64,000 bases of DNA from Chryseobacterium lactis (lineage in GTDB: Bacteria; Bacteroidota; Bacteroidia; Flavobacteriales; Weeksellaceae), in NCBI RefSeq assembly GCF_003815875.1, contig NZ_CP033924.1, positions 2,418,001 to 2,482,000 of the forward strand, given 5' to 3'. Below are positions 1 through 64,000 of this stretch, in pieces; the stretch's first letter is position 1, and every line of letters begins with the position of its first letter. A program made the position numbers and the translations under genes. Under the pieces are notes generated by a model, which saw only the letters and a list, made by a program, of their open reading frames with translations, did no database searches and was not told the origin of the DNA.

Positions 1-7
1 AGTGACC

Positions 8-80
8 GACTCGGTAGCTCAGCTGGTAGAGCAATACACTTTTAATGTATGGGTCCTGGGTTCGAATCCCAGCCGGGTCA
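8..80 (+). tRNA. tRNA-Lys (TTT)
   Basis: This is a 73-nt cloverleaf. The acceptor stem pairs GACTCGG with CCGGGTC through one G-U, the D arm has AGCTGGTAGA, the anticodon loop is CTTTTAA with anticodon TTT, and the T loop is TTCGAAT. CCA is not encoded. An identical copy lies at 256-328. Confidence 0.95.
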
Positions 81-118
81 CAAGCAAGAAAAATTACTGG
101 AATTTTTGTAATTTTATT

Positions 119-201
119 GCCTGCGTGGTGAAATTGGTAGACACGCCATCTTGAGGGGGTGGTTTCCTAAGGATGTGCTGGTTCGAGTCCAGTCGCAGGC
201 A
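119..201 (+). tRNA. tRNA-Leu (GAG)
   Basis: This is an 83-nt class II tRNA. The acceptor stem GCCTGCG pairs perfectly with CGCAGGC, the anticodon loop TTGAGGG carries GAG, a long variable arm follows, and the T loop is TTCGAGT. It lies between the two tRNA-Lys copies and is probably co-transcribed with them. Confidence 0.95.
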
Positions 202-255
202 CTGCAAAGAAAATTTAATGATTATTAGTGAATTTATTCATTTTTAATTGTGGCC

Positions 256-328
256 GACTCGGTAGCTCAGCTGGTAGAGCAATACACTTTTAATGTATGG
301 GTCCTGGGTTCGAATCCCAGCCGGGTCA
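256..328 (+). tRNA. tRNA-Lys (TTT), second copy
   Basis: It has the same 73-nt sequence as the first tRNA-Lys. The identity runs a few bases into both flanks, so it is probably a recent duplication or is kept identical by gene conversion. Confidence 0.95.
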
Positions 329-382
329 CAAGTTTACTGAAAAGTAAATTTTTTTCATATTAATATTTTGTGATTTGGTGTT

Positions 383-418
383 TCAAAGGCCTCCTTCAGG
401 AGGCCTTTGATTTTTTGT
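383..418 (+). terminator. Rho-independent terminator of the tRNA cluster
   Basis: A perfect 13-bp inverted repeat (383-395 with 398-410, GGCCTCC core) is followed by a run of T. Confidence 0.85.
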
Positions 419-741
419 TTTAAAATTCTTGTTGAAATATGAGTGATATTTTTAATCACAAAAGATCACTCAAATCTTTTATTTTACAGAGCTAAGAAGT
501 GCGACTTTGTCACAGAAGAAGCTTCATGGATACGCATTCGCTTTGAAAAGAATCAATGAAATTGATTCCATTCTTTGCTTTCTTAAAAAATGAGATAAGT
601 TGCTAAAAGCTTTGCGTGAAATTAAATTACATAAATACAGGCAATATTATTCCCCAACTTTTAGACTGATTCCGTTAAAGTCAGGCGAGAAAAAAAATGA
701 TCTGAGGATGATGATCCGAAATATGTTGGAGGATCATTAAA
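419..741 (+). other. Intergenic region with a possible degenerate ORF
   Basis: There is no intact gene here. One forward frame stays open from 456 to the TAA at 738-740 apart from a single TGA at 591-593. The conceptual peptide is Lys/Leu/Ile-rich (for example ALKRINEIDSILCFLKK, then after the stop LRMMIRNMLEDH). No start codon with a convincing ribosome site was seen. It could be a small broken gene or chance. Confidence 0.2.
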
Positions 742-772
742 ATAAAAACTCTGACCATTAATGATCAGAGTC
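742..772 (-). terminator. Terminator downstream of panC
   Basis: Read on the minus strand, a 7-bp stem ACTCTGA/TCAGAGT is followed by TTTTTATT, as expected at the end of panC. Confidence 0.75.
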
Positions 773-811
773 GTATTTTAAATAAGGAATAACTTTTTTT
801 GCTAAATAATG

Positions 812-1660
812 TTAATCCAGATGCATATTATCAATTAATCTTACGCCGTCCACAACTACTACAATAAATGCTCTGAAGTTTCTGTCTTTATAGAAAAAAT
901 TGGTTTCCTGCAGTGTTTTTTCATCAGCAATCAGGAAGTATTCAAGCTTCATTCCTTGCTGTCCATCGAAAATATCGTTTACTCTTTCTTTGATTTCCGG
1001 TATTGTCACGGTTCTGAACCAGTCATTTACTTTTTCCAACGTTTCATAAATGATTTTAGAAGCTTCTTTTCGCTCTTCCTGAAGTCTTTGGTTTCTGGAG
1101 CTTAAAGCCAGTCCGTTTTCTGCTCTGTAAATCGGGACGCCTACTATTTTCACAGGAATATGCTTTTTTTCTACCATTTTATTAATGATAGCAAGCTGTT
1201 GAAAATCTTTTTCTCCAAAATAAGCACTGTCAGGTTGTATCTGTTTGAAGAGTTCTTCCACAACGGTTCCCACACCATCAAAGTGGCCTGGTCTTGATTT
1301 TCCTTCCATTTCATTTTCCAATCCGTCAAAATCATAAGATTTGCTTTCTGTTTTTTCAGGATAAATATCCGTTACTTCAGGAATATAAACTGCATCTACG
1401 AGACCTGAGTTTTCCAGAATTAAAATATCTCTGTTGATGTCCCTAGGATACTTCTGAAGATCCTCAGAATTGTTAAATTGAGTAGGATTTACAAAAATTG
1501 ATGAAATAACAAGGTCATTTTCTTTTTTTGCCTCTTCATACAGGGAAAGGTGGCCTTTATGGAGTGCTCCCATAGTGGGGGCAAAGCCTATTCTTTTTCC
1601 CATTTCTTTCTGTCTTTCAATGAAATCCTGAAGGACTTTCCTATTTTTTATAACTTCCAT
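812..1660 (-). CDS. panC: Pantothenate synthetase
   Basis: The enzyme joins pantoate and beta-alanine with ATP through a pantoyl-adenylate intermediate, the last step of pantothenate (coenzyme A precursor) synthesis in the cytoplasm. The 282-aa length is normal for the family. The nucleotidyltransferase signature PTMGALHKGH (HxGH at residues 34-37) lies near the N terminus, and the ALSSRNQRL segment corresponds to the KMSKS-like loop. Divergent transcription from the glycogen-synthase-like gene on the other side is typical of Flavobacteriia. A terminator follows the stop. No panD or panB is adjacent. Confidence 0.95.
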   Translation of the reverse strand: MEVIKNRKVLQDFIERQKEMGKRIGFAPTMGALHKGHLSLYEEAKKENDLVISSIFVNPTQFNNSEDLQKYPRDINRDILILENSGLVDAVYIPEVTDIYPEKTESKSYDFDGLENEMEGKSRPGHFDGVGTVVEELFKQIQPDSAYFGEKDFQQLAIINKMVEKKHIPVKIVGVPIYRAENGLALSSRNQRLQEERKEASKIIYETLEKVNDWFRTVTIPEIKERVNDIFDGQQGMKLEYFLIADEKTLQETNFFYKDRNFRAFIVVVVDGVRLIDNMHLD

Positions 1661-1784
1661 AGTTTATTTTAATACTAATTCAAAATTAGTAAAAATATCA
1701 CATAATAACATGTGTTTTTAATAATTTGGAAAAGGGAATTTTCGTAAAAAAATGTTAATTAAAATAATGTTGGATGTTTTTTTG

Positions 1785-1792
1785 TAATTTTG
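1785..1792 (+). promoter_or_regulatory. Flavobacterial -7 box (TAATTTTG)
   Basis: TAATTTTG matches the Bacteroidetes -7 consensus TAnnTTTG. It overlaps the TTG at 1790 that would otherwise be the first possible start, which argues for translation from the ATG at 1832. Confidence 0.6.
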
Positions 1793-1831
1793 CACATTAA
1801 AGCATTTTTACAAAAATTAGATAGAAAGTTT

Positions 1832-2602
1832 ATGCCGAATCAAAAAATACTGTACATTACTACAGAGATGTATCCATATCAAGAAGACACAAATATGGCT
1901 GCAGTGGTAAACAAAATGGCACTTAAGATGCACAATGAAGGCAATGATGTAAGAGTTTTTATGCCAAGATTTGGACAAATAAGTGAGAGAAAATTCCAAC
2001 TGCATGAGGTGATCCGCCTTTCAGGAATGAACATCATCATCAATGATCTGGATCAACCCTTAATCATTAAAGTAGCGTCTCTTCCGGGGGAAAGACTTCA
2101 GGTGTACTTTATCGACAACGAAGAATACTTCAAGAGAAAACAATACTATGTCGACGATGAAGGAAATCCTTTCGAAGATAATGACGAAAGAGCCATTTTC
2201 TTTGCAAGAGGAGTTATCGAAACCATCAAGAAACTGAACTGGGTTCCTGATGTTATTCATCTTAATGGATGGATGTCTTCATTTGTTCCAATTTATCTTA
2301 AAACTTATTACGAATCAGATACTTACTTTAAGGACGCTAAAATTGTTCTTTCTCTTTATAATGAGAAGGACGCAGACCTTGACAAAAAGATTGATGAAAA
2401 ATTGAAGTTTGATAATATTTCAGGATTAAAAGCGTTAGAAAATCCAACAATCAAAAGCTTTGTTATCGAAAGCATGAACTATGTAGATGCCGTAGTGAAA
2501 GGAGACGAGTTTCTGGATGAAGACCTTGATAAGGCTTTTAACGAAACCTCTACTCAAAAATCCGAGTATCTTGACGTAGATTCTATAAACCAACTTTATT
2601 AA
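1832..2602 (+). CDS. Glycogen/starch synthase-like protein (GT5 N-terminal type)
   Basis: This 256-aa protein begins MPNQKILYITTEMYPY, the start of the ADP-glucose glycogen synthase (GT5) N-terminal Rossmann domain, and continues with family-like segments (NKMALKMHNEGNDVRVFMPRFG, WVPDVIHLNGWMSSFVPIYLK). A full GlgA is about 470-480 aa, so the C-terminal half carrying the nucleotide-sugar site is missing. This short form is usual beside DUF4270 and glmS in flavobacteria. Its activity is uncertain and it may be non-catalytic. The start was set at 1832 because an upstream TTG lies inside the promoter box. Confidence 0.8.
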   Translation: MPNQKILYITTEMYPYQEDTNMAAVVNKMALKMHNEGNDVRVFMPRFGQISERKFQLHEVIRLSGMNIIINDLDQPLIIKVASLPGERLQVYFIDNEEYFKRKQYYVDDEGNPFEDNDERAIFFARGVIETIKKLNWVPDVIHLNGWMSSFVPIYLKTYYESDTYFKDAKIVLSLYNEKDADLDKKIDEKLKFDNISGLKALENPTIKSFVIESMNYVDAVVKGDEFLDEDLDKAFNETSTQKSEYLDVDSINQLY

Positions 2603-2614
2603 AACACATTTTTA

Positions 2615-4261
2615 ATGACTCATACTCTTAAAAGGACCTTCGCCATGCTTCTATTGGCGATTTTCGCAAGTACAATCCTTTATAACTGTGAACCCGATGC
2701 AGATGCTCTTGGGCAGCAACTGTTTGATAAAGATGCCGCACAAGGTAATGAACTTCCAATTGATGTAATTGCATACAATATCGACAATAACGATTCTATA
2801 CGAAGTGATGCCTCCAGACTATTTAGTGCAGTGAATGCATCAAACGGGCTCGTGTCTGTTGGAGTCTTGGGAGCTTTCAATGAATCAAACTTTGGTATGC
2901 AGAAAGCATCTTACCTTACCCAGTTGAGAATGCCTTCAGATAATTTTGATTTTAATGGTCCGAATGCAAAAGTGGATTCTGTTGTACTGGTAGTAAGACC
3001 ACCGGCTAATACAGCAGACGATATTTATTATATTGCAGATTCAATCAAAGCACCTGGTGCTTATGATAGAAGTGATTTTCCGGTTGGTGCTGAAAAGGTA
3101 GCTGTTTCAATTGAGAAAAAGACATATCCTGTTCGTAAATATGGTAACTATAAGACCACTAAATCCATGAAAATAAATGTAGAGGAAGTGACTACATTCT
3201 TGGATGCTAACGCTGAAAACTTCCAACGTTCTAATGTAACTGTAAGTACTGGTGCATTATTGGGTTCAGGTGTTTTTGACGGGACTGTAAGTACTGTTTC
3301 GGTTACGAAGAAATCTGATAACAGCAATGTATTCACAGGGAACTTAGGGTTTAGAATTAATTTATCTAATACCAACTTTTTCCAGACTCAGATCATAGAT
3401 AAAAAAGGGAAACCTGAACTTCAGGACGCTGCCAACTTCACAAGATATTTCAAAGGAATCAGAATTTCTGTAGAACCAACGGACGGATATCTTTTCCAGT
3501 TCTCACCGGATGATATGGAACTGATTATGTACTACAAATATGATAAAACGGATAATGGGGTAGTAACTCATCCACAGACCACTCTTAAGTTTAGTCTTGG
3601 AAGTCCTAACGCTCATATCGGACAATATGAATATAATAGAAATGGAGCCCCGGTTAAGGATGCTGTGTCAGGAAGTAACCCAACAAGCGGAGATCCAAAA
3701 CTTTATGTTCAGGGAATGGGAGGTCCATCTATTGAAGTGAAAATTCCGGATGATGAAATTGAGAAACTTAAGAAGAAGTTTTTGGATGAGAAGATTGGTA
3801 TCATAGGAGCGAAAATTAGATTGTATGTCGATCCTAGTAGCTCGTTTTATACAAATACAAAAGGTGTAGCGGCAGATCGCAGATTTACGCTTGTTCCTAA
3901 GGTGACTACAAAAGATAATAAGACAGACCTTACACAGTTTACATCTGATGCCCTTAATGGATTCAGTATTTATACTATCGGTAATAAGGATAATACTGAC
4001 TATTATGATTTTACAATCACAAAAACGCTTAAGAATATTGTTGAAGGTAAGCAAGACACCAGTAATGATAATAAACCATTTGTCAACAATCCATTACGTA
4101 TCAGCCAGGGATCGTTTGCGAGAAATAGCCAAGGTGCCGTTGTAGGAGCAAAATACACAACGAGAGCAATCGATATGAACAGAACTGTCTTAGTAGGAAG
4201 TGCTGGTAGTACGAATAATAAAAGAGTACAGCTAATCGTTACTTACGCGACAAAAAAATAA
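2615..4261 (+). CDS. DUF4270 family lipoprotein
   Basis: This 548-aa secreted protein has a signal peptide ending in a lipobox (TILYNC, lipid-carrying Cys25), so it is predicted to be anchored in the outer or inner membrane. The rest is beta-rich, and the repeated Asp/Ser/Thr-rich segments and overall layout match DUF4270. The family has no established biochemical role. It starts 12 bp after the glycogen-synthase-like gene and ends 34 bp before glmS, so the three genes are probably co-transcribed, and a role at the cell envelope is plausible. Confidence 0.8.
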   Translation: MTHTLKRTFAMLLLAIFASTILYNCEPDADALGQQLFDKDAAQGNELPIDVIAYNIDNNDSIRSDASRLFSAVNASNGLVSVGVLGAFNESNFGMQKASYLTQLRMPSDNFDFNGPNAKVDSVVLVVRPPANTADDIYYIADSIKAPGAYDRSDFPVGAEKVAVSIEKKTYPVRKYGNYKTTKSMKINVEEVTTFLDANAENFQRSNVTVSTGALLGSGVFDGTVSTVSVTKKSDNSNVFTGNLGFRINLSNTNFFQTQIIDKKGKPELQDAANFTRYFKGIRISVEPTDGYLFQFSPDDMELIMYYKYDKTDNGVVTHPQTTLKFSLGSPNAHIGQYEYNRNGAPVKDAVSGSNPTSGDPKLYVQGMGGPSIEVKIPDDEIEKLKKKFLDEKIGIIGAKIRLYVDPSSSFYTNTKGVAADRRFTLVPKVTTKDNKTDLTQFTSDALNGFSIYTIGNKDNTDYYDFTITKTLKNIVEGKQDTSNDNKPFVNNPLRISQGSFARNSQGAVVGAKYTTRAIDMNRTVLVGSAGSTNNKRVQLIVTYATKK

Positions 4262-4295
4262 AACACAATAAACAACAACACTAGACAAAATAAAT

Positions 4296-6149
4296 ATGTG
4301 CGGAATAGTAGGATATACAGGTTTTCAGGATGCTTATGATATTGTAATCAATGGGCTTAGAAGACTAGAATACAGAGGATATGACAGTGCCGGAATTGTT
4401 TTGGAAGGTCCAAATAATAAATTGGAAGTAGAAAAAACAAAAGGTAAAGTTGATGATTTGGTGAATATTTCGAAAGATTTTAAAGGAAAATTCAACATTG
4501 GAATGGGGCATACACGTTGGGCTACTCACGGGGTGCCTAGTGATAGAAATTCCCATCCACATTTGTCAAATAATGGTAAAATAGCAATTGTACATAACGG
4601 GATCATTGAGAATTATGATACTATTAAAACAATGCTTACTGAAAAAGGATTTACTTTCAAATCAGAAACAGATACAGAAGTTTTGGTTAATCTGATCCAG
4701 TATTTTATGGATCTCAACCCTGAAATAGACTTCCCGACTGCAGTGAGATATGCATTGAATGAGGTATATGGAGCTTATGCAATCACGGTACTTCACGAAG
4801 ACTATCCTGGAGTATTGGTTGTAGGAAGATTAGGTTCTCCTTTAGCAATCGGAATCGGTGATAAGGAGTACTTTATTGCGTCTGACGCTTCTCCTTTCGT
4901 AGAATTTACAAAAGAAGCCATCTATCTTGAAGAAGGACATATGGCAACCATTTCTCTTGAAAATGGAGTAGATATCAGAACAATTAACGATAATTCTAAA
5001 ATTGAGCCTGAAATCCAAATGCTTAAATTAAGCCTGGAGCAGATTGAGAAAGGAGGATACGAGCATTTTATGCTTAAAGAAATCTTCGAACAGCCGAAGT
5101 CTATACACGATACAATGAGAGGTAGACTTCTTGTTGATGAGGGCGTTATCAAAATGGCTGGTATCTGGGATCATCTTGAAAGATTCAAGAATGCCAACAG
5201 AATTATCATTATTGCTTGTGGAACTTCATGGCATGCAGGTCTTATCGGAGAATATCTTATTGAGGAATATGCTAGAATTCCGGTTGAAGTAGAATATGCT
5301 TCGGAATTCAGATACAGAAATCCTATCATTACAGATAAAGACGTAGTGATTGCAATTTCTCAGTCAGGAGAAACCGCTGATACAATGGCTGCTCTAAAAT
5401 TAGCAAAAGAAAAAGGTGCATTTATATATGGTATCTGTAATGTAGTGGATTCTTCCATTGCAAGAATTACAGATGCAGGTTCATACACCCATGCAGGTCC
5501 TGAAATCGGAGTAGCTTCTACAAAAGCTTTTACCGCTCAGCTTACGATTCTTACTTTGATCGCATTCAAGTTAGGAAAACATAACGGGAATTTAGGTAAT
5601 GCCGAATTTATGAGCCTTATTGCTGAACTGGATGCTATTCCTAAGAGAGTTGAAGAGGTATTAAGCTCTACTCACGAGCAGATCCAGCAGATTGCAAAAG
5701 ATTTTATCAGTACTACCAATTTCCTTTATTTAGGAAGAGGATACAATTATCCTGCTGCTTTAGAAGGAGCATTAAAATTAAAAGAAATTTCCTACATCCA
5801 CGCAGAAGGATATCCGGCAGCAGAAATGAAGCACGGCCCTATTGCGTTAATAGACGAAAATATGCCGATCGTTATCATCGCACCTAAAAAAGGTCACTAT
5901 GATAAGATTGTAAGTAACGTTCAGGAAATTAAAGCAAGAAAAGGAAAAATTATAGCTGTTGTTAATAAAGGTGACCGTCAGGTTAGCGAAATGGCAGATT
6001 ATGTTATTGAAATCCCGGAAACATCAGAATGTTTCTCTCCGATCGTGGCGTCAGTGCCTTTGCAACTGCTTGCTTACTACATTGCAGTGTATAGAGGTGC
6101 CAACGTAGATCAACCGAGAAACCTTGCAAAATCTGTAACCGTGGAATAA
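4296..6149 (+). CDS. glmS: Glutamine--fructose-6-phosphate aminotransferase
   Basis: The enzyme makes glucosamine-6-phosphate from fructose-6-phosphate and glutamine, the first committed step to UDP-GlcNAc for peptidoglycan and LPS. At 617 aa it is full length. MCGIVGY gives the Cys2 nucleophile of the Ntn glutaminase domain, HTRWATHG is the glutamine-binding loop, and two SIS sugar-isomerase domains follow (CGTSWHAG and SQSGETADT, then GRGYNYPAALEGALKLKE). It ends with the conserved PRNLAKSVTVE. No glmS ribozyme was seen in the 34-bp upstream gap. Confidence 0.97.
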   Translation: MCGIVGYTGFQDAYDIVINGLRRLEYRGYDSAGIVLEGPNNKLEVEKTKGKVDDLVNISKDFKGKFNIGMGHTRWATHGVPSDRNSHPHLSNNGKIAIVHNGIIENYDTIKTMLTEKGFTFKSETDTEVLVNLIQYFMDLNPEIDFPTAVRYALNEVYGAYAITVLHEDYPGVLVVGRLGSPLAIGIGDKEYFIASDASPFVEFTKEAIYLEEGHMATISLENGVDIRTINDNSKIEPEIQMLKLSLEQIEKGGYEHFMLKEIFEQPKSIHDTMRGRLLVDEGVIKMAGIWDHLERFKNANRIIIIACGTSWHAGLIGEYLIEEYARIPVEVEYASEFRYRNPIITDKDVVIAISQSGETADTMAALKLAKEKGAFIYGICNVVDSSIARITDAGSYTHAGPEIGVASTKAFTAQLTILTLIAFKLGKHNGNLGNAEFMSLIAELDAIPKRVEEVLSSTHEQIQQIAKDFISTTNFLYLGRGYNYPAALEGALKLKEISYIHAEGYPAAEMKHGPIALIDENMPIVIIAPKKGHYDKIVSNVQEIKARKGKIIAVVNKGDRQVSEMADYVIEIPETSECFSPIVASVPLQLLAYYIAVYRGANVDQPRNLAKSVTVE

Positions 6150-6257
6150 AAAAATGTTGTAAATAAAATAAATTTAGATTTCTTCCGTTATTTCAAAAAA
6201 AATCTTAAAAGTTTCTTAAAAAAATTATATATTTACGGCTTAATTATAAAAATTAAC

Positions 6258-7682
6258 ATGAAAAGGATATTTCTTTTATTATTGTCTGCATCGGTAGCAT
6301 CGGTATCTTGTTCAGGTGGTGGCAGCTCTTCTGTAGGGAAGCCAGGAACAAAAGGTGAATTGATACCAAGAGAAAAAACGAAATCATTTGTTGCGGAAAG
6401 ACCATACGGAATGGTCGCAATTCCTGCAGGTTCATTTGTTGCTGGTCTGGCAGATCAGGATCCAACAAATACTCCTGAAAAAGCATCATTGAAGACAGTT
6501 ACTGTTTCTTCTTTCTTCATGGATGAAGCAGAAACTACCAATTCAGAATACAGAGTATTTATCAATTATGTAAGAGATTCTATCGCTAGAACTTTACTTG
6601 CTGAAGCTGCCGGAGAAGGTGGTGACGAAGGCGGACGTAAAGGAGCAGCTATAGGAGACTATGCATATCTTGCTAAAAAAGAAGAAAATTTAACACCTTA
6701 TCAAGAATATATGGAAGGCCAAGGCGGCCGGGAGGATGGAAGCTATGATGCAAGCAAAAGACTAGACTGGAAAATCCCTTTACACTGGAGTACTTCAAAA
6801 TACCCTGATGTAGAATATGCGGAAGTTTTAGAATCTATGTACTTGCCGGCTTCTTCCAGAATAGGAAACGAAAGAATTTTAGATGTAAGTAAACTGAAAT
6901 ATACATACCGTTGGGGTGATATGGATGCAGCACTTGCAGATAACGAAAGAGGAGCCAATTACCTTAAAAGCCAGAGTATCGCGATCTATCCCGATACTAC
7001 GGTTTGGGTAAAAGATTTCCACTTTGCTTACAATGAGCCATTATTTGAACAATATTTCTGGCACAAAGCTTACAAAAACTATCCTGTAGTTGGTGTAACA
7101 TGGGATCAGGCAAGAGCTTATTGTAACTTCAGATCTAAATTGAAAACTGATTACAACGAAAGTTTAAAAAGAAAAAAACAAAGACCATTGACGTTCCGTC
7201 TTCCAACCGAAGTAGAGTGGGAATATGCTGCAAGAGGTGGAATGCAAAATGCTACTTACCCTTGGGGAGGTCCATATTTAATGGATGACAGAGGTTGCTA
7301 CTTAGCCAACTTCAAACCGAAGAGAGGTAACTACATGGAAGACGAGAAAAAGGGTACTTATACATATACAGCTCCAGTTAAGAAGTTTAAGAAAAATGGG
7401 TTTGGGTTATTTGATATGGCTGGAAACGTTTCTGAGTGGACCGTGTCTGCATATAACAATTCTTCGTACGGGTTCTCTTCTACATTAAATCCTTCTACTA
7501 AGGATACAAAGGATACTAAAAAATCTGTAAGAGGTGGATCTTGGAAAGATATAGGATATGCACTAATGACGGGAGCCAGAGATTGGGAAAGAAAAGATTC
7601 AGCAAGAAGCTATATCGGATTTAGAACTGTACAGGATATTCCTGAAGCAGCTGTTAAACCAAGAAGAGTTAACAGAAATTAA
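6258..7682 (+). CDS. gldK: Gliding motility / type IX secretion lipoprotein GldK
   Basis: GldK is the outer-membrane lipoprotein that forms the periplasmic ring of the type IX secretion system with GldN. The 474-aa protein has a lipoprotein signal (ASVASVSC, Cys18) and a formylglycine-generating-enzyme-like (FGE/SUMF1) fold, seen in GMVAIPAGSFVAG, FRLPTEVEWEYAARGG, DMAGNVSEW and RGGSW. It is the first of four consecutive genes in the canonical gldKLMN order. The 108-bp upstream gap is AT-rich and has a TATATTTA element that may be the operon promoter. Confidence 0.96.
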   Translation: MKRIFLLLLSASVASVSCSGGGSSSVGKPGTKGELIPREKTKSFVAERPYGMVAIPAGSFVAGLADQDPTNTPEKASLKTVTVSSFFMDEAETTNSEYRVFINYVRDSIARTLLAEAAGEGGDEGGRKGAAIGDYAYLAKKEENLTPYQEYMEGQGGREDGSYDASKRLDWKIPLHWSTSKYPDVEYAEVLESMYLPASSRIGNERILDVSKLKYTYRWGDMDAALADNERGANYLKSQSIAIYPDTTVWVKDFHFAYNEPLFEQYFWHKAYKNYPVVGVTWDQARAYCNFRSKLKTDYNESLKRKKQRPLTFRLPTEVEWEYAARGGMQNATYPWGGPYLMDDRGCYLANFKPKRGNYMEDEKKGTYTYTAPVKKFKKNGFGLFDMAGNVSEWTVSAYNNSSYGFSSTLNPSTKDTKDTKKSVRGGSWKDIGYALMTGARDWERKDSARSYIGFRTVQDIPEAAVKPRRVNRN

Positions 7683-7736
7683 CCAGACAATTATTTTCAA
7701 TACAATTTTATTTAACATTAAAAAAACTAACTCAAT

Positions 7737-8429
7737 ATGTTTAAGACAAAAGATGCTTGGATGAATTTCTTCTATTCATTCGGTGCTGCAATTGTAATTC
7801 TTGGAGCTTGGCTTAAAATTACTCACATTACCCTGGGACCAATTAACGGTAATATCGCTCTTACAGTAGGGCTTATTACAGAGGCTATTATCTTTATCAT
7901 TTTTGCCTTTGACCCTCCAAAAACTGAAGAGTCTTATGCCTGGGAAAATGTTTATCCTGAATTATTAGATAAGCATGCACACCCGAACCCTTTACACTCA
8001 AATGTAACAACTAAAAATACAAAGGATCAATTTGCTGAACTTGAAAATTCTCTGTCTAACAAATTAGACAAGATGCTTCAGGATGCTAAATTAGATGTAC
8101 AATTATTTGACAGACTAAGAACAGGAATTGATAAATTCTCAAGTTCTGTTGACCAGATCAATCAGACTGTGGATGTATCTGCTTCTACCCATAAATATAA
8201 TGATCAGCTAAACAAAGCGGCTCTGCATATGGAAAGTATGAATGCTTTATACGCAATGCAGCTTGAAAATGGCAAAAAGCAATCTGAATTTGCTAATAAA
8301 TATGTGGCAGATATGCAGAAATCTGCTGAACATTCTGAAAAATTCAATCAAGAGCTACAAGGTTTAACTTCTAATCTTAATAATTTAAATAGAGTTTATG
8401 GTGGTATGCTAACCGCTATGAAATCTTAA
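7737..8429 (+). CDS. gldL: Type IX secretion motor protein GldL
   Basis: GldL is the inner-membrane partner of GldM in the proton-driven motor of type IX secretion and gliding. At 230 aa it has two N-terminal transmembrane helices (about residues 10-28 and 36-58) with a conserved Glu in the second, TEAIIFIIFAFDPP. A long cytoplasmic coiled-coil-like C-terminal region follows. It sits 54 bp after gldK. Confidence 0.95.
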   Translation: MFKTKDAWMNFFYSFGAAIVILGAWLKITHITLGPINGNIALTVGLITEAIIFIIFAFDPPKTEESYAWENVYPELLDKHAHPNPLHSNVTTKNTKDQFAELENSLSNKLDKMLQDAKLDVQLFDRLRTGIDKFSSSVDQINQTVDVSASTHKYNDQLNKAALHMESMNALYAMQLENGKKQSEFANKYVADMQKSAEHSEKFNQELQGLTSNLNNLNRVYGGMLTAMKS

Positions 8430-8481
8430 TTCCTAACCATTTCTAATTTTAACTATTTAATCAACAAACAAAGAAAAGAGA

Positions 8482-10074
8482 ATGGCACAAGGAAAACAGA
8501 CCCCTCGTCAGAAGATGATCAACCTGATGTATTTGGTGTTCATCGCGATGATGGCCCTAAATATTGATGCAGAAATCATCAGATCATATTATGACTCTAC
8601 AAGAGCGCTGAATGAAACAAGAACTTTAACGGAAAGAAAAAATGAAAAGATTTTTGAAAGAACGTTAGAAGCTAAAGCGCAACAAGTTCCTGATACCTAT
8701 GCAAAACCTTGGGAAGATTACAAAGTTTTGAAGACCAAGATTGACGTATTGGTTAAATCTGCTCAGGATATCAAAGATTTGTTGAAAAAACAATCTGAGT
8801 TTCATGATAAAGATCCTAAAACAGGAAAAGAAATCGATGTAAGTGAAAATTTCGCTGCATTGAATAACAATGAGGCTACAACTGAATACTTCTTTAAAGA
8901 AGGAGATGAAAATTCACCGTCTCCTAATGCGCTGGAACTAAAACGTAAAATTGATGATGTAAGAAATTATATCAACACTACTTTTGGTAACAATGCACAA
9001 CTTAAAGATTTGGTAGAGAGAGCTAACAAGTCTCTTATCGCGGAGTACCCTAAAGGGAAATCCCCAAATGATAAGACCTGGTTCCAAAATAAATTTTATC
9101 ACCAGCCGCTAATTGCTGCAATATCTAACTTGGAGATTATCCAAAATGATGCCAGAAATGTTCAGTCTGATGCATTAGCACTATTGCTTCAGGAAAAAGT
9201 TGATGCTAGTATTAAGTTTTCTAGCTATGAGCCAATTGTTTCAGGTCCGGTTGACATCCAGGCTGGTAAGCAGGCCGAAGTTAAAGTAATGCTGGGAACT
9301 TATTCAAACAGTAACAAGATCAGTATTTCTGGTGTTAGTAAAGTGGAGAATGGTAAAGGTATTATTTCAATCACCGGTGCCGGAATAGGAGAACATAAGT
9401 TAGGAGGAACTATTACATTAACAGATGCTTCAGGTAAGTCACAACCTTTCCCTTGGACGCATACCTATAATGTAATCGCAGGTCCTAGAGAAGTAAAACT
9501 TGAAAAAGGATTATTACTTTCTGCTGATAAAATGAATGTAATGTATAGAGGACTTGAGAACCCTGTATCAGGATCAATCTTAGGTGCCGATAATTCTAAA
9601 CTTTCATTATCAGCTCCGGGAGCTACTGTAAAAAATACAGGTCCTGGTAAATGGAATGTGAAGCCTTCAACAGGTACTACAGTTAAGTTGACACTTTCCG
9701 GAGTAGATCCTTATGGTAAAACAGTATCTCAGGTATTTGAATATAGAATCAAGAATGTACCACCACCGCAAGGTCAGATGAGAGGTATGAACGTATTGTC
9801 AATGCCGGCAACGTCTATTCCAAATCAATCTGTACAGGCTGCTATTCCTGATTTCGACTTCCCGGTTTCATTTACTGTAACTCAGTTTATGGTAAGAGTA
9901 CCTGGTAGAGCAGCATTATTGATTCATGGTAATTCATTAAATGACGCAGCAGGATTAATCAAGAATCTGAGAACCGGAGATGTTGTTTCAATATTTGATA
10001 TTAAAGCTACAGCTCAAGGTCTTGAAGGACAAACTATTAAAAACATTACTCCTATACTAATTAATGTTCAATAG
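8482..10074 (+). CDS. gldM: Type IX secretion motor protein GldM
   Basis: GldM is the periplasm-spanning shaft of the type IX motor, linking the GldL stator to the GldKN ring. At 530 aa it has a short cytoplasmic start (MAQGKQTPRQKMINLMYLVF), one transmembrane helix at about residues 12-30, a helical bundle domain (residues 60-220), and then beta domains ending in VSIFDIKATAQG. Length and order match the family. It lies 52 bp after gldL. Confidence 0.95.
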   Translation: MAQGKQTPRQKMINLMYLVFIAMMALNIDAEIIRSYYDSTRALNETRTLTERKNEKIFERTLEAKAQQVPDTYAKPWEDYKVLKTKIDVLVKSAQDIKDLLKKQSEFHDKDPKTGKEIDVSENFAALNNNEATTEYFFKEGDENSPSPNALELKRKIDDVRNYINTTFGNNAQLKDLVERANKSLIAEYPKGKSPNDKTWFQNKFYHQPLIAAISNLEIIQNDARNVQSDALALLLQEKVDASIKFSSYEPIVSGPVDIQAGKQAEVKVMLGTYSNSNKISISGVSKVENGKGIISITGAGIGEHKLGGTITLTDASGKSQPFPWTHTYNVIAGPREVKLEKGLLLSADKMNVMYRGLENPVSGSILGADNSKLSLSAPGATVKNTGPGKWNVKPSTGTTVKLTLSGVDPYGKTVSQVFEYRIKNVPPPQGQMRGMNVLSMPATSIPNQSVQAAIPDFDFPVSFTVTQFMVRVPGRAALLIHGNSLNDAAGLIKNLRTGDVVSIFDIKATAQGLEGQTIKNITPILINVQ

Positions 10075-10094
10075 GACTAAAATTGTAATTTATT

Positions 10095-11033
10095 ATGAAA
10101 AAATATATTAGCACCCTTTTAGTATTAGTTTCGGGATTTGCTTTTTCCCAGACTATTCTGAACGCTTCTTCTCCAGAAGAGTTTAGAAAGATGAGAGAGG
10201 AGAACAAACAAAAAGTTGGTGATACTATTATTGATAAAACAGTAAAACCTCTTGAATATGGATTTGTTGAGGATAAAGATATCCTTAAGAGTATGTTTGT
10301 TTGGGAAATCATTGATATGAATGATAAGATCAACCAACCGTTCTATTATGACAATCCGGATGGTCTTCTTGCTACTCCTACAAGATCTTTATATCAGTTA
10401 TTGCTAGATGCAGCTTTAACAGGGAAAATTGAGCAGGTATATGATGATGAAAACTTTACAGTGAAACTTTCTCCTGAAGGAATTCAGAAAAGATTGGAAA
10501 ATGTTAGAATCAACGATGCTGCCATTGATATCTTAAACTCTGGAAGACAACTAACAGATAAGGAGAAAAAAGAATATACCGACGTATTTAAAACGACCAC
10601 TGATAAAGTAAAAGTTCTTAAAATAATGGGTATGTGGTTTGTGGATAAGAGAGATGGACAAATGAAGTACAGACCTCTTGGTCTCGCAGCTATGGGACCT
10701 GACCCTGCAGTACAGGGAGTTATCGGACCAGACGGAAAACCTATTGCAGGAAATGATGAGCTTATCGATTTGTTCTGGATTTTCTATCCTAATGCAAGAG
10801 ATATTTTAGCTAATAATTATGTTTTCAACAGAAAAAATTCTTCAGCTGACTTATCTTTCGATGATATTATCAATGCAAGAAGATTTTCATCGGTTATCTA
10901 TAAATCTTCAAGCGGTTTAGGAGATGGTACTATTAAAGATTACATCCCTAAAGATGCTGATGATCAGATAGATGAAAGTGATAGGATCAAAAAGCAGATT
11001 CTTGAAATGGAAAATGATATGTGGAATTACTAG
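10095..11033 (+). CDS. gldN: Type IX secretion ring protein GldN
   Basis: GldN is a periplasmic ring component that pairs with GldK and is needed for secretion of cargo with type IX C-terminal domains. The 312-aa protein has a cleavable signal peptide (MKKYISTLLVLVSGFAFSQ) and the family segments MFVWEIIDMNDKINQPFYY and DLFWIFYPNARDILA. It follows gldM by 20 bp and ends in a strong terminator, closing the operon. Confidence 0.95.
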   Translation: MKKYISTLLVLVSGFAFSQTILNASSPEEFRKMREENKQKVGDTIIDKTVKPLEYGFVEDKDILKSMFVWEIIDMNDKINQPFYYDNPDGLLATPTRSLYQLLLDAALTGKIEQVYDDENFTVKLSPEGIQKRLENVRINDAAIDILNSGRQLTDKEKKEYTDVFKTTTDKVKVLKIMGMWFVDKRDGQMKYRPLGLAAMGPDPAVQGVIGPDGKPIAGNDELIDLFWIFYPNARDILANNYVFNRKNSSADLSFDDIINARRFSSVIYKSSSGLGDGTIKDYIPKDADDQIDESDRIKKQILEMENDMWNY

Positions 11034-11053
11034 ATTTCACTTGATATTTATAC

Positions 11054-11084
11054 AAAACCTGAGTACTTTTACTCAGGTTTTTTT
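11054..11084 (+). terminator. Terminator after gldKLMN
   Basis: The stem AAACCTGAGTA (11055-11065) pairs with TACTCAGGTTT (11070-11080) and is followed by a T tract. Confidence 0.85.
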
Positions 11085-11173
11085 ATTATGAAATCACCCC
11101 TTTGTTTATTGCTTATAAGTAGTAAATGAAGTAGGTGATTGCATATGACCTTTAAGTAAATGAAATTTCTCAT

Positions 11174-12208
11174 ATGAAAAATGTAGATTATATTATCGTA
11201 GGTGACGGATATGCTGGGCTGTTTTTTGCCCATCAGCTGATTAAAAATAACAAATCATTTGTGATTTTTTCTGAAGGGAGAAAGAGTGCATCTCAGGTTT
11301 CTGCCGGAATTATCAATCCTGTTGTTCTCAAAAAGTTTACCACATTCTGGAAAGCTCAGGAACAAATTGATTTTCTTAAAGACAGTCTTAAAGAGATCGC
11401 ATCATATACAGGTAAAAACTATTTGATTGATGCTTCTATTCACAGAATTTTTCATGACGAAAACGAACAAAAGCTTTGGTTAAAAAAATCAGCTACCGAA
11501 GAACTGTCTGGTTTTCTTGAAGAAAAATTTGAGCATATAGATATAGTAAAAAACGACTTTCACACCGGAAAGGTAAATCAATCTGCCAGACTTAATGTGA
11601 ATGGATTTTTCACCGGTTTATTTGATTATTTTGAAAAAAATGACTTTTTAGTAAAAGAAAAATTCGATTACACCCTGCTGGATCCTTCTCAATTGGTTTA
11701 TAAAGATTTTAATTTTAAAAATATTATTTTCTGTGAGGGTATGGCGGTAAAAGACAACCCTTATTTTTCCGGGATTACAGTAAATGCCAACAAAGGCCAT
11801 CATATAAGGGTTAAGCTTTCTCAACCCATTCCTGAAAATATAACGATTAAAAAGAAGCACTTTTTATTTCCAACCGATAACGGACTTCACTTTTATGGTG
11901 GAACGTATGATAGAGACCAACTTCATAATCATGTTGATGAATCTGCCGTTACCCAATTGGTAAATGGGCTTTCGGAATTTTATCCCTATGATTTTGAAGT
12001 AAAAGAGGTGCATTTTGGTTTTCGTCCGACGGTAAAAGACAGAAGACCTATCATTGGAAGACAAGGAACTTTTAATAATTTGTACGTTTTCAATGGGCTC
12101 GGCGCACGTGGTATTTTGAACGGATGTTATTTTGCCAGGGATTTATTCCGTTGTATTGAAGAGGATATTCCTTTGCATGAAGAAGTTTCATTGAATCGAT
12201 TTGAATAA
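11174..12208 (+). CDS. NAD(P)/FAD-dependent oxidoreductase (DAO family)
   Basis: This 344-aa protein has an N-terminal Rossmann FAD-binding motif (VDYIIVGDGYAGLFFAHQL, the second Gly of GxGxxG replaced by Asp) and a C-terminal D-amino-acid-oxidase-type closing segment (GFRPTVKDRRPIIG, then NGLGARGILNGCYFA). The fold predicts a flavin oxidoreductase acting on an amine or amino acid. The substrate cannot be told from the sequence. It is monocistronic or paired with the SemiSWEET gene 42 bp downstream. Confidence 0.8.
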   Translation: MKNVDYIIVGDGYAGLFFAHQLIKNNKSFVIFSEGRKSASQVSAGIINPVVLKKFTTFWKAQEQIDFLKDSLKEIASYTGKNYLIDASIHRIFHDENEQKLWLKKSATEELSGFLEEKFEHIDIVKNDFHTGKVNQSARLNVNGFFTGLFDYFEKNDFLVKEKFDYTLLDPSQLVYKDFNFKNIIFCEGMAVKDNPYFSGITVNANKGHHIRVKLSQPIPENITIKKKHFLFPTDNGLHFYGGTYDRDQLHNHVDESAVTQLVNGLSEFYPYDFEVKEVHFGFRPTVKDRRPIIGRQGTFNNLYVFNGLGARGILNGCYFARDLFRCIEEDIPLHEEVSLNRFE

Positions 12209-12250
12209 GCTATTGTAAAAATTCATATTTTTATAGTAATCAACGAATTT

Positions 12251-12511
12251 ATGAATGAAAATATATTAGGTATTGTGGCAGGAGTACTTACTTCAGTCTC
12301 GATGATTCCTCAACTGGTAAAAGTGATTAAAGAGAAAAATGTAGAAGACATCTCTTTGGTTATGCTTTTGATTTTGATTTCAGGATTGTCGCTGTGGGTA
12401 TGGTATGGGGTAATGAAGAACGAATTACCGATTATCTTATCCAATTCATTTGCCGTTCTGGTGAATCTAAGCCTTTTAATATATTATCTGAAATTCAATA
12501 AAAAGACATAA
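12251..12511 (+). CDS. SemiSWEET-type sugar transporter
   Basis: This 86-aa protein has three transmembrane helices and the PQ-loop motif (SMIPQLVKVIKEKNVEDISL). SemiSWEETs work as dimers that passively move small sugars across the inner membrane. The length is typical. The stop is immediately followed by a bidirectional terminator. Confidence 0.88.
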   Translation: MNENILGIVAGVLTSVSMIPQLVKVIKEKNVEDISLVMLLILISGLSLWVWYGVMKNELPIILSNSFAVLVNLSLLIYYLKFNKKT

Positions 12512-12540
12512 AAAATGCCTTACAATCGTAAGGCATTTTT
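12511..12540. terminator. Bidirectional terminator
   Basis: A 13-bp stem AAAAATGCCTTAC/GTAAGGCATTTTT sits between two convergent genes, with A- and T-rich flanks that serve both strands. Confidence 0.85.
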
Positions 12541-12559
12541 ATTTTGATTTGATTCTTTA

Positions 12560-12994
12560 TTATTGAAGGACAAATTTAGCTAAAGGAGCCATTCTTGCCT
12601 TGTTTAAAGTCAAAGTATTTCCATTTATAGAATAATTATCGGCAGATAGCAAAGCCTTTGAAAACTGGTTTTCAATATCCAGATCTTCACACGCCATCAT
12701 CGTAGATACTCCCTGATTAAACTTAATTCTCATGATATCCTGTTTGATTTCAAAAGTACCGCCCAATCCGTTACAACCGGCGTAACCTTCGTATTTCATT
12801 CCATTCATATCAAGTTTGAAATGTGGATTATTTTTAGGATTTTTTAGTTTGATAGGCTGCCCGTTAAGTTCAGTTAATTTCCAGGTTTTTCCTGTGATAT
12901 CTGTTGTGGTTGGTTTCTGTGCAGTTTGTGTATTACATGAAACAAGAAATACAGCCAGAAAAAGAGCTGATAAATAAGAATACAAGCTTTTCAT
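12560..12994 (-). CDS. META domain lipoprotein (HslJ-like)
   Basis: This 144-aa lipoprotein has a signal with lipobox (AVFLVSC, Cys20) and a single META domain: GKTWKLTELNGQPI, then YAGCNGLGGTFEI and MMACEDLDIENQFSKAL. META proteins are small envelope proteins often linked to stress or heat, and their mechanism is not established. The next gene upstream on the same strand is another small lipoprotein, 33 bp away. Confidence 0.85.
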   Translation of the reverse strand: MKSLYSYLSALFLAVFLVSCNTQTAQKPTTTDITGKTWKLTELNGQPIKLKNPKNNPHFKLDMNGMKYEGYAGCNGLGGTFEIKQDIMRIKFNQGVSTMMACEDLDIENQFSKALLSADNYSINGNTLTLNKARMAPLAKFVLQ

Positions 12995-13027
12995 AATTTA
13001 AATTTTTAAACGTTTGTTTAATATATA

Positions 13028-13420
13028 CTAATATGATGCCATTTTTGCAGGGCCTGATTCTTTTTTACCTTGTTTAAGGTGAAACAAAACCATATCAACA
13101 TTTTTCTTCAAAAAAGTAACATTGCCTTTGATTTCAGAATATTGATACTCTTCATTGGAGGCAGTATATTCCGGTAAGGCCTCACTTTTCTTAAGATCAT
13201 ATGTTTTTCCATCCAGATGGATGGTTGCCGTGTTCTTTGTTTTGTTGATGGTGACTTCTATTTTTTCACCATAACTATCCACGTACACATTTTTGGAGAC
13301 GTCATCTGTGCTTTCAGGGGCAGCTGCTGTAATTGTTTCAGCTTCTTTACCCGGATGTTTACACGCTGTTGAGGAAAAGATGGCCAATCCCATAAGAATT
13401 GGTAGTAATAATTTTTTCAT
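13028..13420 (-). CDS. Small lipoprotein with MliC-like domain
   Basis: This 130-aa protein has a lipobox (FSSTAC, Cys20). The C-terminal 80 residues (VYVDSYGEKIEVTINKTKN, then TIHLDGKTYDL) resemble MliC/PliC lysozyme-inhibitor domains, where an extended strand pattern carries NKKxxTATxxLDGKxYxL. Only the pattern supports this. It is probably an envelope protein that could protect peptidoglycan, and it may be co-transcribed with the META lipoprotein. Confidence 0.6.
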   Translation of the reverse strand: MKKLLLPILMGLAIFSSTACKHPGKEAETITAAAPESTDDVSKNVYVDSYGEKIEVTINKTKNTATIHLDGKTYDLKKSEALPEYTASNEEYQYSEIKGNVTFLKKNVDMVLFHLKQGKKESGPAKMASY

Positions 13421-14035
13421 AGTGATAAGTGATTTTAAAGTGTTTCATGAATTACGGTGTTAATACTATATAAATTTACGAATATTTTTAATAAATATAT
13501 GTTAATTTTGCATAAACTAACGAATATGCTTTAATATCGGTACCTGTGGTACAGTCCGGCTAGGCAATTTTCATGAAGACAAAAAAAGGATTAGTTAGAG
13601 ATGGGATTTGATGTTAGAATAAGTATTATTTGTTTTTTTTACTATTTTATTTCCAACCTGATAAGTTAATTTCTTTTTCATTTTTTTTCATTTGTTGTTT
13701 TAATTTGCGGCAAAAATAATTCAAAAAAAAGAGAATTACAATAACCAAATGTGAATTATTTGAATTCATGATAAAAATTAGTTTTTGATTCTATGTTTTT
13801 AGATTATAGCGGGTTACCTGCTGGCGAAAATTGCAAAAGTAGGGGTTTTCGTTTGTTACTTGTGATTTATATTTTATACTATTTATCCCTGTTTTCAGTT
13901 TTGTTTTTTTAAATACATGGTAATGATATTTTAATTTTTGTTAAATTTTTTGATTCAGTTTATTTAAAGAATCGTTAAATTTTGTTAATCTACTATGACG
14001 GTATGATAATCTAAATGTACATTTGCAACTTCAAA
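13421..14035. other. Long AT-rich intergenic region
   Basis: This stretch of about 600 bp has no ORF with coding character and no tRNA or stable hairpin. It carries the divergent promoters of the flanking genes. TACATTTG at 14018-14025 fits the TAnnTTTG -7 box and overlaps the upstream ATG at 14015, favouring the ATG at 14036 for the next gene. Confidence 0.5.
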
Positions 14036-14422
14036 ATGAGAAACTACATCGTATATTTTTTAACCGGTCTTTTTCTGCTCTTCGTAGTAGAAAGTAGACT
14101 TAATGTTAAAACGCTCCGAAATGACTATTCTGGTCATGTTTCTCATCACTTGCCTAAAAAAGCCAACCGTCTGAATCAAACATTTGAAAAACTTTCGGTT
14201 CAGCAGATGGCGGATAATATTGATAATTCAACCTTAGAATTAGCCGAAAATGATTTCCAGTTGTCTGATATATTGCAGACAATTGCAGTTTTTGCCGGTG
14301 TTTTTAGTCTTATTTATATTTTCGGATTAAAGGCTTGCAAACGACTAAAACCTGACATTGATGATTTTGTTTTTAGTCTTTCTACCAAAAAATTTATTCT
14401 GATCCGTTCCATTAGAATTTAA
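14036..14422 (+). CDS. Hypothetical membrane protein
   Basis: This 128-aa protein has an N-terminal hydrophobic segment (YIVYFLTGLFLLFVV), a polar middle (KKANRLNQTFEKLSVQQMADNI) and a second transmembrane stretch (ILQTIAVFAGVFSLIYIFGL) near the C terminus. No family was recognised. The start was moved from 14015 to 14036 because a -7 promoter box overlaps the first ATG. It lies about 140 bp upstream of the efflux operon without a clear terminator, so it could be part of that transcript. Confidence 0.5.
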   Translation: MRNYIVYFLTGLFLLFVVESRLNVKTLRNDYSGHVSHHLPKKANRLNQTFEKLSVQQMADNIDNSTLELAENDFQLSDILQTIAVFAGVFSLIYIFGLKACKRLKPDIDDFVFSLSTKKFILIRSIRI

Positions 14423-14565
14423 AAATTCTTTTTTCCTTTCAACTTCTGCCTGATTTCAGGTGGAGAGCTTTGCGTTGTGCTTGTTGGTAATCATCACACC
14501 GCGTTACTCTTAATTACCATTTTATTTCTATTCAAACATTAACGATTTATACAAACTCTAGAATT

Positions 14566-15651
14566 ATGATAAAGAGAGTTGCTTCGGGAATTGCGCTGAG
14601 TGCCCTTCTGTTGGCGGTTGGCTGCAATAAGAAAAAAGAAGAAAAAGAAGAGGTTACGGTATACCCTGTAACATCTCCTGTAGTAATGGATACTGTAATC
14701 AACAAAGAATACGTAGCCCAGATTCAATCTGTGAAGAATATTGAAGTTCGGGCTCAGGAAAAAGGTTTCCTTGAGAAAATTTTTGTTGATGAAGGACAAT
14801 ATGTACAGGCTGGACAGACATTGTTCAGAATTATGCCTAAACTCTATCAGGCCGAATTATTAAAAGCAAAAGCAGAAGTAGAGCAGGCCTCTATTGAGCT
14901 TAAAAATGCAAGTACACTGGCAGGAAACAACATTGTATCTAAAAACGAAAAAGCAATGGCAAAAGCCAAGCTGGATGCCGCCAATGCAGAAATGAAACTG
15001 GCACAAATCCATTTGTCATTTACAGATATCAAAGCTCCGTTTTCAGGAGTGATCAACAGAATTCCTTTAAAGCTTGGAAGTCTCGTGGATGAAGGAGATT
15101 TGTTGACTTCCCTATCCGATAACACAAGTATCTATACTTATTTCAATGTTTCTGAACCTGAATATTTAAGCTATCAGACGCATAAGGCAGATCGCGGAAG
15201 TAACCAGGTGGCACTTATTACTGCCAATGGAGAAACCTATCCACAAAAAGGAGAAATTCAGACTATTGAAGGAGAATTTGATAATGAGACGGGAAATATC
15301 GCTTTCCGTGCTAAATTTCCAAACCCTGACAAACTTCTGAGAAATGGTGAAACCGGAAAAGTTCAGATGGCAATGCCGGTTCATAATGCCTTAATCATCC
15401 CTCAAAAAGCTACCTATGAAATTCAGGATCAGAAATATGTATTTGTGATCGATAAAAATGGTACTGCAAAATCACGCAATATCAAAGTAGCTTATGAGCT
15501 TCCTGATTTGTATATGGTAGGTTCAGGCCTTTTTAAAGGGGATCAGATTCTTTTAGAAGGTGTTCAAAAGGTGAAAGATGACCAGAAAATTAAAACCAAA
15601 TTCCAGAATCCTGAGAAGGTTCTTCAATCATTGAAATTAAAAGCAGAGTAG
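14566..15651 (+). CDS. RND efflux periplasmic adaptor (AcrA-like)
   Basis: This 361-aa membrane-fusion protein links the inner-membrane RND pump to the outer-membrane channel. It has a lipobox (LLLAVGC, Cys20), a biotinyl-lipoyl domain half (EKGFLEKIFVDEGQYVQAGQTLF), an alpha-hairpin of heptad type (residues 95-150), and the second lipoyl half (APFSGVINRIPLKLGSLVDEGDLL). It is 21 bp upstream of the permease and starts an efflux operon. The AcrB-like partner is disrupted, so the pump may be inactive. Confidence 0.9.
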   Translation: MIKRVASGIALSALLLAVGCNKKKEEKEEVTVYPVTSPVVMDTVINKEYVAQIQSVKNIEVRAQEKGFLEKIFVDEGQYVQAGQTLFRIMPKLYQAELLKAKAEVEQASIELKNASTLAGNNIVSKNEKAMAKAKLDAANAEMKLAQIHLSFTDIKAPFSGVINRIPLKLGSLVDEGDLLTSLSDNTSIYTYFNVSEPEYLSYQTHKADRGSNQVALITANGETYPQKGEIQTIEGEFDNETGNIAFRAKFPNPDKLLRNGETGKVQMAMPVHNALIIPQKATYEIQDQKYVFVIDKNGTAKSRNIKVAYELPDLYMVGSGLFKGDQILLEGVQKVKDDQKIKTKFQNPEKVLQSLKLKAE

Positions 15652-15672
15652 TATACTCTAAAATGAAGAATT

Positions 15673-18600
15673 ATGTTTAAGAAATTCATTCGCAGACCTG
15701 TTCTGTCTATTGTAATCTCATTGATTATTGTCTTTTTAGGGATATTATCATTGGTAAAACTTCCGGTGACCCAGTTCCCTTCCATTTCTCCGCCAAAAGT
15801 AAATATTACTGCGGAATATCCCGGTGCGAACAACGAACTGTTGATCAAATCCGTTGTAATTCCGTTGGAAAGAGGATTGAATGGGGTACCGGGTATGAAA
15901 TACATGACCTCAGATGCCGGAAATGACGGGGAAGCTTCTATTCAGATTGTATTTGATTTAGGAACGGATCCCAATGTTGCAGCGGTAAACGTGCAAAACC
16001 GTGTGTCTTCGGTAGTAAACAAACTTCCACCATTGGTTGTTCGTGAAGGGGTGAAGATTACCCGTGAAGAACCTAACATGTTGATGTATATTAACTTATA
16101 CAGTGATGATCCTAAAGCCGATCAGAAATTCCTCTTCAACTATGCAGATATCAACGTGATGTCTGAGTTGAGAAGGGTGAGTGGGGTAGGTTTTGCCGAT
16201 ATCCTGGGAACCCGTGAATATGCAATGCGTATCTGGCTTAAACCGGATCGGCTTACTGCTTACAATATTTCAGCTGATGAAGTAATGGAATCGCTGAACG
16301 AGCAGAGTTTAGAGGCTTCTCCGGGAAAAACAGGCGAAAGCTCCGGGAAACGTTCGCAGTCTTTTGAGTATGTTTTAAAATATCCAGGACGTTTCAACAA
16401 TGAAAAGGATTACGGAAATATTATTTTAAAAGCAAAACCTGATGGTGAATCGGTACGATTGAAAGATGTTGCTGATATTGAATTCGGAAGTTCAATGTAT
16501 GATATTTATTCTACATTGAATGGGAAACCGTCCGCTGCGATCACCGTAAAACAATCCTATGGATCCAATGCAAGTGATGTTATCAAGAATGTGAAAACCC
16601 TCATGGCAGATCTTGAAAAGAATAACTTTCCAAAAGGGATGCATTATGATATCAGTTATGACGTTTCAAGGTTCCTTGATGCCTCGATGGAAAAGGTAAT
16701 ACATACTTTATTTGAGGCTTTTGTATTGGTAGCTATTGTCGTATTTCTATTCCTCGGCGACTGGCGTTCAACATTGATTCCTGCACTGGCAGTTCCGGTT
16801 TCATTGGTGGGAACTTTTGCCATCATGTCCGCATTTGGAATTACATTGAATATGATCTCTCTCTTTGCATTGGTAATGGCCATCGGGGTGGTTGTAGATG
16901 ATGCGATTGTAGTGATTGAGGCAGTTCATGCCAAAATGGAAGAAAAAAATCTCTCACCTTTGAAGGCTACGGAAGAAGCAATGCATGAGATCAGTGGAGC
17001 AATTATTGCCATCACACTGGTAATGGCCTCTGTATTTATTCCGATTGCATTTATGTCAGGTCCGGTAGGAGTATTTTACCGTCAGTTCTCTATTACAATG
17101 GCTTCAGCCATTATTCTATCGGGAGTTGTGGCTCTAACATTGACTCCGGCTTTATGTGCCTTAATCTTAAAAAATAATCACGGAAAAGCGAAGAAGAAAA
17201 CTCCGGTTACCATTTTCCTTGATAAATTCAATAATATTTTCAACAAAGGAGCAGGGAAATATGAGAAGATGCTGAATAAAACAGTGACGAAGAAAACAAT
17301 TACCCTTCCATTGCTGCTGGCATTTTGTGCCTGTACCTTCTTCCTTAGTAATTCTCTTCCTTCAGGGTTTATTCCTGCGGAAGACCAGGGGATGATTTAT
17401 GCCATTATTCAAACTCCTCCGGGATCTACGTTGGAAAGAACCAATCAGATTGCCAGAGAACTACTGAAAGAATCTGAAGATATTGACGGCGTGCAGTCTG
17501 TTTCTTCGCTCGCAGGATATGAAATCCTGACGGAAGGAACTGGATCAAACTCAGGAACCTGTCTGATCAACCTTAAAAGCTGGGAAGATCGTAAGGAATC
17601 TGCGGCTGAAATCATCGAACAGCTGGAAAAGAAAGCTAAGAATATTCCGGGAGCCAATATCGAATTTTTCCAACCGCCGTCAGTTCCCGGATATGGTGCT
17701 GCGGGAGGTTTTGAACTTCGTTTACTGGATAAAGCAGGAAGTGGAGATTATCATAAAATGGAACAGGTAAGTAATGACTTTGTAAAGGAGTTGAAAAAAC
17801 GTCCGGAACTAGGATCAGCGTTTACATTCTATTCTGCGAGTTTCCCTCAATATATGTTGAAGATAGATAATGATCTTGCTGAGCAGAAAGGGGTTACCAT
17901 TGAAAAAGCAATGGACAACCTGTCTACCCTTATCGGTTCCAATTATGAGACGAGTTTCATTCGTTTTGACAGACCTTATAAGGTGATTGTGCAGGCCGGG
18001 CCTCAGTACCGTGCCTTACCAACAGATTTGTTGAAGTTATATGTGAAAAATGACAAAGATCAAATGGTTCCCTACTCGGAGTAAGTGGTACTCCGGCATT
18101 GGGATACAGCAGTGGTCAGGCGATTCAGGCGATTCAGGAAGTTGCTGATAAGACACTTCCGAGAGGTTTTGGGATCGACTGGGCTGGTATTTCAAAAGAT
18201 GAAGTAAGCCGTGGAAATGAAGCCGTATTCATCTTCCTGGTATGTTTAGGATTTGTTTATTTGATCCTTTCTGCACAATATGAAAGTTTTATACTTCCGC
18301 TTCCTGTTATTTTATCCCTTCCGGTAGGTATTTTCGGGGCATTTTTATGTTTAAAACTTTTAGGCTTGGAAAATAATATCTATGCGCAGGTGGCAATGGT
18401 CATGTTGATAGGACTTTTAGGTAAAAATGCCGTATTGATCGTAGAGTTTGCTGTACAGAAGAAAGCTGAAGAAGGTATTCCTGTAGCACAAGCTGCTATT
18501 GAGGGAGCTGCGATCCGTTTCCGTCCGATTTTGATGACCTCATTTGCCTTCATTGCCGGATTGATTCCATTGGTTGTTGCAACGGGACCCGGAGCTGTAG

Positions 18601-18794
18601 GAAACAGAACGATTGGTACTGCTGCGGCAGGAGGTATGTTGATCGGGACAATTTTCGGGCTAATGGTTATTCCCGGATTGTACTATATCTTCGGAACCAT
18701 TGCTGAAAAATCGAAATTGGCAAAATATGAGGAAGAAAATCCTTTAACAGAACAAACTGAACCTTATGAACACGATGGAAAATTTGAAGACTAA
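15673..18794 (+). pseudogene. RND multidrug efflux permease (AcrB/HAE1 type), frame-disrupted
   Basis: Two adjacent reading frames encode one inner-membrane RND transporter. The first (15673-18084, 803 aa) covers the N-terminal half, the docking loops and TM helices with the conserved DDAIVVIEAV. It stops after DQMVPYSE. The second (open from about 18078 to 18794, about 240 aa) continues with SGTPALGYSSGQAIQ and finishes the C-terminal TM bundle (LLGKNAVLIVEFA). Compared with AcrB-type proteins, about 25 residues after the VPYS motif are missing and the frame changes. This fits an internal deletion of roughly 75-80 bp rather than a single base slip. The junction lies in a 7-bp inverted repeat (CGGAGTA/TACTCCG). 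No functional full-length pump can be made from this sequence unless the assembly is wrong here. Confidence 0.85.
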
Positions 18795-20223
18795 AAGTAT
18801 AATCACAGCCATTGCCTTATCTCTTGTCGTGACAAGTTGTAAAGCTCCGATGGCGACAGTCATAAAAGACGAGGTGAAAGAAAATTTACCTCAAAATTTC
18901 AACCAGGAAGAAAAGCAGGATGCGAATACTAACAGCGGAACAACGCCATGGAGACAGTTTTTCACTGATCCTAATCTGGTAAGCCTGATTGAAACGGCTT
19001 TAAAGAATAACCAGGAATTACTGATCACTCTTCAGGAAATAGAAATCGCGAAGAGTGGTGTTTTAGCTAAAAAAGGAAGACTAAGCCCAACAGTTTCTGC
19101 AGCAGTAGGAGCCGGGCTGAAAAAAGCCGGCCGTTATACCAGTGAAGGTGCCGGTGATGCTACTACCCAAATTGAACCGGGCAGAGATATGCCTGATCCG
19201 CTGGGTAATTTCGAAGGAGGTTTAATGGCCAACTGGGAAATAGATATCTGGAAAAAACTACGAAATGAAAAAGAGTCTGCGGTAGCTCATTACCTTTCTA
19301 CAGTGGAGGGAAAAAACTTTGTACTATCTAATCTTATTGAAGAGGTAGCCGATGATTATTATGAATTACTGGCACTCGACAATCAATTGGATATTATACA
19401 GCAGTATATCAAACTTCAGCAAAGAGCGTTAGAGATTTCTAAAATTCAGAAGGAAGCGGCGGCAGCTACAGAGTTGGCGGTGAAGAAATTTGAAGCAGAA
19501 CTGGCTAAGTCAAAAGCTACAGAATATACCATCCGCCAGCAGATCACCGAAAAGGAGAATGAAATTAATGCATTATTGGGAAGATATCCGCAGCCTATTA
19601 TCAGAGCTAAGGAAGACTTTATGTCTATAATTCCTCAAACCATTTATACCGGAATTCCGTCACAATTATTGGCAAATCGTCCGGATATAAAACAGGCAGA
19701 ATTGGAACTGAAGGCTTCAAAACTTGATGTACAGGCAGCAAGAAAAGAATTTTATCCTTCCCTTGAAATTTCTGTAACGCTAGGGCTGGAAGCATTTAAA
19801 CCATCATATTTGGTAAAATTGCCGGAATCTATTGCTTATAATCTTGCAGGTGAACTGGCAGGACCACTGATTAATAAAAGTGCGATCAAAGCTAATTTTC
19901 AGACGGCAGATGCCAAACAGATACAGGCTTTATATGAGTATGATAAAACAATATTAAATGCCTATCTGGATGTGGCCAATCTGATGTCGAAGATCAAAAA
20001 TATAGATCAGTATTATCAATTAAAATCTCAGGAAACAAAAGCATTGGATCAGTCTATTGACATTGCCAACCAATTGTTCCGAAATTCCAGAGCAGATTAC
20101 CTTGAGGTTCTTTTGAATCAGAGAGATGCACTGGATGCTAAAATGGATCTTATAGAAGCCAAACAAAAACAACTGAGTACGATAGTGGATATCTACAAAG
20201 GTTTAGGTGGAGGCTGGAAATAA
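18775..20223 (+). CDS. Efflux outer-membrane factor (TolC/NodT family)
   Basis: This 482-aa outer-membrane channel of a tripartite efflux pump has a lipobox (SLVVTSC) and two repeats of the OEP domain: WEIDIWKKLRNEKESAVAHYLS in the first, and LLANRPDIKQAELELKASKLDVQAARKEFYPSL in the second. It overlaps the end of the permease by 20-29 bp (ATG at 18766 or 18775), so it is translationally coupled. A terminator follows. The gene itself is intact although its permease is broken. Confidence 0.88.
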   Translation: MENLKTKSIITAIALSLVVTSCKAPMATVIKDEVKENLPQNFNQEEKQDANTNSGTTPWRQFFTDPNLVSLIETALKNNQELLITLQEIEIAKSGVLAKKGRLSPTVSAAVGAGLKKAGRYTSEGAGDATTQIEPGRDMPDPLGNFEGGLMANWEIDIWKKLRNEKESAVAHYLSTVEGKNFVLSNLIEEVADDYYELLALDNQLDIIQQYIKLQQRALEISKIQKEAAAATELAVKKFEAELAKSKATEYTIRQQITEKENEINALLGRYPQPIIRAKEDFMSIIPQTIYTGIPSQLLANRPDIKQAELELKASKLDVQAARKEFYPSLEISVTLGLEAFKPSYLVKLPESIAYNLAGELAGPLINKSAIKANFQTADAKQIQALYEYDKTILNAYLDVANLMSKIKNIDQYYQLKSQETKALDQSIDIANQLFRNSRADYLEVLLNQRDALDAKMDLIEAKQKQLSTIVDIYKGLGGGWK

Positions 20224-20258
20224 AACATCATAATTCTTCAATAAACAGTTAATGTTTG

Positions 20259-20292
20259 AGAGGTAGTTCTTCGGAGCTGCCTCTTTTTTTGT
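20259..20292 (+). terminator. Terminator of the efflux operon
   Basis: An 11-bp stem with two G-U pairs and a TTCG tetraloop (20259-20269 with 20274-20284) is followed by seven T. Confidence 0.85.
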
Positions 20293-20478
20293 ACTGTTGA
20301 TGAGTATCATTCAACTCTTGCCTATAGATTTATTGTAGGAAATTTTTCATATCAGAAAAATTAAAATCAAAATGATTGAAATAGATCCTTTCTGAATTAA
20401 TTTTAAAAAGGATTTTTATGCAAACAGAATTGGTAGACCTGCTGGTCTCAAACACCAGTTCTATTGACTTAAATTTCA

Positions 20479-20486
20479 TAACTTTG
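20479..20486 (+). promoter_or_regulatory. Flavobacterial -7 box (TAACTTTG)
   Basis: TAACTTTG fits TAnnTTTG and lies 28 bp upstream of the ATG at 20514. It sits inside the longer reading frame that begins at 20418, so the downstream ATG is the likely start of map. Confidence 0.55.
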
Positions 20487-20513
20487 TCGTTATCAATAAT
20501 CAAATCAAAAACA

Positions 20514-21278
20514 ATGTCTATCACAAACGAATCCGAACTGGCTGGAATGCAGAAAATAAGTGAAGCTGTTGCCTATACTTTACGGGAGATGACGAAGTAT
20601 GCTCAACCCGGCATGACCACGAAAGATCTTGATGAATATGGAGCGAAAATACTTTCCGGTTTTGGTGCAAAATCAGCTCCTTACCTGACGTACGGATTTC
20701 CGGGTTGGACATGCATCAGCGTAGATAATGAATTTTGCCACGGAATTCCTTCCGATCAAAGAATTTTGAAAGAAGGAGATCTTATCAATATTGATGTTTC
20801 AGCTGAACTTGACGGATACTGGGCAGACAACGGTGGCTCTTTTGTAATCGGAAAAGACATTCACGGACATCAGAATCTGGTAGATGCTTCTAAAGATATT
20901 TTAGAGAAAGCAATCAACAATATTAAAGGCGGAGTAAAAATCGCAGACATTGGTGCTTTGATGGAATCGGAAGCTAGAAAAAGAGGTTTTAAAGTTATTA
21001 AAAATCTGGGCGGCCATGGTGTCGGAAGGAGTTTACATGAAGAACCGGACGAATTGCTGAATTATAAAAACCGTTTCGATACCAGACGTTTTAAGAAAAA
21101 TTCTGTGGTAGCAATTGAAACATTTATTTCCACTGATTCAAACATTGCCGTAGAGCTTAAAGATGGCTGGACGATGGTAGGAAACAAAGGCGGATACATG
21201 GCTCAGCATGAGCACACCATCATAATAACCGATGGAAAACCTATCATCCTTACGCACATGAATGAAATATTAAACTGA
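20514..21278 (+). CDS. map: Methionine aminopeptidase, type I
   Basis: The enzyme removes the initiator Met from nascent proteins. The 254-aa protein starts at MSITNESELAGMQKISEAV, the usual N terminus of the family. The metal ligands are visible as INIDVSAELDGYWADNGGSF (two Asp), GGHGVGRSLHE (His), ETF (Glu) and the C-terminal Glu in QHEHT. An extra 32 codons upstream are open but contain the promoter. This copy stands alone and is not in a ribosomal operon, so a second map gene may exist elsewhere. Confidence 0.92.
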   Translation: MSITNESELAGMQKISEAVAYTLREMTKYAQPGMTTKDLDEYGAKILSGFGAKSAPYLTYGFPGWTCISVDNEFCHGIPSDQRILKEGDLINIDVSAELDGYWADNGGSFVIGKDIHGHQNLVDASKDILEKAINNIKGGVKIADIGALMESEARKRGFKVIKNLGGHGVGRSLHEEPDELLNYKNRFDTRRFKKNSVVAIETFISTDSNIAVELKDGWTMVGNKGGYMAQHEHTIIITDGKPIILTHMNEILN

Positions 21279-21296
21279 TTCATTTAAAATCTATAC

Positions 21297-21332
21297 AACA
21301 AAACCTTTCCAATACAGAAAGGTTTTGTTTAT
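21297..21332 (+). terminator. Terminator after map
   Basis: Stem AACAAAACCTTTC (21297-21309) pairs with GAAAGGTTTTGTT and runs into T. The minus-strand azoreductase gene ends about 90 bp beyond. Confidence 0.8.
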
Positions 21333-21420
21333 GCTTACAAACCGATAATTATACCCATTTTTCACTCACATATCACCAATCCGAACTATTTGAATGGTGT
21401 TATTGTGAAAATATTTGTGT

Positions 21421-22023
21421 CTAAATATTCTGCATTTCAAAATTTCCCAGGATCTGATCATAATTTGCCTCAAAGCCTGGCTCTATCGTTCCCTCAATGC
21501 GATATGTTTCAACATCTGTAATTCCGGTATAGCTTCTGAAGACATCTTTAAGATAAGCCGAAATATAATCGGGAGTACCTTCAATACGTCGTCCGCCGGA
21601 AGCAATAGCCAAATAAACTTTCTTACCTTTAAACTGACCGACACGATTCCATTGTTCATCAAAAACATAGGTAACCCCAGCCCGGATCAGCTGATCCAGC
21701 CAACCTTTCAAAGGAGTTGAAATTCCCAGATTAAACATAGGAGTTCCAATGACAATAATATCTGCTTCACGCATTTCGTCAACAATTTTATTGGCGTAAG
21801 AAAGTAGTGCAGTACTTTTCTCATCATACGATCCTGGATTTTTATAAAACTCATGAATGGAGATTTCATCAGCATACGGCGGAATATCCTTCATAAGATT
21901 CCGTATTATCACTTGATTAATTCTTTCCTGCTGTTGAAGCTTCTGTACGATTGCCGAACTGAGACCTTTACTATACGATTGATTTCCCCTTGCGCTTGAA
22001 ATGATATGCAAAATGTTCTTCAT
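21421..22023 (-). CDS. azoR: FMN-dependent NADH azoreductase (flavodoxin-like fold)
   Basis: This 200-aa protein starts MKNILHIISSARGNQSYSKGLS, the FMN phosphate-binding loop of AzoR/NQO-type reductases, and has the family segments IVIGTPMFNLGISTPLKGWLDQLIRAG and VYLAIASGGRR. It reduces quinones or azo bonds with NADH. An 18-codon extension upstream of the chosen ATG is unlikely to be used. It is transcribed away from a Crp-type regulator, which may control it. Confidence 0.88.
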   Translation of the reverse strand: MKNILHIISSARGNQSYSKGLSSAIVQKLQQQERINQVIIRNLMKDIPPYADEISIHEFYKNPGSYDEKSTALLSYANKIVDEMREADIIVIGTPMFNLGISTPLKGWLDQLIRAGVTYVFDEQWNRVGQFKGKKVYLAIASGGRRIEGTPDYISAYLKDVFRSYTGITDVETYRIEGTIEPGFEANYDQILGNFEMQNI

Positions 22024-22162
22024 AATATAATCTTTTACACTATGACGATCGTAATTACTAAATAGGGACGAATTCAAAATATTTTTTTGTCTGGCTGTGT
22101 TTCGTTGCTCATAAACAACTACCTTTAATGGGATAATTATTCATTGATAAATTGTGTTCGTT

Positions 22163-22708
22163 ATGATCAGTGAGAAGCACAGCAAAGTAATTGAAAACTT
22201 AACCCAGATATTTGAAAATAAAACCTATCGGCGGAAAGAAATATTGGTTGATGTAGAAGAAATTCACCGTGATTTATTTTATATTAAAAAAGGGGTAGCC
22301 CGTATTTTTTATTACGATGATAAAGCTCAGGATCACACCCATTGGATCAGTTCGGATGATCAGTTTATTGCTCTTTTTTCAAGTGTCTTGTCAGGGAAAA
22401 GAATGCCGTTTGGGATTGAAGTGATTGAGGATGGCAGTGAAATATTTCGTTTTCCATACCATCTGCTGCTGAAACTGAAATCCAATTCTCCCGAATTACA
22501 GCAGTTCATGGAAGATTTATTTGCTGAAAGCTTAATAACAATGGGCAACAGATTGATTGATCAACAAATAAAAACAACCGATGAACGTTATCATGACCTT
22601 ATTGCCTCTCATCCTGACTGGCTTCAAAGGATCAATCTCGGATATATTGCGGGTTATCTGGGAATGACACAGCAGCAACTCAGCAAAATAAGGGCACAAC
22701 GCTCATAA
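22163..22708 (+). CDS. Crp/Fnr family transcriptional regulator
   Basis: This 181-aa regulator has an N-terminal cyclic-nucleotide-binding-type beta barrel (FENKTYRRKEILVDVEEIHRDLFYIKKGVARIFYY) and a C-terminal helix-turn-helix (NLGYIAGYLGMTQQQLSKIRA). The cNMP-contacting residues of true Crp are not evident, as is usual in Bacteroidetes members. A GTG at 22154 is an alternative start, but ATG was preferred. Divergence from azoR suggests it regulates that gene. Confidence 0.85.
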   Translation: MISEKHSKVIENLTQIFENKTYRRKEILVDVEEIHRDLFYIKKGVARIFYYDDKAQDHTHWISSDDQFIALFSSVLSGKRMPFGIEVIEDGSEIFRFPYHLLLKLKSNSPELQQFMEDLFAESLITMGNRLIDQQIKTTDERYHDLIASHPDWLQRINLGYIAGYLGMTQQQLSKIRAQRS

Positions 22709-22834
22709 TCCTTTTTTAACCCAGGTGAAAAAAAAAGCGAAACATTCCTCTTAATTTCGATGAAAATTAAGTCGAAGAAGTGCTGTATCACTTAAAAGAG
22801 CAGACTTCTGATGTTTCACTATAATAAAATCATA

Positions 22835-23983
22835 ATGAAAAAAGGAACCTATCAACTGCATGATGAACCCAATTTTAATTTCCAACTGAATCGTACCATT
22901 ATGTGGGGCGGAGGCGATCTGGAAGAGATCAGAGCCATTGCTCCCAGGATCAATACAACCGAAGATTGGGTGAGAGAAATGACAAACCTTGCCGAAAGAG
23001 CAAAAGAAAACCATCAGATTTCAAAAGCAATCGGTTATTATCGCATGGCGGAGTTTTTTGAAGCCGATGGCTCTCCGGATAAATCAAAATTATATGCAAA
23101 ATCCCAATCGCTGTTCTATACTTATTATCAGGATCTTTTTAACACAACGATCAGACGCGATGAAGTAGAATTTGAGAACGGAAAACTTCCCGTTTGGATT
23201 GGTCTTCCCGATACAGAAATAAAAGACACAGTGATTATTCACGGAGGGAACGATTCCTATATGGAAGAATTTCTGCCGGTGGTACAGCATTTATTGTCAG
23301 AAGGTATTGCTGTTTATTTGTTTGACGGCCCTGGTCAGGGAGCCGCGTTAAGAGAATCGGAAATTTATTACACTTATGAATGGGAAAGACCTGTAAAGGC
23401 GATCCTGGATCAATATAACCTGAATGATGTAACACTCATCGGATTATCGTTAGGTGGAATGCTGGCTCCAAGAGCTGCCGCTTTTGAAAAAAGAATTAAA
23501 AGAGTCGTAGCGTGGGGCATTATGCCGGATTTTTATGAGGTCGTCCTGAGTAAGGTGCCAAAAGAATTAAGGATTTTGATGGATCTTGGTGAAAAAGAGC
23601 AGGTAAATACCTTGATTCAAAAGAAAATGGAAGCTGATCCTCTTGTAAAATGGGCACTTCAACACGGAATGTTCAGCATGAATGTGAAAACACCATACGA
23701 CTATCTCAACAAAACCCGAAAATTTGAAATGGAAAGTATCGGTCATTACATTACACAGGATTTTTTATTGCTGGGATCCAATGGAGATCATTTTATTCCT
23801 GTAGAACTTTACAAAAGAGTGATTGACGCACTGCCTAATGTCAGATCACTGACCTATAAAATGTATACGAAAAGTGATGCCGCAGAAAATCACTGTAACT
23901 TCGGAAATACAGAATTGGTTTTAAACGATATCATTCACTGGATGTTGCAGGCTAAGAATAAATCTGCTACCGCATTGAATTGA
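22835..23983 (+). CDS. Alpha/beta hydrolase (FrsA/DUF1100-like)
   Basis: This 382-aa protein has an all-helical N-terminal cap of about 125 residues followed by an alpha/beta-hydrolase core. The core shows the oxyanion-side motif VIIHGGNDS, the FDGPGQGAAL turn and the nucleophile elbow GLSLGG. It ends with a probable catalytic Asp (GSNGDHFIP) and His (AENHCNF). The cap-plus-core layout resembles FrsA and 2,6-dihydroxypseudooxynicotine hydrolase. The substrate is unknown. An ATG at 22811 would add eight residues. Confidence 0.78.
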   Translation: MKKGTYQLHDEPNFNFQLNRTIMWGGGDLEEIRAIAPRINTTEDWVREMTNLAERAKENHQISKAIGYYRMAEFFEADGSPDKSKLYAKSQSLFYTYYQDLFNTTIRRDEVEFENGKLPVWIGLPDTEIKDTVIIHGGNDSYMEEFLPVVQHLLSEGIAVYLFDGPGQGAALRESEIYYTYEWERPVKAILDQYNLNDVTLIGLSLGGMLAPRAAAFEKRIKRVVAWGIMPDFYEVVLSKVPKELRILMDLGEKEQVNTLIQKKMEADPLVKWALQHGMFSMNVKTPYDYLNKTRKFEMESIGHYITQDFLLLGSNGDHFIPVELYKRVIDALPNVRSLTYKMYTKSDAAENHCNFGNTELVLNDIIHWMLQAKNKSATALN

Positions 23984-24178
23984 TGCGATTGAATTAAAAG
24001 TATAAAACCGGAAGGGTTCATCAGGGGAAATAAATGTCTCTCTTTTAAACCCTTCCTTTGGCTTAAAAATTTCCAGGCCTTGTGATATGCAGCCAAATTG
24101 AAGGAGTGAAATGCCTGTGTTTAAAGAAATTCTTTAGTATATTTATAGGATTAAACCACTTCACGAAAACTCCTTGCT

Positions 24179-25711
24179 ATGAAAAAAGTTCTTTTAATCC
24201 TTTTGGGAATCATTGTTATTCTGGCGGCTGTAGTCCTTGTTAAAACATTTACTTATCCTTTTAAGAAAAATACTATCGGAACCGGCGAAGGTTGGAAACC
24301 GGTAAAAAATGACTCTGCTGTCATGAGACTATCAGGAGGAATAAAGATCCCGACTGTTTCTACAGGAAGTCTGGGAGAATTCAATTATGCACCGTTTGAT
24401 CAGTTTAAAACGTATTTAAAAACAACTTATCCAATGGTGTATCAGCATAATGAGAATGTTGAGGTCAATCAGTATGGACTGGTATTCAGGCTTAAAGGAA
24501 GCAATTCCTCATTAGAACCGATTTTGTTTCTTTCTCACATGGATGTGGTGCCTCCGGGAGATGCCGATATAAAAAATAACGAAGAAAATATATTCAGACC
24601 CGATGATAAACCTTCAGATCCTGTCTCAAAAGTAGCAGAAGATTGGGATTTTGCTCCGTTTTCAGGAGCAGTGGCCAACGGTCGGATCTATGGAAGAGGA
24701 GCAATAGATATGAAAGGGATGCTGTTCTCTTTAATGGAATCAATGAATTTGATGATTAAAAACAAGCAGATACCACAACGTGATATTTACCTAGCTTTTG
24801 GATTCGATGAGGAAGTAGGCGGACAAAAAGGAGCGATACAGATTGCCGATTATTTTAAGAAAAAAGGATTGAAATTCGATGCCGTATATGATGAAGGTGG
24901 ATTGATCATGAGAAAAGGAAATGTGGCCGGGATCGATACCGACGTAGCCGTTGTGGGGTGCGCTGAAAAAGGTTTCCTTTCTGCTAAAATTAAAGTAAAA
25001 GGACTTGGAGGGCATTCTTCCATGCCACCTATGGAAAGCGCCATCGGAAAAGCAGCAGTTATTATGCAGCGCCTGGAAGATGATCAGATGAAACCCGTTA
25101 TAACACCGCTCATCAAAGAATTTTTTAACAATATCGGAGGTGAAATGCCCTTTACAACGAGACTGGCATTGGCCAATCAATGGCTTCTAAAACCATTACT
25201 TATCTCGCAGCTTACCAAAAATAACACGACCAATGCACTGGTAAGAACAACAACTGCTTTAACGATGATGAAAGGCAGTAACGGAACAAACGTCCTTTCT
25301 CCCGAAGTTGAATTTGTAGTTAATTTCAGACTTCTTCCCGGAAACAGTGTAAAAGATGTGCGGGATCATATTGCAAAAGCCACCAAAGGCTTTGATGTTG
25401 AAGTAGAAGAAATCGACAATACAAGAGAAGCCTCTGCAATATCACCAACCAATACGAAAGCTTTTAAAATGATAGAAGCGGGAGTTAAAGAAATTTATCC
25501 CGGGGCAATTGTGACGCCTTACCTTACGATGGCAGGTACTGATGCCGGCAAATATGAAATTGTCAGCAAAAATGTCTATAGATTTATGCCGATAAAAATT
25601 AATACCTCAGAACAACAGAGTATCCACAGCACCAACGAATATCTCAGCATCGAAAACTACATGAAAATGATTCATTATTTTGAATATGTAATGAAGAACT
25701 ACGATAAATAG
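24179..25711 (+). CDS. M20 family metallopeptidase (carboxypeptidase S-like)
   Basis: This 510-aa protein is anchored by an N-terminal transmembrane helix (LLILLGIIVILAAVVLV). Its di-zinc peptidase core shows SHMDVVP, GRGAIDMKG (bridging Asp) and FDEEVGG (catalytic Glu). Between the lobes is the M20 dimerisation domain (GLGGHSSMPPMESAIGK). Such enzymes hydrolyse peptides or N-acyl amino acids in the periplasm. Probably monocistronic. Confidence 0.88.
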   Translation: MKKVLLILLGIIVILAAVVLVKTFTYPFKKNTIGTGEGWKPVKNDSAVMRLSGGIKIPTVSTGSLGEFNYAPFDQFKTYLKTTYPMVYQHNENVEVNQYGLVFRLKGSNSSLEPILFLSHMDVVPPGDADIKNNEENIFRPDDKPSDPVSKVAEDWDFAPFSGAVANGRIYGRGAIDMKGMLFSLMESMNLMIKNKQIPQRDIYLAFGFDEEVGGQKGAIQIADYFKKKGLKFDAVYDEGGLIMRKGNVAGIDTDVAVVGCAEKGFLSAKIKVKGLGGHSSMPPMESAIGKAAVIMQRLEDDQMKPVITPLIKEFFNNIGGEMPFTTRLALANQWLLKPLLISQLTKNNTTNALVRTTTALTMMKGSNGTNVLSPEVEFVVNFRLLPGNSVKDVRDHIAKATKGFDVEVEEIDNTREASAISPTNTKAFKMIEAGVKEIYPGAIVTPYLTMAGTDAGKYEIVSKNVYRFMPIKINTSEQQSIHSTNEYLSIENYMKMIHYFEYVMKNYDK

Positions 25712-25937
25712 TGAGAGTTGAAAATTGAAAATGAGGAGGCAGAAACAGGGGTAGTGGTGATATTTTTTTGGTGTAAAATATAAATTATCACTTATATTGA
25801 CTTTAATACATTGGTAGAAGAGTCTCTTGTCTATCCGTCTCTCATTCTTTATTCTCTACTTTTACTTCTGTTGTTCATTTTTTTTTAAATTAATTTAAAT
25901 AAAAAATATTGCGTCAAGTTTTGTCGCATTACGACTA

Positions 25938-25945
25938 TAGCTTTG
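25938..25945 (+). promoter_or_regulatory. Flavobacterial -7 box (TAGCTTTG)
   Basis: TAGCTTTG fits TAnnTTTG and overlaps the TTG at 25943, so translation of the next gene more likely starts at the ATG at 25967. Confidence 0.5.
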
Positions 25946-25966
25946 TCTCATCAAAATTACAGAGCT

Positions 25967-26662
25967 ATGGAACTGCCATTTTACTTACATTTTACAGACT
26001 TTGAAAAGCATTATTATGACAACCTTGAAAAATGGTTTGAAGAATATCATAATACCAGCGAAATAGATTATCTCAAAGCACTTGCAGAGATGTACAGTCC
26101 GTATGTCTATTATAATTTTGCAGCAGACAGGTTACAGGCCGATGCTTCCATCGAAATTAAAGACTGCTTCTTCCCTTATCATGAAAAAATCGGAATTTCT
26201 TTCTGCACTCACTGTGAAAAAGGCACATCATCAAAAAAGAATCTGGATCATGTATTTGAGTTTAAACCTATCTCAATGATGGAGTATGCTCAGCATATTC
26301 TGGATAAAATCAATAAATATTGCTCAAAAAACAGCCACGCTCTGGATGGTAATAAAAATATTCTCGATTATATCAATCATTATGATATCGTTACTTCGGT
26401 AGAAGGAGTAGGATATTGTATCAGTTATAATCGTCATCAGAAAGTGCTTCCTTTTTTAAAGGCTTATCTTCCTTATTACGGGCAAACCGTGAATATGGGA
26501 ACTTACAAAGATTTTATTTTTTCTGTGGTAGATATCGTAGAATTCATTGATCAGAAGCTGAAAACAATCCGCGCTTTTGAACATACCATTTATGCCCAAT
26601 CAAAATCAGAAGCTAAGTTCAAAGTACAGATGAGCCGCCAGTTCCTCACGTTGTGCAACTAA
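25967..26662 (+). CDS. Uncharacterised protein
   Basis: This 231-aa soluble protein starts MELPFYLHFTDFEKHYYDNL. It has no signal peptide or membrane segment and is rich in Tyr, Phe, His and Lys. A CTHC pair (FCTHCEKG) could bind a metal. No family was recognised. It has its own promoter and is followed by a bidirectional terminator shared with a convergent gene, so it forms a single-gene unit. Confidence 0.6.
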   Translation: MELPFYLHFTDFEKHYYDNLEKWFEEYHNTSEIDYLKALAEMYSPYVYYNFAADRLQADASIEIKDCFFPYHEKIGISFCTHCEKGTSSKKNLDHVFEFKPISMMEYAQHILDKINKYCSKNSHALDGNKNILDYINHYDIVTSVEGVGYCISYNRHQKVLPFLKAYLPYYGQTVNMGTYKDFIFSVVDIVEFIDQKLKTIRAFEHTIYAQSKSEAKFKVQMSRQFLTLCN

Positions 26663-26722
26663 ATTTTACACCAACATTCATATTTAATTATATTGTCGGA
26701 AGGTCTAACTAGCTTTCCCATT

Positions 26723-26753
26723 AAAATCCCGGACAGTGATGCCCGGGATTTTT
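26723..26753. terminator. Bidirectional terminator
   Basis: A 10-bp stem AAAATCCCGG/CCGGGATTTT with a 10-nt loop lies between two convergent genes. Confidence 0.8.
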
Positions 26754-26779
26754 TATATTGTAGGATTGTCGAAGGAAGA

Positions 26780-27583
26780 TTATCTCTTTTTATAAGGCAC
26801 ATTCCAGATCAGATCAGCTGCAAGATAATGAACACCTCCGTGATGAATACTTTGGCTTCCCCTGATCAGATCATCCATATATCCAATATCAACAGTGAAA
26901 GGGGAATGTGGGATATTGAACATATAGTAAGCTGCAATACGCATTTCCCGATATCCGAAAGAGCCCCATTGCGATTCGGGCTCATTAAGATGGCTGATCG
27001 AAAATAATGCTTCCGCACTGAGCGCTAGTTTTTGATTATTTTTAGGCGATAGAGCATAAGTTAGCTGGCTTTTGATACGCGTTCTCAATTGAAAATCCTC
27101 TTCAACCTTATGAAAATCAGTATCAAAAAACTTTCTGAACTCTTGTCGGACTGTATTTTTCCATTTCAACTTTTTATCAAGGTCAAAAGTATAGGCATAC
27201 CTCCCGTAAATCCTGAATTCCTGTTCTATACTTTCTCTTTCATAGGGTGCAGAACTTTCATACTGAGGCTGGCGACGATAGCTAAGTGCGTAGCTGTACT
27301 GCTGGTGAGGGGCAAAGGAATTGTAAACCTCATGATTCAGTACCAGAATGGCTTGTTTCGAAAAAGGATTATCATTATCCGGGCTGCTTTTACGTCCTAT
27401 GGCAATATAACTTAATGCCTGTTTTTTGCCTAAAGAATCCAGTTGGCGCTTTACTCCAAAGGCCGACCAAAAGGCAGTGTTGGCATCTCCCAAACCAGGT
27501 GGGCTGATCTGTGCTTTCACCAAACCGGTTGTACAAATTAATATAAATAACCCAACGAAAATTTTCTTTATACTCAATACCAT
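26780..27583 (-). CDS. DUF2490 family protein
   Basis: This 267-aa protein has a signal peptide (MVLSIKKIFVGLFILICTTGLVKAQ) and a beta-rich body with alternating aromatic residues typical of an outer-membrane barrel. The pattern (FWSAFGVKRQL, YALSYRRQPQY, EQEFRIYGRYAYTF, NTVRQEFRKFF) matches DUF2490, a family of unknown function. The start was chosen at the signal peptide rather than 43 codons upstream. It is divergent from the TonB-dependent receptor. Confidence 0.72.
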   Translation of the reverse strand: MVLSIKKIFVGLFILICTTGLVKAQISPPGLGDANTAFWSAFGVKRQLDSLGKKQALSYIAIGRKSSPDNDNPFSKQAILVLNHEVYNSFAPHQQYSYALSYRRQPQYESSAPYERESIEQEFRIYGRYAYTFDLDKKLKWKNTVRQEFRKFFDTDFHKVEEDFQLRTRIKSQLTYALSPKNNQKLALSAEALFSISHLNEPESQWGSFGYREMRIAAYYMFNIPHSPFTVDIGYMDDLIRGSQSIHHGGVHYLAADLIWNVPYKKR

Positions 27584-27846
27584 TGACACATTTTTGAATA
27601 TTAATTTTGATAGCTGCGAAATCGTAAGATCAGATAAGAATGCAAGGGATACGCAGAAAGAATGATTGATACCAGCAAATGTAGAAGCTTTGTCCATAAG
27701 ATGTTTATTCAAATACTTGTAATACTGTTTAAAAACATGACAAAATAAATAGGTGATTTAGGAAAGTTTTAGGAATACTATTTTTAGATCATTTTAAATG
27801 TTAAATATGATTTTTAACGTTTATTTAGAATAATTTAAATTAATCT

Positions 27847-27877
27847 TTGTGTAAGAAAACCGTATTCCGTTATTTTG
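27847..27877 (+). promoter_or_regulatory. Candidate promoter of the TonB-dependent receptor
   Basis: TTG (27847-27849) and TATTTTG (27871-27877) are 21 bp apart, close to the Bacteroidetes -33/-7 consensus. No Fur box was recognised. Confidence 0.4.
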
Positions 27878-27916
27878 CACCTTTATTTATAATTATTTTA
27901 AATAAGGCTGAAAAAA

Positions 27917-30388
27917 ATGACTGAATGTACCGAAAATGACTTCCTGTTCAAGCAGGTAGCCGATAGTAGTTTCATGGAACGAACTGCTCATATTGTAAAA
28001 ACTAAACTACAACAAGAGTGTAAATCTCTTTTATTACTCTTTTTCGCTCTGATAAGTTCTCTCATCTATGCACAGGATACGCAAGGCGGAATTGCCGGAA
28101 AAGTAGCCATGATAGACGGACAACCTCTAAGAGCAATATCTGTTTCCCTATTGGGAACAAACCATCAAACACTTACTGACGATGATGGAAATTACAAATT
28201 TACAAATCTGAATGCAGGGCAATACACCGTAAAACTGCAGATTTTAGGAAACAAGGAAATTCAGCTTCCGGTTGAGGTAAAAGGAGGAGAAACGACATCA
28301 CTCGATTATCAGTTGACAAAAGAGAATATCCAGGCGATCCAGGAAGTGGTAATTATGAAAAATACCAACAGATTTTCAAAAAAAGAAAGTGGATTCGTAG
28401 CCAGACTGCCTCTGAAAAATTTAGAAAATCCTCAGGTTTATAATACGGTTACTAAAGAATTATTCCAGGAGCAGGTAGCCGTAGATTTGGGAAGCATTTC
28501 TAAAAATGTACCCGGAGCAGGCGTTCCTATGATCGCGAACCAGGGAAGGGTAACTTTCCGCTCAAGAGGTTTTGAAACGGAACCTAATGCCAGAAATGGA
28601 GTGGCAGGAGCTGCATTTTCAGTAATTGATCCTGTAAACCTTGAACGTATAGAAGCTATTAAAGGACCTTCTGCAACACTGTTTGGGAAAAGTGTAGCCA
28701 GCAGCTATGGCGGTGTCTACAACCGTGTAACTAAAAAGCCTTATAACGGTTTTGGAGGCGAAGTAGGTTATGTCGGAGGCAGCTGGGATTACAACCGATT
28801 GACCGTGGATGTAAATACTCCGGTTAATAAAGACAGGACGGCTCTTTTCCGTCTTAATGCAGCAGGTACTTTTGAGAAAAGTTTTCAGGATCTCGGTTTT
28901 ACCAATTCATTGGCGATTGCGCCCAGTTTTTCTTACCAGATCAATGACCGTATGTCGCTTTTGCTGGATGTAGAATTTAACCAGGCAAAAGGTACTTCTG
29001 TAGTTCGTTTTAATCCTTATACAGGAAGTAATAAAACTCAATCTATTGCGGATATGAAGTTTCCTTACTACAAAAACTTTCTGGGTGATGACCTTGCCTA
29101 TGAAACGCAGATGATGAATATTTTTGCCCAGTTAAATTATAAAGTTTCAGAAAACTGGACTTCACAAACGATTGTATCCCGTGCAAGATCTACCATTAAC
29201 GGGTATATTTCTGCGATTAACGGAAAAACAGATTCTACGGCAAGCGCTCAGGTTATGGTAGGTACAACTTCGTTTATTGCTACCAATATTCAACAAAATT
29301 TTATCGGAGATTTTCATATCGGACGTTTTAGAAACAGAATGGTTGTAGGATTGGATTATTATAACAATTCCAATCATTTTGATCGTTATCATACCAATAC
29401 CAAGGTATTTAATTTTGTACATCCATCGGCAGATTTCAGAGTTAACCACAATACGATTGACGCTCTTACTGCGACTTCTGTAGCCCGAAGAGAAAATAAT
29501 GGAGATAATACCTATGCAGCCTATGTTTCCAACGTATTTAATGTAACTGATCAGTTGATGGTGATGGCAAGTTTACGGGTTGACCGATTCCAGTTTAAAG
29601 GAGTATATGATATTGCAACCGGTGAAGTAAAAGGAGGATTAAGCAACAGTGGTACCCAAACAGGTCCGTATGGACAGACTGCACTTTCTCCTAAGTTAGG
29701 GCTTGTCTATGAAATCCTTAAAAACAAAGTTTCCCTGTTCGGAAATTATATGAATGGTTTTAATAATGTGAGCGGAACAGATATCAACGGAAATACATTC
29801 AAACCTGAATATGCCAATCAACTGGAGTTTGGAGTGAAGGGGGATCTGTTTAACCATAGATTAGTAGGAACATTGAGCTATTATAACATCCGTGTTGACA
29901 ATATTCTGAGAACAAACCCTGATGATATCAATTATTCAATCCAGGATGGAACGCAGTTGAGTAAAGGATTTGAAGCAGAAATTACTGCGAATCCTTTTGA
30001 CGGATTGAATATTGTAGCAGGCTATGCTTATAATGACAGTAAATTTACCAATGCTAATCCTTCCGTTAATGGCCTGAGACCTGCATTATCAGGACCTGCA
30101 AATATGTTCAATTTCTGGGTTAGTTACCGTATTCCGCAAGGAAAATTGAAAGGCCTTGGAATAGGCGGTGGTGGAAATATGGGGTCTTCCTCTTATCAGA
30201 CTAATACTCAAACAGCTAAAGTGATCATTCCTTCTTATACTATGCTTGATTTAGGGATCTTTTATGATCAGCCGAAATACAGAGTAGGATTGAAATTTGA
30301 CAATATTACCAACGAAAAAGCCTGGTCTGTACGTTTAACACCACAGGCACCAGCACGTTTTCTGGGAAGTGTTTCCCTGAAATTTTAG
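27917..30388 (+). CDS. TonB-dependent siderophore-type receptor
   Basis: This outer-membrane receptor of up to 823 aa imports a chelated metal or other large solute. An N-terminal carboxypeptidase-like domain (GGIAGKVAMIDGQPLRAISV, then LTDDDGNYKFTNLNAGQYTV) precedes the plug (GVPMIANQGRVTFRSRGF, then IEAIKGPSATLFG) and a 22-strand barrel ending in Phe (LGSVSLKF). The signal peptide (SLLLLFFALISSLIYAQ) begins well inside the frame, so the ATG at 27974 is a realistic alternative start. The barrel resembles FhuA/FpvA-type siderophore receptors. The ligand is unknown. Confidence 0.88.
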   Translation: MTECTENDFLFKQVADSSFMERTAHIVKTKLQQECKSLLLLFFALISSLIYAQDTQGGIAGKVAMIDGQPLRAISVSLLGTNHQTLTDDDGNYKFTNLNAGQYTVKLQILGNKEIQLPVEVKGGETTSLDYQLTKENIQAIQEVVIMKNTNRFSKKESGFVARLPLKNLENPQVYNTVTKELFQEQVAVDLGSISKNVPGAGVPMIANQGRVTFRSRGFETEPNARNGVAGAAFSVIDPVNLERIEAIKGPSATLFGKSVASSYGGVYNRVTKKPYNGFGGEVGYVGGSWDYNRLTVDVNTPVNKDRTALFRLNAAGTFEKSFQDLGFTNSLAIAPSFSYQINDRMSLLLDVEFNQAKGTSVVRFNPYTGSNKTQSIADMKFPYYKNFLGDDLAYETQMMNIFAQLNYKVSENWTSQTIVSRARSTINGYISAINGKTDSTASAQVMVGTTSFIATNIQQNFIGDFHIGRFRNRMVVGLDYYNNSNHFDRYHTNTKVFNFVHPSADFRVNHNTIDALTATSVARRENNGDNTYAAYVSNVFNVTDQLMVMASLRVDRFQFKGVYDIATGEVKGGLSNSGTQTGPYGQTALSPKLGLVYEILKNKVSLFGNYMNGFNNVSGTDINGNTFKPEYANQLEFGVKGDLFNHRLVGTLSYYNIRVDNILRTNPDDINYSIQDGTQLSKGFEAEITANPFDGLNIVAGYAYNDSKFTNANPSVNGLRPALSGPANMFNFWVSYRIPQGKLKGLGIGGGGNMGSSSYQTNTQTAKVIIPSYTMLDLGIFYDQPKYRVGLKFDNITNEKAWSVRLTPQAPARFLGSVSLKF

Positions 30389-30407
30389 ATAATTGATGAT
30401 TGATATA

Positions 30408-30440
30408 AAAGCCCGAACTGAATAAGTTCGGGCTTTGTAT
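30408..30440. terminator. Bidirectional terminator
   Basis: Stem AAAGCCCGAACT (30408-30419) pairs with AGTTCGGGCTTT (30425-30436) between the receptor gene and a convergent gene. Confidence 0.85.
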
Positions 30441-30459
30441 TTTCTTGTATTGAGGTATT

Positions 30460-31197
30460 TTAATTGATCCAAAGGCAATAATTATTGCGGTATCTTATTT
30501 TTCTATAGGTAATTCCCTGGAAGGTACCTGGTGTATTATCATTCCAGTCTTGCCTGATAACATAAAGTCCTGGCATTGTAGGTTTAAAAACAGCCTGATG
30601 ATTTTCGCCGACAGAGATATTTTTTTCCCAGTTTTCAGGATTGAATATCCGTAAATTAGTTCCTTTATCCACAGGTTTCATATTTCGATAGGGAGAAACC
30701 GTATAGATTCCGTTTTTATCCTGAAGAATAATATCCATTAACTGAGCCGGAGATGCATTATCCGAGGGATGTCCCACATCATAAGCTCCACACATAAAAT
30801 CAATCGGGCGAACATTTTCCTGTGGATTTTTTGATCTTACAAGGACAGGCTGGGTATCATTCATCCCAAGAATACGATAAGTTCCCTCCTGATCCGGAAT
30901 AAAAGTTCCTTCCCAATGATCTCCCTTGGACTGTATTTCAATTTTTGACTTTTCACCTTTAACATTGATAATAAAGAAACGGAAGTTCTTTATTTCCAGA
31001 AATTCTGCTCCGGTGGTACGGTGTCTTTGGCTGAGGTCATCTATAAAACCATAACAGATCTGAATTTTTACAGGATCATGTAATTTTCCGGATCCGTGAA
31101 TTTCCATCCAATAAGAACTGGCTTTTGTCCATTGAGGAAGTAGAAAAACAGTAAAAATTAGTAAGCAAAGGCTAAAGTTGAATAATCGCTGATACAT
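30460..31197 (-). CDS. Secreted protein, DUF4198-like
   Basis: This 245-aa protein has a signal peptide (SLCLLIFTVFLLPQWTKA). The body resembles DUF4198 periplasmic proteins often found near metal-uptake receptors: SSYWMEIHGSGKLHDPVKIQICYG at the start, an Ig-like GTYRILGMN segment, and a C-terminal FKPTMPGLYVIRQDW. The neighbouring TonB-dependent receptor supports a role in metal acquisition, but this is inference. The start was set at the Met before the signal. Confidence 0.55.
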   Translation of the reverse strand: MYQRLFNFSLCLLIFTVFLLPQWTKASSYWMEIHGSGKLHDPVKIQICYGFIDDLSQRHRTTGAEFLEIKNFRFFIINVKGEKSKIEIQSKGDHWEGTFIPDQEGTYRILGMNDTQPVLVRSKNPQENVRPIDFMCGAYDVGHPSDNASPAQLMDIILQDKNGIYTVSPYRNMKPVDKGTNLRIFNPENWEKNISVGENHQAVFKPTMPGLYVIRQDWNDNTPGTFQGITYRKIRYRNNYCLWIN

Positions 31198-31270
31198 GTG
31201 GATTGAAAGTATTAATGATAAACAACGTTGAGGTGTTGTTTGATAATTATACAAAGGTAAATAAAGAATG

Positions 31271-31465
31271 GTGATTATATACAATTTTACACTGATCCTG
31301 ATATCTTAGTTGTTATGGCCCTGTCATTCTGAATACAAACTGAAGGTTTGCGAACGTAGTTCAGAAGTGAAATGAAGAATCTAGCCATATATGAGATTCT
31401 TCCTTCGTCAGAAATCTGAGATTCGGCGTAGCCAATGACAATGGTGTAAAATTGTATATAGTCAC
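31271..31465. repeat. 195-bp palindromic (MITE-like) intergenic element
   Basis: The element is bounded by 22-bp terminal inverted repeats (31271-31292 and 31444-31465) that match at 21 of 22 positions. Inside lies a second inverted pair GAAGAATCT (31374-31382) / AGATTCTTC (31394-31402) and the TTCTGA-type motifs common in flavobacterial intergenic repeats. It has no coding capacity. It would fold into a long hairpin and may be a non-autonomous mobile element. Confidence 0.7.
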
Positions 31466-31613
31466 CTAAAGAATAACAGATCAATGCATTTTTACTATTG
31501 AAGCTTACATCTATCATGTTGATTGTGGATAACTTGTGGATAAAATGTTTATATCTTGTGTGAATGCGGATAACTTCACATCGATAAGCGGGTATGAATT
31601 TTAAAAAAATAAA

Positions 31614-31642
31614 AATAAAGCACTGTACAACAATGCTTTATT
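31614..31642 (-). terminator. Terminator of the orphan gene
   Basis: Minus-strand stem AATAAAGCA/TGCTTTATT is followed by a T-rich run. Confidence 0.65.
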
Positions 31643-31676
31643 GGGTTGGAATTAAAGATTTTATGAGTATCGGTCT

Positions 31677-32078
31677 TTATCCTGCTTTACACATGGCATC
31701 CCATGTAGTCCAGAAATGGGCATTAATTGCTCCGATAGGCGGATTAGTACTGTCAGCAACAATACCTACCATAGAAGCACAGTTGGAGTTACAGCCAATT
31801 TCATTGTAGCTTCCTTTCTGAGGAGGAATCTGACGCCATGTACCTGTTGATCCACTTAATAATTCTACCTTAATTTCAAAAATTCCTGAAAGGTTAGGCG
31901 TCTGGATTTGTTTCGTTGGGTCTTCGCTTGAAATGGTATCACTCCAATTTCCTTGTGAGAACGTTACTCTCCATGTCGAAATCATTTTAGAAGTTTCGTT
32001 TTGAGGGGAAAGATATACCCAGAATTGTGCTCCGTTTCCTAGCTGAAGCTGGCCTGTTGAGTTTACATTTGTTGCCAT
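31677..32078 (-). CDS. Uncharacterised small protein
   Basis: This 133-aa protein starts MATNVNSTGQLQLGNGAQFW. It has no signal peptide, is rich in Ser, Thr, Asn, Gly and Trp, and has a Cys cluster (IGCNSNCASMVG) and a C-terminal WTTWDAMCKAG. The composition suggests a small beta-sandwich that may be released from the cell. No family was recognised. It has its own terminator and stands alone just left of the putative island boundary. Confidence 0.55.
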   Translation of the reverse strand: MATNVNSTGQLQLGNGAQFWVYLSPQNETSKMISTWRVTFSQGNWSDTISSEDPTKQIQTPNLSGIFEIKVELLSGSTGTWRQIPPQKGSYNEIGCNSNCASMVGIVADSTNPPIGAINAHFWTTWDAMCKAG

Positions 32079-32215
32079 GTTAAATTGATTTTAGGTGATT
32101 AGTTTCGTATTTCAAAGTAACAAAGAACCGGAAACAGATGCTAGAGTACAAATAACCAATTGTAAGGTTGGGTAGAAATACGGAGTTTTTTAATTGAAAA
32201 TAAATGTAAAAAAAG

Positions 32216-32243
32216 AAGCCTGTGCTAGATTTAGCACAGGCTT
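32216..32243. terminator. Strong hairpin terminator
   Basis: A perfect 12-bp stem AAGCCTGTGCTA/TAGCACAGGCTT with a GATT loop is flanked by A and T tracts, so it could stop both strands. Read on the minus strand it lies about 140 bp past the tRNA-Ser 3' fragment and may be the original tRNA terminator. Confidence 0.8.
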
Positions 32244-32323
32244 TGTTTCTTTGCAGAAAGGAAGGGAAACGAACTTATTTTGTTTTTAACCCTGTTAGAG
32301 CTGTTTTCCGACTGTTTCATCAT

Positions 32324-32345
32324 CGTTTTGCCACGATTCTGCCAC
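32324..32345 (-). repeat. Tandem 11-bp repeats, left side of att fragment
   Basis: On the minus strand two adjacent 11-mers occur, GTGGCAGAATC (32335-32345) and GTGGCAAAACG (32324-32334). They are related to the pair at 32457-32478 and may be integrase arm-type sites. Confidence 0.5.
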
Positions 32346-32385
32346 AACCTTTGTTTATGCGCTCCAAACTGCGTTTTTTATGTCT

Positions 32386-32410
32386 TGGCGGAAAGGGAGG
32401 GATTCGAACT
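32386..32410 (-). other. tRNA-Ser 3'-end fragment, probable attachment site
   Basis: The minus strand reads TTCGAATCCCTCCCTTTCCG followed by CCA. This is the T loop, the 3' half of the T stem, a 7-nt acceptor half, the Ser-type discriminator G and an encoded CCA. The 5' part is absent: upstream bases cannot form the T stem. Truncated tRNA 3' ends of this type mark integration of elements that use tRNA genes. Confidence 0.65.
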
Positions 32411-32735
32411 AACTCGTTCCATCCACTTTAAAACCATATTTTCAAGTATATTTTAAATTACTGCCATGATACTGCCATCAAAAAAATATTGGCAAAATCA
32501 ACGCTATAATCATATTATAACGACATCAAAGAACATCCATAACTCTTAATCAAATGTACAAAATTATATATTATGGCTGACGTATGAATTTATTTAAGCC
32601 AGCTCATACAATTTGGATCATCCAATTTCGCTCTGTTATGGGCTGTAAGAATTCTATTAATGCATCATGAATTCCTGCATAAAGACATAGAATATTCTTT
32701 AGAAGTTGATATATTTGCATCAAATGTGGATTAAT
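32411..32735. repeat. Island left end with tandem 11-bp repeats and cassette promoter
   Basis: This region is non-coding. Two adjacent minus-strand 11-mers, ATGGCAGTATC (32468-32478) and ATGGCAGTAAT (32457-32467), mirror the pair left of the tRNA fragment. An inverted-orientation TTGGCAAAATC is at 32488-32498. TATATTTG at 32710-32717 fits the -7 consensus and is 18 bp before the XRE start. Confidence 0.5.
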
Positions 32736-32951
32736 ATGAGTAGAAAGCCAATCAATAGACTTAAAGCTGTTTTAGCGGAACAAGGAAAGACAAACAAATG
32801 GCTTGCAGAGCAATTAAACAAAAACGAAACTACTGTTTCTCGTTGGTGCACAAACGAAGTACAGCCGTCTATGGACACCTTAGTAGCAATTGCAACGATA
32901 TTAGAAATTAATGTGAGGGAGTTGATTAACCCAACTAAAACAGAAAAGTAA
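32736..32951 (+). CDS. XRE-family HTH regulator (controller-like)
   Basis: This 71-aa single-domain protein starts MSRKPINRLKAVLAEQGKTN and carries a Cro/CI helix-turn-helix (NKWLAEQLNKNETTVSRWCTNEVQP). Its stop TAA overlaps the methylase ATG by one base (TAATG), so the two are translationally coupled. Small XRE proteins placed first in restriction-modification operons usually act as controllers that time methylase and nuclease expression. The start is placed after the -7 box rather than at an upstream TTG. Confidence 0.85.
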   Translation: MSRKPINRLKAVLAEQGKTNKWLAEQLNKNETTVSRWCTNEVQPSMDTLVAIATILEINVRELINPTKTEK

Positions 32952-35221
32952 TGGTAGTAGAAATAAAAGGTAATAAGATCAAGGCTCCTCTTAAAGGTAA
33001 TAATGTTTGGATACCTACCAGCCCAGAGGAGGAAATTCGTCAAAAATATATATGCAGATTAGTTAATGTTTATGGTTTCACCACTAAACAAATGGTTCAA
33101 GATTACGATTATTCTCAGATAACAGATAAAAAGGTTAAGTCTGACATATTGGTATGGAAAAATGAAATGAGCCTCAAAAACAACGAAAAGCCTTTGATTT
33201 TTATTGAATGTAAATCAGATAGTATCATAATTAGACCTGAAGATTATTTTAAAGGAATTGAAATTTCGAAGCAAATTGGGGCAGAATTTTTTGTCGCTAC
33301 AAATTCTAAACAAACTAAAATATATTCCAAAGTTTTCAAAATAACTGAGAAAGGGCACCCTAATGAGTTGATAAATATACCGACAAATGAACAAGCCCAA
33401 GATGACCATATTGTTTCTGTTTTATTAGGGCAGACAAATGAATTTGCACGAGATGAATTTAGTAAAACACTTACAAGATGTCATAATATAATTAGAAACA
33501 ATGACAAACTATCGCCAGAGGCTGCATTTGACGAGATCAGTAAGGTTTTGTTTGTCAAGACCATATATGAAAGGTCTAATACTGAAGGTAATATATTTAG
33601 CATAAAAACGTATCTAGATTTAAAACAAAATTTTGTAGACCTACCTGTTAATAGAAACTTACCATTTTATCAAGAACTTTTTGAAAAAGTAAAAAGAGAA
33701 TTGATTGATGATGATCTATTTGAGCCGAGCGAGATAATCCGCATAAGAGAGAATAGCTTTGAAGCGATTGTGAAGGAATTAGAAATTTATAATCTTTCAA
33801 CAACTTCTGATGACGTAAAAGGTATTGCTTTTGAACAATTTTTGGGTAAAACTTTCAGAGGAGAATTAGGACAGTTCTTTACACCAAGAACAATTGTAGA
33901 TTTTATGGTAGAAGTTCTCGACCCGCAGGAAAGTGAAGTAATTTGCGATCCTTGTTGTGGATCAGGTGGTTTTTTAATTAAGGCTTTTGAATACGTGAGA
34001 GCAAAAATTGAAAATGAAATCCATTTAGTCAAAGAAAAAACTAAAGAACAATACTATGATGAAAAATTCGAAAAACTAACAGAAAAAAAGAAAGCAGAAA
34101 TTGATGAAAAAGTCAACGAGCTTTTTATAAAACTAAATTCAGAATTAGACATCAATAATCCAAAAAGTAGAATTAGAGTATTAAGCTATGACTGTATTTT
34201 TGGAACAGATGCAAATCCAAGAATGAGCAGAACCGCAAAAATGAATATGATTATGCACGGAGATGGGCACGGCGGGGTGCATCATAATGATGGACTACTG
34301 AATGTAAATGGGATTTTTGAAAATCGGTTTGATGTTATTCTTACCAATCCACCTTTTGGAAGTCGAGTAGAAAAATCGTTGAAAATCACTGAAGCAGATA
34401 AATATACCGATACGAAAAGAATAGCAAAATACCGCGAAAGATACGGCGAGGAATATGAAGCAGCTCTAAAGCAAATCAATGAAAATATAGATAAGCCATT
34501 GTTAGATTTATACGATACTGGAAGTATGAGTACGCTCACAGAAGTGTTATTTATTGAACGTTGTTTGAATTTGTTAAAACCAGGTGGACGAATGGGGATT
34601 GTGTTGCCAGAAGGTGTATTAAATAATACCAATTTGCAAAAGATAAGAGATTATGTAGAAAGCAGGGCTAAAATTTTGCTTATAGTATCAATTCCGCAAG
34701 ATGTGTTTATAGCAAGTGGAGCAACGGTTAAACCAAGTTTAGTTTTCTTTAAAAAATTTACCAAAGATGAAGCGGAACAATATCGAAAAATCATTAAAAA
34801 AACAGAAAAGGAAATTAAAGAGAAGTATGAATCGGAAACAAAACCAATTCTTGCAGAATTGGGAGTGAAAGGTAAAGAAGCACTTAAAGCTGAAGAAAAA
34901 AAGAAACTACGTACAGAGCTAAAAAAAATTAGTGAAAACATTACTGTAGAAATAAAAGCACAAGTAAAAAAAGAATTTAATTATGAAATTCCAATTGCTG
35001 AAATTGAAAAAGCAGGTATTAGTACAACAGGCGGCCTAATTGAAAATGAATTAAAACCATTGGCAACAGAATTTAAAACATATAAAGAACAAAAACGACT
35101 TTGGATAAACAATAAGAAAGAGGTCAAATACGAAATAACGGATGGAGACATCCATCGGTTAAGCATTATTGATGGAAATGTTTCTGAGCCCGAATTATTT
35201 TATGTTAAAGCAAAGGACTAA
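32951..35221 (+). CDS. Fused nuclease-N6-adenine DNA methylase (type I M / BcgI A-like)
   Basis: This 756-aa protein has an HsdR-N-type PD-(D/E)xK domain at its N terminus (PEEEIRQKYICRLV about 25-38, Asp65 in KSDILVW, Glu86-Cys-Lys88 in IFIECKSD). An HsdM-like helical region follows, then an N6-adenine methylase with motif I DPCCGSGG at 333-340 and motif IV NPPFG at 466-470. The Lys-rich C-terminal region is probably helical. Fusion of cleavage and methylation in one chain with a separate specificity subunit is the plan of type IIB BcgI. No HsdR motor gene is present, so a classical type I enzyme is unlikely. The next gene, HsdS, overlaps by TAATG. Confidence 0.88.
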   Translation: MVVEIKGNKIKAPLKGNNVWIPTSPEEEIRQKYICRLVNVYGFTTKQMVQDYDYSQITDKKVKSDILVWKNEMSLKNNEKPLIFIECKSDSIIIRPEDYFKGIEISKQIGAEFFVATNSKQTKIYSKVFKITEKGHPNELINIPTNEQAQDDHIVSVLLGQTNEFARDEFSKTLTRCHNIIRNNDKLSPEAAFDEISKVLFVKTIYERSNTEGNIFSIKTYLDLKQNFVDLPVNRNLPFYQELFEKVKRELIDDDLFEPSEIIRIRENSFEAIVKELEIYNLSTTSDDVKGIAFEQFLGKTFRGELGQFFTPRTIVDFMVEVLDPQESEVICDPCCGSGGFLIKAFEYVRAKIENEIHLVKEKTKEQYYDEKFEKLTEKKKAEIDEKVNELFIKLNSELDINNPKSRIRVLSYDCIFGTDANPRMSRTAKMNMIMHGDGHGGVHHNDGLLNVNGIFENRFDVILTNPPFGSRVEKSLKITEADKYTDTKRIAKYRERYGEEYEAALKQINENIDKPLLDLYDTGSMSTLTEVLFIERCLNLLKPGGRMGIVLPEGVLNNTNLQKIRDYVESRAKILLIVSIPQDVFIASGATVKPSLVFFKKFTKDEAEQYRKIIKKTEKEIKEKYESETKPILAELGVKGKEALKAEEKKKLRTELKKISENITVEIKAQVKKEFNYEIPIAEIEKAGISTTGGLIENELKPLATEFKTYKEQKRLWINNKKEVKYEITDGDIHRLSIIDGNVSEPELFYVKAKD

Positions 35222-36558
35222 TGCAGGTAACGGAAAAAACATATTTAAATTATATAAACCTTCTTCGATTAAACAATTGGAGTGTTCCAGGCTTACTTGA
35301 TTCTACCCTTAATTATTCGCATGAATTTCCTTTATCACGAATAGGCGATTTTTTGATAAAGAGTAGAAATGTTATCAGTATTGATGATAACAAAATTTAC
35401 AAACGAGTAACTGTTAGAATCAATAATAATGGAGTAGTTTTAAGAGATACAGAAAAGGGAAAAAATATTGGAACGAAAAAGCAGTATTTAGCAAAATCAG
35501 GACAATTTATTGTTTCAAAAATTGATGCAAGAAATGGAGCTTTTGGTATAATTCCAGAGGATCTTAACGATGCAATCGTTACCAATGATTTTCCGATATA
35601 TAATGTTGATACCACGAAGATAAATCCTCAATTTTTACTATTAATAACGACAACAAGACAATTCATAGAATTTGCCCAGAGCTGTAGTAGTGGAACAACA
35701 AATAGACAAAGAATGGATATTGATTTATTCTTAAATCAAAAAGTATCCTTACCTTTTCTACATGAACAAGAAACGATCTTAAAGAATTACTACACTAAAA
35801 TCAATCAAGCTGAAAAGCTCAATCGACAGGCAGATGGTTTAGAAACTGAGATTGAGCTGTATTTTTTAGAGCAATTGGGAATTAGGAAGAATATAACAAG
35901 TACTTTTAGTAAAGGACTCAGAATAATTGAATATAAAAATCTTGATAGATGGGATGCAAATACAGTTAGTGAATTAACTTCTGCCTACAAAATTGAAAAA
36001 ATAGGAAGTTACATTTTGAAGATCGCTACTGGAACTACTCCGCCAACAAATAGACCTGAATACTTTAATGGCGAAATAAATTTTTATACCCCTTCTGATT
36101 TAGGAGAAATTATGTTTTTAAATGCAGCATCAAGAAAAGTTTCTGAATTGTCATTCTTAGAGAAAAAGGCGCGCCGATTTGAAAAAGGAACAATCCTTTT
36201 TGTAGGTATTGGCTCAACGGTCGGCAAAGTAGGAATTGTAAATAATGATTATGCAACTAGTAATCAACAAATTACTGGTTTTAATTTAGACCCTCGTTTC
36301 CTGTTAAATGAATATGTGTACTTCTATTTCTACTATCTTAGAGACATTACAATAAAAGAACAAACAAAAGCGACTCTCCCAATTGTAAATCAAAACAAGA
36401 TAATAAATATTCCTATTCCGATTCCTCCTATTTCAAAACAGAAAGATATTATCGAGGAAATTTCAAAAATGAAAAACAAGAAATGGGTATTTGAATCAGA
36501 AGCAAGAAAACTTGTCAATGAAGCTCATCAAGAATTTGAACAAACAATATTTCGTTAA
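35221..36558 (+). CDS. Restriction-modification specificity subunit (HsdS-like)
   Basis: This 445-aa protein has two target-recognition domains (about residues 30-190 and 245-405). Each ends in the conserved Leu/Pro-rich boundary (KVSLPFLHEQETILKNYY, and IPIPIPPISKQKDIIEEI) followed by a long spacer helix. It directs the upstream methylase-nuclease to a bipartite DNA sequence. It is translationally coupled to the methylase and followed after 3 bp by an ATPase gene, which ties the restriction pair to the downstream module. Confidence 0.88.
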   Translation: MQVTEKTYLNYINLLRLNNWSVPGLLDSTLNYSHEFPLSRIGDFLIKSRNVISIDDNKIYKRVTVRINNNGVVLRDTEKGKNIGTKKQYLAKSGQFIVSKIDARNGAFGIIPEDLNDAIVTNDFPIYNVDTTKINPQFLLLITTTRQFIEFAQSCSSGTTNRQRMDIDLFLNQKVSLPFLHEQETILKNYYTKINQAEKLNRQADGLETEIELYFLEQLGIRKNITSTFSKGLRIIEYKNLDRWDANTVSELTSAYKIEKIGSYILKIATGTTPPTNRPEYFNGEINFYTPSDLGEIMFLNAASRKVSELSFLEKKARRFEKGTILFVGIGSTVGKVGIVNNDYATSNQQITGFNLDPRFLLNEYVYFYFYYLRDITIKEQTKATLPIVNQNKIINIPIPIPPISKQKDIIEEISKMKNKKWVFESEARKLVNEAHQEFEQTIFR

Positions 36559-36561
36559 GCT

Positions 36562-38661
36562 ATGAAGATAACTAAACTCAATATATACAATTATAAAAAT
36601 CTAAATGTCGAATTAGTCAATACTTCGAGTATAATTGCTTTGATAGGTAATAACGGTAGTGGGAAAAGCAACATATTGGAGGCGATTAGTACTATTTTCT
36701 TTCATTTGTTCCAGAAGAAAGAAAAAGATATACCCTTTAATTTCCTGATTGAATATGAATTTGGAGGAAATCAAACAGTCAGCGTAGAAAAGAAAAATTC
36801 AACTATTCATTTTAAAGTTAATAGTAATTTGCGCGCTGATATACAGCAGTTCTTGCCAAAACAAATTGTTGCACTATATAGTGGCGAAGAAAACAGGCTG
36901 TGGAATAAATCGTATGAGCCACTATACATGGCTTATGTAAACGGTATTAATAAGTCTGAAGCAAGTGGCTTAGGAGAGTATATTATTGTTCCTAAAATGC
37001 TATACATCAATAAGTTTTATTGGCACATATCATTACTCTGTCTTTTAATTTCTGATGCTCCCGACACCAAAACGTTTTGTGAAGAAACACTTGGCATTAA
37101 TAAAATTAACTCCATAAAATTTGATTTTAAAACAGCGAATTATGCCAATTATACCAATAGTTCGGTTAAAAATTTTATCAATTTAATAGACAAAAAAAGC
37201 GAATATACTCTTGATGAATTAAAGAAAATAATTTCAGAATGCCCTTTTTCACTTGCTGAGATCTATAAATATCTATACTTGGCATTTACTCCCGACAAAA
37301 AAAAAATGCTGGAAAATATTACCATTAAATACAATGATAATAACTTAGACATTGAGGATTTTAGCGAGGGCGAAAAGAAGATGTTATTAATTAAAGCTGC
37401 ATTGGAATTTGCAGGTTTGGAAGATAGCTTGTTTTTATTAGACGAACCAGATGCTCATATACATTTAAGTAACAAAATTCAAATTAAAAATGTATTTAAA
37501 GAGTACTTAGACACCAGGCAAGTAATATTGACAACACACTCTCCTACACTTACGGACACCTTAGATGAAGAAAGTCTTTTTATGTTAAATACTGGTTATT
37601 TGGTACACCATAAAAAGCAGGAGATTTTAGAAAGCGTTTCAGGCGAATTTTGGAACAAGTTTCAGCAAAATGCTTTTATTGCCTCAAAAAAACCAATCAT
37701 ATTACTTCTAGAAGGGAGGCACGATAGAACCCACATTCATAATGCTTTTGAAGCTTTGAAAAATGATTACCCAAAATTGGATTTTCAGTGTTTTGTACTG
37801 AATGGAGAAAGTAAAATTCAACCCTTTTTAAGTGGGTTGTATGAAAGTGATTTTTATACAGATAAACTTTACATTGGTATTTATGATAATGATGGAGCAG
37901 GAGACAAGTCTTTCAGCAATGGATTTGAGAAAGTAAACGACAATTTTAAGAAACTTAAAGAAAGTAATGCTAAGGAAAACAATAGCTATTTTGCAATAAA
38001 ATTACCAAAGCCAACTGGCATTACTTGTGATTGTACTATCGAAACTTTATATGCATTAGAGAAATTTGAAGAAGCTATACAGTCAGCTACTCACAATGCT
38101 TTAGGACACCTAAAAAATAAATCTATTGATGAAATTACGAAAGGGATAAAAGAACAAGCCAAGAATATTTTGAGTGTGAACTCTCAAGACTTTAAAGTAG
38201 AAGACTTTATAAACTTTAGATTACTTTTCAATTTAATATTGGAAATTACCGAACATAGAAGTAGCCTACTTAAAGGTGTTAAGAAAGCAGAGAAAATAGA
38301 GCGCGTCCCACAATCTGTAAGAAAGGCTTCACCAAGTGCAGAAAAGTTCATTGAAATATATACAAATCGAAGAAATACGGAAGTAAATGCACTTTATTAC
38401 AGTGAGAAAAAAATTACTATTAAAAGTGGGAGCAAATTATCTATTAATGTTGTTGATAGTTATGGTCCAAAAGTTGAAAGAAGTAAAGAGCTAAAAAAGA
38501 TTGCCGATTTGCAGGAAAATTGTTGGATATTAAAGGAGGATATAGTTTTTAATTCAGTTTCTGGTGCTATAAATTATGCAACTGGTGGGAATATGAATGG
38601 ATGGTCTCATTGGTTAATTAAAGAAAATGACAAACCTCTTGAATTCATAAGAAAAAAATAA
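36562..38661 (+). CDS. ATPase-TOPRIM-DUF4357 fusion (OLD/PARIS-like)
   Basis: This 699-aa protein has an ABC/SMC-type ATPase split around a helical insert: Walker A GNNGSGKS at 29-36, signature FSEGEKK at 267-273, Walker B FLLDEPDAH with Asp294-Glu295, and His326 in TTHSP. A TOPRIM-like segment follows with Glu384 (LLLEGRHD) and Asp442-x-Asp444 (GIYDNDGAG). The C-terminal region (about 620-699, SGAINYATGGNMNGWSHW) has the pattern of DUF4357. ATPase plus TOPRIM is the plan of OLD-family nucleases and fused PARIS (AriAB) proteins. The DUF4357 tail is unusual there. The start is 3 bp after hsdS, so it belongs to the same operon. A nuclease or abortive-infection effector is inferred. Confidence 0.75.
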   Translation: MKITKLNIYNYKNLNVELVNTSSIIALIGNNGSGKSNILEAISTIFFHLFQKKEKDIPFNFLIEYEFGGNQTVSVEKKNSTIHFKVNSNLRADIQQFLPKQIVALYSGEENRLWNKSYEPLYMAYVNGINKSEASGLGEYIIVPKMLYINKFYWHISLLCLLISDAPDTKTFCEETLGINKINSIKFDFKTANYANYTNSSVKNFINLIDKKSEYTLDELKKIISECPFSLAEIYKYLYLAFTPDKKKMLENITIKYNDNNLDIEDFSEGEKKMLLIKAALEFAGLEDSLFLLDEPDAHIHLSNKIQIKNVFKEYLDTRQVILTTHSPTLTDTLDEESLFMLNTGYLVHHKKQEILESVSGEFWNKFQQNAFIASKKPIILLLEGRHDRTHIHNAFEALKNDYPKLDFQCFVLNGESKIQPFLSGLYESDFYTDKLYIGIYDNDGAGDKSFSNGFEKVNDNFKKLKESNAKENNSYFAIKLPKPTGITCDCTIETLYALEKFEEAIQSATHNALGHLKNKSIDEITKGIKEQAKNILSVNSQDFKVEDFINFRLLFNLILEITEHRSSLLKGVKKAEKIERVPQSVRKASPSAEKFIEIYTNRRNTEVNALYYSEKKITIKSGSKLSINVVDSYGPKVERSKELKKIADLQENCWILKEDIVFNSVSGAINYATGGNMNGWSHWLIKENDKPLEFIRKK

Positions 38662-38702
38662 CTGATAAAGCGCAATAATGAACGACAACATAATTCAAAA
38701 AT

Positions 38703-40205
38703 ATGCAAATAAGATCTTTATATATTAGCAATTATAAATTACTCAAAGACTTTACTATTAATTTCAAGAAAGATGTTTCTATTCTCATTGGCATCAATGG
38801 TTCTGGAAAGTCTAGTATTTTAGAGGTTATTGCTCAAATTTTCAGTGATAGTTATCTTGATGAAAAATCCAAGTTCGGTTTTTCCATCGAGTATGAAATA
38901 CGTTTAGAAGAAATTCTTGCACAAACAACTACTTCTGCAGAGTTTAAGACAGAATACATAAAAGTTCAGATAAGTGCTCAAAAAGCAGGACAAGAACTGA
39001 AATACAAAGTATTTAGTGGTGCACAAGTACTGGAAGACAATAATTCGATTGAAAAAAAATACGGTTCTCTTGAAAAAATATTGCCAAGCAACATCGTCAT
39101 CTATTATAGTGGTTTGGCAGATATAATGAAAAAGATATGTCTTCCTCACGATGAAAAGCTATCTGTTAATTATCGAAAAGGAAATACAGCAATACACCGC
39201 CCGTTTTTTTATTTTGAACCTCCTTTGTTTAATTTAATACTAATTACGCTTCTGTCTTATGAATATGGAGATATTCCAAAGTTTCTTTTTGATAGAATGA
39301 AAATTACCGGGATACAAAGCATTCAAATTAACCTTACAAAACCAAATTGGGGTAAAAGTAAAATTAATGAATGGTGGGGAGCAAAAGGAGAAGTGAAGAC
39401 ATTTTTGGATTTATTATCCGGTTTAGGTTCTCCTTTAGAAATTAAGGACGAAGATTTACAAGGTGAATCAAAGGGAAATGTCGTAATTGAAGGTTGGCAA
39501 AATGATAATCTTATTATTACTATTCTTGGACAAGAAAAGCTGTTTCAAATTAGAGAATATTTTGTAGAAGAAAGAACATTGTTTAAGGTTCTAAATACAC
39601 TTTTAATAGATGGATTTCAACCTGAAGTGAAATTCTCATTTTTCCATAAGGATGATAATGATAGCGTAAGCACCTTCGGTACCCTAAGTGAAGGCGAACA
39701 ACAATCAATTATTATACGAGGATTAATAGAACTTGTCAATAATGAGAATACTTTGTTTTTATTTGATGAGCCTGATACTTATTTACATCCTTCTTGGCAA
39801 AGAAAATTCATAGAAAATATAAATGAATTGACCGAGAATAATGCATACAATAACAGTCAATTCCTTATCACAACACATTCGCCGCAACTATTGAGTAATG
39901 CTGACCCTGAAAATAGTGATGTACAAATAATGGAAGATGGAGAGATAATAAAAGTTACACCGAAATATTATGGCAAAGATATCAGTACAATTTTGTATGA
40001 AATGATGGGTGTGGAAAGAAGAAATAAAAAAGTATCTAAGTTATTAAGTTCTTTGTTCAATATGATCGAAGATGAAGAAATCGAAGAATCAAAAAAACAG
40101 TATAACAGTCTTGTTGAACTTTTGGGAGATGATGATCCCGCATTGGTTAGAGCTAAAATACAAATTGATTACTTAGAAGAAGAAGCCGATGAAACAGATA
40201 ACTAA
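38703..40205 (+). CDS. ptuA: Septu-type ATPase (PtuA-like)
   Basis: This 500-aa ABC-like ATPase has Walker A GINGSGKS at 30-37, signature LSEGEQQ from 328, Walker B FLFDEPDTYLHP with Asp355-Glu356, and the His392 switch in TTHSP. The C-terminal segment (YGKDISTILYEMMGVERR, then LLGDDDPALVRAKIQIDYLE) matches that of PtuA proteins in Septu and retron-Eco7 systems. PtuA binds PtuB, and ATP depletion or DNA sensing is thought to release nuclease activity. It is 41 bp after the preceding ATPase and overlaps the HNH gene by 17 bp. Confidence 0.82.
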   Translation: MQIRSLYISNYKLLKDFTINFKKDVSILIGINGSGKSSILEVIAQIFSDSYLDEKSKFGFSIEYEIRLEEILAQTTTSAEFKTEYIKVQISAQKAGQELKYKVFSGAQVLEDNNSIEKKYGSLEKILPSNIVIYYSGLADIMKKICLPHDEKLSVNYRKGNTAIHRPFFYFEPPLFNLILITLLSYEYGDIPKFLFDRMKITGIQSIQINLTKPNWGKSKINEWWGAKGEVKTFLDLLSGLGSPLEIKDEDLQGESKGNVVIEGWQNDNLIITILGQEKLFQIREYFVEERTLFKVLNTLLIDGFQPEVKFSFFHKDDNDSVSTFGTLSEGEQQSIIIRGLIELVNNENTLFLFDEPDTYLHPSWQRKFIENINELTENNAYNNSQFLITTHSPQLLSNADPENSDVQIMEDGEIIKVTPKYYGKDISTILYEMMGVERRNKKVSKLLSSLFNMIEDEEIEESKKQYNSLVELLGDDDPALVRAKIQIDYLEEEADETDN

Positions 40206-40857
40206 ACTTAAAGAACCAAATTCATTGCTTCAACATAGAGCCCAACAGTTCGCTGCTTTTGATAATATACCTAATGCGACCAAAGAAGAACTTAAGGAGA
40301 ATCTTCTATCAGAACAAGGACATATTTGTTGTTATTGTATGAGAAGAATTCCAGAAAATTCCTCTCCTTATATGAAAGTTGAACATTACAAATGTCAAGA
40401 ACATTTTCAAGACCTGCAGTTAGATTATAGAAATTTATTAGGTGCTTGTACAGGAAACGAAGGACATCCAAAAAAACTTCAAACTTGTGATACTCAAAAA
40501 TCTAGTGAGACTTTAACAATTAATCCTCTCAATACCAATCCAAGCTGTGAAACATTGTTCAAATTTAATTCAGAAGGAGAAATGAGTTCAATATCTGACG
40601 ATGAAGCTGTAGATAGGCAAATAAATACTGTTCTCAATTTGAATATGCAATCTTTAAAAGATGCCCGCAAGGAAGTTTATTATGTAGTTCAAGAGAGAAT
40701 AAGAGCAGAAAGTAAACGAACAAAAAATGATAAACCATCATTTGTAAGGTTTCTTAATCAGGAACTTCAAGTATGGCAAAGCAAAACAGAAGGGAAATAT
40801 CGACCTTACTGCTTGGTAGCAATCTACTATCTAACAAAGAAATTAAAAAGTAACTAA
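40189..40857 (+). CDS. ptuB: Septu-type HNH nuclease (PtuB-like, TIGR02646)
   Basis: This 222-aa protein has a zinc-type HNH core near residues 45-105: ICCYC (Cys47, Cys50), VEHYK (Glu65-His66), YRNLLGAC (Asn82, Cys87) and a later Cys in LQTC. The TIGR02646 continuation INPLNTNPSCETLFKF is present, as is the helical tail NLNMQSLKDARKEV. It is the effector nuclease partner of the ATPase whose 3' end it overlaps. It is the last gene of the operon. About 430 bp without an intact gene follow. Confidence 0.82.
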   Translation: MKQITKLKEPNSLLQHRAQQFAAFDNIPNATKEELKENLLSEQGHICCYCMRRIPENSSPYMKVEHYKCQEHFQDLQLDYRNLLGACTGNEGHPKKLQTCDTQKSSETLTINPLNTNPSCETLFKFNSEGEMSSISDDEAVDRQINTVLNLNMQSLKDARKEVYYVVQERIRAESKRTKNDKPSFVRFLNQELQVWQSKTEGKYRPYCLVAIYYLTKKLKSN

Positions 40858-40954
40858 ATTAAACTATATTAAAAAATTCAGGTTCCAATATCTACGCATA
40901 CTCGAACTACATTTTTTAAATTAATGTAAAACTACCTTTTCAGCGATTTTGAAA

Positions 40955-40976
40955 TTTGCTGCCATGATTTTGGCAA
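40955..40976 (-). repeat. Copy of the 11-bp border repeat
   Basis: On the minus strand TTGCCAAAATC (40966-40976) is directly followed by ATGGCAGCAAA (40955-40965), the same tandem layout and ATGGCA core as the repeats beside the tRNA-Ser fragment. It lies about 100 bp after ptuB and may mark the right border of the cassette. Confidence 0.4.
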
Positions 40977-41091
40977 TAAACCTAATTTAAGGGGCTGCTA
41001 TATTTTATTTTCATTAAAAAAATCTATTACAAAAGAGGCTTCAATTAATCAGGTAAAACATTAAAGTTTTTTAAACAGCCAATTAGTGTGA

Positions 41092-41190
41092 TTATAAAAA
41101 TTCAATGGTACTACGATAGCCGCGTTGACAGGAGGCTACATATTTTATGTAACTGAAATTTTGTAGGTGATTAAAATATTTATGATAATC
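41092..41190 (-). pseudogene. 3' remnant of the two-gene HTH module (downstream gene)
   Basis: The minus strand encodes about 30 in-frame codons (HKYFNHLQNFSYIKYV, then RGYRSTIEFL and stop) that align with the C termini of the intact genes at 43639-43941 and 47752-48054 (HKYFKELQNYGYIKYT, RSTIELL). Upstream codons are gone. This is a third, decayed copy of the module. Confidence 0.8.
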
Positions 41191-41194
41191 AAAT

Positions 41195-41232
41195 AAAAAA
41201 TACAAAGACTCAGAAGAATCTTTGTATTTTTT
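41195..41232. terminator. Bidirectional terminator
   Basis: A 14-bp stem AAAAAATACAAAGA/TCTTTGTATTTTTT lies downstream of the minus-strand acyltransferase. Confidence 0.8.
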
Positions 41233-41289
41233 ATAGTGTTGTAACACTGTATGTAGGTGCCCTAATTCATTACAGTAATTCAGAATCTT

Positions 41290-42462
41290 CTAAAGATATC
41301 GCTGAACAAATTTTAATTTCCTAAATAAGAAAGTGATGTACCAGCTCACCGAGAATGATATACAGAATGTAATCATAAATTTGCCAAATGCAGGGATATT
41401 TGCATCCAATAATTCATATTGACACCATAGTACAAAAATATAGTGAATAAGGTAGATGCCATAAGCATTTGAAGAAAGCGATTGCCACCAATCGGTAGGG
41501 TGGTTAAAAAGTCTTTTAAAAAGAACTAAAAATGCTAAACAACTTAAACTGCAAGAAAAGGTCCAGACGGAACGATAGAGCAGAGTTGCCTGAAAAATTG
41601 TAAGTATATTTCTCGAAATCATAGTTTCCAGTGGTAGTTCTATAACTTTTACTATAGCGTAGACTGAAATACAACCTAATATCCAAAGAATGGGCTTACG
41701 AAATAATTCTGAAGTATCCCCAAATAGACCTTCTTCTATCTTGATGCCACCTATTATAACACCTAAGGAAAAATAGCCAAAGTATAGTAATATACGACTT
41801 ACCTGAAAATCAAAAGGTCCTATTCCTTTCCAGGTTCCTGATCCGAAACTGAGCATCATCGGTAGATATAGTATCCACGTTAGAGAGTAAAATACAAGTA
41901 ATACTTTTAATGGGCTGTTTTTAAGATTGTTAATCTTTAATGATAAAGTTGTTATACTGTGTTTTAAATATGGATACAATATGGTTATGATAATATTGAA
42001 AGCAAACAAAACCCAAATGAACCAGGGTGGTCCCACGGGCCAGGATTCAATTGTAAAAAAATCGACTAGATAATCTTTTAAATCGCCCTTCCCATACGCC
42101 AATAGAAATGCGGGATAATGTGCTATAACCATCAAGATGCAAACACCTATTAAAAAAGGGATGAACAATCTGTAAAAGCGTTCTTTGAGATAGAGTTTAG
42201 TTCCTCTATTAAGGCCTTTTATTACAAAAATTCCACTTATTAAGAACATTAATGACATAAAAAAGATATCATTAAAATCTTCAAATATGTCGAGACCGAC
42301 CCATCGGTAACGATCTACAATTGGATGAGTAGAATTACTGTAGGCTGCTTTATCAAAGGAGGCAAATGTTGTATATGCTAAAGAGGAGTGGTGGGCCACC
42401 ACCAGTAAGGTAATAAATCCGCGGAGGTAATCTATCCAGACTGTACGGCTGTTATTTTTCAT
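41290..42462 (-). CDS. Acyltransferase family 3 membrane protein
   Basis: This 390-aa integral membrane protein with about ten transmembrane helices begins VWIDYLRGFITLLVVAHHSSLAY. The RGF and His motif is typical of acyltransferase-3/OafA proteins, which O-acylate surface sugars or lipids. NAYGIYLIHYIFVLW near the C terminus is also characteristic. It is carried beside a LytTR regulator gene on the same strand, 113 bp apart, as cargo of the mobile region. Confidence 0.85.
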   Translation of the reverse strand: MKNNSRTVWIDYLRGFITLLVVAHHSSLAYTTFASFDKAAYSNSTHPIVDRYRWVGLDIFEDFNDIFFMSLMFLISGIFVIKGLNRGTKLYLKERFYRLFIPFLIGVCILMVIAHYPAFLLAYGKGDLKDYLVDFFTIESWPVGPPWFIWVLFAFNIIITILYPYLKHSITTLSLKINNLKNSPLKVLLVFYSLTWILYLPMMLSFGSGTWKGIGPFDFQVSRILLYFGYFSLGVIIGGIKIEEGLFGDTSELFRKPILWILGCISVYAIVKVIELPLETMISRNILTIFQATLLYRSVWTFSCSLSCLAFLVLFKRLFNHPTDWWQSLSSNAYGIYLIHYIFVLWCQYELLDANIPAFGKFMITFCISFSVSWYITFLFRKLKFVQRYL

Positions 42463-42575
42463 ACTATGTAATATTTATTAATGATGCAAACATACATTAG
42501 GAATAAGTATCTAACATGGTATTTGTGACGAATGGCTACTTTTTGTGATGAGGGTTAAGGTTTGCTAGAACATGT

Positions 42576-43487
42576 TCAATTGATGTTTTTATTTTGCTGG
42601 TAAAGGTCATGGAACATTTTTATTTTTGCTCTCGAAACAGGCACCTTTTCTGTTGTTCCTGTAAACGTAACAAGGCAATTCTGGGAGTTGCCGGAAATAC
42701 TATTTATATAACTGATATTTAATAAATAGGTGCGATGGCACCTAAATAGGAATTTATACTCCGTAATTTGGAGTTCGAATTGTCTTAATGTAATCCTTTT
42801 GAGTTCTTTTTTTATTCCGTCTGACGTCCTGAAAGTAATTTCTGTATAATTGCCATCAGCTTTTGCAAAGATTAATTGCACCGGCTCGAAATTAAAATTA
42901 TCAGCCTTTACTTCAGTTCTAATAGAAATCACTTGTTTCGCGGAAGCAATTTGCGACTGAATGGGAGGATATTGTTCCAGATCGTGCCGTCTTTTTCTCT
43001 TATTCCTGAAATAAAAATCGGCAAAAATGAAATACGAAAAAATTAAACCGCCTGCTAGATAAGTATTTCGTAGTTCTTCAAGATAATAATGCAGAGACCA
43101 ATTGCTTTCATTCTTATATAATAGATCACGCATCAAAAAACTGGCTGTCCCATAAAGAAAAAGTAATAACAAGACCGACAGTCCCCACCTAAACTTAAAA
43201 AATGTACTTTTATCAGTTTTTGTTTTGTAAAAACTTATGTTAGTATTGAAATAGACAAAGGTAATTAAAGCAGGAGATAAAGAATGAAAAAAGCATACAA
43301 ATAAAAAAGGATATTTGAGCTCTGTTTCATTTACAGTAAACGGTTTGAACAGAAATAGGAATAGAAATGCGATGATGAACAATATAAGAGAATGCCTTTT
43401 AAACTTTACCTTTTGTTGTACCTCTGTATTAAAGTCTCTAATGTTGAAAAGCTGGCTTAAAATTGTGCTGAATTTTGTATTTTCCAT
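42576..43487 (-). CDS. LytTR-domain membrane regulator
   Basis: This 303-aa protein has four N-terminal transmembrane helices (about residues 30-165) followed by a C-terminal LytTR DNA-binding domain (LIFAKADGNYTEITFRTSDG, FLFRCHRTYLLNISYI). It is a one-component membrane sensor-regulator type common in Bacteroidetes. It lies directly upstream of the acyltransferase gene and probably controls it. Confidence 0.85.
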   Translation of the reverse strand: MENTKFSTILSQLFNIRDFNTEVQQKVKFKRHSLILFIIAFLFLFLFKPFTVNETELKYPFLFVCFFHSLSPALITFVYFNTNISFYKTKTDKSTFFKFRWGLSVLLLLFLYGTASFLMRDLLYKNESNWSLHYYLEELRNTYLAGGLIFSYFIFADFYFRNKRKRRHDLEQYPPIQSQIASAKQVISIRTEVKADNFNFEPVQLIFAKADGNYTEITFRTSDGIKKELKRITLRQFELQITEYKFLFRCHRTYLLNISYINSISGNSQNCLVTFTGTTEKVPVSRAKIKMFHDLYQQNKNIN

Positions 43488-43638
43488 TATCTATATCTAT
43501 ATAGAATGCCAACAAATATAATAAAATAAATTCTTCACATCTTTAATCGTAAACGTATTTGCATTGACTTTTGGTGGTGAATTTGTAGCTCTTAATCACT
43601 TTTTTGAAAAGAGAAAAAGAAAGTTAATCATCCTCGGA

Positions 43639-43941
43639 TTAATGCAGTTTCAATAGTTCTATAGTACTTCGATAGCCCGGATGATAAGACGGCGTATATT
43701 TTATATAGCCATAATTCTGCAATTCCTTAAAATATTTATGATAAGTCGGGGCCGTATTGATATGTGCCATTCTCATTAAAATACTTCTGCTGACCCGTAT
43801 GATTTTGTTCTCATTTTGACGATAGGCTAAACGAGCTATTGCAAGAAGTAAGCTAATATGCCAAACAGTGAGACGGGGATCTTGGCAAACGTTATCGAGG
43901 TAGATCAAACCTCTTTTAGCAACATCAGTTTTCATCTTCAA
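43639..43941 (-). CDS. HTH module, downstream gene (winged-helix-like), copy 1
   Basis: This 100-aa protein (MKMKTDVAKRGLIYLDNVCQ) has a helical segment LTVWHISLLLAIARLAYRQNE and a HTH-like YHKYFKELQNYGYIKYTPSYHPGYRST. It is about 85% identical by eye to the gene at 47752-48054. It overlaps the upstream HTH_17 gene by 17 bp. The fold suggests DNA binding in element replication or excision control. The exact role is unknown. Confidence 0.7.
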   Translation of the reverse strand: MKMKTDVAKRGLIYLDNVCQDPRLTVWHISLLLAIARLAYRQNENKIIRVSRSILMRMAHINTAPTYHKYFKELQNYGYIKYTPSYHPGYRSTIELLKLH

Positions 43942-44188
43942 ACAATTTTTGTAAATCGGTTTTATTGTAGTAATAAGAACCCCTGATTTTTTTAAAGCGA
44001 ATTTTTCCGGTAATTCGTAAGTTCTGTAAGGTTGCAGGGGATATGTCCATCATTTTCCGAATAGCCTTGCTTCGCAACCAGTCAAATTCATTTTTTGATG
44101 AACTCCGACTTACTTCTAGTAATTGCCCGATATCCGAAATTATTCTAATTCTGAATAACTCAAGATCTTGTTTTGATATCATTTCCAT
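43925..44188 (-). CDS. HTH module, upstream gene (excisionase-like HTH_17), copy 1
   Basis: This 87-aa protein starts MEMISKQDLELFRIRIISDI and carries a MerR/excisionase-like helix-turn-helix (WLRSKAIRKMMDISPATLQNLRITGKI) followed by the wing SYYYNKTDLQKLF. An extension to 44233 is possible, but the second copy starts at the equivalent Met. Such proteins act as recombination-directionality factors or regulators in Bacteroidetes conjugative elements. It forms a module with the overlapping downstream gene. Confidence 0.75.
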   Translation of the reverse strand: MEMISKQDLELFRIRIISDIGQLLEVSRSSSKNEFDWLRSKAIRKMMDISPATLQNLRITGKIRFKKIRGSYYYNKTDLQKLFEDEN

Positions 44189-44358
44189 ATTATGATTTTT
44201 GAATAGATCAATATTCCTGATGCGACAGGGCAATATTGGATATCGTGCCGAAGGATGCCTATATTTTCTTAAAACTTCATCTTCTGACCATGACGTGATG
44301 TATAGGTAAGTTGGTACACTCGGTATAACAATTCAAAAAATATTGGAAATTGAATTGT

Positions 44359-44400
44359 ACAACCAAATGGTTTTATTATTTTTGACAACCAAATGGTTGT
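44359..44400 (+). promoter_or_regulatory. Two operator copies for the ArsR-type regulator
   Basis: The near-palindrome ACAACCAAATGGTTGT (44385-44400) and a partial copy ACAACCAAATGGTT (44359-44372) lie 26 bp apart, the second ending 3 bp before the ATG of the regulator. This fits autorepression by the dimeric ArsR-family protein. Confidence 0.7.
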
Positions 44401-44403
44401 ATA

Positions 44404-44730
44404 ATGATAGAACGTAGAGATATTTTTCAGGCGATTGCGGATCCCACCAGAAGAATGATTATTCAAAAGCTTTCGGGTAGAGCATTAAATATTGGCCAAA
44501 TTGTAGAAGATTCTGGAATAAGTAGACAGGGGATCGCCAAGCATCTCAAGGTTTTACAGCAATGCAAAATGATTACGCTTACTCAAAAAGGTAGAGAGCA
44601 GATTTGTGAAGTCCGACTGGAACAACTGGATGAAGTGGTTGACTGGGTTAATGAGTCACGTAAATTTTGGAATCAACGCCTTGAGAAATTAGATAAATTT
44701 TTAGTAGAAACTAAAACAACAAAAATATGA
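44404..44730 (+). CDS. ArsR-family HTH regulator
   Basis: This 108-aa winged-helix protein (IFQAIADPTRRMIIQKLSGRALNIGQIVEDSGISRQGIAKHLKVLQQCKMI) lacks the metal-binding Cys motif. It belongs to the ArsR subgroup paired with SRPBCC proteins. The ATGA overlap with the next gene gives translational coupling. Operator-like palindromes just upstream support self-regulation. Confidence 0.88.
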   Translation: MIERRDIFQAIADPTRRMIIQKLSGRALNIGQIVEDSGISRQGIAKHLKVLQQCKMITLTQKGREQICEVRLEQLDEVVDWVNESRKFWNQRLEKLDKFLVETKTTKI

Positions 44731-45200
44731 AATTACAAGACAGAGAACTGCTGATTACGCATTTATTTGATGCTGCTATTGACGTGGTTTTTGAAACATG
44801 GACCGATCCTGAAAAGCTTAAGCATTGGTATGCACCAGATGGATGTACAATCAATTTTAAGTTCATCGAGGTAAAAGAAGGAGGGCAGTTTCATTATTGC
44901 ATTCAACATCCCACACATGGTGCTGCGTGGGTTATTGGTACTTATTTGGAAATAGTTCCTTCAGAAAAGCTTGTTTTTACAATACAGCTTTCTAATGAAA
45001 AAGGAGATATGCTAGATCAGGCAGGAAAGGGTTGGCCGGGGGAGGTTCTGACTACAGTTACATTTAAATCCATTGGTGATAAAACCGAAGCGACCATTCA
45101 CGAAACTGTGTCAGAAGAAGAAGCTAGGAAAACAGGTGCTTATAAAGGCTGGATCGAGATGTTTAATAAGCTGAACAAACAACTAACGAACCATAATTGA
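44727..45200 (+). CDS. SRPBCC (AHSA1-type) domain protein
   Basis: This 157-aa START/Bet-v-1-like protein (ITHLFDAAIDVVFETWTDPEKLKHWYAPDGC) has a hydrophobic-ligand cavity fold and ends with a helix (YKGWIEMFNKLNKQL). AHSA1-type proteins with an ArsR partner are common in stress or small-molecule response operons. Their ligand is usually unknown. It overlaps the ArsR gene and is 28 bp upstream of a reductase gene. Confidence 0.85.
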   Translation: MKLQDRELLITHLFDAAIDVVFETWTDPEKLKHWYAPDGCTINFKFIEVKEGGQFHYCIQHPTHGAAWVIGTYLEIVPSEKLVFTIQLSNEKGDMLDQAGKGWPGEVLTTVTFKSIGDKTEATIHETVSEEEARKTGAYKGWIEMFNKLNKQLTNHN

Positions 45201-45228
45201 TAAATAAACAAATACCAATTGTAATCAT

Positions 45229-45804
45229 ATGAGAAAGATAATTTCATTTATGCACATTTCGCTTGACGGATTTGTAGCAGGAGTAAATGGTGAACTTGAC
45301 TGGGCTATGGTCGGTGAAGAAATTTTTAGTCATGTAAGTAAACGCATAGGCGAAAGTGACACTGCGCTTTATGGACGGGTAACTTATCAGATGATGGAAG
45401 ACTACTGGCCAACGGCGGGTAGTCAGCCATCAGCAAGTAAACTGGATGTTGATCATGCAAAGTGGTATGAAAAAGTTCATAAGGTTGTTCTGTCAAAAAC
45501 AATTGACCGGGAGAGCCTGGACAACACTGAAATTATTAGTGACAACCTTGTCGAGAGAATTAACGAAATAAAGCAACAACCGGGGGAAGACATTTTGATA
45601 TTTGGTAGCCCTTCAGCAACGCATTCACTTATGAAGCTAAACTTAGTTGATGGCTATTGGCTTTTTGTAAATCCCATTGTTCTGGGGCAGGGTACCCGAT
45701 TGTTTGTCGATATCGATGAGAGAATAAAGTTGAAACTGCTTAACACGCGACAGTTTAATTGTGGTGTTACTGAATTGAACTATATTGTTGATAAATCTGT
45801 CTAA
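45229..45804 (+). CDS. Dihydrofolate reductase family protein (RibD C-terminal type)
   Basis: This 191-aa protein starts MRKIISFMHISLDGFVAGVNGELDW, the YyaP/RibD-C reductase signature, with YGRVTYQMMEDYWP and GEDILIFGSPSATHSLMKLNLVDGYWLFVNPIVLGQGTRLF following. It is predicted to be an NADPH-dependent reductase of unknown substrate. It is the third gene of the ArsR-SRPBCC operon. Confidence 0.85.
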   Translation: MRKIISFMHISLDGFVAGVNGELDWAMVGEEIFSHVSKRIGESDTALYGRVTYQMMEDYWPTAGSQPSASKLDVDHAKWYEKVHKVVLSKTIDRESLDNTEIISDNLVERINEIKQQPGEDILIFGSPSATHSLMKLNLVDGYWLFVNPIVLGQGTRLFVDIDERIKLKLLNTRQFNCGVTELNYIVDKSV

Positions 45805-45862
45805 TCAAAATTAATATCTCATATTTGAATTGAAATTTCACGCAATACAAATAACTGCATTT

Positions 45863-45905
45863 AAAAATCCATTCTTATTAAGCTCACACGAAAGAATGGA
45901 TTTTT
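45863..45905. terminator. Bidirectional terminator
   Basis: A 14-bp stem AAAAATCCATTCTT/AAGAATGGATTTTT lies between convergent genes. Confidence 0.8.
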
Positions 45906-45997
45906 AATTTTCAAATCGATAAGTTATATTCTCTGGAAGCTTCTATAGCTTCTGGTTGTATCCATATTGATGTTTACTGCAAATCCATCAATTTTGA

Positions 45998-46417
45998 CTA
46001 CACAAAGGCATCCAAAATCCATGCTGGATTCCAATACTCGCAATATGCCGATATTTTGTTTTCTTTTAAAGTAATCCGACCGATATAGACTTGATTGTAT
46101 TGTTTTCCGGTAGCAATTACCGAAGCGCTTCCCTCAAATTCCACATAAAATACTTCTGGATCGTCAGTGGCAGAAAATCGTAGATTTTTAAAATTCCAGT
46201 TCTTTGCAGTTGGAGTGACATTTGAAATGTATTCCGTAATTGCCTCCCTTCCTATAACTTCTTTAGCATATGGCTTAGGTGCATAAGGATATTCCTGAAT
46301 AGCATCCACTGTGAATAATTCAGCATAACTTTCTTTAGTCATTTCTGGATCAGTAAATTTGGCCAGGTGCTTTTGAAATAAATCTTTGACTACATCAATT
46401 TTTTTGTTTAAATCCAT
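45998..46417 (-). CDS. NTF2-like (SnoaL-type) protein
   Basis: This 139-aa protein is of the nuclear-transport-factor-2-like fold (FTVDAIQEYPYAPKPYAKEVIGREAITEYISNVTPTAKNW) and ends in YCEYWNPAWILDAF. Members bind or isomerise small polyketide or steroid-like ligands. It is transcribed divergently from an HxlR regulator that likely controls it. Confidence 0.8.
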   Translation of the reverse strand: MDLNKKIDVVKDLFQKHLAKFTDPEMTKESYAELFTVDAIQEYPYAPKPYAKEVIGREAITEYISNVTPTAKNWNFKNLRFSATDDPEVFYVEFEGSASVIATGKQYNQVYIGRITLKENKISAYCEYWNPAWILDAFV

Positions 46418-46523
46418 ATTCGTTCATATTTAATTGTTAAACTTATTTAGCAAGACAAATTTATTGTAGTGATGCTATATCTTTGCTATTGGTTACAAAA
46501 AGGATAATGTTAAAATTTATAAA

Positions 46524-46895
46524 ATGATTAAAAAGGATCGTTGCCTTACTCCAGCAACTACTGATGAATGTAGGAGGGCGTGGCTAACACTTCACGACAC
46601 TTTAGATATCGTTGGAGGTAAATGGAAGTTGGTTTTGATTTCTATCTTAAGAGGCGGTAAATTAAATTTCGGTGAGCTGGCGATTGAGGCTGGAATTTCA
46701 CCGAGAATTTTATCTAAAGAGCTTAAAGAACTTGAAATTAATGGACTGGTCTCTAGGACGGTTCTTGCTACAAAACCAATTACAGTAGAATATCAACTTA
46801 CACCTTACAGCCTTTCGCTCAATGAAATGATTACGGTAATGTATGAGTGGGGGAAAAAGCATCGCGAGAAAATTATAGGAAGAGAAAGCGTTTGA
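46524..46895 (+). CDS. HxlR-family transcriptional regulator
   Basis: This 123-aa winged-helix regulator has the family core DIVGGKWKLVLISILRGGKLNFGELAIEAGISPRILSKELKELEINGLV and ends with the dimerisation helix. HxlR proteins respond to electrophiles or quinones. Divergent placement from the NTF2-like gene, about 106 bp apart, suggests it regulates that gene. Followed by a terminator. Confidence 0.88.
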   Translation: MIKKDRCLTPATTDECRRAWLTLHDTLDIVGGKWKLVLISILRGGKLNFGELAIEAGISPRILSKELKELEINGLVSRTVLATKPITVEYQLTPYSLSLNEMITVMYEWGKKHREKIIGRESV

Positions 46896-46949
46896 TCGGA
46901 CTTATTAAGTGCAATGTTGATTGAAATTATCAGTTAGAATTAAATAAAC

Positions 46950-46985
46950 AGCCTTCGCGAAATTATAATGTGAAGGCTTTTTTTA
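46950..46985 (+). terminator. Terminator after the HxlR gene
   Basis: Stem AGCCTTC/GAAGGCT with a 15-nt loop is followed by seven T. Confidence 0.65.
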
Positions 46986-47230
46986 TTTTTCAATTTTGAC
47001 AAGAGATGGCTAAACTGCCATCAATCACACAATCGCCATATTTTTTTATTATTGTAGGATATAGTATTAAAGTAAAACCTTTCTCATGGTCTTCTTTATT
47101 ACTTTTTGAAATTCTAGCGGAAGAGTTATCACGATTTAAAATGCGTAGACCTTCAGATTTTGAACAGTTCCCAACGAATACTGGTCACGTTACTGCGTTT
47201 ATAAATTTGCTGCAAAATTAAATACTAAAG

Positions 47231-47335
47231 AAATAAATTATACCTTATATTTAATTTTGTTTTATCTCAATAGCGTGGGATATATTTTAAAGTAAAGCGA
47301 CTGTGTGGGGTTAATTCACTTTAAAAACAGTAAAT
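47231..47335 (+). promoter_or_regulatory. rteC-type leader, copy 1
   Basis: This leader matches that of rteC (51677-51773) over about 100 bp, including the -7 box TAATTTTG (47252-47259), TTTATCTCAA and a 9-bp hairpin (TTTTAAAGT/ACTTTAAAA, 47285-47293 with 47318-47326) just before the start codon. A 12-bp insertion separates the hairpin arms compared with rteC. Confidence 0.65.
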
Positions 47336-47695
47336 ATGAAAGTTAATATACGAAAACGGGAATTGGCTATACTTAATCAGATAGATCACAAATTAGCAGA
47401 AAATGTTGGGTTTAACTTAGGGCTTATTCCTTCTGCGGAACTGGATGAGCTAACATTAAAATTTACACGTCAAAACCATCCAAACTATCCTACGAAGCCC
47501 CAACGGCCAGAAGTTGAACGTTCTCCAGAATTAAGCATGAGCATAAAAGCTGGTCAAGGTACGATCAAGACACGAAAGGTCGCATTTCTGGTTGATAATG
47601 GAGTGAGTATAGCTTCAATAAGTAAAATGAAGGCTGCGCTTATAGAAGAAGGAGCACAGGCGGTCTCTTTTCTATCAGATATAAATCCTTACTAG
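47336..47695 (+). pseudogene. Catalase (KatE/HPII-type) C-terminal fragment
   Basis: This 119-aa ORF encodes IDHKLAENVGFNLGL, then SPELSMSIKAGQGTIKTRKVAFLVDNGV and KMKAALIEEGAQAV. This resembles the linker and start of the glutamine-amidotransferase-like C-terminal domain of large-subunit catalases (ALSM, GTIKTRKVAxLVxDGV). The whole heme-binding core, about 580 residues, is absent. The domain is cut off after FLSDINPY, so both ends are truncated. A new start codon has been placed behind an rteC-type leader. Catalytic activity is not possible. It is a relic, or a recruited small protein. Confidence 0.65.
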
Positions 47696-47751
47696 CATAT
47701 TTTCGGAATATTAAAGCATCATTTACCATCTAACGCTTATAAAGAAGCATT

Positions 47752-48054
47752 TTAAAATATTTTAATTAATTCTACTGTGCTACGATAGCCAGGATGATAA
47801 GATGGAGTATATTTTATGTATCCATAATCTTGTAGTTCTTTAAAATATTTATGATACGTCGGGGTTGTATTTATGTGAGACATTGACATTAGCTTGCTTC
47901 TGCTTACTCGAATAATTTTGTCCTCATTTTGCCGGTACGCCAAACGAGTAATTGCAAGCAACAAGCTAATATGCCAAACAGTAAGACGTGAATCGCTACA
48001 AACGTAATCAAGATACATCAGTCCTTGTTTTGAAGTATTAATTTTCATCTTCAA
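47752..48054 (-). CDS. HTH module, downstream gene, copy 2
   Basis: This 100-aa paralogue of the gene at 43639-43941 (MKMKINTSKQGLMYLDYVCS) has the same core LTVWHISLLLAITRLAYRQNE and YHKYFKELQDYGYIKYTPSYHPGYRST. It overlaps its HTH_17 partner by 17 bp, exactly as in copy 1, so the two modules arose by duplication or repeated acquisition of one unit. Confidence 0.7.
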   Translation of the reverse strand: MKMKINTSKQGLMYLDYVCSDSRLTVWHISLLLAITRLAYRQNEDKIIRVSRSKLMSMSHINTTPTYHKYFKELQDYGYIKYTPSYHPGYRSTVELIKIF

Positions 48055-48301
48055 ATAGTTTTTGTATATCTTTCCTGTTGTAGTAATAAGAACCCATGAC
48101 CTTCTTATACCGAATTTTGCCTGTGATTCTTAAATTTTGCAAGGTCGCAGGGGAGATGTCCATCATTTTACGAATGGCTTTGCTTCGCAACCAATCAAAT
48201 TCATCATTTGATTGACATAGCTTGGATTCCAATAATTGTTCTATATCCGAAGTTATACTTATTCTGAGTATTTCAAGATCTTGTTTCGATACCATTTCCA
48301 T
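48038..48301 (-). CDS. HTH module, upstream gene (excisionase-like HTH_17), copy 2
   Basis: This 87-aa protein starts MEMVSKQDLEILRISITSDI and shares the HTH (WLRSKAIRKMMDISPATLQNLRITGKIRYKK) with copy 1. The central region (residues 24-33) is the most diverged. About 330 bp of non-coding DNA separate it from the IS element to its right. Confidence 0.75.
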   Translation of the reverse strand: MEMVSKQDLEILRISITSDIEQLLESKLCQSNDEFDWLRSKAIRKMMDISPATLQNLRITGKIRYKKVMGSYYYNRKDIQKLFEDEN

Positions 48302-48620
48302 ATCTATAATTTTTATAGCTTAAAATTGGATATGAAAATCGCATTTAGGGGGTAGCTTTCTATTAGATACTTATTTTTTCCTAATATGTCCGTTGCAGAC
48401 TTCGAAAGGATTATCTTCGAACTCTTTGACAAATAATTTTAAATAGATTTCACCTACACTTTACTGAAATTTATTTGTTTAAAACTAGGTAAAAAAGCTC
48501 GAGGTCTGTAGGGGGAAACTTGACAGGACGCTATCCAAACTCATATTATGCCGATATTGAAAATTTTGCAAATATATATTGTTGAAAAACAAGTATTTAA
48601 CAAATATTAAAAAGAGTTTG
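48302..48620. other. Intergenic DNA left of the IS element
   Basis: No gene was found in this AT-rich region. It presumably contains the promoter of the minus-strand HTH module. Confidence 0.4.
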
Positions 48621-48629
48621 ATTCCTGTT

Positions 48630-49978
48630 CACTTGCGTCCTAAACGTTTAAAAAGTGGCGGTGTTTGGATATAGCAAAGTTGCTATATTTAAATTGCAAA
48701 ATTATAACACACCGCCATGATAAATTTAAATGTCTTTAGTCAGATTTTATCTCTTATCGACCGCGAATTATTCAAAGATTTGGTTTCAAAGCACAAAAGT
48801 GACAAACATCAGAAAGGGATCAACAGCTGGACGCATCTAGTCAGTATGCTTTTCTGTCATTTTTCCTCGGCAGATTCGGTTCGTGATATTAGTAACGGTC
48901 TACGCAGTACCACTGGTAATCTGAACCACTTAGGTGTAGTAAGAGCTCCAAGTAAGTCTAATATATCCTATATCAACACACACCGTACCCATGAACTTTT
49001 CAAAGATCTTTACTATTCTGTTTTGGATAGGCTTTGGCAAAAGGACACCCATTTTCGCAAAGATCTTGGTCAGCTAAAGCGTAAAGTATATCTGATGGAT
49101 GCAAGCATCATCCCCTTATGTCTATCTGTATTTGACTGGGCAAAGTTTCGTAGCACCAAAGGTGCCGTAAAGCTGCACACTGTCTTGGATTATGATGGCT
49201 GCCTACCTGTTTTTATGCAGATTACCGATGGAAAAGTACATGAGAGCCAGCGAGCCGGTAGTTACAGTTTTTCCAAGGGAAGCGTGGTGGTAGTGGACCG
49301 TGGCTACGTGGATTACAGCTGGCTTGGGGATTTGGACAGCAGGGGGTGTTACTTCGTTACCAGGAGTAAAGTTAATATGAAGTACAAGGTTATCAAGTCC
49401 TATCAGAGTGAAGCACTCATGGAAAAGGGGATCCTTAAGGATGAGCTCATTGAGCTATCCGGTGCTGCCTGCAATAAATACAACGGCAAGCCGCTACGCC
49501 TAGTCCACTTTTGGGACAGCACCACTGGCAATGAGTACCACTTTTTGACCAATAATACGAAGTGGAAGGCTTCTTTGGTGGCAAACATCTATAAACAACG
49601 CTGGCATATCGAAGTCTTCTTCAAGCATCTAAAGCAGCGCTTAAAAGTATCGACATTCATAGGGACTTCTGAAAATGCAGTGATGATCCAGATCTGGACT
49701 TCACTCATTGGCATATTACTGTTAAAATACTTACAAAAAAAGGCCAAATATGACTGGAACCTGTCCAATCTGGTCGCATTCATCAGAATGAATATCTTCG
49801 TGAAAATAAACATCTGGCAATGGATAGATGATCCCTTTCTCAGGCCGCCTATAAAAGGAAAAAAGGGACAGCTAAAGATCTTCGCAGATTGAAAAATAGG
49901 GGTCAATATCGAAATGATGAAAAAAGCTATGCTTGTACCACAGAAATCCAATCCTAAAATTTATTTAGGACACATATG
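48630..49978 (+). mobile_element. IS4-family insertion sequence (1349 bp)
   Basis: The imperfect terminal inverted repeats CACTTGCGTCCTAAA and CATATGTGTCCTAAA (right end, reverse complement) match at 12 of 15 positions. The element is flanked by a 9-bp direct repeat ATTCCTGTT at 48621-48629 and 49979-49987, the target duplication. It holds a single intact transposase gene. Confidence 0.88.
48717..49892 (+). CDS. IS4-family transposase
   Basis: This 391-aa DDE transposase has an N-terminal DUF4372-like domain (ILSLIDRELFKDLVSKHKSDKHQKG). The catalytic Asp are in YLMDASIIPL and VVVDRGYVDY, and the Glu lies in the YREK signature YKQRWHIEVFFKHLK. It appears intact and could be active. It sits inside well-defined inverted repeats. 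Confidence 0.92.
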   Translation: MINLNVFSQILSLIDRELFKDLVSKHKSDKHQKGINSWTHLVSMLFCHFSSADSVRDISNGLRSTTGNLNHLGVVRAPSKSNISYINTHRTHELFKDLYYSVLDRLWQKDTHFRKDLGQLKRKVYLMDASIIPLCLSVFDWAKFRSTKGAVKLHTVLDYDGCLPVFMQITDGKVHESQRAGSYSFSKGSVVVVDRGYVDYSWLGDLDSRGCYFVTRSKVNMKYKVIKSYQSEALMEKGILKDELIELSGAACNKYNGKPLRLVHFWDSTTGNEYHFLTNNTKWKASLVANIYKQRWHIEVFFKHLKQRLKVSTFIGTSENAVMIQIWTSLIGILLLKYLQKKAKYDWNLSNLVAFIRMNIFVKINIWQWIDDPFLRPPIKGKKGQLKIFAD

Positions 49979-49987
49979 ATTCCTGTT

Positions 49988-50344
49988 TGGTATACATTTT
50001 TTTAGATTGGAGTTGGTTTACTTTCCACTCCAATTTAAGTTGCAAAGGTTAAGTGGATTTAGTCAATTCTCTATTGTTCTCTTCTTTTCCGAACGTTTCC
50101 TATTTCAGTTTTATGACTGTTCGGCCCACTAGATATCAAAGGTGGATACTTTTAGAATATCCACCTTTTTCTTTAATATTTATATTGGCTATTTTATATC
50201 CCGTTCAACTCAAATTTATTAGCGCAAATGAGTAAATAATGGTCTTCCAACTGCCATTTGTTTTATCGTCAAATTTGTGGATAATATTTTAAAAGATTTA
50301 TCCAAGGAATTTTAGATGTTTATAAATTATTTCATTTAGAAATG
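49988..50344 (+). other. Non-coding DNA with an orphan terminator
   Basis: A strong hairpin AAAGGTGGATA/TATCCACCTTT (50138-50148 with 50158-50168) followed by T lies here with no plus-strand gene upstream except the IS, so the IS may have displaced a former gene. A 60-codon ORF at 50053-50235 runs through the hairpin and is not credible. Confidence 0.5.
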
Positions 50345-50449
50345 TTAGCGGTCTGAACAACAGTGTAGTGGGGCAAAACTGTTTATCATCTTCTTAGCAG
50401 CATCTAAAATGCACATTGCAGGAGGTGGCCTTTTCCGTCTTTTTTTCAT
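50345..50449 (-). CDS. Possible small basic peptide
   Basis: This 34-codon minus-strand ORF encodes MKKRRKRPPPAMCILDAAKK, followed by MINSFAPLHCCSDR. The very basic Pro-rich start and the Cys pair near the C terminus are unlike random sequence, and an AT-rich leader precedes the ATG. No family was recognised. Coding status is uncertain. Confidence 0.3.
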   Translation of the reverse strand: MKKRRKRPPPAMCILDAAKKMINSFAPLHCCSDR

Positions 50450-50684
50450 CTTTTTAATTTATTAGTTTATAATTTTGGTCTTGGTGAATTAACAAATAAG
50501 TTTTATTGATTGTACAAGTTATAATTTATTTGCTCACCCTTTATTTACTAATTTGAAGATTTATTTTAAGAAAAGATTGGATTAATAAATATTTGAAAAT
50601 TTGAAAAAAATATCTGCTCGCACTCGATCAATATCTGCTGAACACCCTCTCGATGTATCTGGGAATGATGATGCCGAAAAAATG

Positions 50685-51296
50685 TTAATTTTCTTTTTTT
50701 GCACGAATCCTGCTTAACGTTGATTGCGTTATCCCGAGGTATGATGAGATCAGTCCTAACGGAATACGAGCGACAATATTGGGGTATTTTTCAATTAAAT
50801 GCTGATAACGTTCTGTTGCGCTAAATACACGTAATTCATTTGCCTTTTCTTCGGCTTTTATATAATAGGATTCAGTTAGGATTCTTCCTATATAATTGAA
50901 TTCCGGAAACTGCTTATAGAGCTGCATGAGTTTATCATAACTAAGAACAAGTACGCTTGTATCTTCTAAGGTTTCCAGAACCTCAAAAGAAGGCTTCTGA
51001 CTAAAAAAACTATATACTGAAATGGATAGATCACCTTCAAAAAGTAGCCAGGAGGTTGTATCTTTTCCAAAACTGTCGAGGTAGTAAGATCTTACTGCTC
51101 CTTTCACAATGAAAAATAGTGATTTTTGGATTTCTCCAATATCGAGCAGGATATGCTTCTTATTTACTTTTAGCAAATAAGTATCTAAGGATAGGCCAAC
51201 ACACAGTTCCTGTGACATGAAATGGATATTACTGAGAAAGCGCAGCAAACTTTCTTTCGCTAGATTTTCCTCCATTTCACTTACCATATTTTTCAT
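50685..51296 (-). CDS. Crp/Fnr family transcriptional regulator
   Basis: This 203-aa regulator (from the ATG at 51296; a TTG 7 codons upstream is possible) has a cNMP-binding-type barrel (LKVNKKHILLDIGEIQKSLFFIVKGAVRSYYLDSFGKDTTSWLLFEGD) and a C-terminal HTH (IPLGLISSYLGITQSTLSRIR). It stands alone between the IS and rteC. It may control element or cargo genes. Confidence 0.85.
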   Translation of the reverse strand: MKNMVSEMEENLAKESLLRFLSNIHFMSQELCVGLSLDTYLLKVNKKHILLDIGEIQKSLFFIVKGAVRSYYLDSFGKDTTSWLLFEGDLSISVYSFFSQKPSFEVLETLEDTSVLVLSYDKLMQLYKQFPEFNYIGRILTESYYIKAEEKANELRVFSATERYQHLIEKYPNIVARIPLGLISSYLGITQSTLSRIRAKKEN

Positions 51297-51299
51297 GTG

Positions 51300-51676
51300 T
51301 ACTGTAGCTAATATCAAATGTAGAGTTAGTAATGATAACTGGAATATACGCTAAAAAATTCAATTAAACATGTTTTTTTTGCCTTTTATCAAATATGTTG
51401 ACAATAAATAGTACTTAATTTGCTATTCTAAAGCCATATGGCAAAAAGAGTTTGTATGAAAAGAAGTACATTGATCAGAAAGGTATTGTTGTTTAGTGCT
51501 TTTGTTTGTAAAGGAAAGAATCTAATTTCCTTATAGTATTAATATTTTTTTATGTAATACCAAAAATTCCGATACGGCAATAATTAAACTTGTTGATAAA
51601 CTCAGATTTTTACTAGATCCGAGCGGATATTAATTGCTTAGCTTCAAATAATTAAACATCCTTATAAAGTGTAAGT
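51300..51676. other. Non-coding region upstream of rteC
   Basis: No ORF of coding character was seen. It is AT-rich and includes the divergent promoter of the Crp-type gene. Confidence 0.4.
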
Positions 51677-51773
51677 AGGAAATAAATTATAGTGTATATT
51701 TAATTTTGTTTTATCTCAACAAGATGTGAGATATTTTAAAGTGTGGGGCACAAATCACTTTAAACAAAATCAT
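51677..51773 (+). promoter_or_regulatory. rteC leader with hairpin, copy 2
   Basis: The -7 box TAATTTTG (51701-51708) is followed by a perfect 9-bp hairpin TTTAAAGTG/CACTTTAAA (51735-51743 with 51756-51764), 9 bp before the ATG of rteC. A sequence duplicate precedes the catalase fragment at 47336. Confidence 0.65.
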
Positions 51774-52616
51774 ATGAAACAGGCATATAAAAACATTTTA
51801 TTATCTATCGAGAAAGAGGAGTTGAATGTGTCAAGGAGTAAGAAGAACGCTATTGATGAAGCTTATCACATGGTCTCCTTTCTTGATAGGACTTTAAGCG
51901 AATTAAAAGTACAGATCAATCAAAGAGGGTTTGAGAGTATAATCGATGAGATTATCTTTTTTAAACGGGTGAAGCCGGAAATTTTAGGACGACTGATATT
52001 TTACAATAAAGTCGTGAAGATTGAGGCATACAGCCCGACGAATAACGAACTGATCGAACCATATTATAACGAGCATATCAAGCAGCTCAATAAAGATTAT
52101 AAGAAAAATATTTCTTGCACAGATTTCTATAGCTATTATCGGACCGGTCGTTCGGACAAGGACGAGTATTATTATAGGCTTGGAAATATTAACTACTTCG
52201 ATGGAGTTGATAGTTTCTTTTTTGAAGTTGACCGCGAATTTTCGACGTACTATGACTATAAGGTAGCACAGATTAAGGCATACGATCTGTACCATTCCTA
52301 TCTTAGTGGAAAATTTAACCGCATTGAGCCGAGTGATAACGATAGTTTTGATATAAATGAAGATGCGGAATTTTCATGGACTGATTCGAAAAATGCGCTT
52401 ATAGAGCTTATCTATGCACTCCACATTTCAAGAAGTGTATCAAACGGCCGGGCTGGAATACGAAAGATCAGCCAAATGTTTGAAGATATTTTCGAGGTAA
52501 GCCTCGGTGATATCCATCATGCATTTTATCAGATGAAATTCAGGGCCGGGCAGAGAGCCCGATACTTAAATTTTTTAAAGCATTCACTTGAACAATATAT
52601 GGACAACGACTTATAA
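51774..52616 (+). CDS. rteC: RteC-family regulator
   Basis: RteC is the activator of excision genes in CTnDOT-type conjugative transposons of Bacteroidetes. The 280-aa protein (MKQAYKNILLSIEKEELN) has the family body, with FFKRVKPEILGRLIFYNKVVKIE, a Tyr-rich DNA-binding half, and the C-terminal FSWTDSKNALIELIYALHISRSVSNG and DIFEVSLGDIHHAFYQMKFR. It precedes an excisionase-like gene, DUF3945 and topB, as in known elements. The start was moved to 51774 after the leader hairpin. Confidence 0.85.
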   Translation: MKQAYKNILLSIEKEELNVSRSKKNAIDEAYHMVSFLDRTLSELKVQINQRGFESIIDEIIFFKRVKPEILGRLIFYNKVVKIEAYSPTNNELIEPYYNEHIKQLNKDYKKNISCTDFYSYYRTGRSDKDEYYYRLGNINYFDGVDSFFFEVDREFSTYYDYKVAQIKAYDLYHSYLSGKFNRIEPSDNDSFDINEDAEFSWTDSKNALIELIYALHISRSVSNGRAGIRKISQMFEDIFEVSLGDIHHAFYQMKFRAGQRARYLNFLKHSLEQYMDNDL

Positions 52617-52637
52617 TTGGGTAAATTTTTTTTTAAG

Positions 52638-52673
52638 GAAGGATGATCTGGTGGATCGTCCTTCTTTTTTTTT
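52638..52673 (+). terminator. Terminator after rteC
   Basis: Stem GAAGGATGATC/GATCGTCCTTC (one G-U) is followed by nine T. Confidence 0.8.
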
Positions 52674-52966
52674 ACCCATACTTAGTCATATCATACCTAT
52701 GGTGATGGAAAATTGATCACTGAAAAAACCAAATTGTACAAAATACTTCATTCAATTACTACGTGATTTCAAAAAGTTGCTGAGAGCTGTTCTATCAGTA
52801 AATTCTAACGTATTTATAATAGTTCTCATCCGGTTTAATTCTCATTCCAATCTAAAATAAAAAAAGAAAAAAAAAGCAATATGACTATCATATGGGCAGA
52901 TCTCCTGTTAGAAATAGCCGGAAAAACTAGGTCAATTTTGGCTCTGTAAACCAAACAGCAGAAGCT
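52674..52966. other. Intergenic region before the excision gene
   Basis: This stretch of about 290 bp is without a gene and includes an A-rich run at 52857-52875. It probably holds the RteC-responsive promoter of the following genes, but no clear site was recognised. Confidence 0.4.
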
Positions 52967-53266
52967 ATGAATATCGACAGAGTAGAATTTTTGAATTGGA
53001 TGGAGCGAATCATGAAGCGATTCGATATCCTTTCCGGTGATCTTGAAAACCGGGAAAAGAAAAGACTGAGTATTGACGGCGAAGAACTCCTGGATAACCA
53101 GGATGTGCTGCAGATGTTAAAGATAACCTATCGTTGTCTGCAGCGCTACCGTACAATTGGCAAAATCAAATACTTTACCGTGAGCGGCAAAGTATTTTAT
53201 AAAAGTTCTGACGTTCACCAATTTATCCGCGATAGTTATCACGGAGGAAAATATACGCCTAGGTAG
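52967..53266 (+). CDS. Excisionase-like HTH_17 protein
   Basis: This 99-aa protein has a helical N-terminal part (FLNWMERIMKRFDIL) followed by a HTH_17 domain (LLDNQDVLQMLKITYRCLQRYRTIGKIKYFTVSGKVFYKSSDVHQFI). Size and position between rteC and topB correspond to the Xis2c/Xis2d excision proteins of CTnDOT-type elements. It is 73 bp upstream of the DUF3945 gene. Confidence 0.8.
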   Translation: MNIDRVEFLNWMERIMKRFDILSGDLENREKKRLSIDGEELLDNQDVLQMLKITYRCLQRYRTIGKIKYFTVSGKVFYKSSDVHQFIRDSYHGGKYTPR

Positions 53267-53339
53267 GACATTATGGGGCAGCAGGGGGATTGCGCTTGCA
53301 CTAAACAATAGATTCGATCTACGTAAAAAACTTTTTATT

Positions 53340-54728
53340 ATGAGCGAACAAACTATTTCTAAAGAAAACGGGCAGCAAGTCCCCGAAGCACTATCTGATA
53401 TCCTTTTGGTGCTTGACAAAAAGAAAAACCGTATTGAAGCAGTAAAAGGGGTAGATGATGAGGGAAATCTACAGACTGCTGAGCCCAAGAAAACAAATTT
53501 ACTGGACTTTATGCGTGTTGATAAAGGAGATGCTTTGAGCAACTTCTTTTCCAACTTCTGGCGCAGGCTCAATGACCCCATATCATTCCGATTTTTTAGC
53601 GCTCCGGAAATCGACCTGAATGAGGTTGCTAAAAAATTACAGAAAGCGATAGACAATCCGACACCGGAAGGCAATAAACTTCTTGATGCCCTTGAGATTA
53701 AGTATGACAACAAATTAAATCAAAAAAATATGGAAACAAATCAAACATCAGAAGGCGCAGCGTCTTTAAATGAAGCCAAATCAGTTTACAAATACAATGT
53801 AGACAATATAGACTGGGCAACACTTGAAAAATTTAACCTGAGCCGTGCGCTTCTTGAAAAGAACGGACAGCTGGATAAACTGTTAAAGGGATATAAATCT
53901 GACGGAGTTTACAGGATTGAGGGCAATTTTGACGGTATAGTTATGAAAGCAGATGCAAGGCTGTCCTTTAGAAATTTAAAAGGTACGGATCAGGTAGAGG
54001 TTATGACACATGGTGTCCGTGTCGAGCCGGATCTTAAAAACCAGTTTTACGGGCATGCTTTTACAGCAGAAGACAGAGATAATTTAAAAAAGACCGGAAA
54101 CATGGGAAGGGTTGCAGAACTCACAAACTATTCTGACGGCACAAAAGTAAAATCGCTCATCAGCATTGATAAACTGACCAATGAGGTTGTGTCGTTTCCT
54201 GTTGAGCGTATCAAGATCAGCGAAAAGTTTGGCGGTGTTAAGTTGAGCCCCGAACAGAAAGCCGAACTACTTGAAGGAAGACCAGTTCTTGTTGAAGGTA
54301 TGGTCAATACAAAAACAGGCGAGGTTTTTAACCAGCAGCTTCAATATAACGCGGATGCCAAAAAATTGGTATTCGTGGGGCAGAGTGAGAGACAACAGCA
54401 GGAGCTAAATGGCATTCCTAATGAGTTCAGAGGAAAGGTGATTGAAGATAAGGACAAGAAACTTTTGGAAAGTGGTGAAGTCATTTTTATGCAAGGAATT
54501 GTCAATAAAGAAGGTACTAAGCTTTACAATGGATATGTCTGGCAAAATAAGGAAACCGGTAAGTTAGAATTCGATTTTGATAATCCACAGCAGGATAAAA
54601 CTCAAAAACAGTCTGAAATGGAGAAAGAGGGGAAAGGCCAATCAAACAAGCAAGATAGTACACCTAAAAACACTATCGAAAATACGGCTGCTAAGAAGGA
54701 AAATACCAGAAAACCCAAACTGCATTAA
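53340..54728 (+). CDS. DUF4099/DUF3945 domain protein of a conjugative element
   Basis: This 462-aa protein has an N-terminal region (SDILLVLDKKKNRIEAVKGVDDEGNL), then YKYNVDNIDWATLEKFNLSRALLEKNGQLDKLLKGYKSDGV, a DUF4099-like segment. Two DUF3945-like repeats follow (LSPEQKAELLEGRPVLVEGMVNTKTGEVFNQQLQYNA, and DKDKKLLESGEVIFMQGIVNKEGTKLYNGYVWQNKETG), with a Lys/Gln-rich tail. The family accompanies topB in Bacteroidetes elements. Function is unknown. It ends 11 bp before topB. Confidence 0.85.
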   Translation: MSEQTISKENGQQVPEALSDILLVLDKKKNRIEAVKGVDDEGNLQTAEPKKTNLLDFMRVDKGDALSNFFSNFWRRLNDPISFRFFSAPEIDLNEVAKKLQKAIDNPTPEGNKLLDALEIKYDNKLNQKNMETNQTSEGAASLNEAKSVYKYNVDNIDWATLEKFNLSRALLEKNGQLDKLLKGYKSDGVYRIEGNFDGIVMKADARLSFRNLKGTDQVEVMTHGVRVEPDLKNQFYGHAFTAEDRDNLKKTGNMGRVAELTNYSDGTKVKSLISIDKLTNEVVSFPVERIKISEKFGGVKLSPEQKAELLEGRPVLVEGMVNTKTGEVFNQQLQYNADAKKLVFVGQSERQQQELNGIPNEFRGKVIEDKDKKLLESGEVIFMQGIVNKEGTKLYNGYVWQNKETGKLEFDFDNPQQDKTQKQSEMEKEGKGQSNKQDSTPKNTIENTAAKKENTRKPKLH

Positions 54729-54739
54729 AATCAGATCCA

Positions 54740-56824
54740 ATGAAAGCAATTATTGCGGAAAAACCCTCAGTGGCCTACGAACTTGCACGAATTGTTGGAG
54801 CTACAGAAAAGAGGGAAGGATACTGTGAGGGCGGGGGATTTATGGTAACCTGGGCATACGGACATCTGGTTGGATTAGCTATGCCGGAAGATTATGGGAT
54901 ACAGGGATTCAATAAAGAGTCCCTCCCTATAATTCCTAAGGAATTTAAGCTGATAGGAAGAAAAGTGAAATCGGGCAGTGGATATGTTTACGATGAAAGT
55001 TCAAGAAAGCAGCTTGAAGTAATAGGATCGGTATTTGAGAAATGTGAAAGTATCATTGTCGCGACGGACGCAGGAAGGGAAGGTGAAGTGATTTTTCGAT
55101 ACATATATCAACACCTTGGCTGCAACAAAACTTTTGAGCGCTTATGGATCAGCAGCCTTACTGAAAAAGCAATTATCCAAGGATTTCAAAACCTAAAGCA
55201 GGGAAGTGATTTTAACGGTCTTTTTGAGGCCGGTCGTGAGCGTTCTCAATCGGACTGGCTGGTTGGAATCAATGCGACACAGGCTTTGACAGTAGCTATG
55301 GGTGATGGTCTATTTTCGCTCGGAAGAGTTCAGACGCCGACCCTTGCCCTGATCTGTAAGCGTTTTCTTGCCCATAAATCCTTTGAGGTGAAGAATTATT
55401 TTCAGTTGGAACTGAGCTTGATAAAAGAAGGCACAAGTTTTAGAAGCCAGTCGGAAGATAAGTGGGAGGATAGATCCAAGAGCGAATCTATCATGAGAAA
55501 CCTTGAACGCTGCGGCGTTGCAGAGATTAAACAGGTAGAAACAAAAACGGGCACGATCCAGGCCCCTCTACTTTTTGACCTTACTGGCTTGCAGAAAGAG
55601 GCGAATAAAAAGCTGGGTTATTCGGCAGAACGGACACTAGAAGTTGCGCAGAAACTTTACGAGAAGAAATTTATAACGTACCCCAGAACGGGATCTAAAT
55701 ATATTCCAGAAGATGTCTGGTCGGAAATACCATCACTGATCCTCGCGCTAGGTTCACGGCCATCCTGCAAAGATTCTGCGGGTAATATCAAATGGGAACG
55801 CTATAATAAGCATATTGTGAACGATCTGAAGGTTACTGACCACCATGGAATTCTGATCACTGAAAATATACCAACCAGACTAGAGGCAAGTGAAGATGCA
55901 TTGTATGATATGATTGCAAAGCGCCTTCTTGAATCCGTTTCGCCCGCATGCCACAGGGAAACCACGGATATTAAAATCTCTGTCCTGCATTATGATTTTA
56001 AATTGAAAGCCATTAAGATTATATCAGCTGGCTGGAAGGTGATCAATGGAAATTTTGAGCAGGAGGAAGATGTCCTTGTTACTGATTTCCCTGATCTACG
56101 GGTCGGAATGCAGCTTAACATTGAAGCCTTAAAGCTCCTTGAGAAGAAAACAAAACCCCCAATGCTTTATACAGAGGCAGACCTACTTGCAACAATGGAA
56201 AATGTAGGCAATACAATTGAAAACGAGGAGCAACGAAAAATCCTGAAAACTATCGGTATCGGAACGCCAGCCACCCGTGGCGCTATCATCGAAACCCTTT
56301 TTGACAGAGGCTATATCAAGAGGGATAAAAAGAGTATTATTCCAACAGATAAAGGCATGCTTGTTTACGAAATTGTAGGGGATAAGAAAATTGCTGATGC
56401 AGCAATGACGGCGCAGTGGGAGATTGCGTTTGAAAAAATTGAAAATGGGGAGATTGATGCAGAACTTTTTCATGCGGAAGTTGAGCTGGCGGTGAATGAA
56501 ATAACCAACGAATTACTAAGTGTGAGAAGAGCGTTGGGGGATGACACGGATTTAAGCTGTCCTAAATGTAAAAGTAAGGTGCTTCTACGTGAAAAAGTTG
56601 TTAAATGTACAAATGACGACTGTGGCTGGATTTTATTTCGGAAAATCTGCGATGTGCAGCTAAGCTATAAGGAAATTGAGGCTCTTCTTACCAAACGTAG
56701 GACACCGCTAATTAAGAAAATGATGGGTAGGAACAAGAAGGCTTTCAATGCCTATATATTGTTGGACGCCGCCGGTTCAACCTCATTCGAATTTGAACAA
56801 AATAAGAAAGGTAAATACAAATAG
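54740..56824 (+). CDS. topB: DNA topoisomerase III
   Basis: This 694-aa type IA topoisomerase has an N-terminal TOPRIM domain (MKAIIAEKPSVAYELARIVGA, then IIVATDAGREGEVIFRY) and the catalytic Tyr314 in FITYPRTGSKYIPED. Core gates include RVQTPTLALICKR and GIGTPATRGAIIETLFDRGYI. A Zn-finger-like CPKCKSKVLLREKVVKCTNDDCGWILF is at the C terminus. Element-encoded TopB is a standard part of CTnDOT-type excision operons. It is co-transcribed with the DUF3945 gene. Confidence 0.95.
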   Translation: MKAIIAEKPSVAYELARIVGATEKREGYCEGGGFMVTWAYGHLVGLAMPEDYGIQGFNKESLPIIPKEFKLIGRKVKSGSGYVYDESSRKQLEVIGSVFEKCESIIVATDAGREGEVIFRYIYQHLGCNKTFERLWISSLTEKAIIQGFQNLKQGSDFNGLFEAGRERSQSDWLVGINATQALTVAMGDGLFSLGRVQTPTLALICKRFLAHKSFEVKNYFQLELSLIKEGTSFRSQSEDKWEDRSKSESIMRNLERCGVAEIKQVETKTGTIQAPLLFDLTGLQKEANKKLGYSAERTLEVAQKLYEKKFITYPRTGSKYIPEDVWSEIPSLILALGSRPSCKDSAGNIKWERYNKHIVNDLKVTDHHGILITENIPTRLEASEDALYDMIAKRLLESVSPACHRETTDIKISVLHYDFKLKAIKIISAGWKVINGNFEQEEDVLVTDFPDLRVGMQLNIEALKLLEKKTKPPMLYTEADLLATMENVGNTIENEEQRKILKTIGIGTPATRGAIIETLFDRGYIKRDKKSIIPTDKGMLVYEIVGDKKIADAAMTAQWEIAFEKIENGEIDAELFHAEVELAVNEITNELLSVRRALGDDTDLSCPKCKSKVLLREKVVKCTNDDCGWILFRKICDVQLSYKEIEALLTKRRTPLIKKMMGRNKKAFNAYILLDAAGSTSFEFEQNKKGKYK

Positions 56825-56847
56825 TTCATGATGTGATTTGGTTAGTG

Positions 56848-56882
56848 AAGCCTGGAACGTTTTATGGTTCCGGGCTTCTTTT
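56848..56882 (+). terminator. Terminator after topB
   Basis: Stem AAGCCTGGAAC/GTTCCGGGCTT with one G-U pair precedes a T run. Confidence 0.8.
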
Positions 56883-56962
56883 TAACCATATTGTGCTGAT
56901 TACAGTCTCTTTTTTCTTAATGATCCTAAAAAGCATTGGAAATATTAAATAGGTGGATTTTA

Positions 56963-56970
56963 TATATTTG
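56963..56970 (+). promoter_or_regulatory. -7 box of the AraC gene (TATATTTG)
   Basis: TATATTTG fits TAnnTTTG. A TTG at 56936-56938 lies 24 bp upstream, and the ATG follows 14 bp downstream. Confidence 0.5.
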
Positions 56971-56984
56971 ATTAAAAAAAAGAG

Positions 56985-57842
56985 ATGTTGTCAATCAAAG
57001 AATATAAATTAGATGCTCCTGCCGGATATAATATCCGTATTCAACCGATATCGGGAACTCCTGTCCGTAATCATGACATTTCAAAATTTCATCGTGATGA
57101 CCATTATCAGTTTCTTTTTGCTTCTCAGGGAACTTTCCATTTTCAAATAGATTTTAAAGATGTAAAACTGAGCGCACCTTTTATTTTATGTATTGAACCG
57201 AATGAGGTTCACAGGACAATACAGATGAAAAATGCAGAAGCCTGGGCCATAGGTATGGAATCTGCATTTTTAGACGAAGAATATCAGGTGTTTTTTGACA
57301 GAATGGACCACAGGATTTTAAAACCGGATGCAAATAACCTCGCCTCCTTTAAGACGATTGAAACTATTTTACATACAGCTTATCATATGCAAAATATGAA
57401 AAATAGTATTTATATATCGCGGTCTCTTTTTCTTCTGATCAATAGTGTTTTTTGTCTGCTGATTGATTCTCATAGCCAATCTTCAGAGCAAATGCTACCA
57501 TTTTCTGGTGAAAAAAGAGCAGTCACCATTGAAAGGAAATTTAGGGATTTTTTGAAAAAGCATTATGTCCATAATAAAAACCCCTTTCAGTATGCCGAAA
57601 TGCTCTCCATTACAACATCCCATTTAAACGATTCTGTTAAGAAAGTTTCAGGTAAGTCCGTATCGGAACATATCCAGCAATTTAATATAATGGAAGCCAA
57701 AAGACTACTTTATTTTACTGATTTAGAAATCAAGGAAATTGCTTTTCAGATTGGTTATGAGGACCCAATATATTTTGGAAAGCTCTTTAAAAAGTTAACT
57801 CAACTGACCCCGGCGGAGTTTAGGAAAAAATTCCGCGATTAG
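56985..57842 (+). CDS. AraC-family transcriptional regulator
   Basis: This 285-aa protein has a cupin-type ligand domain at the N terminus (FHRDDHYQFLFASQGTFHFQID, then PNEVHRTIQ) and two AraC HTH motifs at the C terminus (PFQYAEMLSITTSHLNDSVKKVSGKSVSEHIQQF, and LEIKEIAFQIGYEDPIYFGKLFKKLTQLTPAEFRKKF). It probably controls the two metabolic genes that follow, about 70 bp downstream. The cassette separates topB from DUF1896. Confidence 0.92.
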   Translation: MLSIKEYKLDAPAGYNIRIQPISGTPVRNHDISKFHRDDHYQFLFASQGTFHFQIDFKDVKLSAPFILCIEPNEVHRTIQMKNAEAWAIGMESAFLDEEYQVFFDRMDHRILKPDANNLASFKTIETILHTAYHMQNMKNSIYISRSLFLLINSVFCLLIDSHSQSSEQMLPFSGEKRAVTIERKFRDFLKKHYVHNKNPFQYAEMLSITTSHLNDSVKKVSGKSVSEHIQQFNIMEAKRLLYFTDLEIKEIAFQIGYEDPIYFGKLFKKLTQLTPAEFRKKFRD

Positions 57843-57910
57843 AACTATTATAACCGTTATTCGTTCTGTTTTTGTGACTGTGCCACTGGTAAATTTGTAT
57901 AAAAAATATC

Positions 57911-58705
57911 ATGCAATTAATTAACAACAGTCAGGAAATTATAGACATCGTGAAAAGGGTAGGGAAAAGTTTTGCCGGAGAATTTAGACAAAGCATAATA
58001 CCATCCTCCAAAGCTGAATTTGATAAAGCTTTACAAAATATCGAGGATCGATGCTTTTCAGCACTTAAAGATCCAATATTCCATTTGTATCCCGAGATAC
58101 CCTGGGCAGAGGACGATGAACTCAGTTCTATTGCACAGCGTACCCCTTTTAATGATGAAGCATATTGGTTATGTGACACCATGGACGGCGCTATACAATA
58201 CCTTCAGCATATTGCAGGATGGACTATTAACCTTGCATTGATACAAAACGGTGAACCGGTATTTTCTATTATCTATGATCCCACATCCGATGAGCTATTT
58301 CATGCTGAGAAAAATAAAGGGGTTAAATTAAACGGCAAAGGGTTGACGCCAAATGTAAAAAAGTCTGCTGACATTATGATTGCTGTAAATGAATATGGAC
58401 ATCAGCTTAAGAATGACCACTTATGGAAGGAAAAAGCCTCAAGTTCATATATAGATTTACTTGAAAAATTTGGTGTGATCAGAAATTACGGACCACACGG
58501 ATTACAACTGGCTTATGTCGCAGCCGGGAGGATAGATCTTTTTGTGCAGACCGATCTGGATACGAACAACTGGCTTGCCGGTATTCTTATATTGAAAGAA
58601 GCAGGTTATTCTGTACTTTCTATGGAAGGGAAAACATGGATTTGGGGAACAGAGGGTCTGATAGCAGGTTCCGAACAAGCTTTAGAGTTATATTTTAAAA
58701 ATTAA
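57911..58705 (+). CDS. Inositol monophosphatase-family protein, variant
   Basis: This 264-aa protein has the lithium-sensitive phosphatase fold. The metal motif is recognisable but altered: LCDTMDGAIQYLQHIAGWTINLAL stands for the usual DPLDGT, and the C-terminal WDxAAG motif reads TNNWLAG with Asn220 in place of the metal-binding Asp. It may have a changed metal requirement, act on an unusual substrate, or be inactive. TAAATTTG at 57890-57897 is a possible promoter. It is followed by 5 bp and a NAD(P)-binding protein gene. Confidence 0.78.
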   Translation: MQLINNSQEIIDIVKRVGKSFAGEFRQSIIPSSKAEFDKALQNIEDRCFSALKDPIFHLYPEIPWAEDDELSSIAQRTPFNDEAYWLCDTMDGAIQYLQHIAGWTINLALIQNGEPVFSIIYDPTSDELFHAEKNKGVKLNGKGLTPNVKKSADIMIAVNEYGHQLKNDHLWKEKASSSYIDLLEKFGVIRNYGPHGLQLAYVAAGRIDLFVQTDLDTNNWLAGILILKEAGYSVLSMEGKTWIWGTEGLIAGSEQALELYFKN

Positions 58706-58710
58706 CTGTG

Positions 58711-59337
58711 ATGAATTTAGCAATTATAGGTGCTTCTGCCGGAGTCGGCTTTGAAACATTACAACAAGCTTTAAAAAAAGGATATTACGTGAAGGCACTT
58801 TCCAGAACAGAGCCGAATTACAAGGACAGTGAACATCTGCGTCATATTAAGGGAAGTGCAACAAACATTAAAGATGTTATATCACTTTTGGAAGGTACGG
58901 ATGCTGTCCTGATCACTGTTGGCTCTAAAAAAAAGAAAAATATTACCATGTTTTCGGAGATGGCAACTGCCGTGGTTCATGCAGCAAATGAGATTAACTA
59001 TGCAAATCCAATTCTTATCATTTCCGGTTTTGGAGTCGGAGAAAGTTACAGCTTCGCCAGCTTTTTTATCAGAACGGTCATTAAATTTTTTTTAAAAGAC
59101 CAGTATCGTGATAAAAATTTGATGGAGAATATATTCGTAAATAGTGATCTCAATTGGGAGATTATTCAACCGGGTATATTGAGTAATGGTAACGCTAAAG
59201 GACATTACCGTATTTCAACTGATCTTTCACAGAAAATGAAAGTTGGTAAGATTTCACGGGCAGATCTTGCCGGTTATATGTTAAAAGAAGCGGTAGATAA
59301 ATCAAACATTCAAGAAAAAGTTATCATAACTAATTAA
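58711..59337 (+). CDS. NAD(P)-binding Rossmann protein (NmrA/atypical SDR)
   Basis: This 208-aa protein starts MNLAIIGASAGVGFETLQQALKKGY with the GASAGVG nucleotide loop, then VKALSRTEPN, DAVLITVGSKK and LNWEIIQPGIL, a pattern of atypical SDR proteins (SDR_a5/NmrA-like). Function is unknown. It could sense NAD(P) or reduce a small molecule. It is probably in an operon with the phosphatase-family gene. ATG was chosen over GTG 3 bp upstream. Confidence 0.82.
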   Translation: MNLAIIGASAGVGFETLQQALKKGYYVKALSRTEPNYKDSEHLRHIKGSATNIKDVISLLEGTDAVLITVGSKKKKNITMFSEMATAVVHAANEINYANPILIISGFGVGESYSFASFFIRTVIKFFLKDQYRDKNLMENIFVNSDLNWEIIQPGILSNGNAKGHYRISTDLSQKMKVGKISRADLAGYMLKEAVDKSNIQEKVIITN

Positions 59338-59432
59338 AGGATAATTTTGGGAATTTCGTAAGCTAGTATCCTGTGTTAATCATGTTATAGAGAACATGAC
59401 GTAATTTCAATTCGGAATCCATTTTATTGTGC

Positions 59433-59472
59433 AGCCTTAGATCTAAATTGATCTGAGGCTTTTGTTTTTTCT
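59433..59472 (+). terminator. Terminator after the cargo cassette
   Basis: Stem AGCCTTAGATC/GATCTGAGGCT (one G-U) is followed by T-rich DNA. Confidence 0.75.
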
Positions 59473-59585
59473 AAAACTTCTGCGGAAAAAATAAGCAAGA
59501 TTAGGAATGTATAGGCTTTAACCAAGCTTTCCAGTCTGCCTATAAGTACGTTTATCGCTATAAAATTTATAAAAGTTATAGCGAT

Positions 59586-60023
59586 ATGAAAAATTATAAT
59601 CAGGACTCTTCCTACTATCAGGTCAAGTTACAAGATCATATTGATTCCAGTTTTCCCGAGAGATCAGGTGACATAAAGTTTATTGAGCAGCGGGCACGAT
59701 GGGCTGCAAACGCCTATGATGGTGCTTTTCGCTCAGGTAATCACATCAATAAATGCAATGAGATTGCCGATTACATTCTTTATGAAGGATTGCATTTTTC
59801 CAGATTTGACACGCTGTTTGAAGTACTGACCTACGAATTTTCTGATGTTTTCGATGAACTCGATTTTCGAGATTTTGCATTGAAGATCATTCCGAACTGT
59901 GCGGAGATATTTGGCCATTATGAGCTGACAGATGATTTTGCGTATACTACCGATTACGATCTGCTGTATACGGAGTTAACGGGTTTCATTGCTATTTGGA
60001 TCGAGCAAAATGGAATTCGATAA
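59586..60023 (+). CDS. DUF1896 family protein
   Basis: This 145-aa protein ([45 protein letters not shown]) has the Phe/Asp-rich core [31 protein letters not shown]1896 proteins lie directly before the large methylase-helicase gene in Bacteroidetes conjugative elements. Function is unknown. It overlaps the next gene by 14 bp, so it is translationally coupled. Confidence 0.88.
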
Positions 60024-63000
60024 GAAACGTCATTTGCAGCAGAATATTGACGCAATCCGAACGGTTTTCAATATTGAAAAAGAAAGAAGGTCTGCAACAA
60101 AAGATGAGATTTCCGTACTAAAGCAATATTCAGGATTTGGGGGATTAAAGTTCATTTTGAATCCGGTAGAAGAGCCAGAAGATATAAATCATTGGAAGAG
60201 TTCCGATATACCTTATTTTCCCCTGACACAGGAATTGTTCGCACTCATCAAGGAAAATTCGGAAAGTGATAAAAGTTATCTGCAATATGTATCCAAAATC
60301 AAGGGATCTATCCTAGATGCATTTTACACACCGAAAAAGATTGCAGAGAGTATTGCAACTGCTATTAAAGGTACAGGAATGGAGATTGGTAGTATGCTTG
60401 AACCTTCTGCGGGAGTAGGTGTATTTATAGAACCTTTTAAAGATCTTGGAAAAATACGTGTATGTGCTTATGAACAGGATTTACTAACAGGGAAAATACT
60501 AAAAAATCTTTATGCCAATAAGGAAATCCATATCGACAGCTTTGAAAACATTGAAGAAGAAGATTCCGGATACGATCTTATTATAGGAAACATTCCGTTT
60601 GGGACTACTTCAATTTTTGATCTAAGCTATTCAAGAGGAAAAGACAAGGCAAGAAAATTGGCTGCACAGAGCATCCATAATTATTTTTTTTTAAAAGCCA
60701 CCGATCACCTGAAAGAAGGCGGAATTCTTGCCTTTATTACTTCTCAGGGCGTCCTAAATAGTCCCTCTAATCAATTCATCCGTGACGCGCTGATGCAAGA
60801 GCATCAGTTAATTTCTGCACTACGTTTACCCAATAATCTATTCGAAGAAAGTGGCACATCTGTAGGAACTGATCTTATCGTTTTACAAAAGAACACACGG
60901 CCCCGTACTTTATCTTATCGTGCGCTTGATTTTAAGAAAACTATTAACAATTGTAATCTACTTCTTAATAATCCCAACAATATCATCGCAACGCGATCTT
61001 TTCGGGACACCGATCAATATGGTAAACCTACAACAGTTCATATTCATGATGGTGGAATTGAAAGAATTTCAGAAGATCTTCTTCGGAGGTTATCAGAGGA
61101 TTTACAGCAGTATTTCAACCCTGCGTTGTTTGACGAGTTTAAAGTAAAAGCGATTGATAACAAAGTTTCATCAGAACCGATTATCAATATTTCGGAGAAA
61201 GAAATAGTACCTATCGTAAGTCATCAAAACGCCACACAACTTAGCCTCTTTTCCGAGCAGGTAATCAGTGACCTATCGGTTAAAAGGACAAAGAAAAGGG
61301 GAAAAAGTACATCACAAAACAAGATCAAACAGTCAAAACAACTTTCCTTTTTTGATTTTGATGAAGTTGGCAACCTGGATCAAAAGCCTAAGCTGAATGC
61401 TAATTCAGATCAAAAGGATATTACCAGCAGTATACAAAAGCGTTCCTCAAGAGGTTCAAAGAAAAAGTCCGAATTTCCTTCATTGTTCCATGAGTTACCT
61501 GACGGTCCTGCGGCAAAAAATAATCCAAAGATCTTCAAAGGGGAAAGTAAGGCATTTTATCGAGAGAATACGTTTGTTGCCGTTGATAAGCGGATTGGGA
61601 AACTGAAATTAAACCGACGTGACGGAACGTTTATGTTTCAGCCGATTGAATTATCAATTAAGGACAATGAGCGCATTCAAAACTATATCAAAATAAGGGA
61701 CACCTACCACTTACTATATGATTTTGAAGCCAGAAATGAGCAGGAAGATAAGGAAAACAGAGACCTGCTGAATCTCACGTATGACCAATTTACCGATCGC
61801 TTTGGAAATCTAAATGCAGCTGACAATATAAAATTTATCAAGATGGATGCCTCTGGAAATGAAGTGCCATTTCTTGAAAGGGTCATAGGTGGTGTCATCC
61901 ATAAATCGGATATTTTTGAGCGCCCTGTAAGCTTCTCAACTGCAAAAATTACAGTAAGCACTGCTTCGGAAGCATTATCTGCATCGCTTAACCAATCTGG
62001 TTCTGTTGATCTTGATTTTATGGAGCAAATCAGTGGCCTATCCGAGATTGAACTGCGCCAAGGTTTGCAAGGTCAGATCTTCTATAATCCAATCACAGGC
62101 AATATGGAGGTATCCCAAAAATTCCTGTCGGGAAATGTTATTTTAAAAGCCCGGCAGGTTGGTGACTACATTGCCGCACATCCGGAAGACAGAGATGCCC
62201 AGCAAAGTCTTGAAGCACTTGAAAAGGCAATACCGGAGCCTATAAAATTTGAGGAATTGGATTTTAACCTAGGAGAGCGGTGGATCGGATGTGATATTTA
62301 CAACCGTTTTGCAACTCATCTTTTTGATACTAATATCACAATTTACTATTCAGAAAGCAGTGACGATTTCTCTGTGAATGCGAAAGCGAGCAATATTAAA
62401 ATTACTGACAAATATGCGATAAAATCGGAAAGCAGAACATTTGATGGTCTGAACCTGCTACGTCATGCCTTGGTCAATACAACTCCGGACATCACCAAAA
62501 CCGAATATCTGGCAGACGGAACTGCTGTCAAGGTGAAAGATATGGATGCGATCCAAATGGCAAATGGGAAAATTGACGAGATACGGAATGAATTTACTGA
62601 CTGGCTATATCAGCAGAGTGATGATTTTAAAAATGAGCTCACGGAAAGATATAATGATCTTTTTAACTGCCACGTTCGGCCGCATTATGATGGTAGCCAT
62701 CAGACTTTTCCCGGACTTGACCGTAGGGCTCTAAATATCGAAGATCTATATGACAGCCAAAAAGATGCGATCTACATGCTCAAAAGCAATAATGGTGGTA
62801 TTTGCGATCACGAGGTGGGAGCAGGAAAGACACTCATTATGGTCGGTGGTGCACAAGAAATGAAAAGGCTGGGGCTAGTTCACAAGCCCATGATCATTGC
62901 ACTGAAAGCCAATGTGCATGAAATAGCCGAAACTTATCAAAAAGCATATCCATTTGCAAAAATCTTATATCCCGGAAAAAAGGATTTTACTCCGCAGAAG

Positions 63001-64000
63001 AGACTAAAGATCTTTGGAGATATTAAAAATAATGATTGGGACTGTATCATTCTCACCCATGATCAGTTTGGAATGATTCCGCAGTCACCTGAGTTACAGC
63101 AGGAGATTTTGCAGGCGGAGCTTCATTCTGTGGAACAGAATCTCGAAGCTTTGCGCAATCAGGGAAAAGATATCTCCGGAGCAATGCTAAAGGGTGTTGA
63201 GATTAGGAAGAAAAACCTGAATGTAAAGTTGAAAACCCTGGAACACGATATTGAAAATCGTAAAGATGATGTTGTGGATTTTAAAATGATGGGGATCGAT
63301 CACATATTTGTCGATGAAAGTCATAAATTCAAGAATCTCATGTTCAATACCAGACATGAACGTGTAGCAGGACTGGGAAATGTTCAGGGAAGCCAAAAGG
63401 CGCTCAATCTTCTTTTTGCGATTAGAACTATTCAGGAAAGAACCGGAAAAGATTTAGGAGCCACATTCCTTTCTGGGACCACAATTTCAAATTCACTTAC
63501 TGAGTTATATTGCCTTTTTAAGTTTTTAAGGCCCAAAGCGCTAGAAAGACAGGGGATAAATTGCTTTGATGCATGGGCAGCGATCTATGCCCGTAAATCC
63601 ATAGACTATGAATTCTCGGTCGCAAATAACATCGTTCAGAAGGAGAGGTTCAGGCATTTTATTAAAGTGCCTGAATTATCACAGTTCTATACTGAAATTA
63701 CAGATTATCGTACGGCAGCGGACATTGGTATAGACCGACCTGTAAAAAATGAGGTCCTGTACCATATTCCTCCAACTGTCGAACAGGAAATTTTTATCAA
63801 AAAATTGATGGAATTTGCAAAGACCGGGAATGCTGAATTATTGGGACGTGCACCTTTGTCACCGACCGAGCAAAAAGCCAAGATGCTTATTGCAACGGAT
63901 TACGCAAGAAAAATGTCACTGGATATGCGGCTTATATCACCAAAATATGGTGATGACCCCGGAAACAAAGCATCAGTCTGCGCCAATAATATTGCGAAAT
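60010..64000 (+). CDS. Giant N6-methylase/SF2 helicase fusion, partial at window end
   Basis: The frame is open from the ATG at 60010 ([20 protein letters not shown]) for 1330 codons to the window end, so the C terminus is missing. It has methylase motif [11 protein letters not shown] at about 130-139 and motif IV as NIPFG at 194-198 (Ile replaces the first Pro of NPPF). The helicase region has Walker A VGAGKT at 936-941 and DESH at 1102-1105. This large protein typically follows DUF1896 in Bacteroidetes conjugative elements and may protect transferred DNA or assist its processing. The usual length is near 1,800-2,000 aa, so about 500-700 residues are outside. Confidence 0.85.

Follow-up and report, generated by a model that had tools for sequence, protein, structure and literature searches.

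Operon Architecture

The locus described here raises the question of whether a restriction-modification (R-M) pair, an ATPase-TOPRIM protein, and a Septu pair encoded in a single gene run act as one coordinated system or are separate modules that share a place. The genes lie in a stretch of 64,000 nucleotides of the Chryseobacterium lactis genome (NZ_CP033924.1, positions 2,418,001 to 2,482,000), referred to as the window. All six open reading frames of the operon (32736-40857) are on the + strand (Table 1). HTH and M overlap by 1 nt, as do M and S, and PtuA and PtuB overlap by 17 nt; gaps of 3 and 41 nt separate S from ATT and ATT from PtuA, respectively. The six co-directional, tightly joined genes described in an earlier note on this DNA, and their spacings, were thereby confirmed. 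Domains of the six proteins were called with Pfam, PADLOC, and NCBIfam.

Table 1. Genes and putative regulatory elements of the operon (window positions)
Feature	Position	Strand	Description	Basis
-7 box	32710..32717	+	Promoter-like, TATATTTG (TAnnTTTG), 26 nt 5' of the HTH start codon	Common to 12/13 loci
Putative operator	32717..32727	.	Dyad GCAT-N3-ATGC; window version GCATCAAATGT	Aligned upstream regions
HTH	32736..32951	+	Small regulator of the Cro/C1 type; ATG start, 71 aa	Pfam HTH_26 38 bits, HTH_3 35.7 bits
M	32951..35221	+	N6-adenine methylase with a PD-(D/E)XK nuclease domain (HSDR_N_2) at its N terminus	Pfam, PADLOC
S	35221..36558	+	Specificity subunit, two Methylase_S stretches	Pfam
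ATT	36562..38661	+	OLD-type ABC ATPase + TOPRIM + DUF4357 tail, 699 aa	Pfam, family alignment
PtuA	38703..40205	+	Septu ABC ATPase, 500 aa	PADLOC PtuA1
PtuB	40189..40857	+	Septu HNH nuclease, 222 aa	PADLOC PtuB1, TIGR02646
Hairpin	41193..41234	.	19-bp stem with T run, likely terminator, possibly two-way	Terminator scan

M and S Probably Constitute a Motorless R-M Core

M matched Pfam HSDR_N_2 (62 bits) and N6_Mtase (129 bits), and residues D65, E86, and K88 as well as the motif NPPF at 466-469 were invariant in all 18 aligned sequences. S gave a Methylase_S score of 80.7 bits over its two stretches. The first half of S was conserved; the second (about 35883-36529 in comparison with locus L091) could not be aligned as DNA. 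With 1120 bits against the PADLOC model MTase_I, M is classed by PADLOC as a type I methylase. Membership in type I R-M was rejected because no HsdR motor-nuclease was detected in the genome: TIGR00348 gave no match at E 0.001 in the single-contig genome of 5.6 Mb, the control being positive in 10 of 14 named genomes. In the tabulated M loci, a phmmer search with three HsdR queries labeled no HsdR gene in the roughly 9 kb that follow M. These searches support the claim that no type I motor is present.

The BcgI layout consists of an RM chain plus a separate S chain, and type IIB enzymes of this kind cut both DNA strands on either side of a bipartite site. The pair had been called BcgI-like, and the Pfam matches and the residues kept in 18 of 18 sequences bear this out for the layout, with nuclease and N6-methylase in one chain and S in another. 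As in type IIB/BcgI-like R-M, no motor accompanies the two chains. The solved relative RM.BsaXI matched the methylase part of M, at residues 283-621 only (E 5e-20), and three type I M chains scored higher. Unlike that part, the N-terminal nuclease of M is of the HsdR-N kind according to Pfam and was unmatched to RM.BsaXI.

M-S looks self-sufficient, because the more distant M-S pairs of L106 and L107 lack any payload in the same direction. An M relative on an Acidithiobacillus plasmid had no annotated S or ATPase alongside, and genes for capsid or portal lay within about 0.1-2.3 kb of S on three further viral contigs. Phage records contained no match to M at E 1e-40.

MADS also combines a methylase (MAD2), an S-like subunit (MAD5), and an ABC ATPase (MAD3). 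Residues 23-612 of M (756 aa) aligned with MAD2. Membership in MADS was rejected since the scores were far below the curated cut-offs: 287 versus 720 bits for M with MAD2, 29 (ATT) or 37 (PtuA) versus 420 bits for MAD3, and 34 versus 400 bits for MAD5. No other MADS genes were among the PADLOC and NCBIfam matches listed for the six proteins.

Assignment of ATT and PtuAB

In the ATT protein of the window an ABC-type AAA domain was found, the TOPRIM part was without a Pfam match, and the tail reached 30.1 bits against DUF4357, under the cut-off of 38.4. OLD-like_TOPRIM was matched in 14 of 28 aligned family members, the window protein not among them. Residues K35, E269, D294, E295, H326, E384, and D442 were kept in all 28 sequences, and position 444 was occupied by Asp in 24 and by Glu in 4. 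The family profile matched OLD of T. scotoductus (6p74) across the ATPase end and the TOPRIM part, a match ranking below ATPase-only matches to retron and PtuA ATPases. At the level of sequence, the alignment supports ATT being an OLD-type ABC ATPase-TOPRIM protein. A single chain in which an ABC ATPase precedes a TOPRIM nuclease is described for the OLD family (PMC10568477), and ATT shares this order with class 1 OLD, GajA of Gabija, and the retron Eco8 effector, as well as with PARIS. What sets the window protein apart is that it has M-S and PtuAB as neighbors rather than a UvrD-like helicase or a retron, that it carries a DUF4357 tail, and that it has no DUF4435 TOPRIM. DUF4435, the TOPRIM of the PARIS AriB type, was detected in only 2 of the 28 members. 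Membership in PARIS was rejected on these grounds, and of the original label "OLD/PARIS-type" the OLD half stood by sequence, while the PARIS half fell. Phage records held no match to ATT at E 1e-5.

PtuA and PtuB matched PADLOC PtuA1 (249 bits) and PtuB1 (232 bits), and PtuB exceeded the TIGR02646 cut-off (67.9 versus 52.15 bits); its residues H66 and N82 were kept in all 12 sequences compared. PDB relatives of PtuA include the retron Ec83 ATPase (7e-19) and PtuA 8ee4 (2e-14). Like Septu, the window thus has an ATPase and an HNH protein encoded by adjacent, overlapping genes, and the identification of a Septu pair was upheld. In contrast to free-standing Septu and the Septu of type I-A retrons, the pair sits behind a motorless R-M core; in contrast to the latter, no reverse transcriptase is encoded among the six operon genes. 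A retron origin of PtuAB was rejected: Pfam detected no reverse transcriptase domain in the six proteins, and the NCBIfam equivalog cut-offs for retron PtuA and PtuB were not reached (109 versus 500 and 115 versus 150, respectively). For Septu EcB88, cleavage of tRNA-Tyr has been reported, with both the Walker residues of PtuA and the H-N-H residues of PtuB being required (PMC13096335).

The Gene Set Recurs and Its Payload Changes

All six genes were found in the same order in four loci, i.e. the window, L091, L094, and L008. DNA homology of the window with L091 covered 32679-35882 and 36530-40856, and that with L094 started at 32663 and ended at 40858. In both comparisons the homologous block begins 57-73 nt 5' of HTH and ends no more than 1 nt away from the PtuB stop codon; the interior gaps correspond to the second half of S and, in L094, also to most of ATT. 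The neighborhood comparison proposed in the earlier note yielded these three other loci with the six genes. Among titles and abstract openings, no paper describing this gene set was found. An empty site was sought through the right-hand neighbor gene in 59 genomes; besides the genome itself, only a 42-base fragment matched.

At E 1e-10, 1333 proteins were counted as ATT homologues. On the ATT side, all 18 examined relatives with a match of 385 residues or more were preceded by M and S within one gene run, among the matches listed; 11 of them came from a survey with two short motifs, which may miss ATT genes without M-S, and the others from three further searches (five, one, and one). An ATT lay next to S in 15 of the 18, whereas in L009, L010, and L012 one or two other genes intervened. 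In one of the further searches, 2 of 19 loci were examined. The tabulation does not extend to L023-L036 (14 loci matched over parts of the ATPase only), to L120-L122, or to matches H2, H5, H6, and H9-H11 of other searches. On the M side there were 12 relatives. The 11 whose contig does not end right after M were followed by ATT (4), PtuAB (5), a Fic protein (1), or two unknown genes (1). PtuA adjoined S in six of seven distinct PtuAB-only loci. Among 394 other genomes sampled from the phylum, two contained the PtuA subfamily at E 1e-40, in each case within an M-S locus. PtuAB also followed type I M-S genes accompanied by HsdR (L016 and L019), and L021-L022 had a PtuA-like match in the absence of an M match. 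The notion that the modules are usually separate did not survive this comparison, as ATT or PtuAB was repeatedly encountered behind M-S.

The place behind M-S was occupied by ATT, by PtuAB, by the two together, or by a Fic protein, and it was empty in more distant relatives. Fic PDC-S72 lay directly behind S; PDC-S06 or a short pAgo lay further down, behind ATT. Composites of two payloads were in the minority, at 3 of the 18 ATT-anchored loci among the matches listed and 0 of 11 M-anchored loci. On a tree of 30 M proteins, the payload labels required 10 changes as compared with a mean of 12.2 after shuffling, and a value as low was obtained in 6 of 200 shuffles. Nine changes sufficed when L059, whose contig ends inside ATT and which otherwise forms its own group, was left unlabeled. 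The tree does not contain L014 (fused M-S), L050 (contig end), L063 (coordinates and scores identical to L015), the type I-like L016-L020, or any of L104-L119. Starred sister pairs with unlike payload were L062/L052, L081/L053, L004/L051, and L008/L011. The two-payload label required two changes, so that the two-payload form would, most simply, have arisen twice. Judged by gene neighborhoods, M-S is the constant core and the payload behind S is exchangeable.

Payload exchange is compatible with loose cargo as well as with functional coupling.

If the payload were cargo, the 3' end of a BcgI-like R-M locus would serve as a landing place, and ATT and PtuAB would share the promoter, sense phages independently, and never contact M-S. 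The payload kinds are unrelated (ATT, PtuAB, Fic PDC-S72, PDC-S06, and short pAgo), the payload changes often along the M tree, and Septu is reported to function alone in E. coli (PMC13096335), all of which fit such stacking. The consistent position of the examined ATT relatives behind M-S speaks against it, and so does the direct adjacency of payload and S in most ATT loci and PtuAB-only loci; neither would be needed at a loose landing place. We regard cargo stacking as a tenable reading with somewhat less than an even chance of being correct.

The same adjacency, together with the lack of an HsdR match in the genome, could alternatively point to M-S marking or recognizing sites while the ABC-ATPase nucleases, recruited to unmethylated sites, replace HsdR as restriction subunits. 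We consider this replacement very unlikely: M has a nuclease domain of its own with invariant residues, payload-free M-S pairs exist, and PtuAB also accompanies systems that retain HsdR.

A Single Promoter-like Box Precedes the Operon

A homologue of HTH was found by phmmer 5' of M in 11 other distinct loci. The sequence TAnnTTTG, which we take to be the Bacteroidota -7 element, was present at the equivalent position in 12 of the 13 HTH-bearing loci, the window counted; base shuffles gave a chance expectation of 0.17 per 420 bp. The dyad GCAT-N3-ATGC was exact in 8 of 12 aligned upstream regions, showed C/T changes in three, including the window, and was absent from L011. Where present, it always started on the final base of the -7 box. 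The HTH protein would bind this dyad, a putative operator. Inside the operon, TAnnTTTG occurred at only two sites, both within M, and at none of the gene junctions. A scan for E. coli-type promoters, a model not covering those of Bacteroidota, returned 35 matches versus 41.3 in shuffles. The hairpin downstream of PtuB was scored by the scan on the - strand, i.e. for the gene at 41290-42462. The distribution of the box supports a single conserved promoter-like element serving the whole operon.

The interpretation in the earlier note was upheld in part: recurrence, the edges of the homologous block, and the single box support one coordinated unit, whereas an obligate six-part machine is contradicted by the exchangeable payload and by M-S pairs standing alone.

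Relation to Known Systems and Proposed Mechanism

PrrC is described as an anticodon nuclease embedded in the type IC R-M locus EcoprrI and activated upon inhibition of EcoPrrI by T4 Stp (PMC12707154), and DarTG2 is reported to be embedded in the type I R-M (RptR) island of EPEC (PMC12255303). The operon of the window resembles these loci in placing presumed toxic nuclease modules inside an R-M locus, and the RptR island likewise starts with a small DNA-binding regulator. Their cores are type I with HsdR, whereas that of the window is motorless; its effectors, OLD-TOPRIM and PtuAB, are in addition stacked and exchanged across lineages. Membership in the PrrC-type guards was rejected, as ATT and PtuAB match other families and HsdR is missing. 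Toxin or nuclease modules in R-M loci are thus known so far, and what is different here is a motorless core with two stacked, exchangeable effectors.

That methylation and specificity license or guard the effectors, as suggested in the earlier note, has good precedents in PrrC-EcoprrI and PARIS-Ocr. By this analogy, intact M-S would hold ATT and/or PtuAB inactive until a phage anti-restriction protein blocks M-S, upon which they would fire. PrrC and PARIS are named R-M guardians in a review (PMC12707154), and the PARIS TOPRIM protein AriB is reported to cleave tRNA-Lys after the trigger Ocr (PMC12409363). A survey of BREX loci interprets their OLD-ABC nuclease modules as backup effectors and states that couplings of this type were reported in R-M-like systems (PMC12839542). 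Several unrelated payloads, however, occur on one M-S core, and therefore a single guarding contact would have to re-evolve or be very generic. Guarding of this kind is possible, if rather unlikely.

The reading that we favor, and hold to be reasonably probable, is that of a transferable, autoregulated, modular anti-phage operon in which one regulated promoter drives both a self-sufficient, motorless R-M core of BcgI-like layout and exchangeable backup effectors of the ATPase-nuclease kind. S would specify a DNA site that M methylates, and the PD-(D/E)XK domain at the N terminus of M would cut unmethylated DNA. The place behind S would act as a payload bay, usually filled by ABC-ATPase nucleases, in which the window stacks both common payloads. 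ATT and PtuAB would be backup effectors, most likely infection-aborting nucleases, whose ATPases would sense infection or failed restriction, the alternative on which cargo stacking and guarding part ways; PtuAB would target tRNA, and ATT either DNA or tRNA. By binding the dyad next to the -7 box, HTH would repress the one promoter, and core and payload would therefore rise together. In this picture the gene set, its order and recurrence, the shared promoter-like box, the exchange of payloads, and the conserved catalytic residues are observed; nuclease activity, binding of HTH to the dyad, abortion of infection by the payload, and its trigger are what we infer.

A bolder version, which we deem improbable, casts HTH-M-S as a general defense chassis in which M-S, on or scanning unmethylated sites, would be the shared sensor that activates the ABC-ATPase nuclease behind S. 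If this were true, a two-payload operon would provide successive layers, cutting foreign DNA, then deploying the OLD-TOPRIM nuclease, and then cleaving tRNA by Septu; methylation would license all effectors, and these as well as the second target-recognition half of S would be swapped like cartridges.

Because M, S, PtuA, and PtuB each match such PADLOC models, an annotation that proceeds family by family would probably divide the operon into a partial type I R-M system and a separate Septu. Taken as a unit, the family is a compact natural case of one R-M core combined with OLD-TOPRIM, with Septu, with both or, in more distant relatives, with neither. It makes testable the question of whether defense genes embedded in R-M loci sense the state of restriction or are merely carried along.

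Motorless M-S Core and Its Putative Control Region

The six-gene arrangement described in the earlier note was confirmed in the ORFs of the window: a small Cro/C1-type regulator (HTH), a nuclease-methylase (M), a specificity subunit (S), an OLD-type ATPase-TOPRIM protein (ATT), and the Septu pair PtuA and PtuB. In Pfam searches, M matched HSDR_N_2 at its N terminus (62 bits) and an N6-methylase (129 bits), and S contained two Methylase_S stretches. D65, E86, and K88 of the nuclease and the NPPF motif of the methylase were invariant across 18 aligned M proteins. BcgI has a two-chain layout, and as judged from sequence, M-S is laid out as a BcgI-like two-chain enzyme. Alignment of M with RM.BsaXI, a proven type IIB enzyme, was confined to residues 283-621 and did not cover the whole chain. 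The claimed absence of a type I motor held, as TIGR00348 detected no HsdR in the organism's own genome and gave matches in 10 of 14 other genomes used as a control.

A TAnnTTTG box, which we take to be the Bacteroidota -7 element, was present at a constant position upstream of HTH in 12 of 13 HTH-bearing loci (0.17 per 420 bp in base shuffles), the sole exception being a Flammeovirga plasmid (L081). It was followed in 11 of 12 aligned cases by a GCAT-N3-ATGC dyad (8 exact, 3 with C/T changes), a putative operator that the HTH protein may bind. Within the window cassette, two TAnnTTTG sites were found versus 3.8 expected, both in M, and terminator-like sites on the + strand also occurred only inside M, in keeping with the single transcription unit assumed previously.

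A Weeksellaceae host near Chryseobacterium or Elizabethkingia is probable from one gene, the flanking TonB receptor, whose best named relatives belong to these two genera. The G+C content of the cassette was ~31%, and that of most other 2-kb stretches of the window was 33-42%. The short fragment to its left (see table) is possibly a remnant of an integration site. ARAGORN predicted no tRNA there; elsewhere in the genome one copy with two mismatches and one with three were found.

Features of the window and of homologous loci
Locus	Coordinates	Strand	Feature
Window	32387-32409		GGCGGAAAGGGAGGGATTCGAAC, resembling a fragment of a tRNA 3' end, close to the left edge of the cassette
Window	32736-40857	+	Six-gene cassette
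Window	32679-35882		DNA homology to L091, 84%
Window	36530-40856		DNA homology to L091, 87%
Window	32663-40858		DNA homology to L094, with interior breaks
L004	8161-12139		Tandem of two different ATT genes behind a single M-S pair
L005	10001-12154		ATT with alternative C-terminal stretch, common to L095, instead of DUF4357
L014	7536-10001		M-S fusion (one 821-aa ORF), then ATT
L060	4649-12980		M-S-ATT, then separate DUF4357 ORF (PDC-S14) and short prokaryotic Argonaute, apparently one gene run
L095	8087-10252		ATT with the same alternative stretch as L005

ATT and the Septu Pair

The nucleotide-binding residues of the ABC ATPase were kept in 28 of 28 ATT relatives. In the TOPRIM-like part that follows, E384 and D442 were likewise present in all 28, and position 444 was aspartate in 24 and glutamate in 4. 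Pfam recognized OLD-like_TOPRIM in 14 of the 28 relatives and gave no match to it in the window ATT. Against the PDB, the family profile scored highest with retron and PtuA ATPases, and these matches were limited to the ATPase part; a lower-ranked match, to Thermus scotoductus OLD, took in the TOPRIM as well as the end of the ATPase. The DUF4357 tail of the window ATT scored 30 bits, under the Pfam cut-off; DUF4357 was found in 13 and DUF5655 in 2 of the 28 relatives. The DUF4357 tail is thus optional, and ATT tails are modular. Sequence assigns both PtuA and PtuB clearly to Septu, and all 12 aligned PtuB proteins have H66 and N82.

Exchange of Payloads behind M-S

Eighteen ATT relatives with matches of 385 residues or more were drawn from 11 of at least 33 motif-survey loci, five of six genomes matched among 319 (the sixth being L004 again), one plasmid, and one viral contig. 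M and S lay upstream of ATT in the same gene run in all 18, the fused pair of L014 included. ATT directly adjoined S in 15 and was separated from it by one or two genes in L009, L010, and L012. Among the hosts are Bacteroidota, Spirochaetota, and an alphaproteobacterial MAG. PtuAB was additionally present in three of the 18; other additions behind ATT were an SMC-like PDC-S06 protein (L048) and a short Argonaute (L060). Weaker ATT relatives on two gammaproteobacterial plasmids (24-26% identity) were also located behind an S gene.

Samples of 395, 197, and 395 genomes yielded 12 distinct M relatives, 11 of which could be scored for payload (the L050 contig ends right after M): ATT in four (one cut by the contig end), PtuAB in five, Fic (PDC-S72, 488 bits) in one, and two unknown genes in one. 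Among 394 other genomes sampled from the phylum, the PtuA subfamily (E 1e-40) was found in two, behind M-S in each. A tree of 30 M proteins was obtained by a quick search, and six of its branches, L061 and L013 among them, were long. Sister proteins on this tree often carried different payloads, and payload labels were weakly clustered (10 changes versus a shuffled mean of 12.2; 6 of 200 shuffles gave as few). The two-payload label required two changes, the starred branches holding the window clade and Chitinophaga.

The complete six genes recurred in the same order in L091, L094, and L008, showing that the set is not peculiar to this genome. The composite form is known from two families, because L091 and L094 are, like the probable host of the window, from Weeksellaceae (the family of Faecalibacter), and L008 is from Chitinophaga. 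The right homology ends in L091 and L094 were no more than one base from the PtuB stop codon, and in both the second half of S was unalignable with window DNA. In L094, most of ATT was ~65% alike or unaligned, and the DUF4357 tail, PtuA, and PtuB stood at 87%; protein identities to the window were 85% (M), 53% (S), 50% (ATT), 90% (PtuA), and 87% (PtuB).

The view of the composite as one tight machine was not borne out. M-S can exist without payload: in the viral loci L106 and L107 (49% identity), no payload gene runs in the direction of M-S, and an AlbA_2-type gene of L107 lies on the opposite strand. PtuAB can exist behind other R-M cores: in L016 and L019 it comes after M-S genes of type I that are accompanied by HsdR. 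In L016-L020, from clostridial and other genomes, M-like genes (44-76 bits) precede PtuA, and PtuB was labeled in four of five; HsdR and S were confirmed in both loci tested (L016 and L019). Sixteen M loci were tabulated in viral contigs, two of them cut (L109 and L118); three had ATT or PtuAB, two of these on contigs already seen (L104 and L105). Eight viral loci of a distant M branch (L110-L117, about 320-515 bits) gave no match to an ATPase payload and perhaps represent a phage-carried motorless R-M pair. In L111, L113, and L114, S had capsid or portal genes nearby, at distances of about 0.1-2.3 kb, and Pfam gave no match for the tested ORFs of L115 and L116. An M relative (44%) was also found on an Acidithiobacillus plasmid, where the annotation shows neither S nor an ATPase next to it.

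Proposed Function

Effectors embedded in R-M loci are already known in kind. The literature searched, which did not include the two most relevant sources, gave no description of a motorless HTH-M-S chassis whose bay takes exchangeable ATPase-nucleases or of the stacked OLD-TOPRIM plus Septu form; part of either may be catalogued in a preprint on embedded immune genes or in an ABC-ATPase survey.

M-S would methylate host DNA and cut unmethylated DNA, and PtuAB and ATT would form a second line behind it. Septu EcB88 cleaves tRNA-Tyr on infection and depends on the Walker residues of PtuA as well as the H-N-H residues of PtuB (PMC13096335), the PARIS TOPRIM cleaves tRNA after Ocr (PMC12409363), and PrrC is activated upon inhibition of EcoPrrI (PMC12707154). 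A survey of BREX loci regards OLD-ABC modules partnered there with TOPRIM or HNH as backup effectors and states that the same kind of coupling has been reported in R-M-like systems (PMC12839542). ATT and PtuAB might respond either to blocked restriction or, independently, to the phage itself. Because of the Septu, PARIS, PrrC, and BREX precedents, the best reading is that ATT and PtuAB would act as abortive backup effectors.
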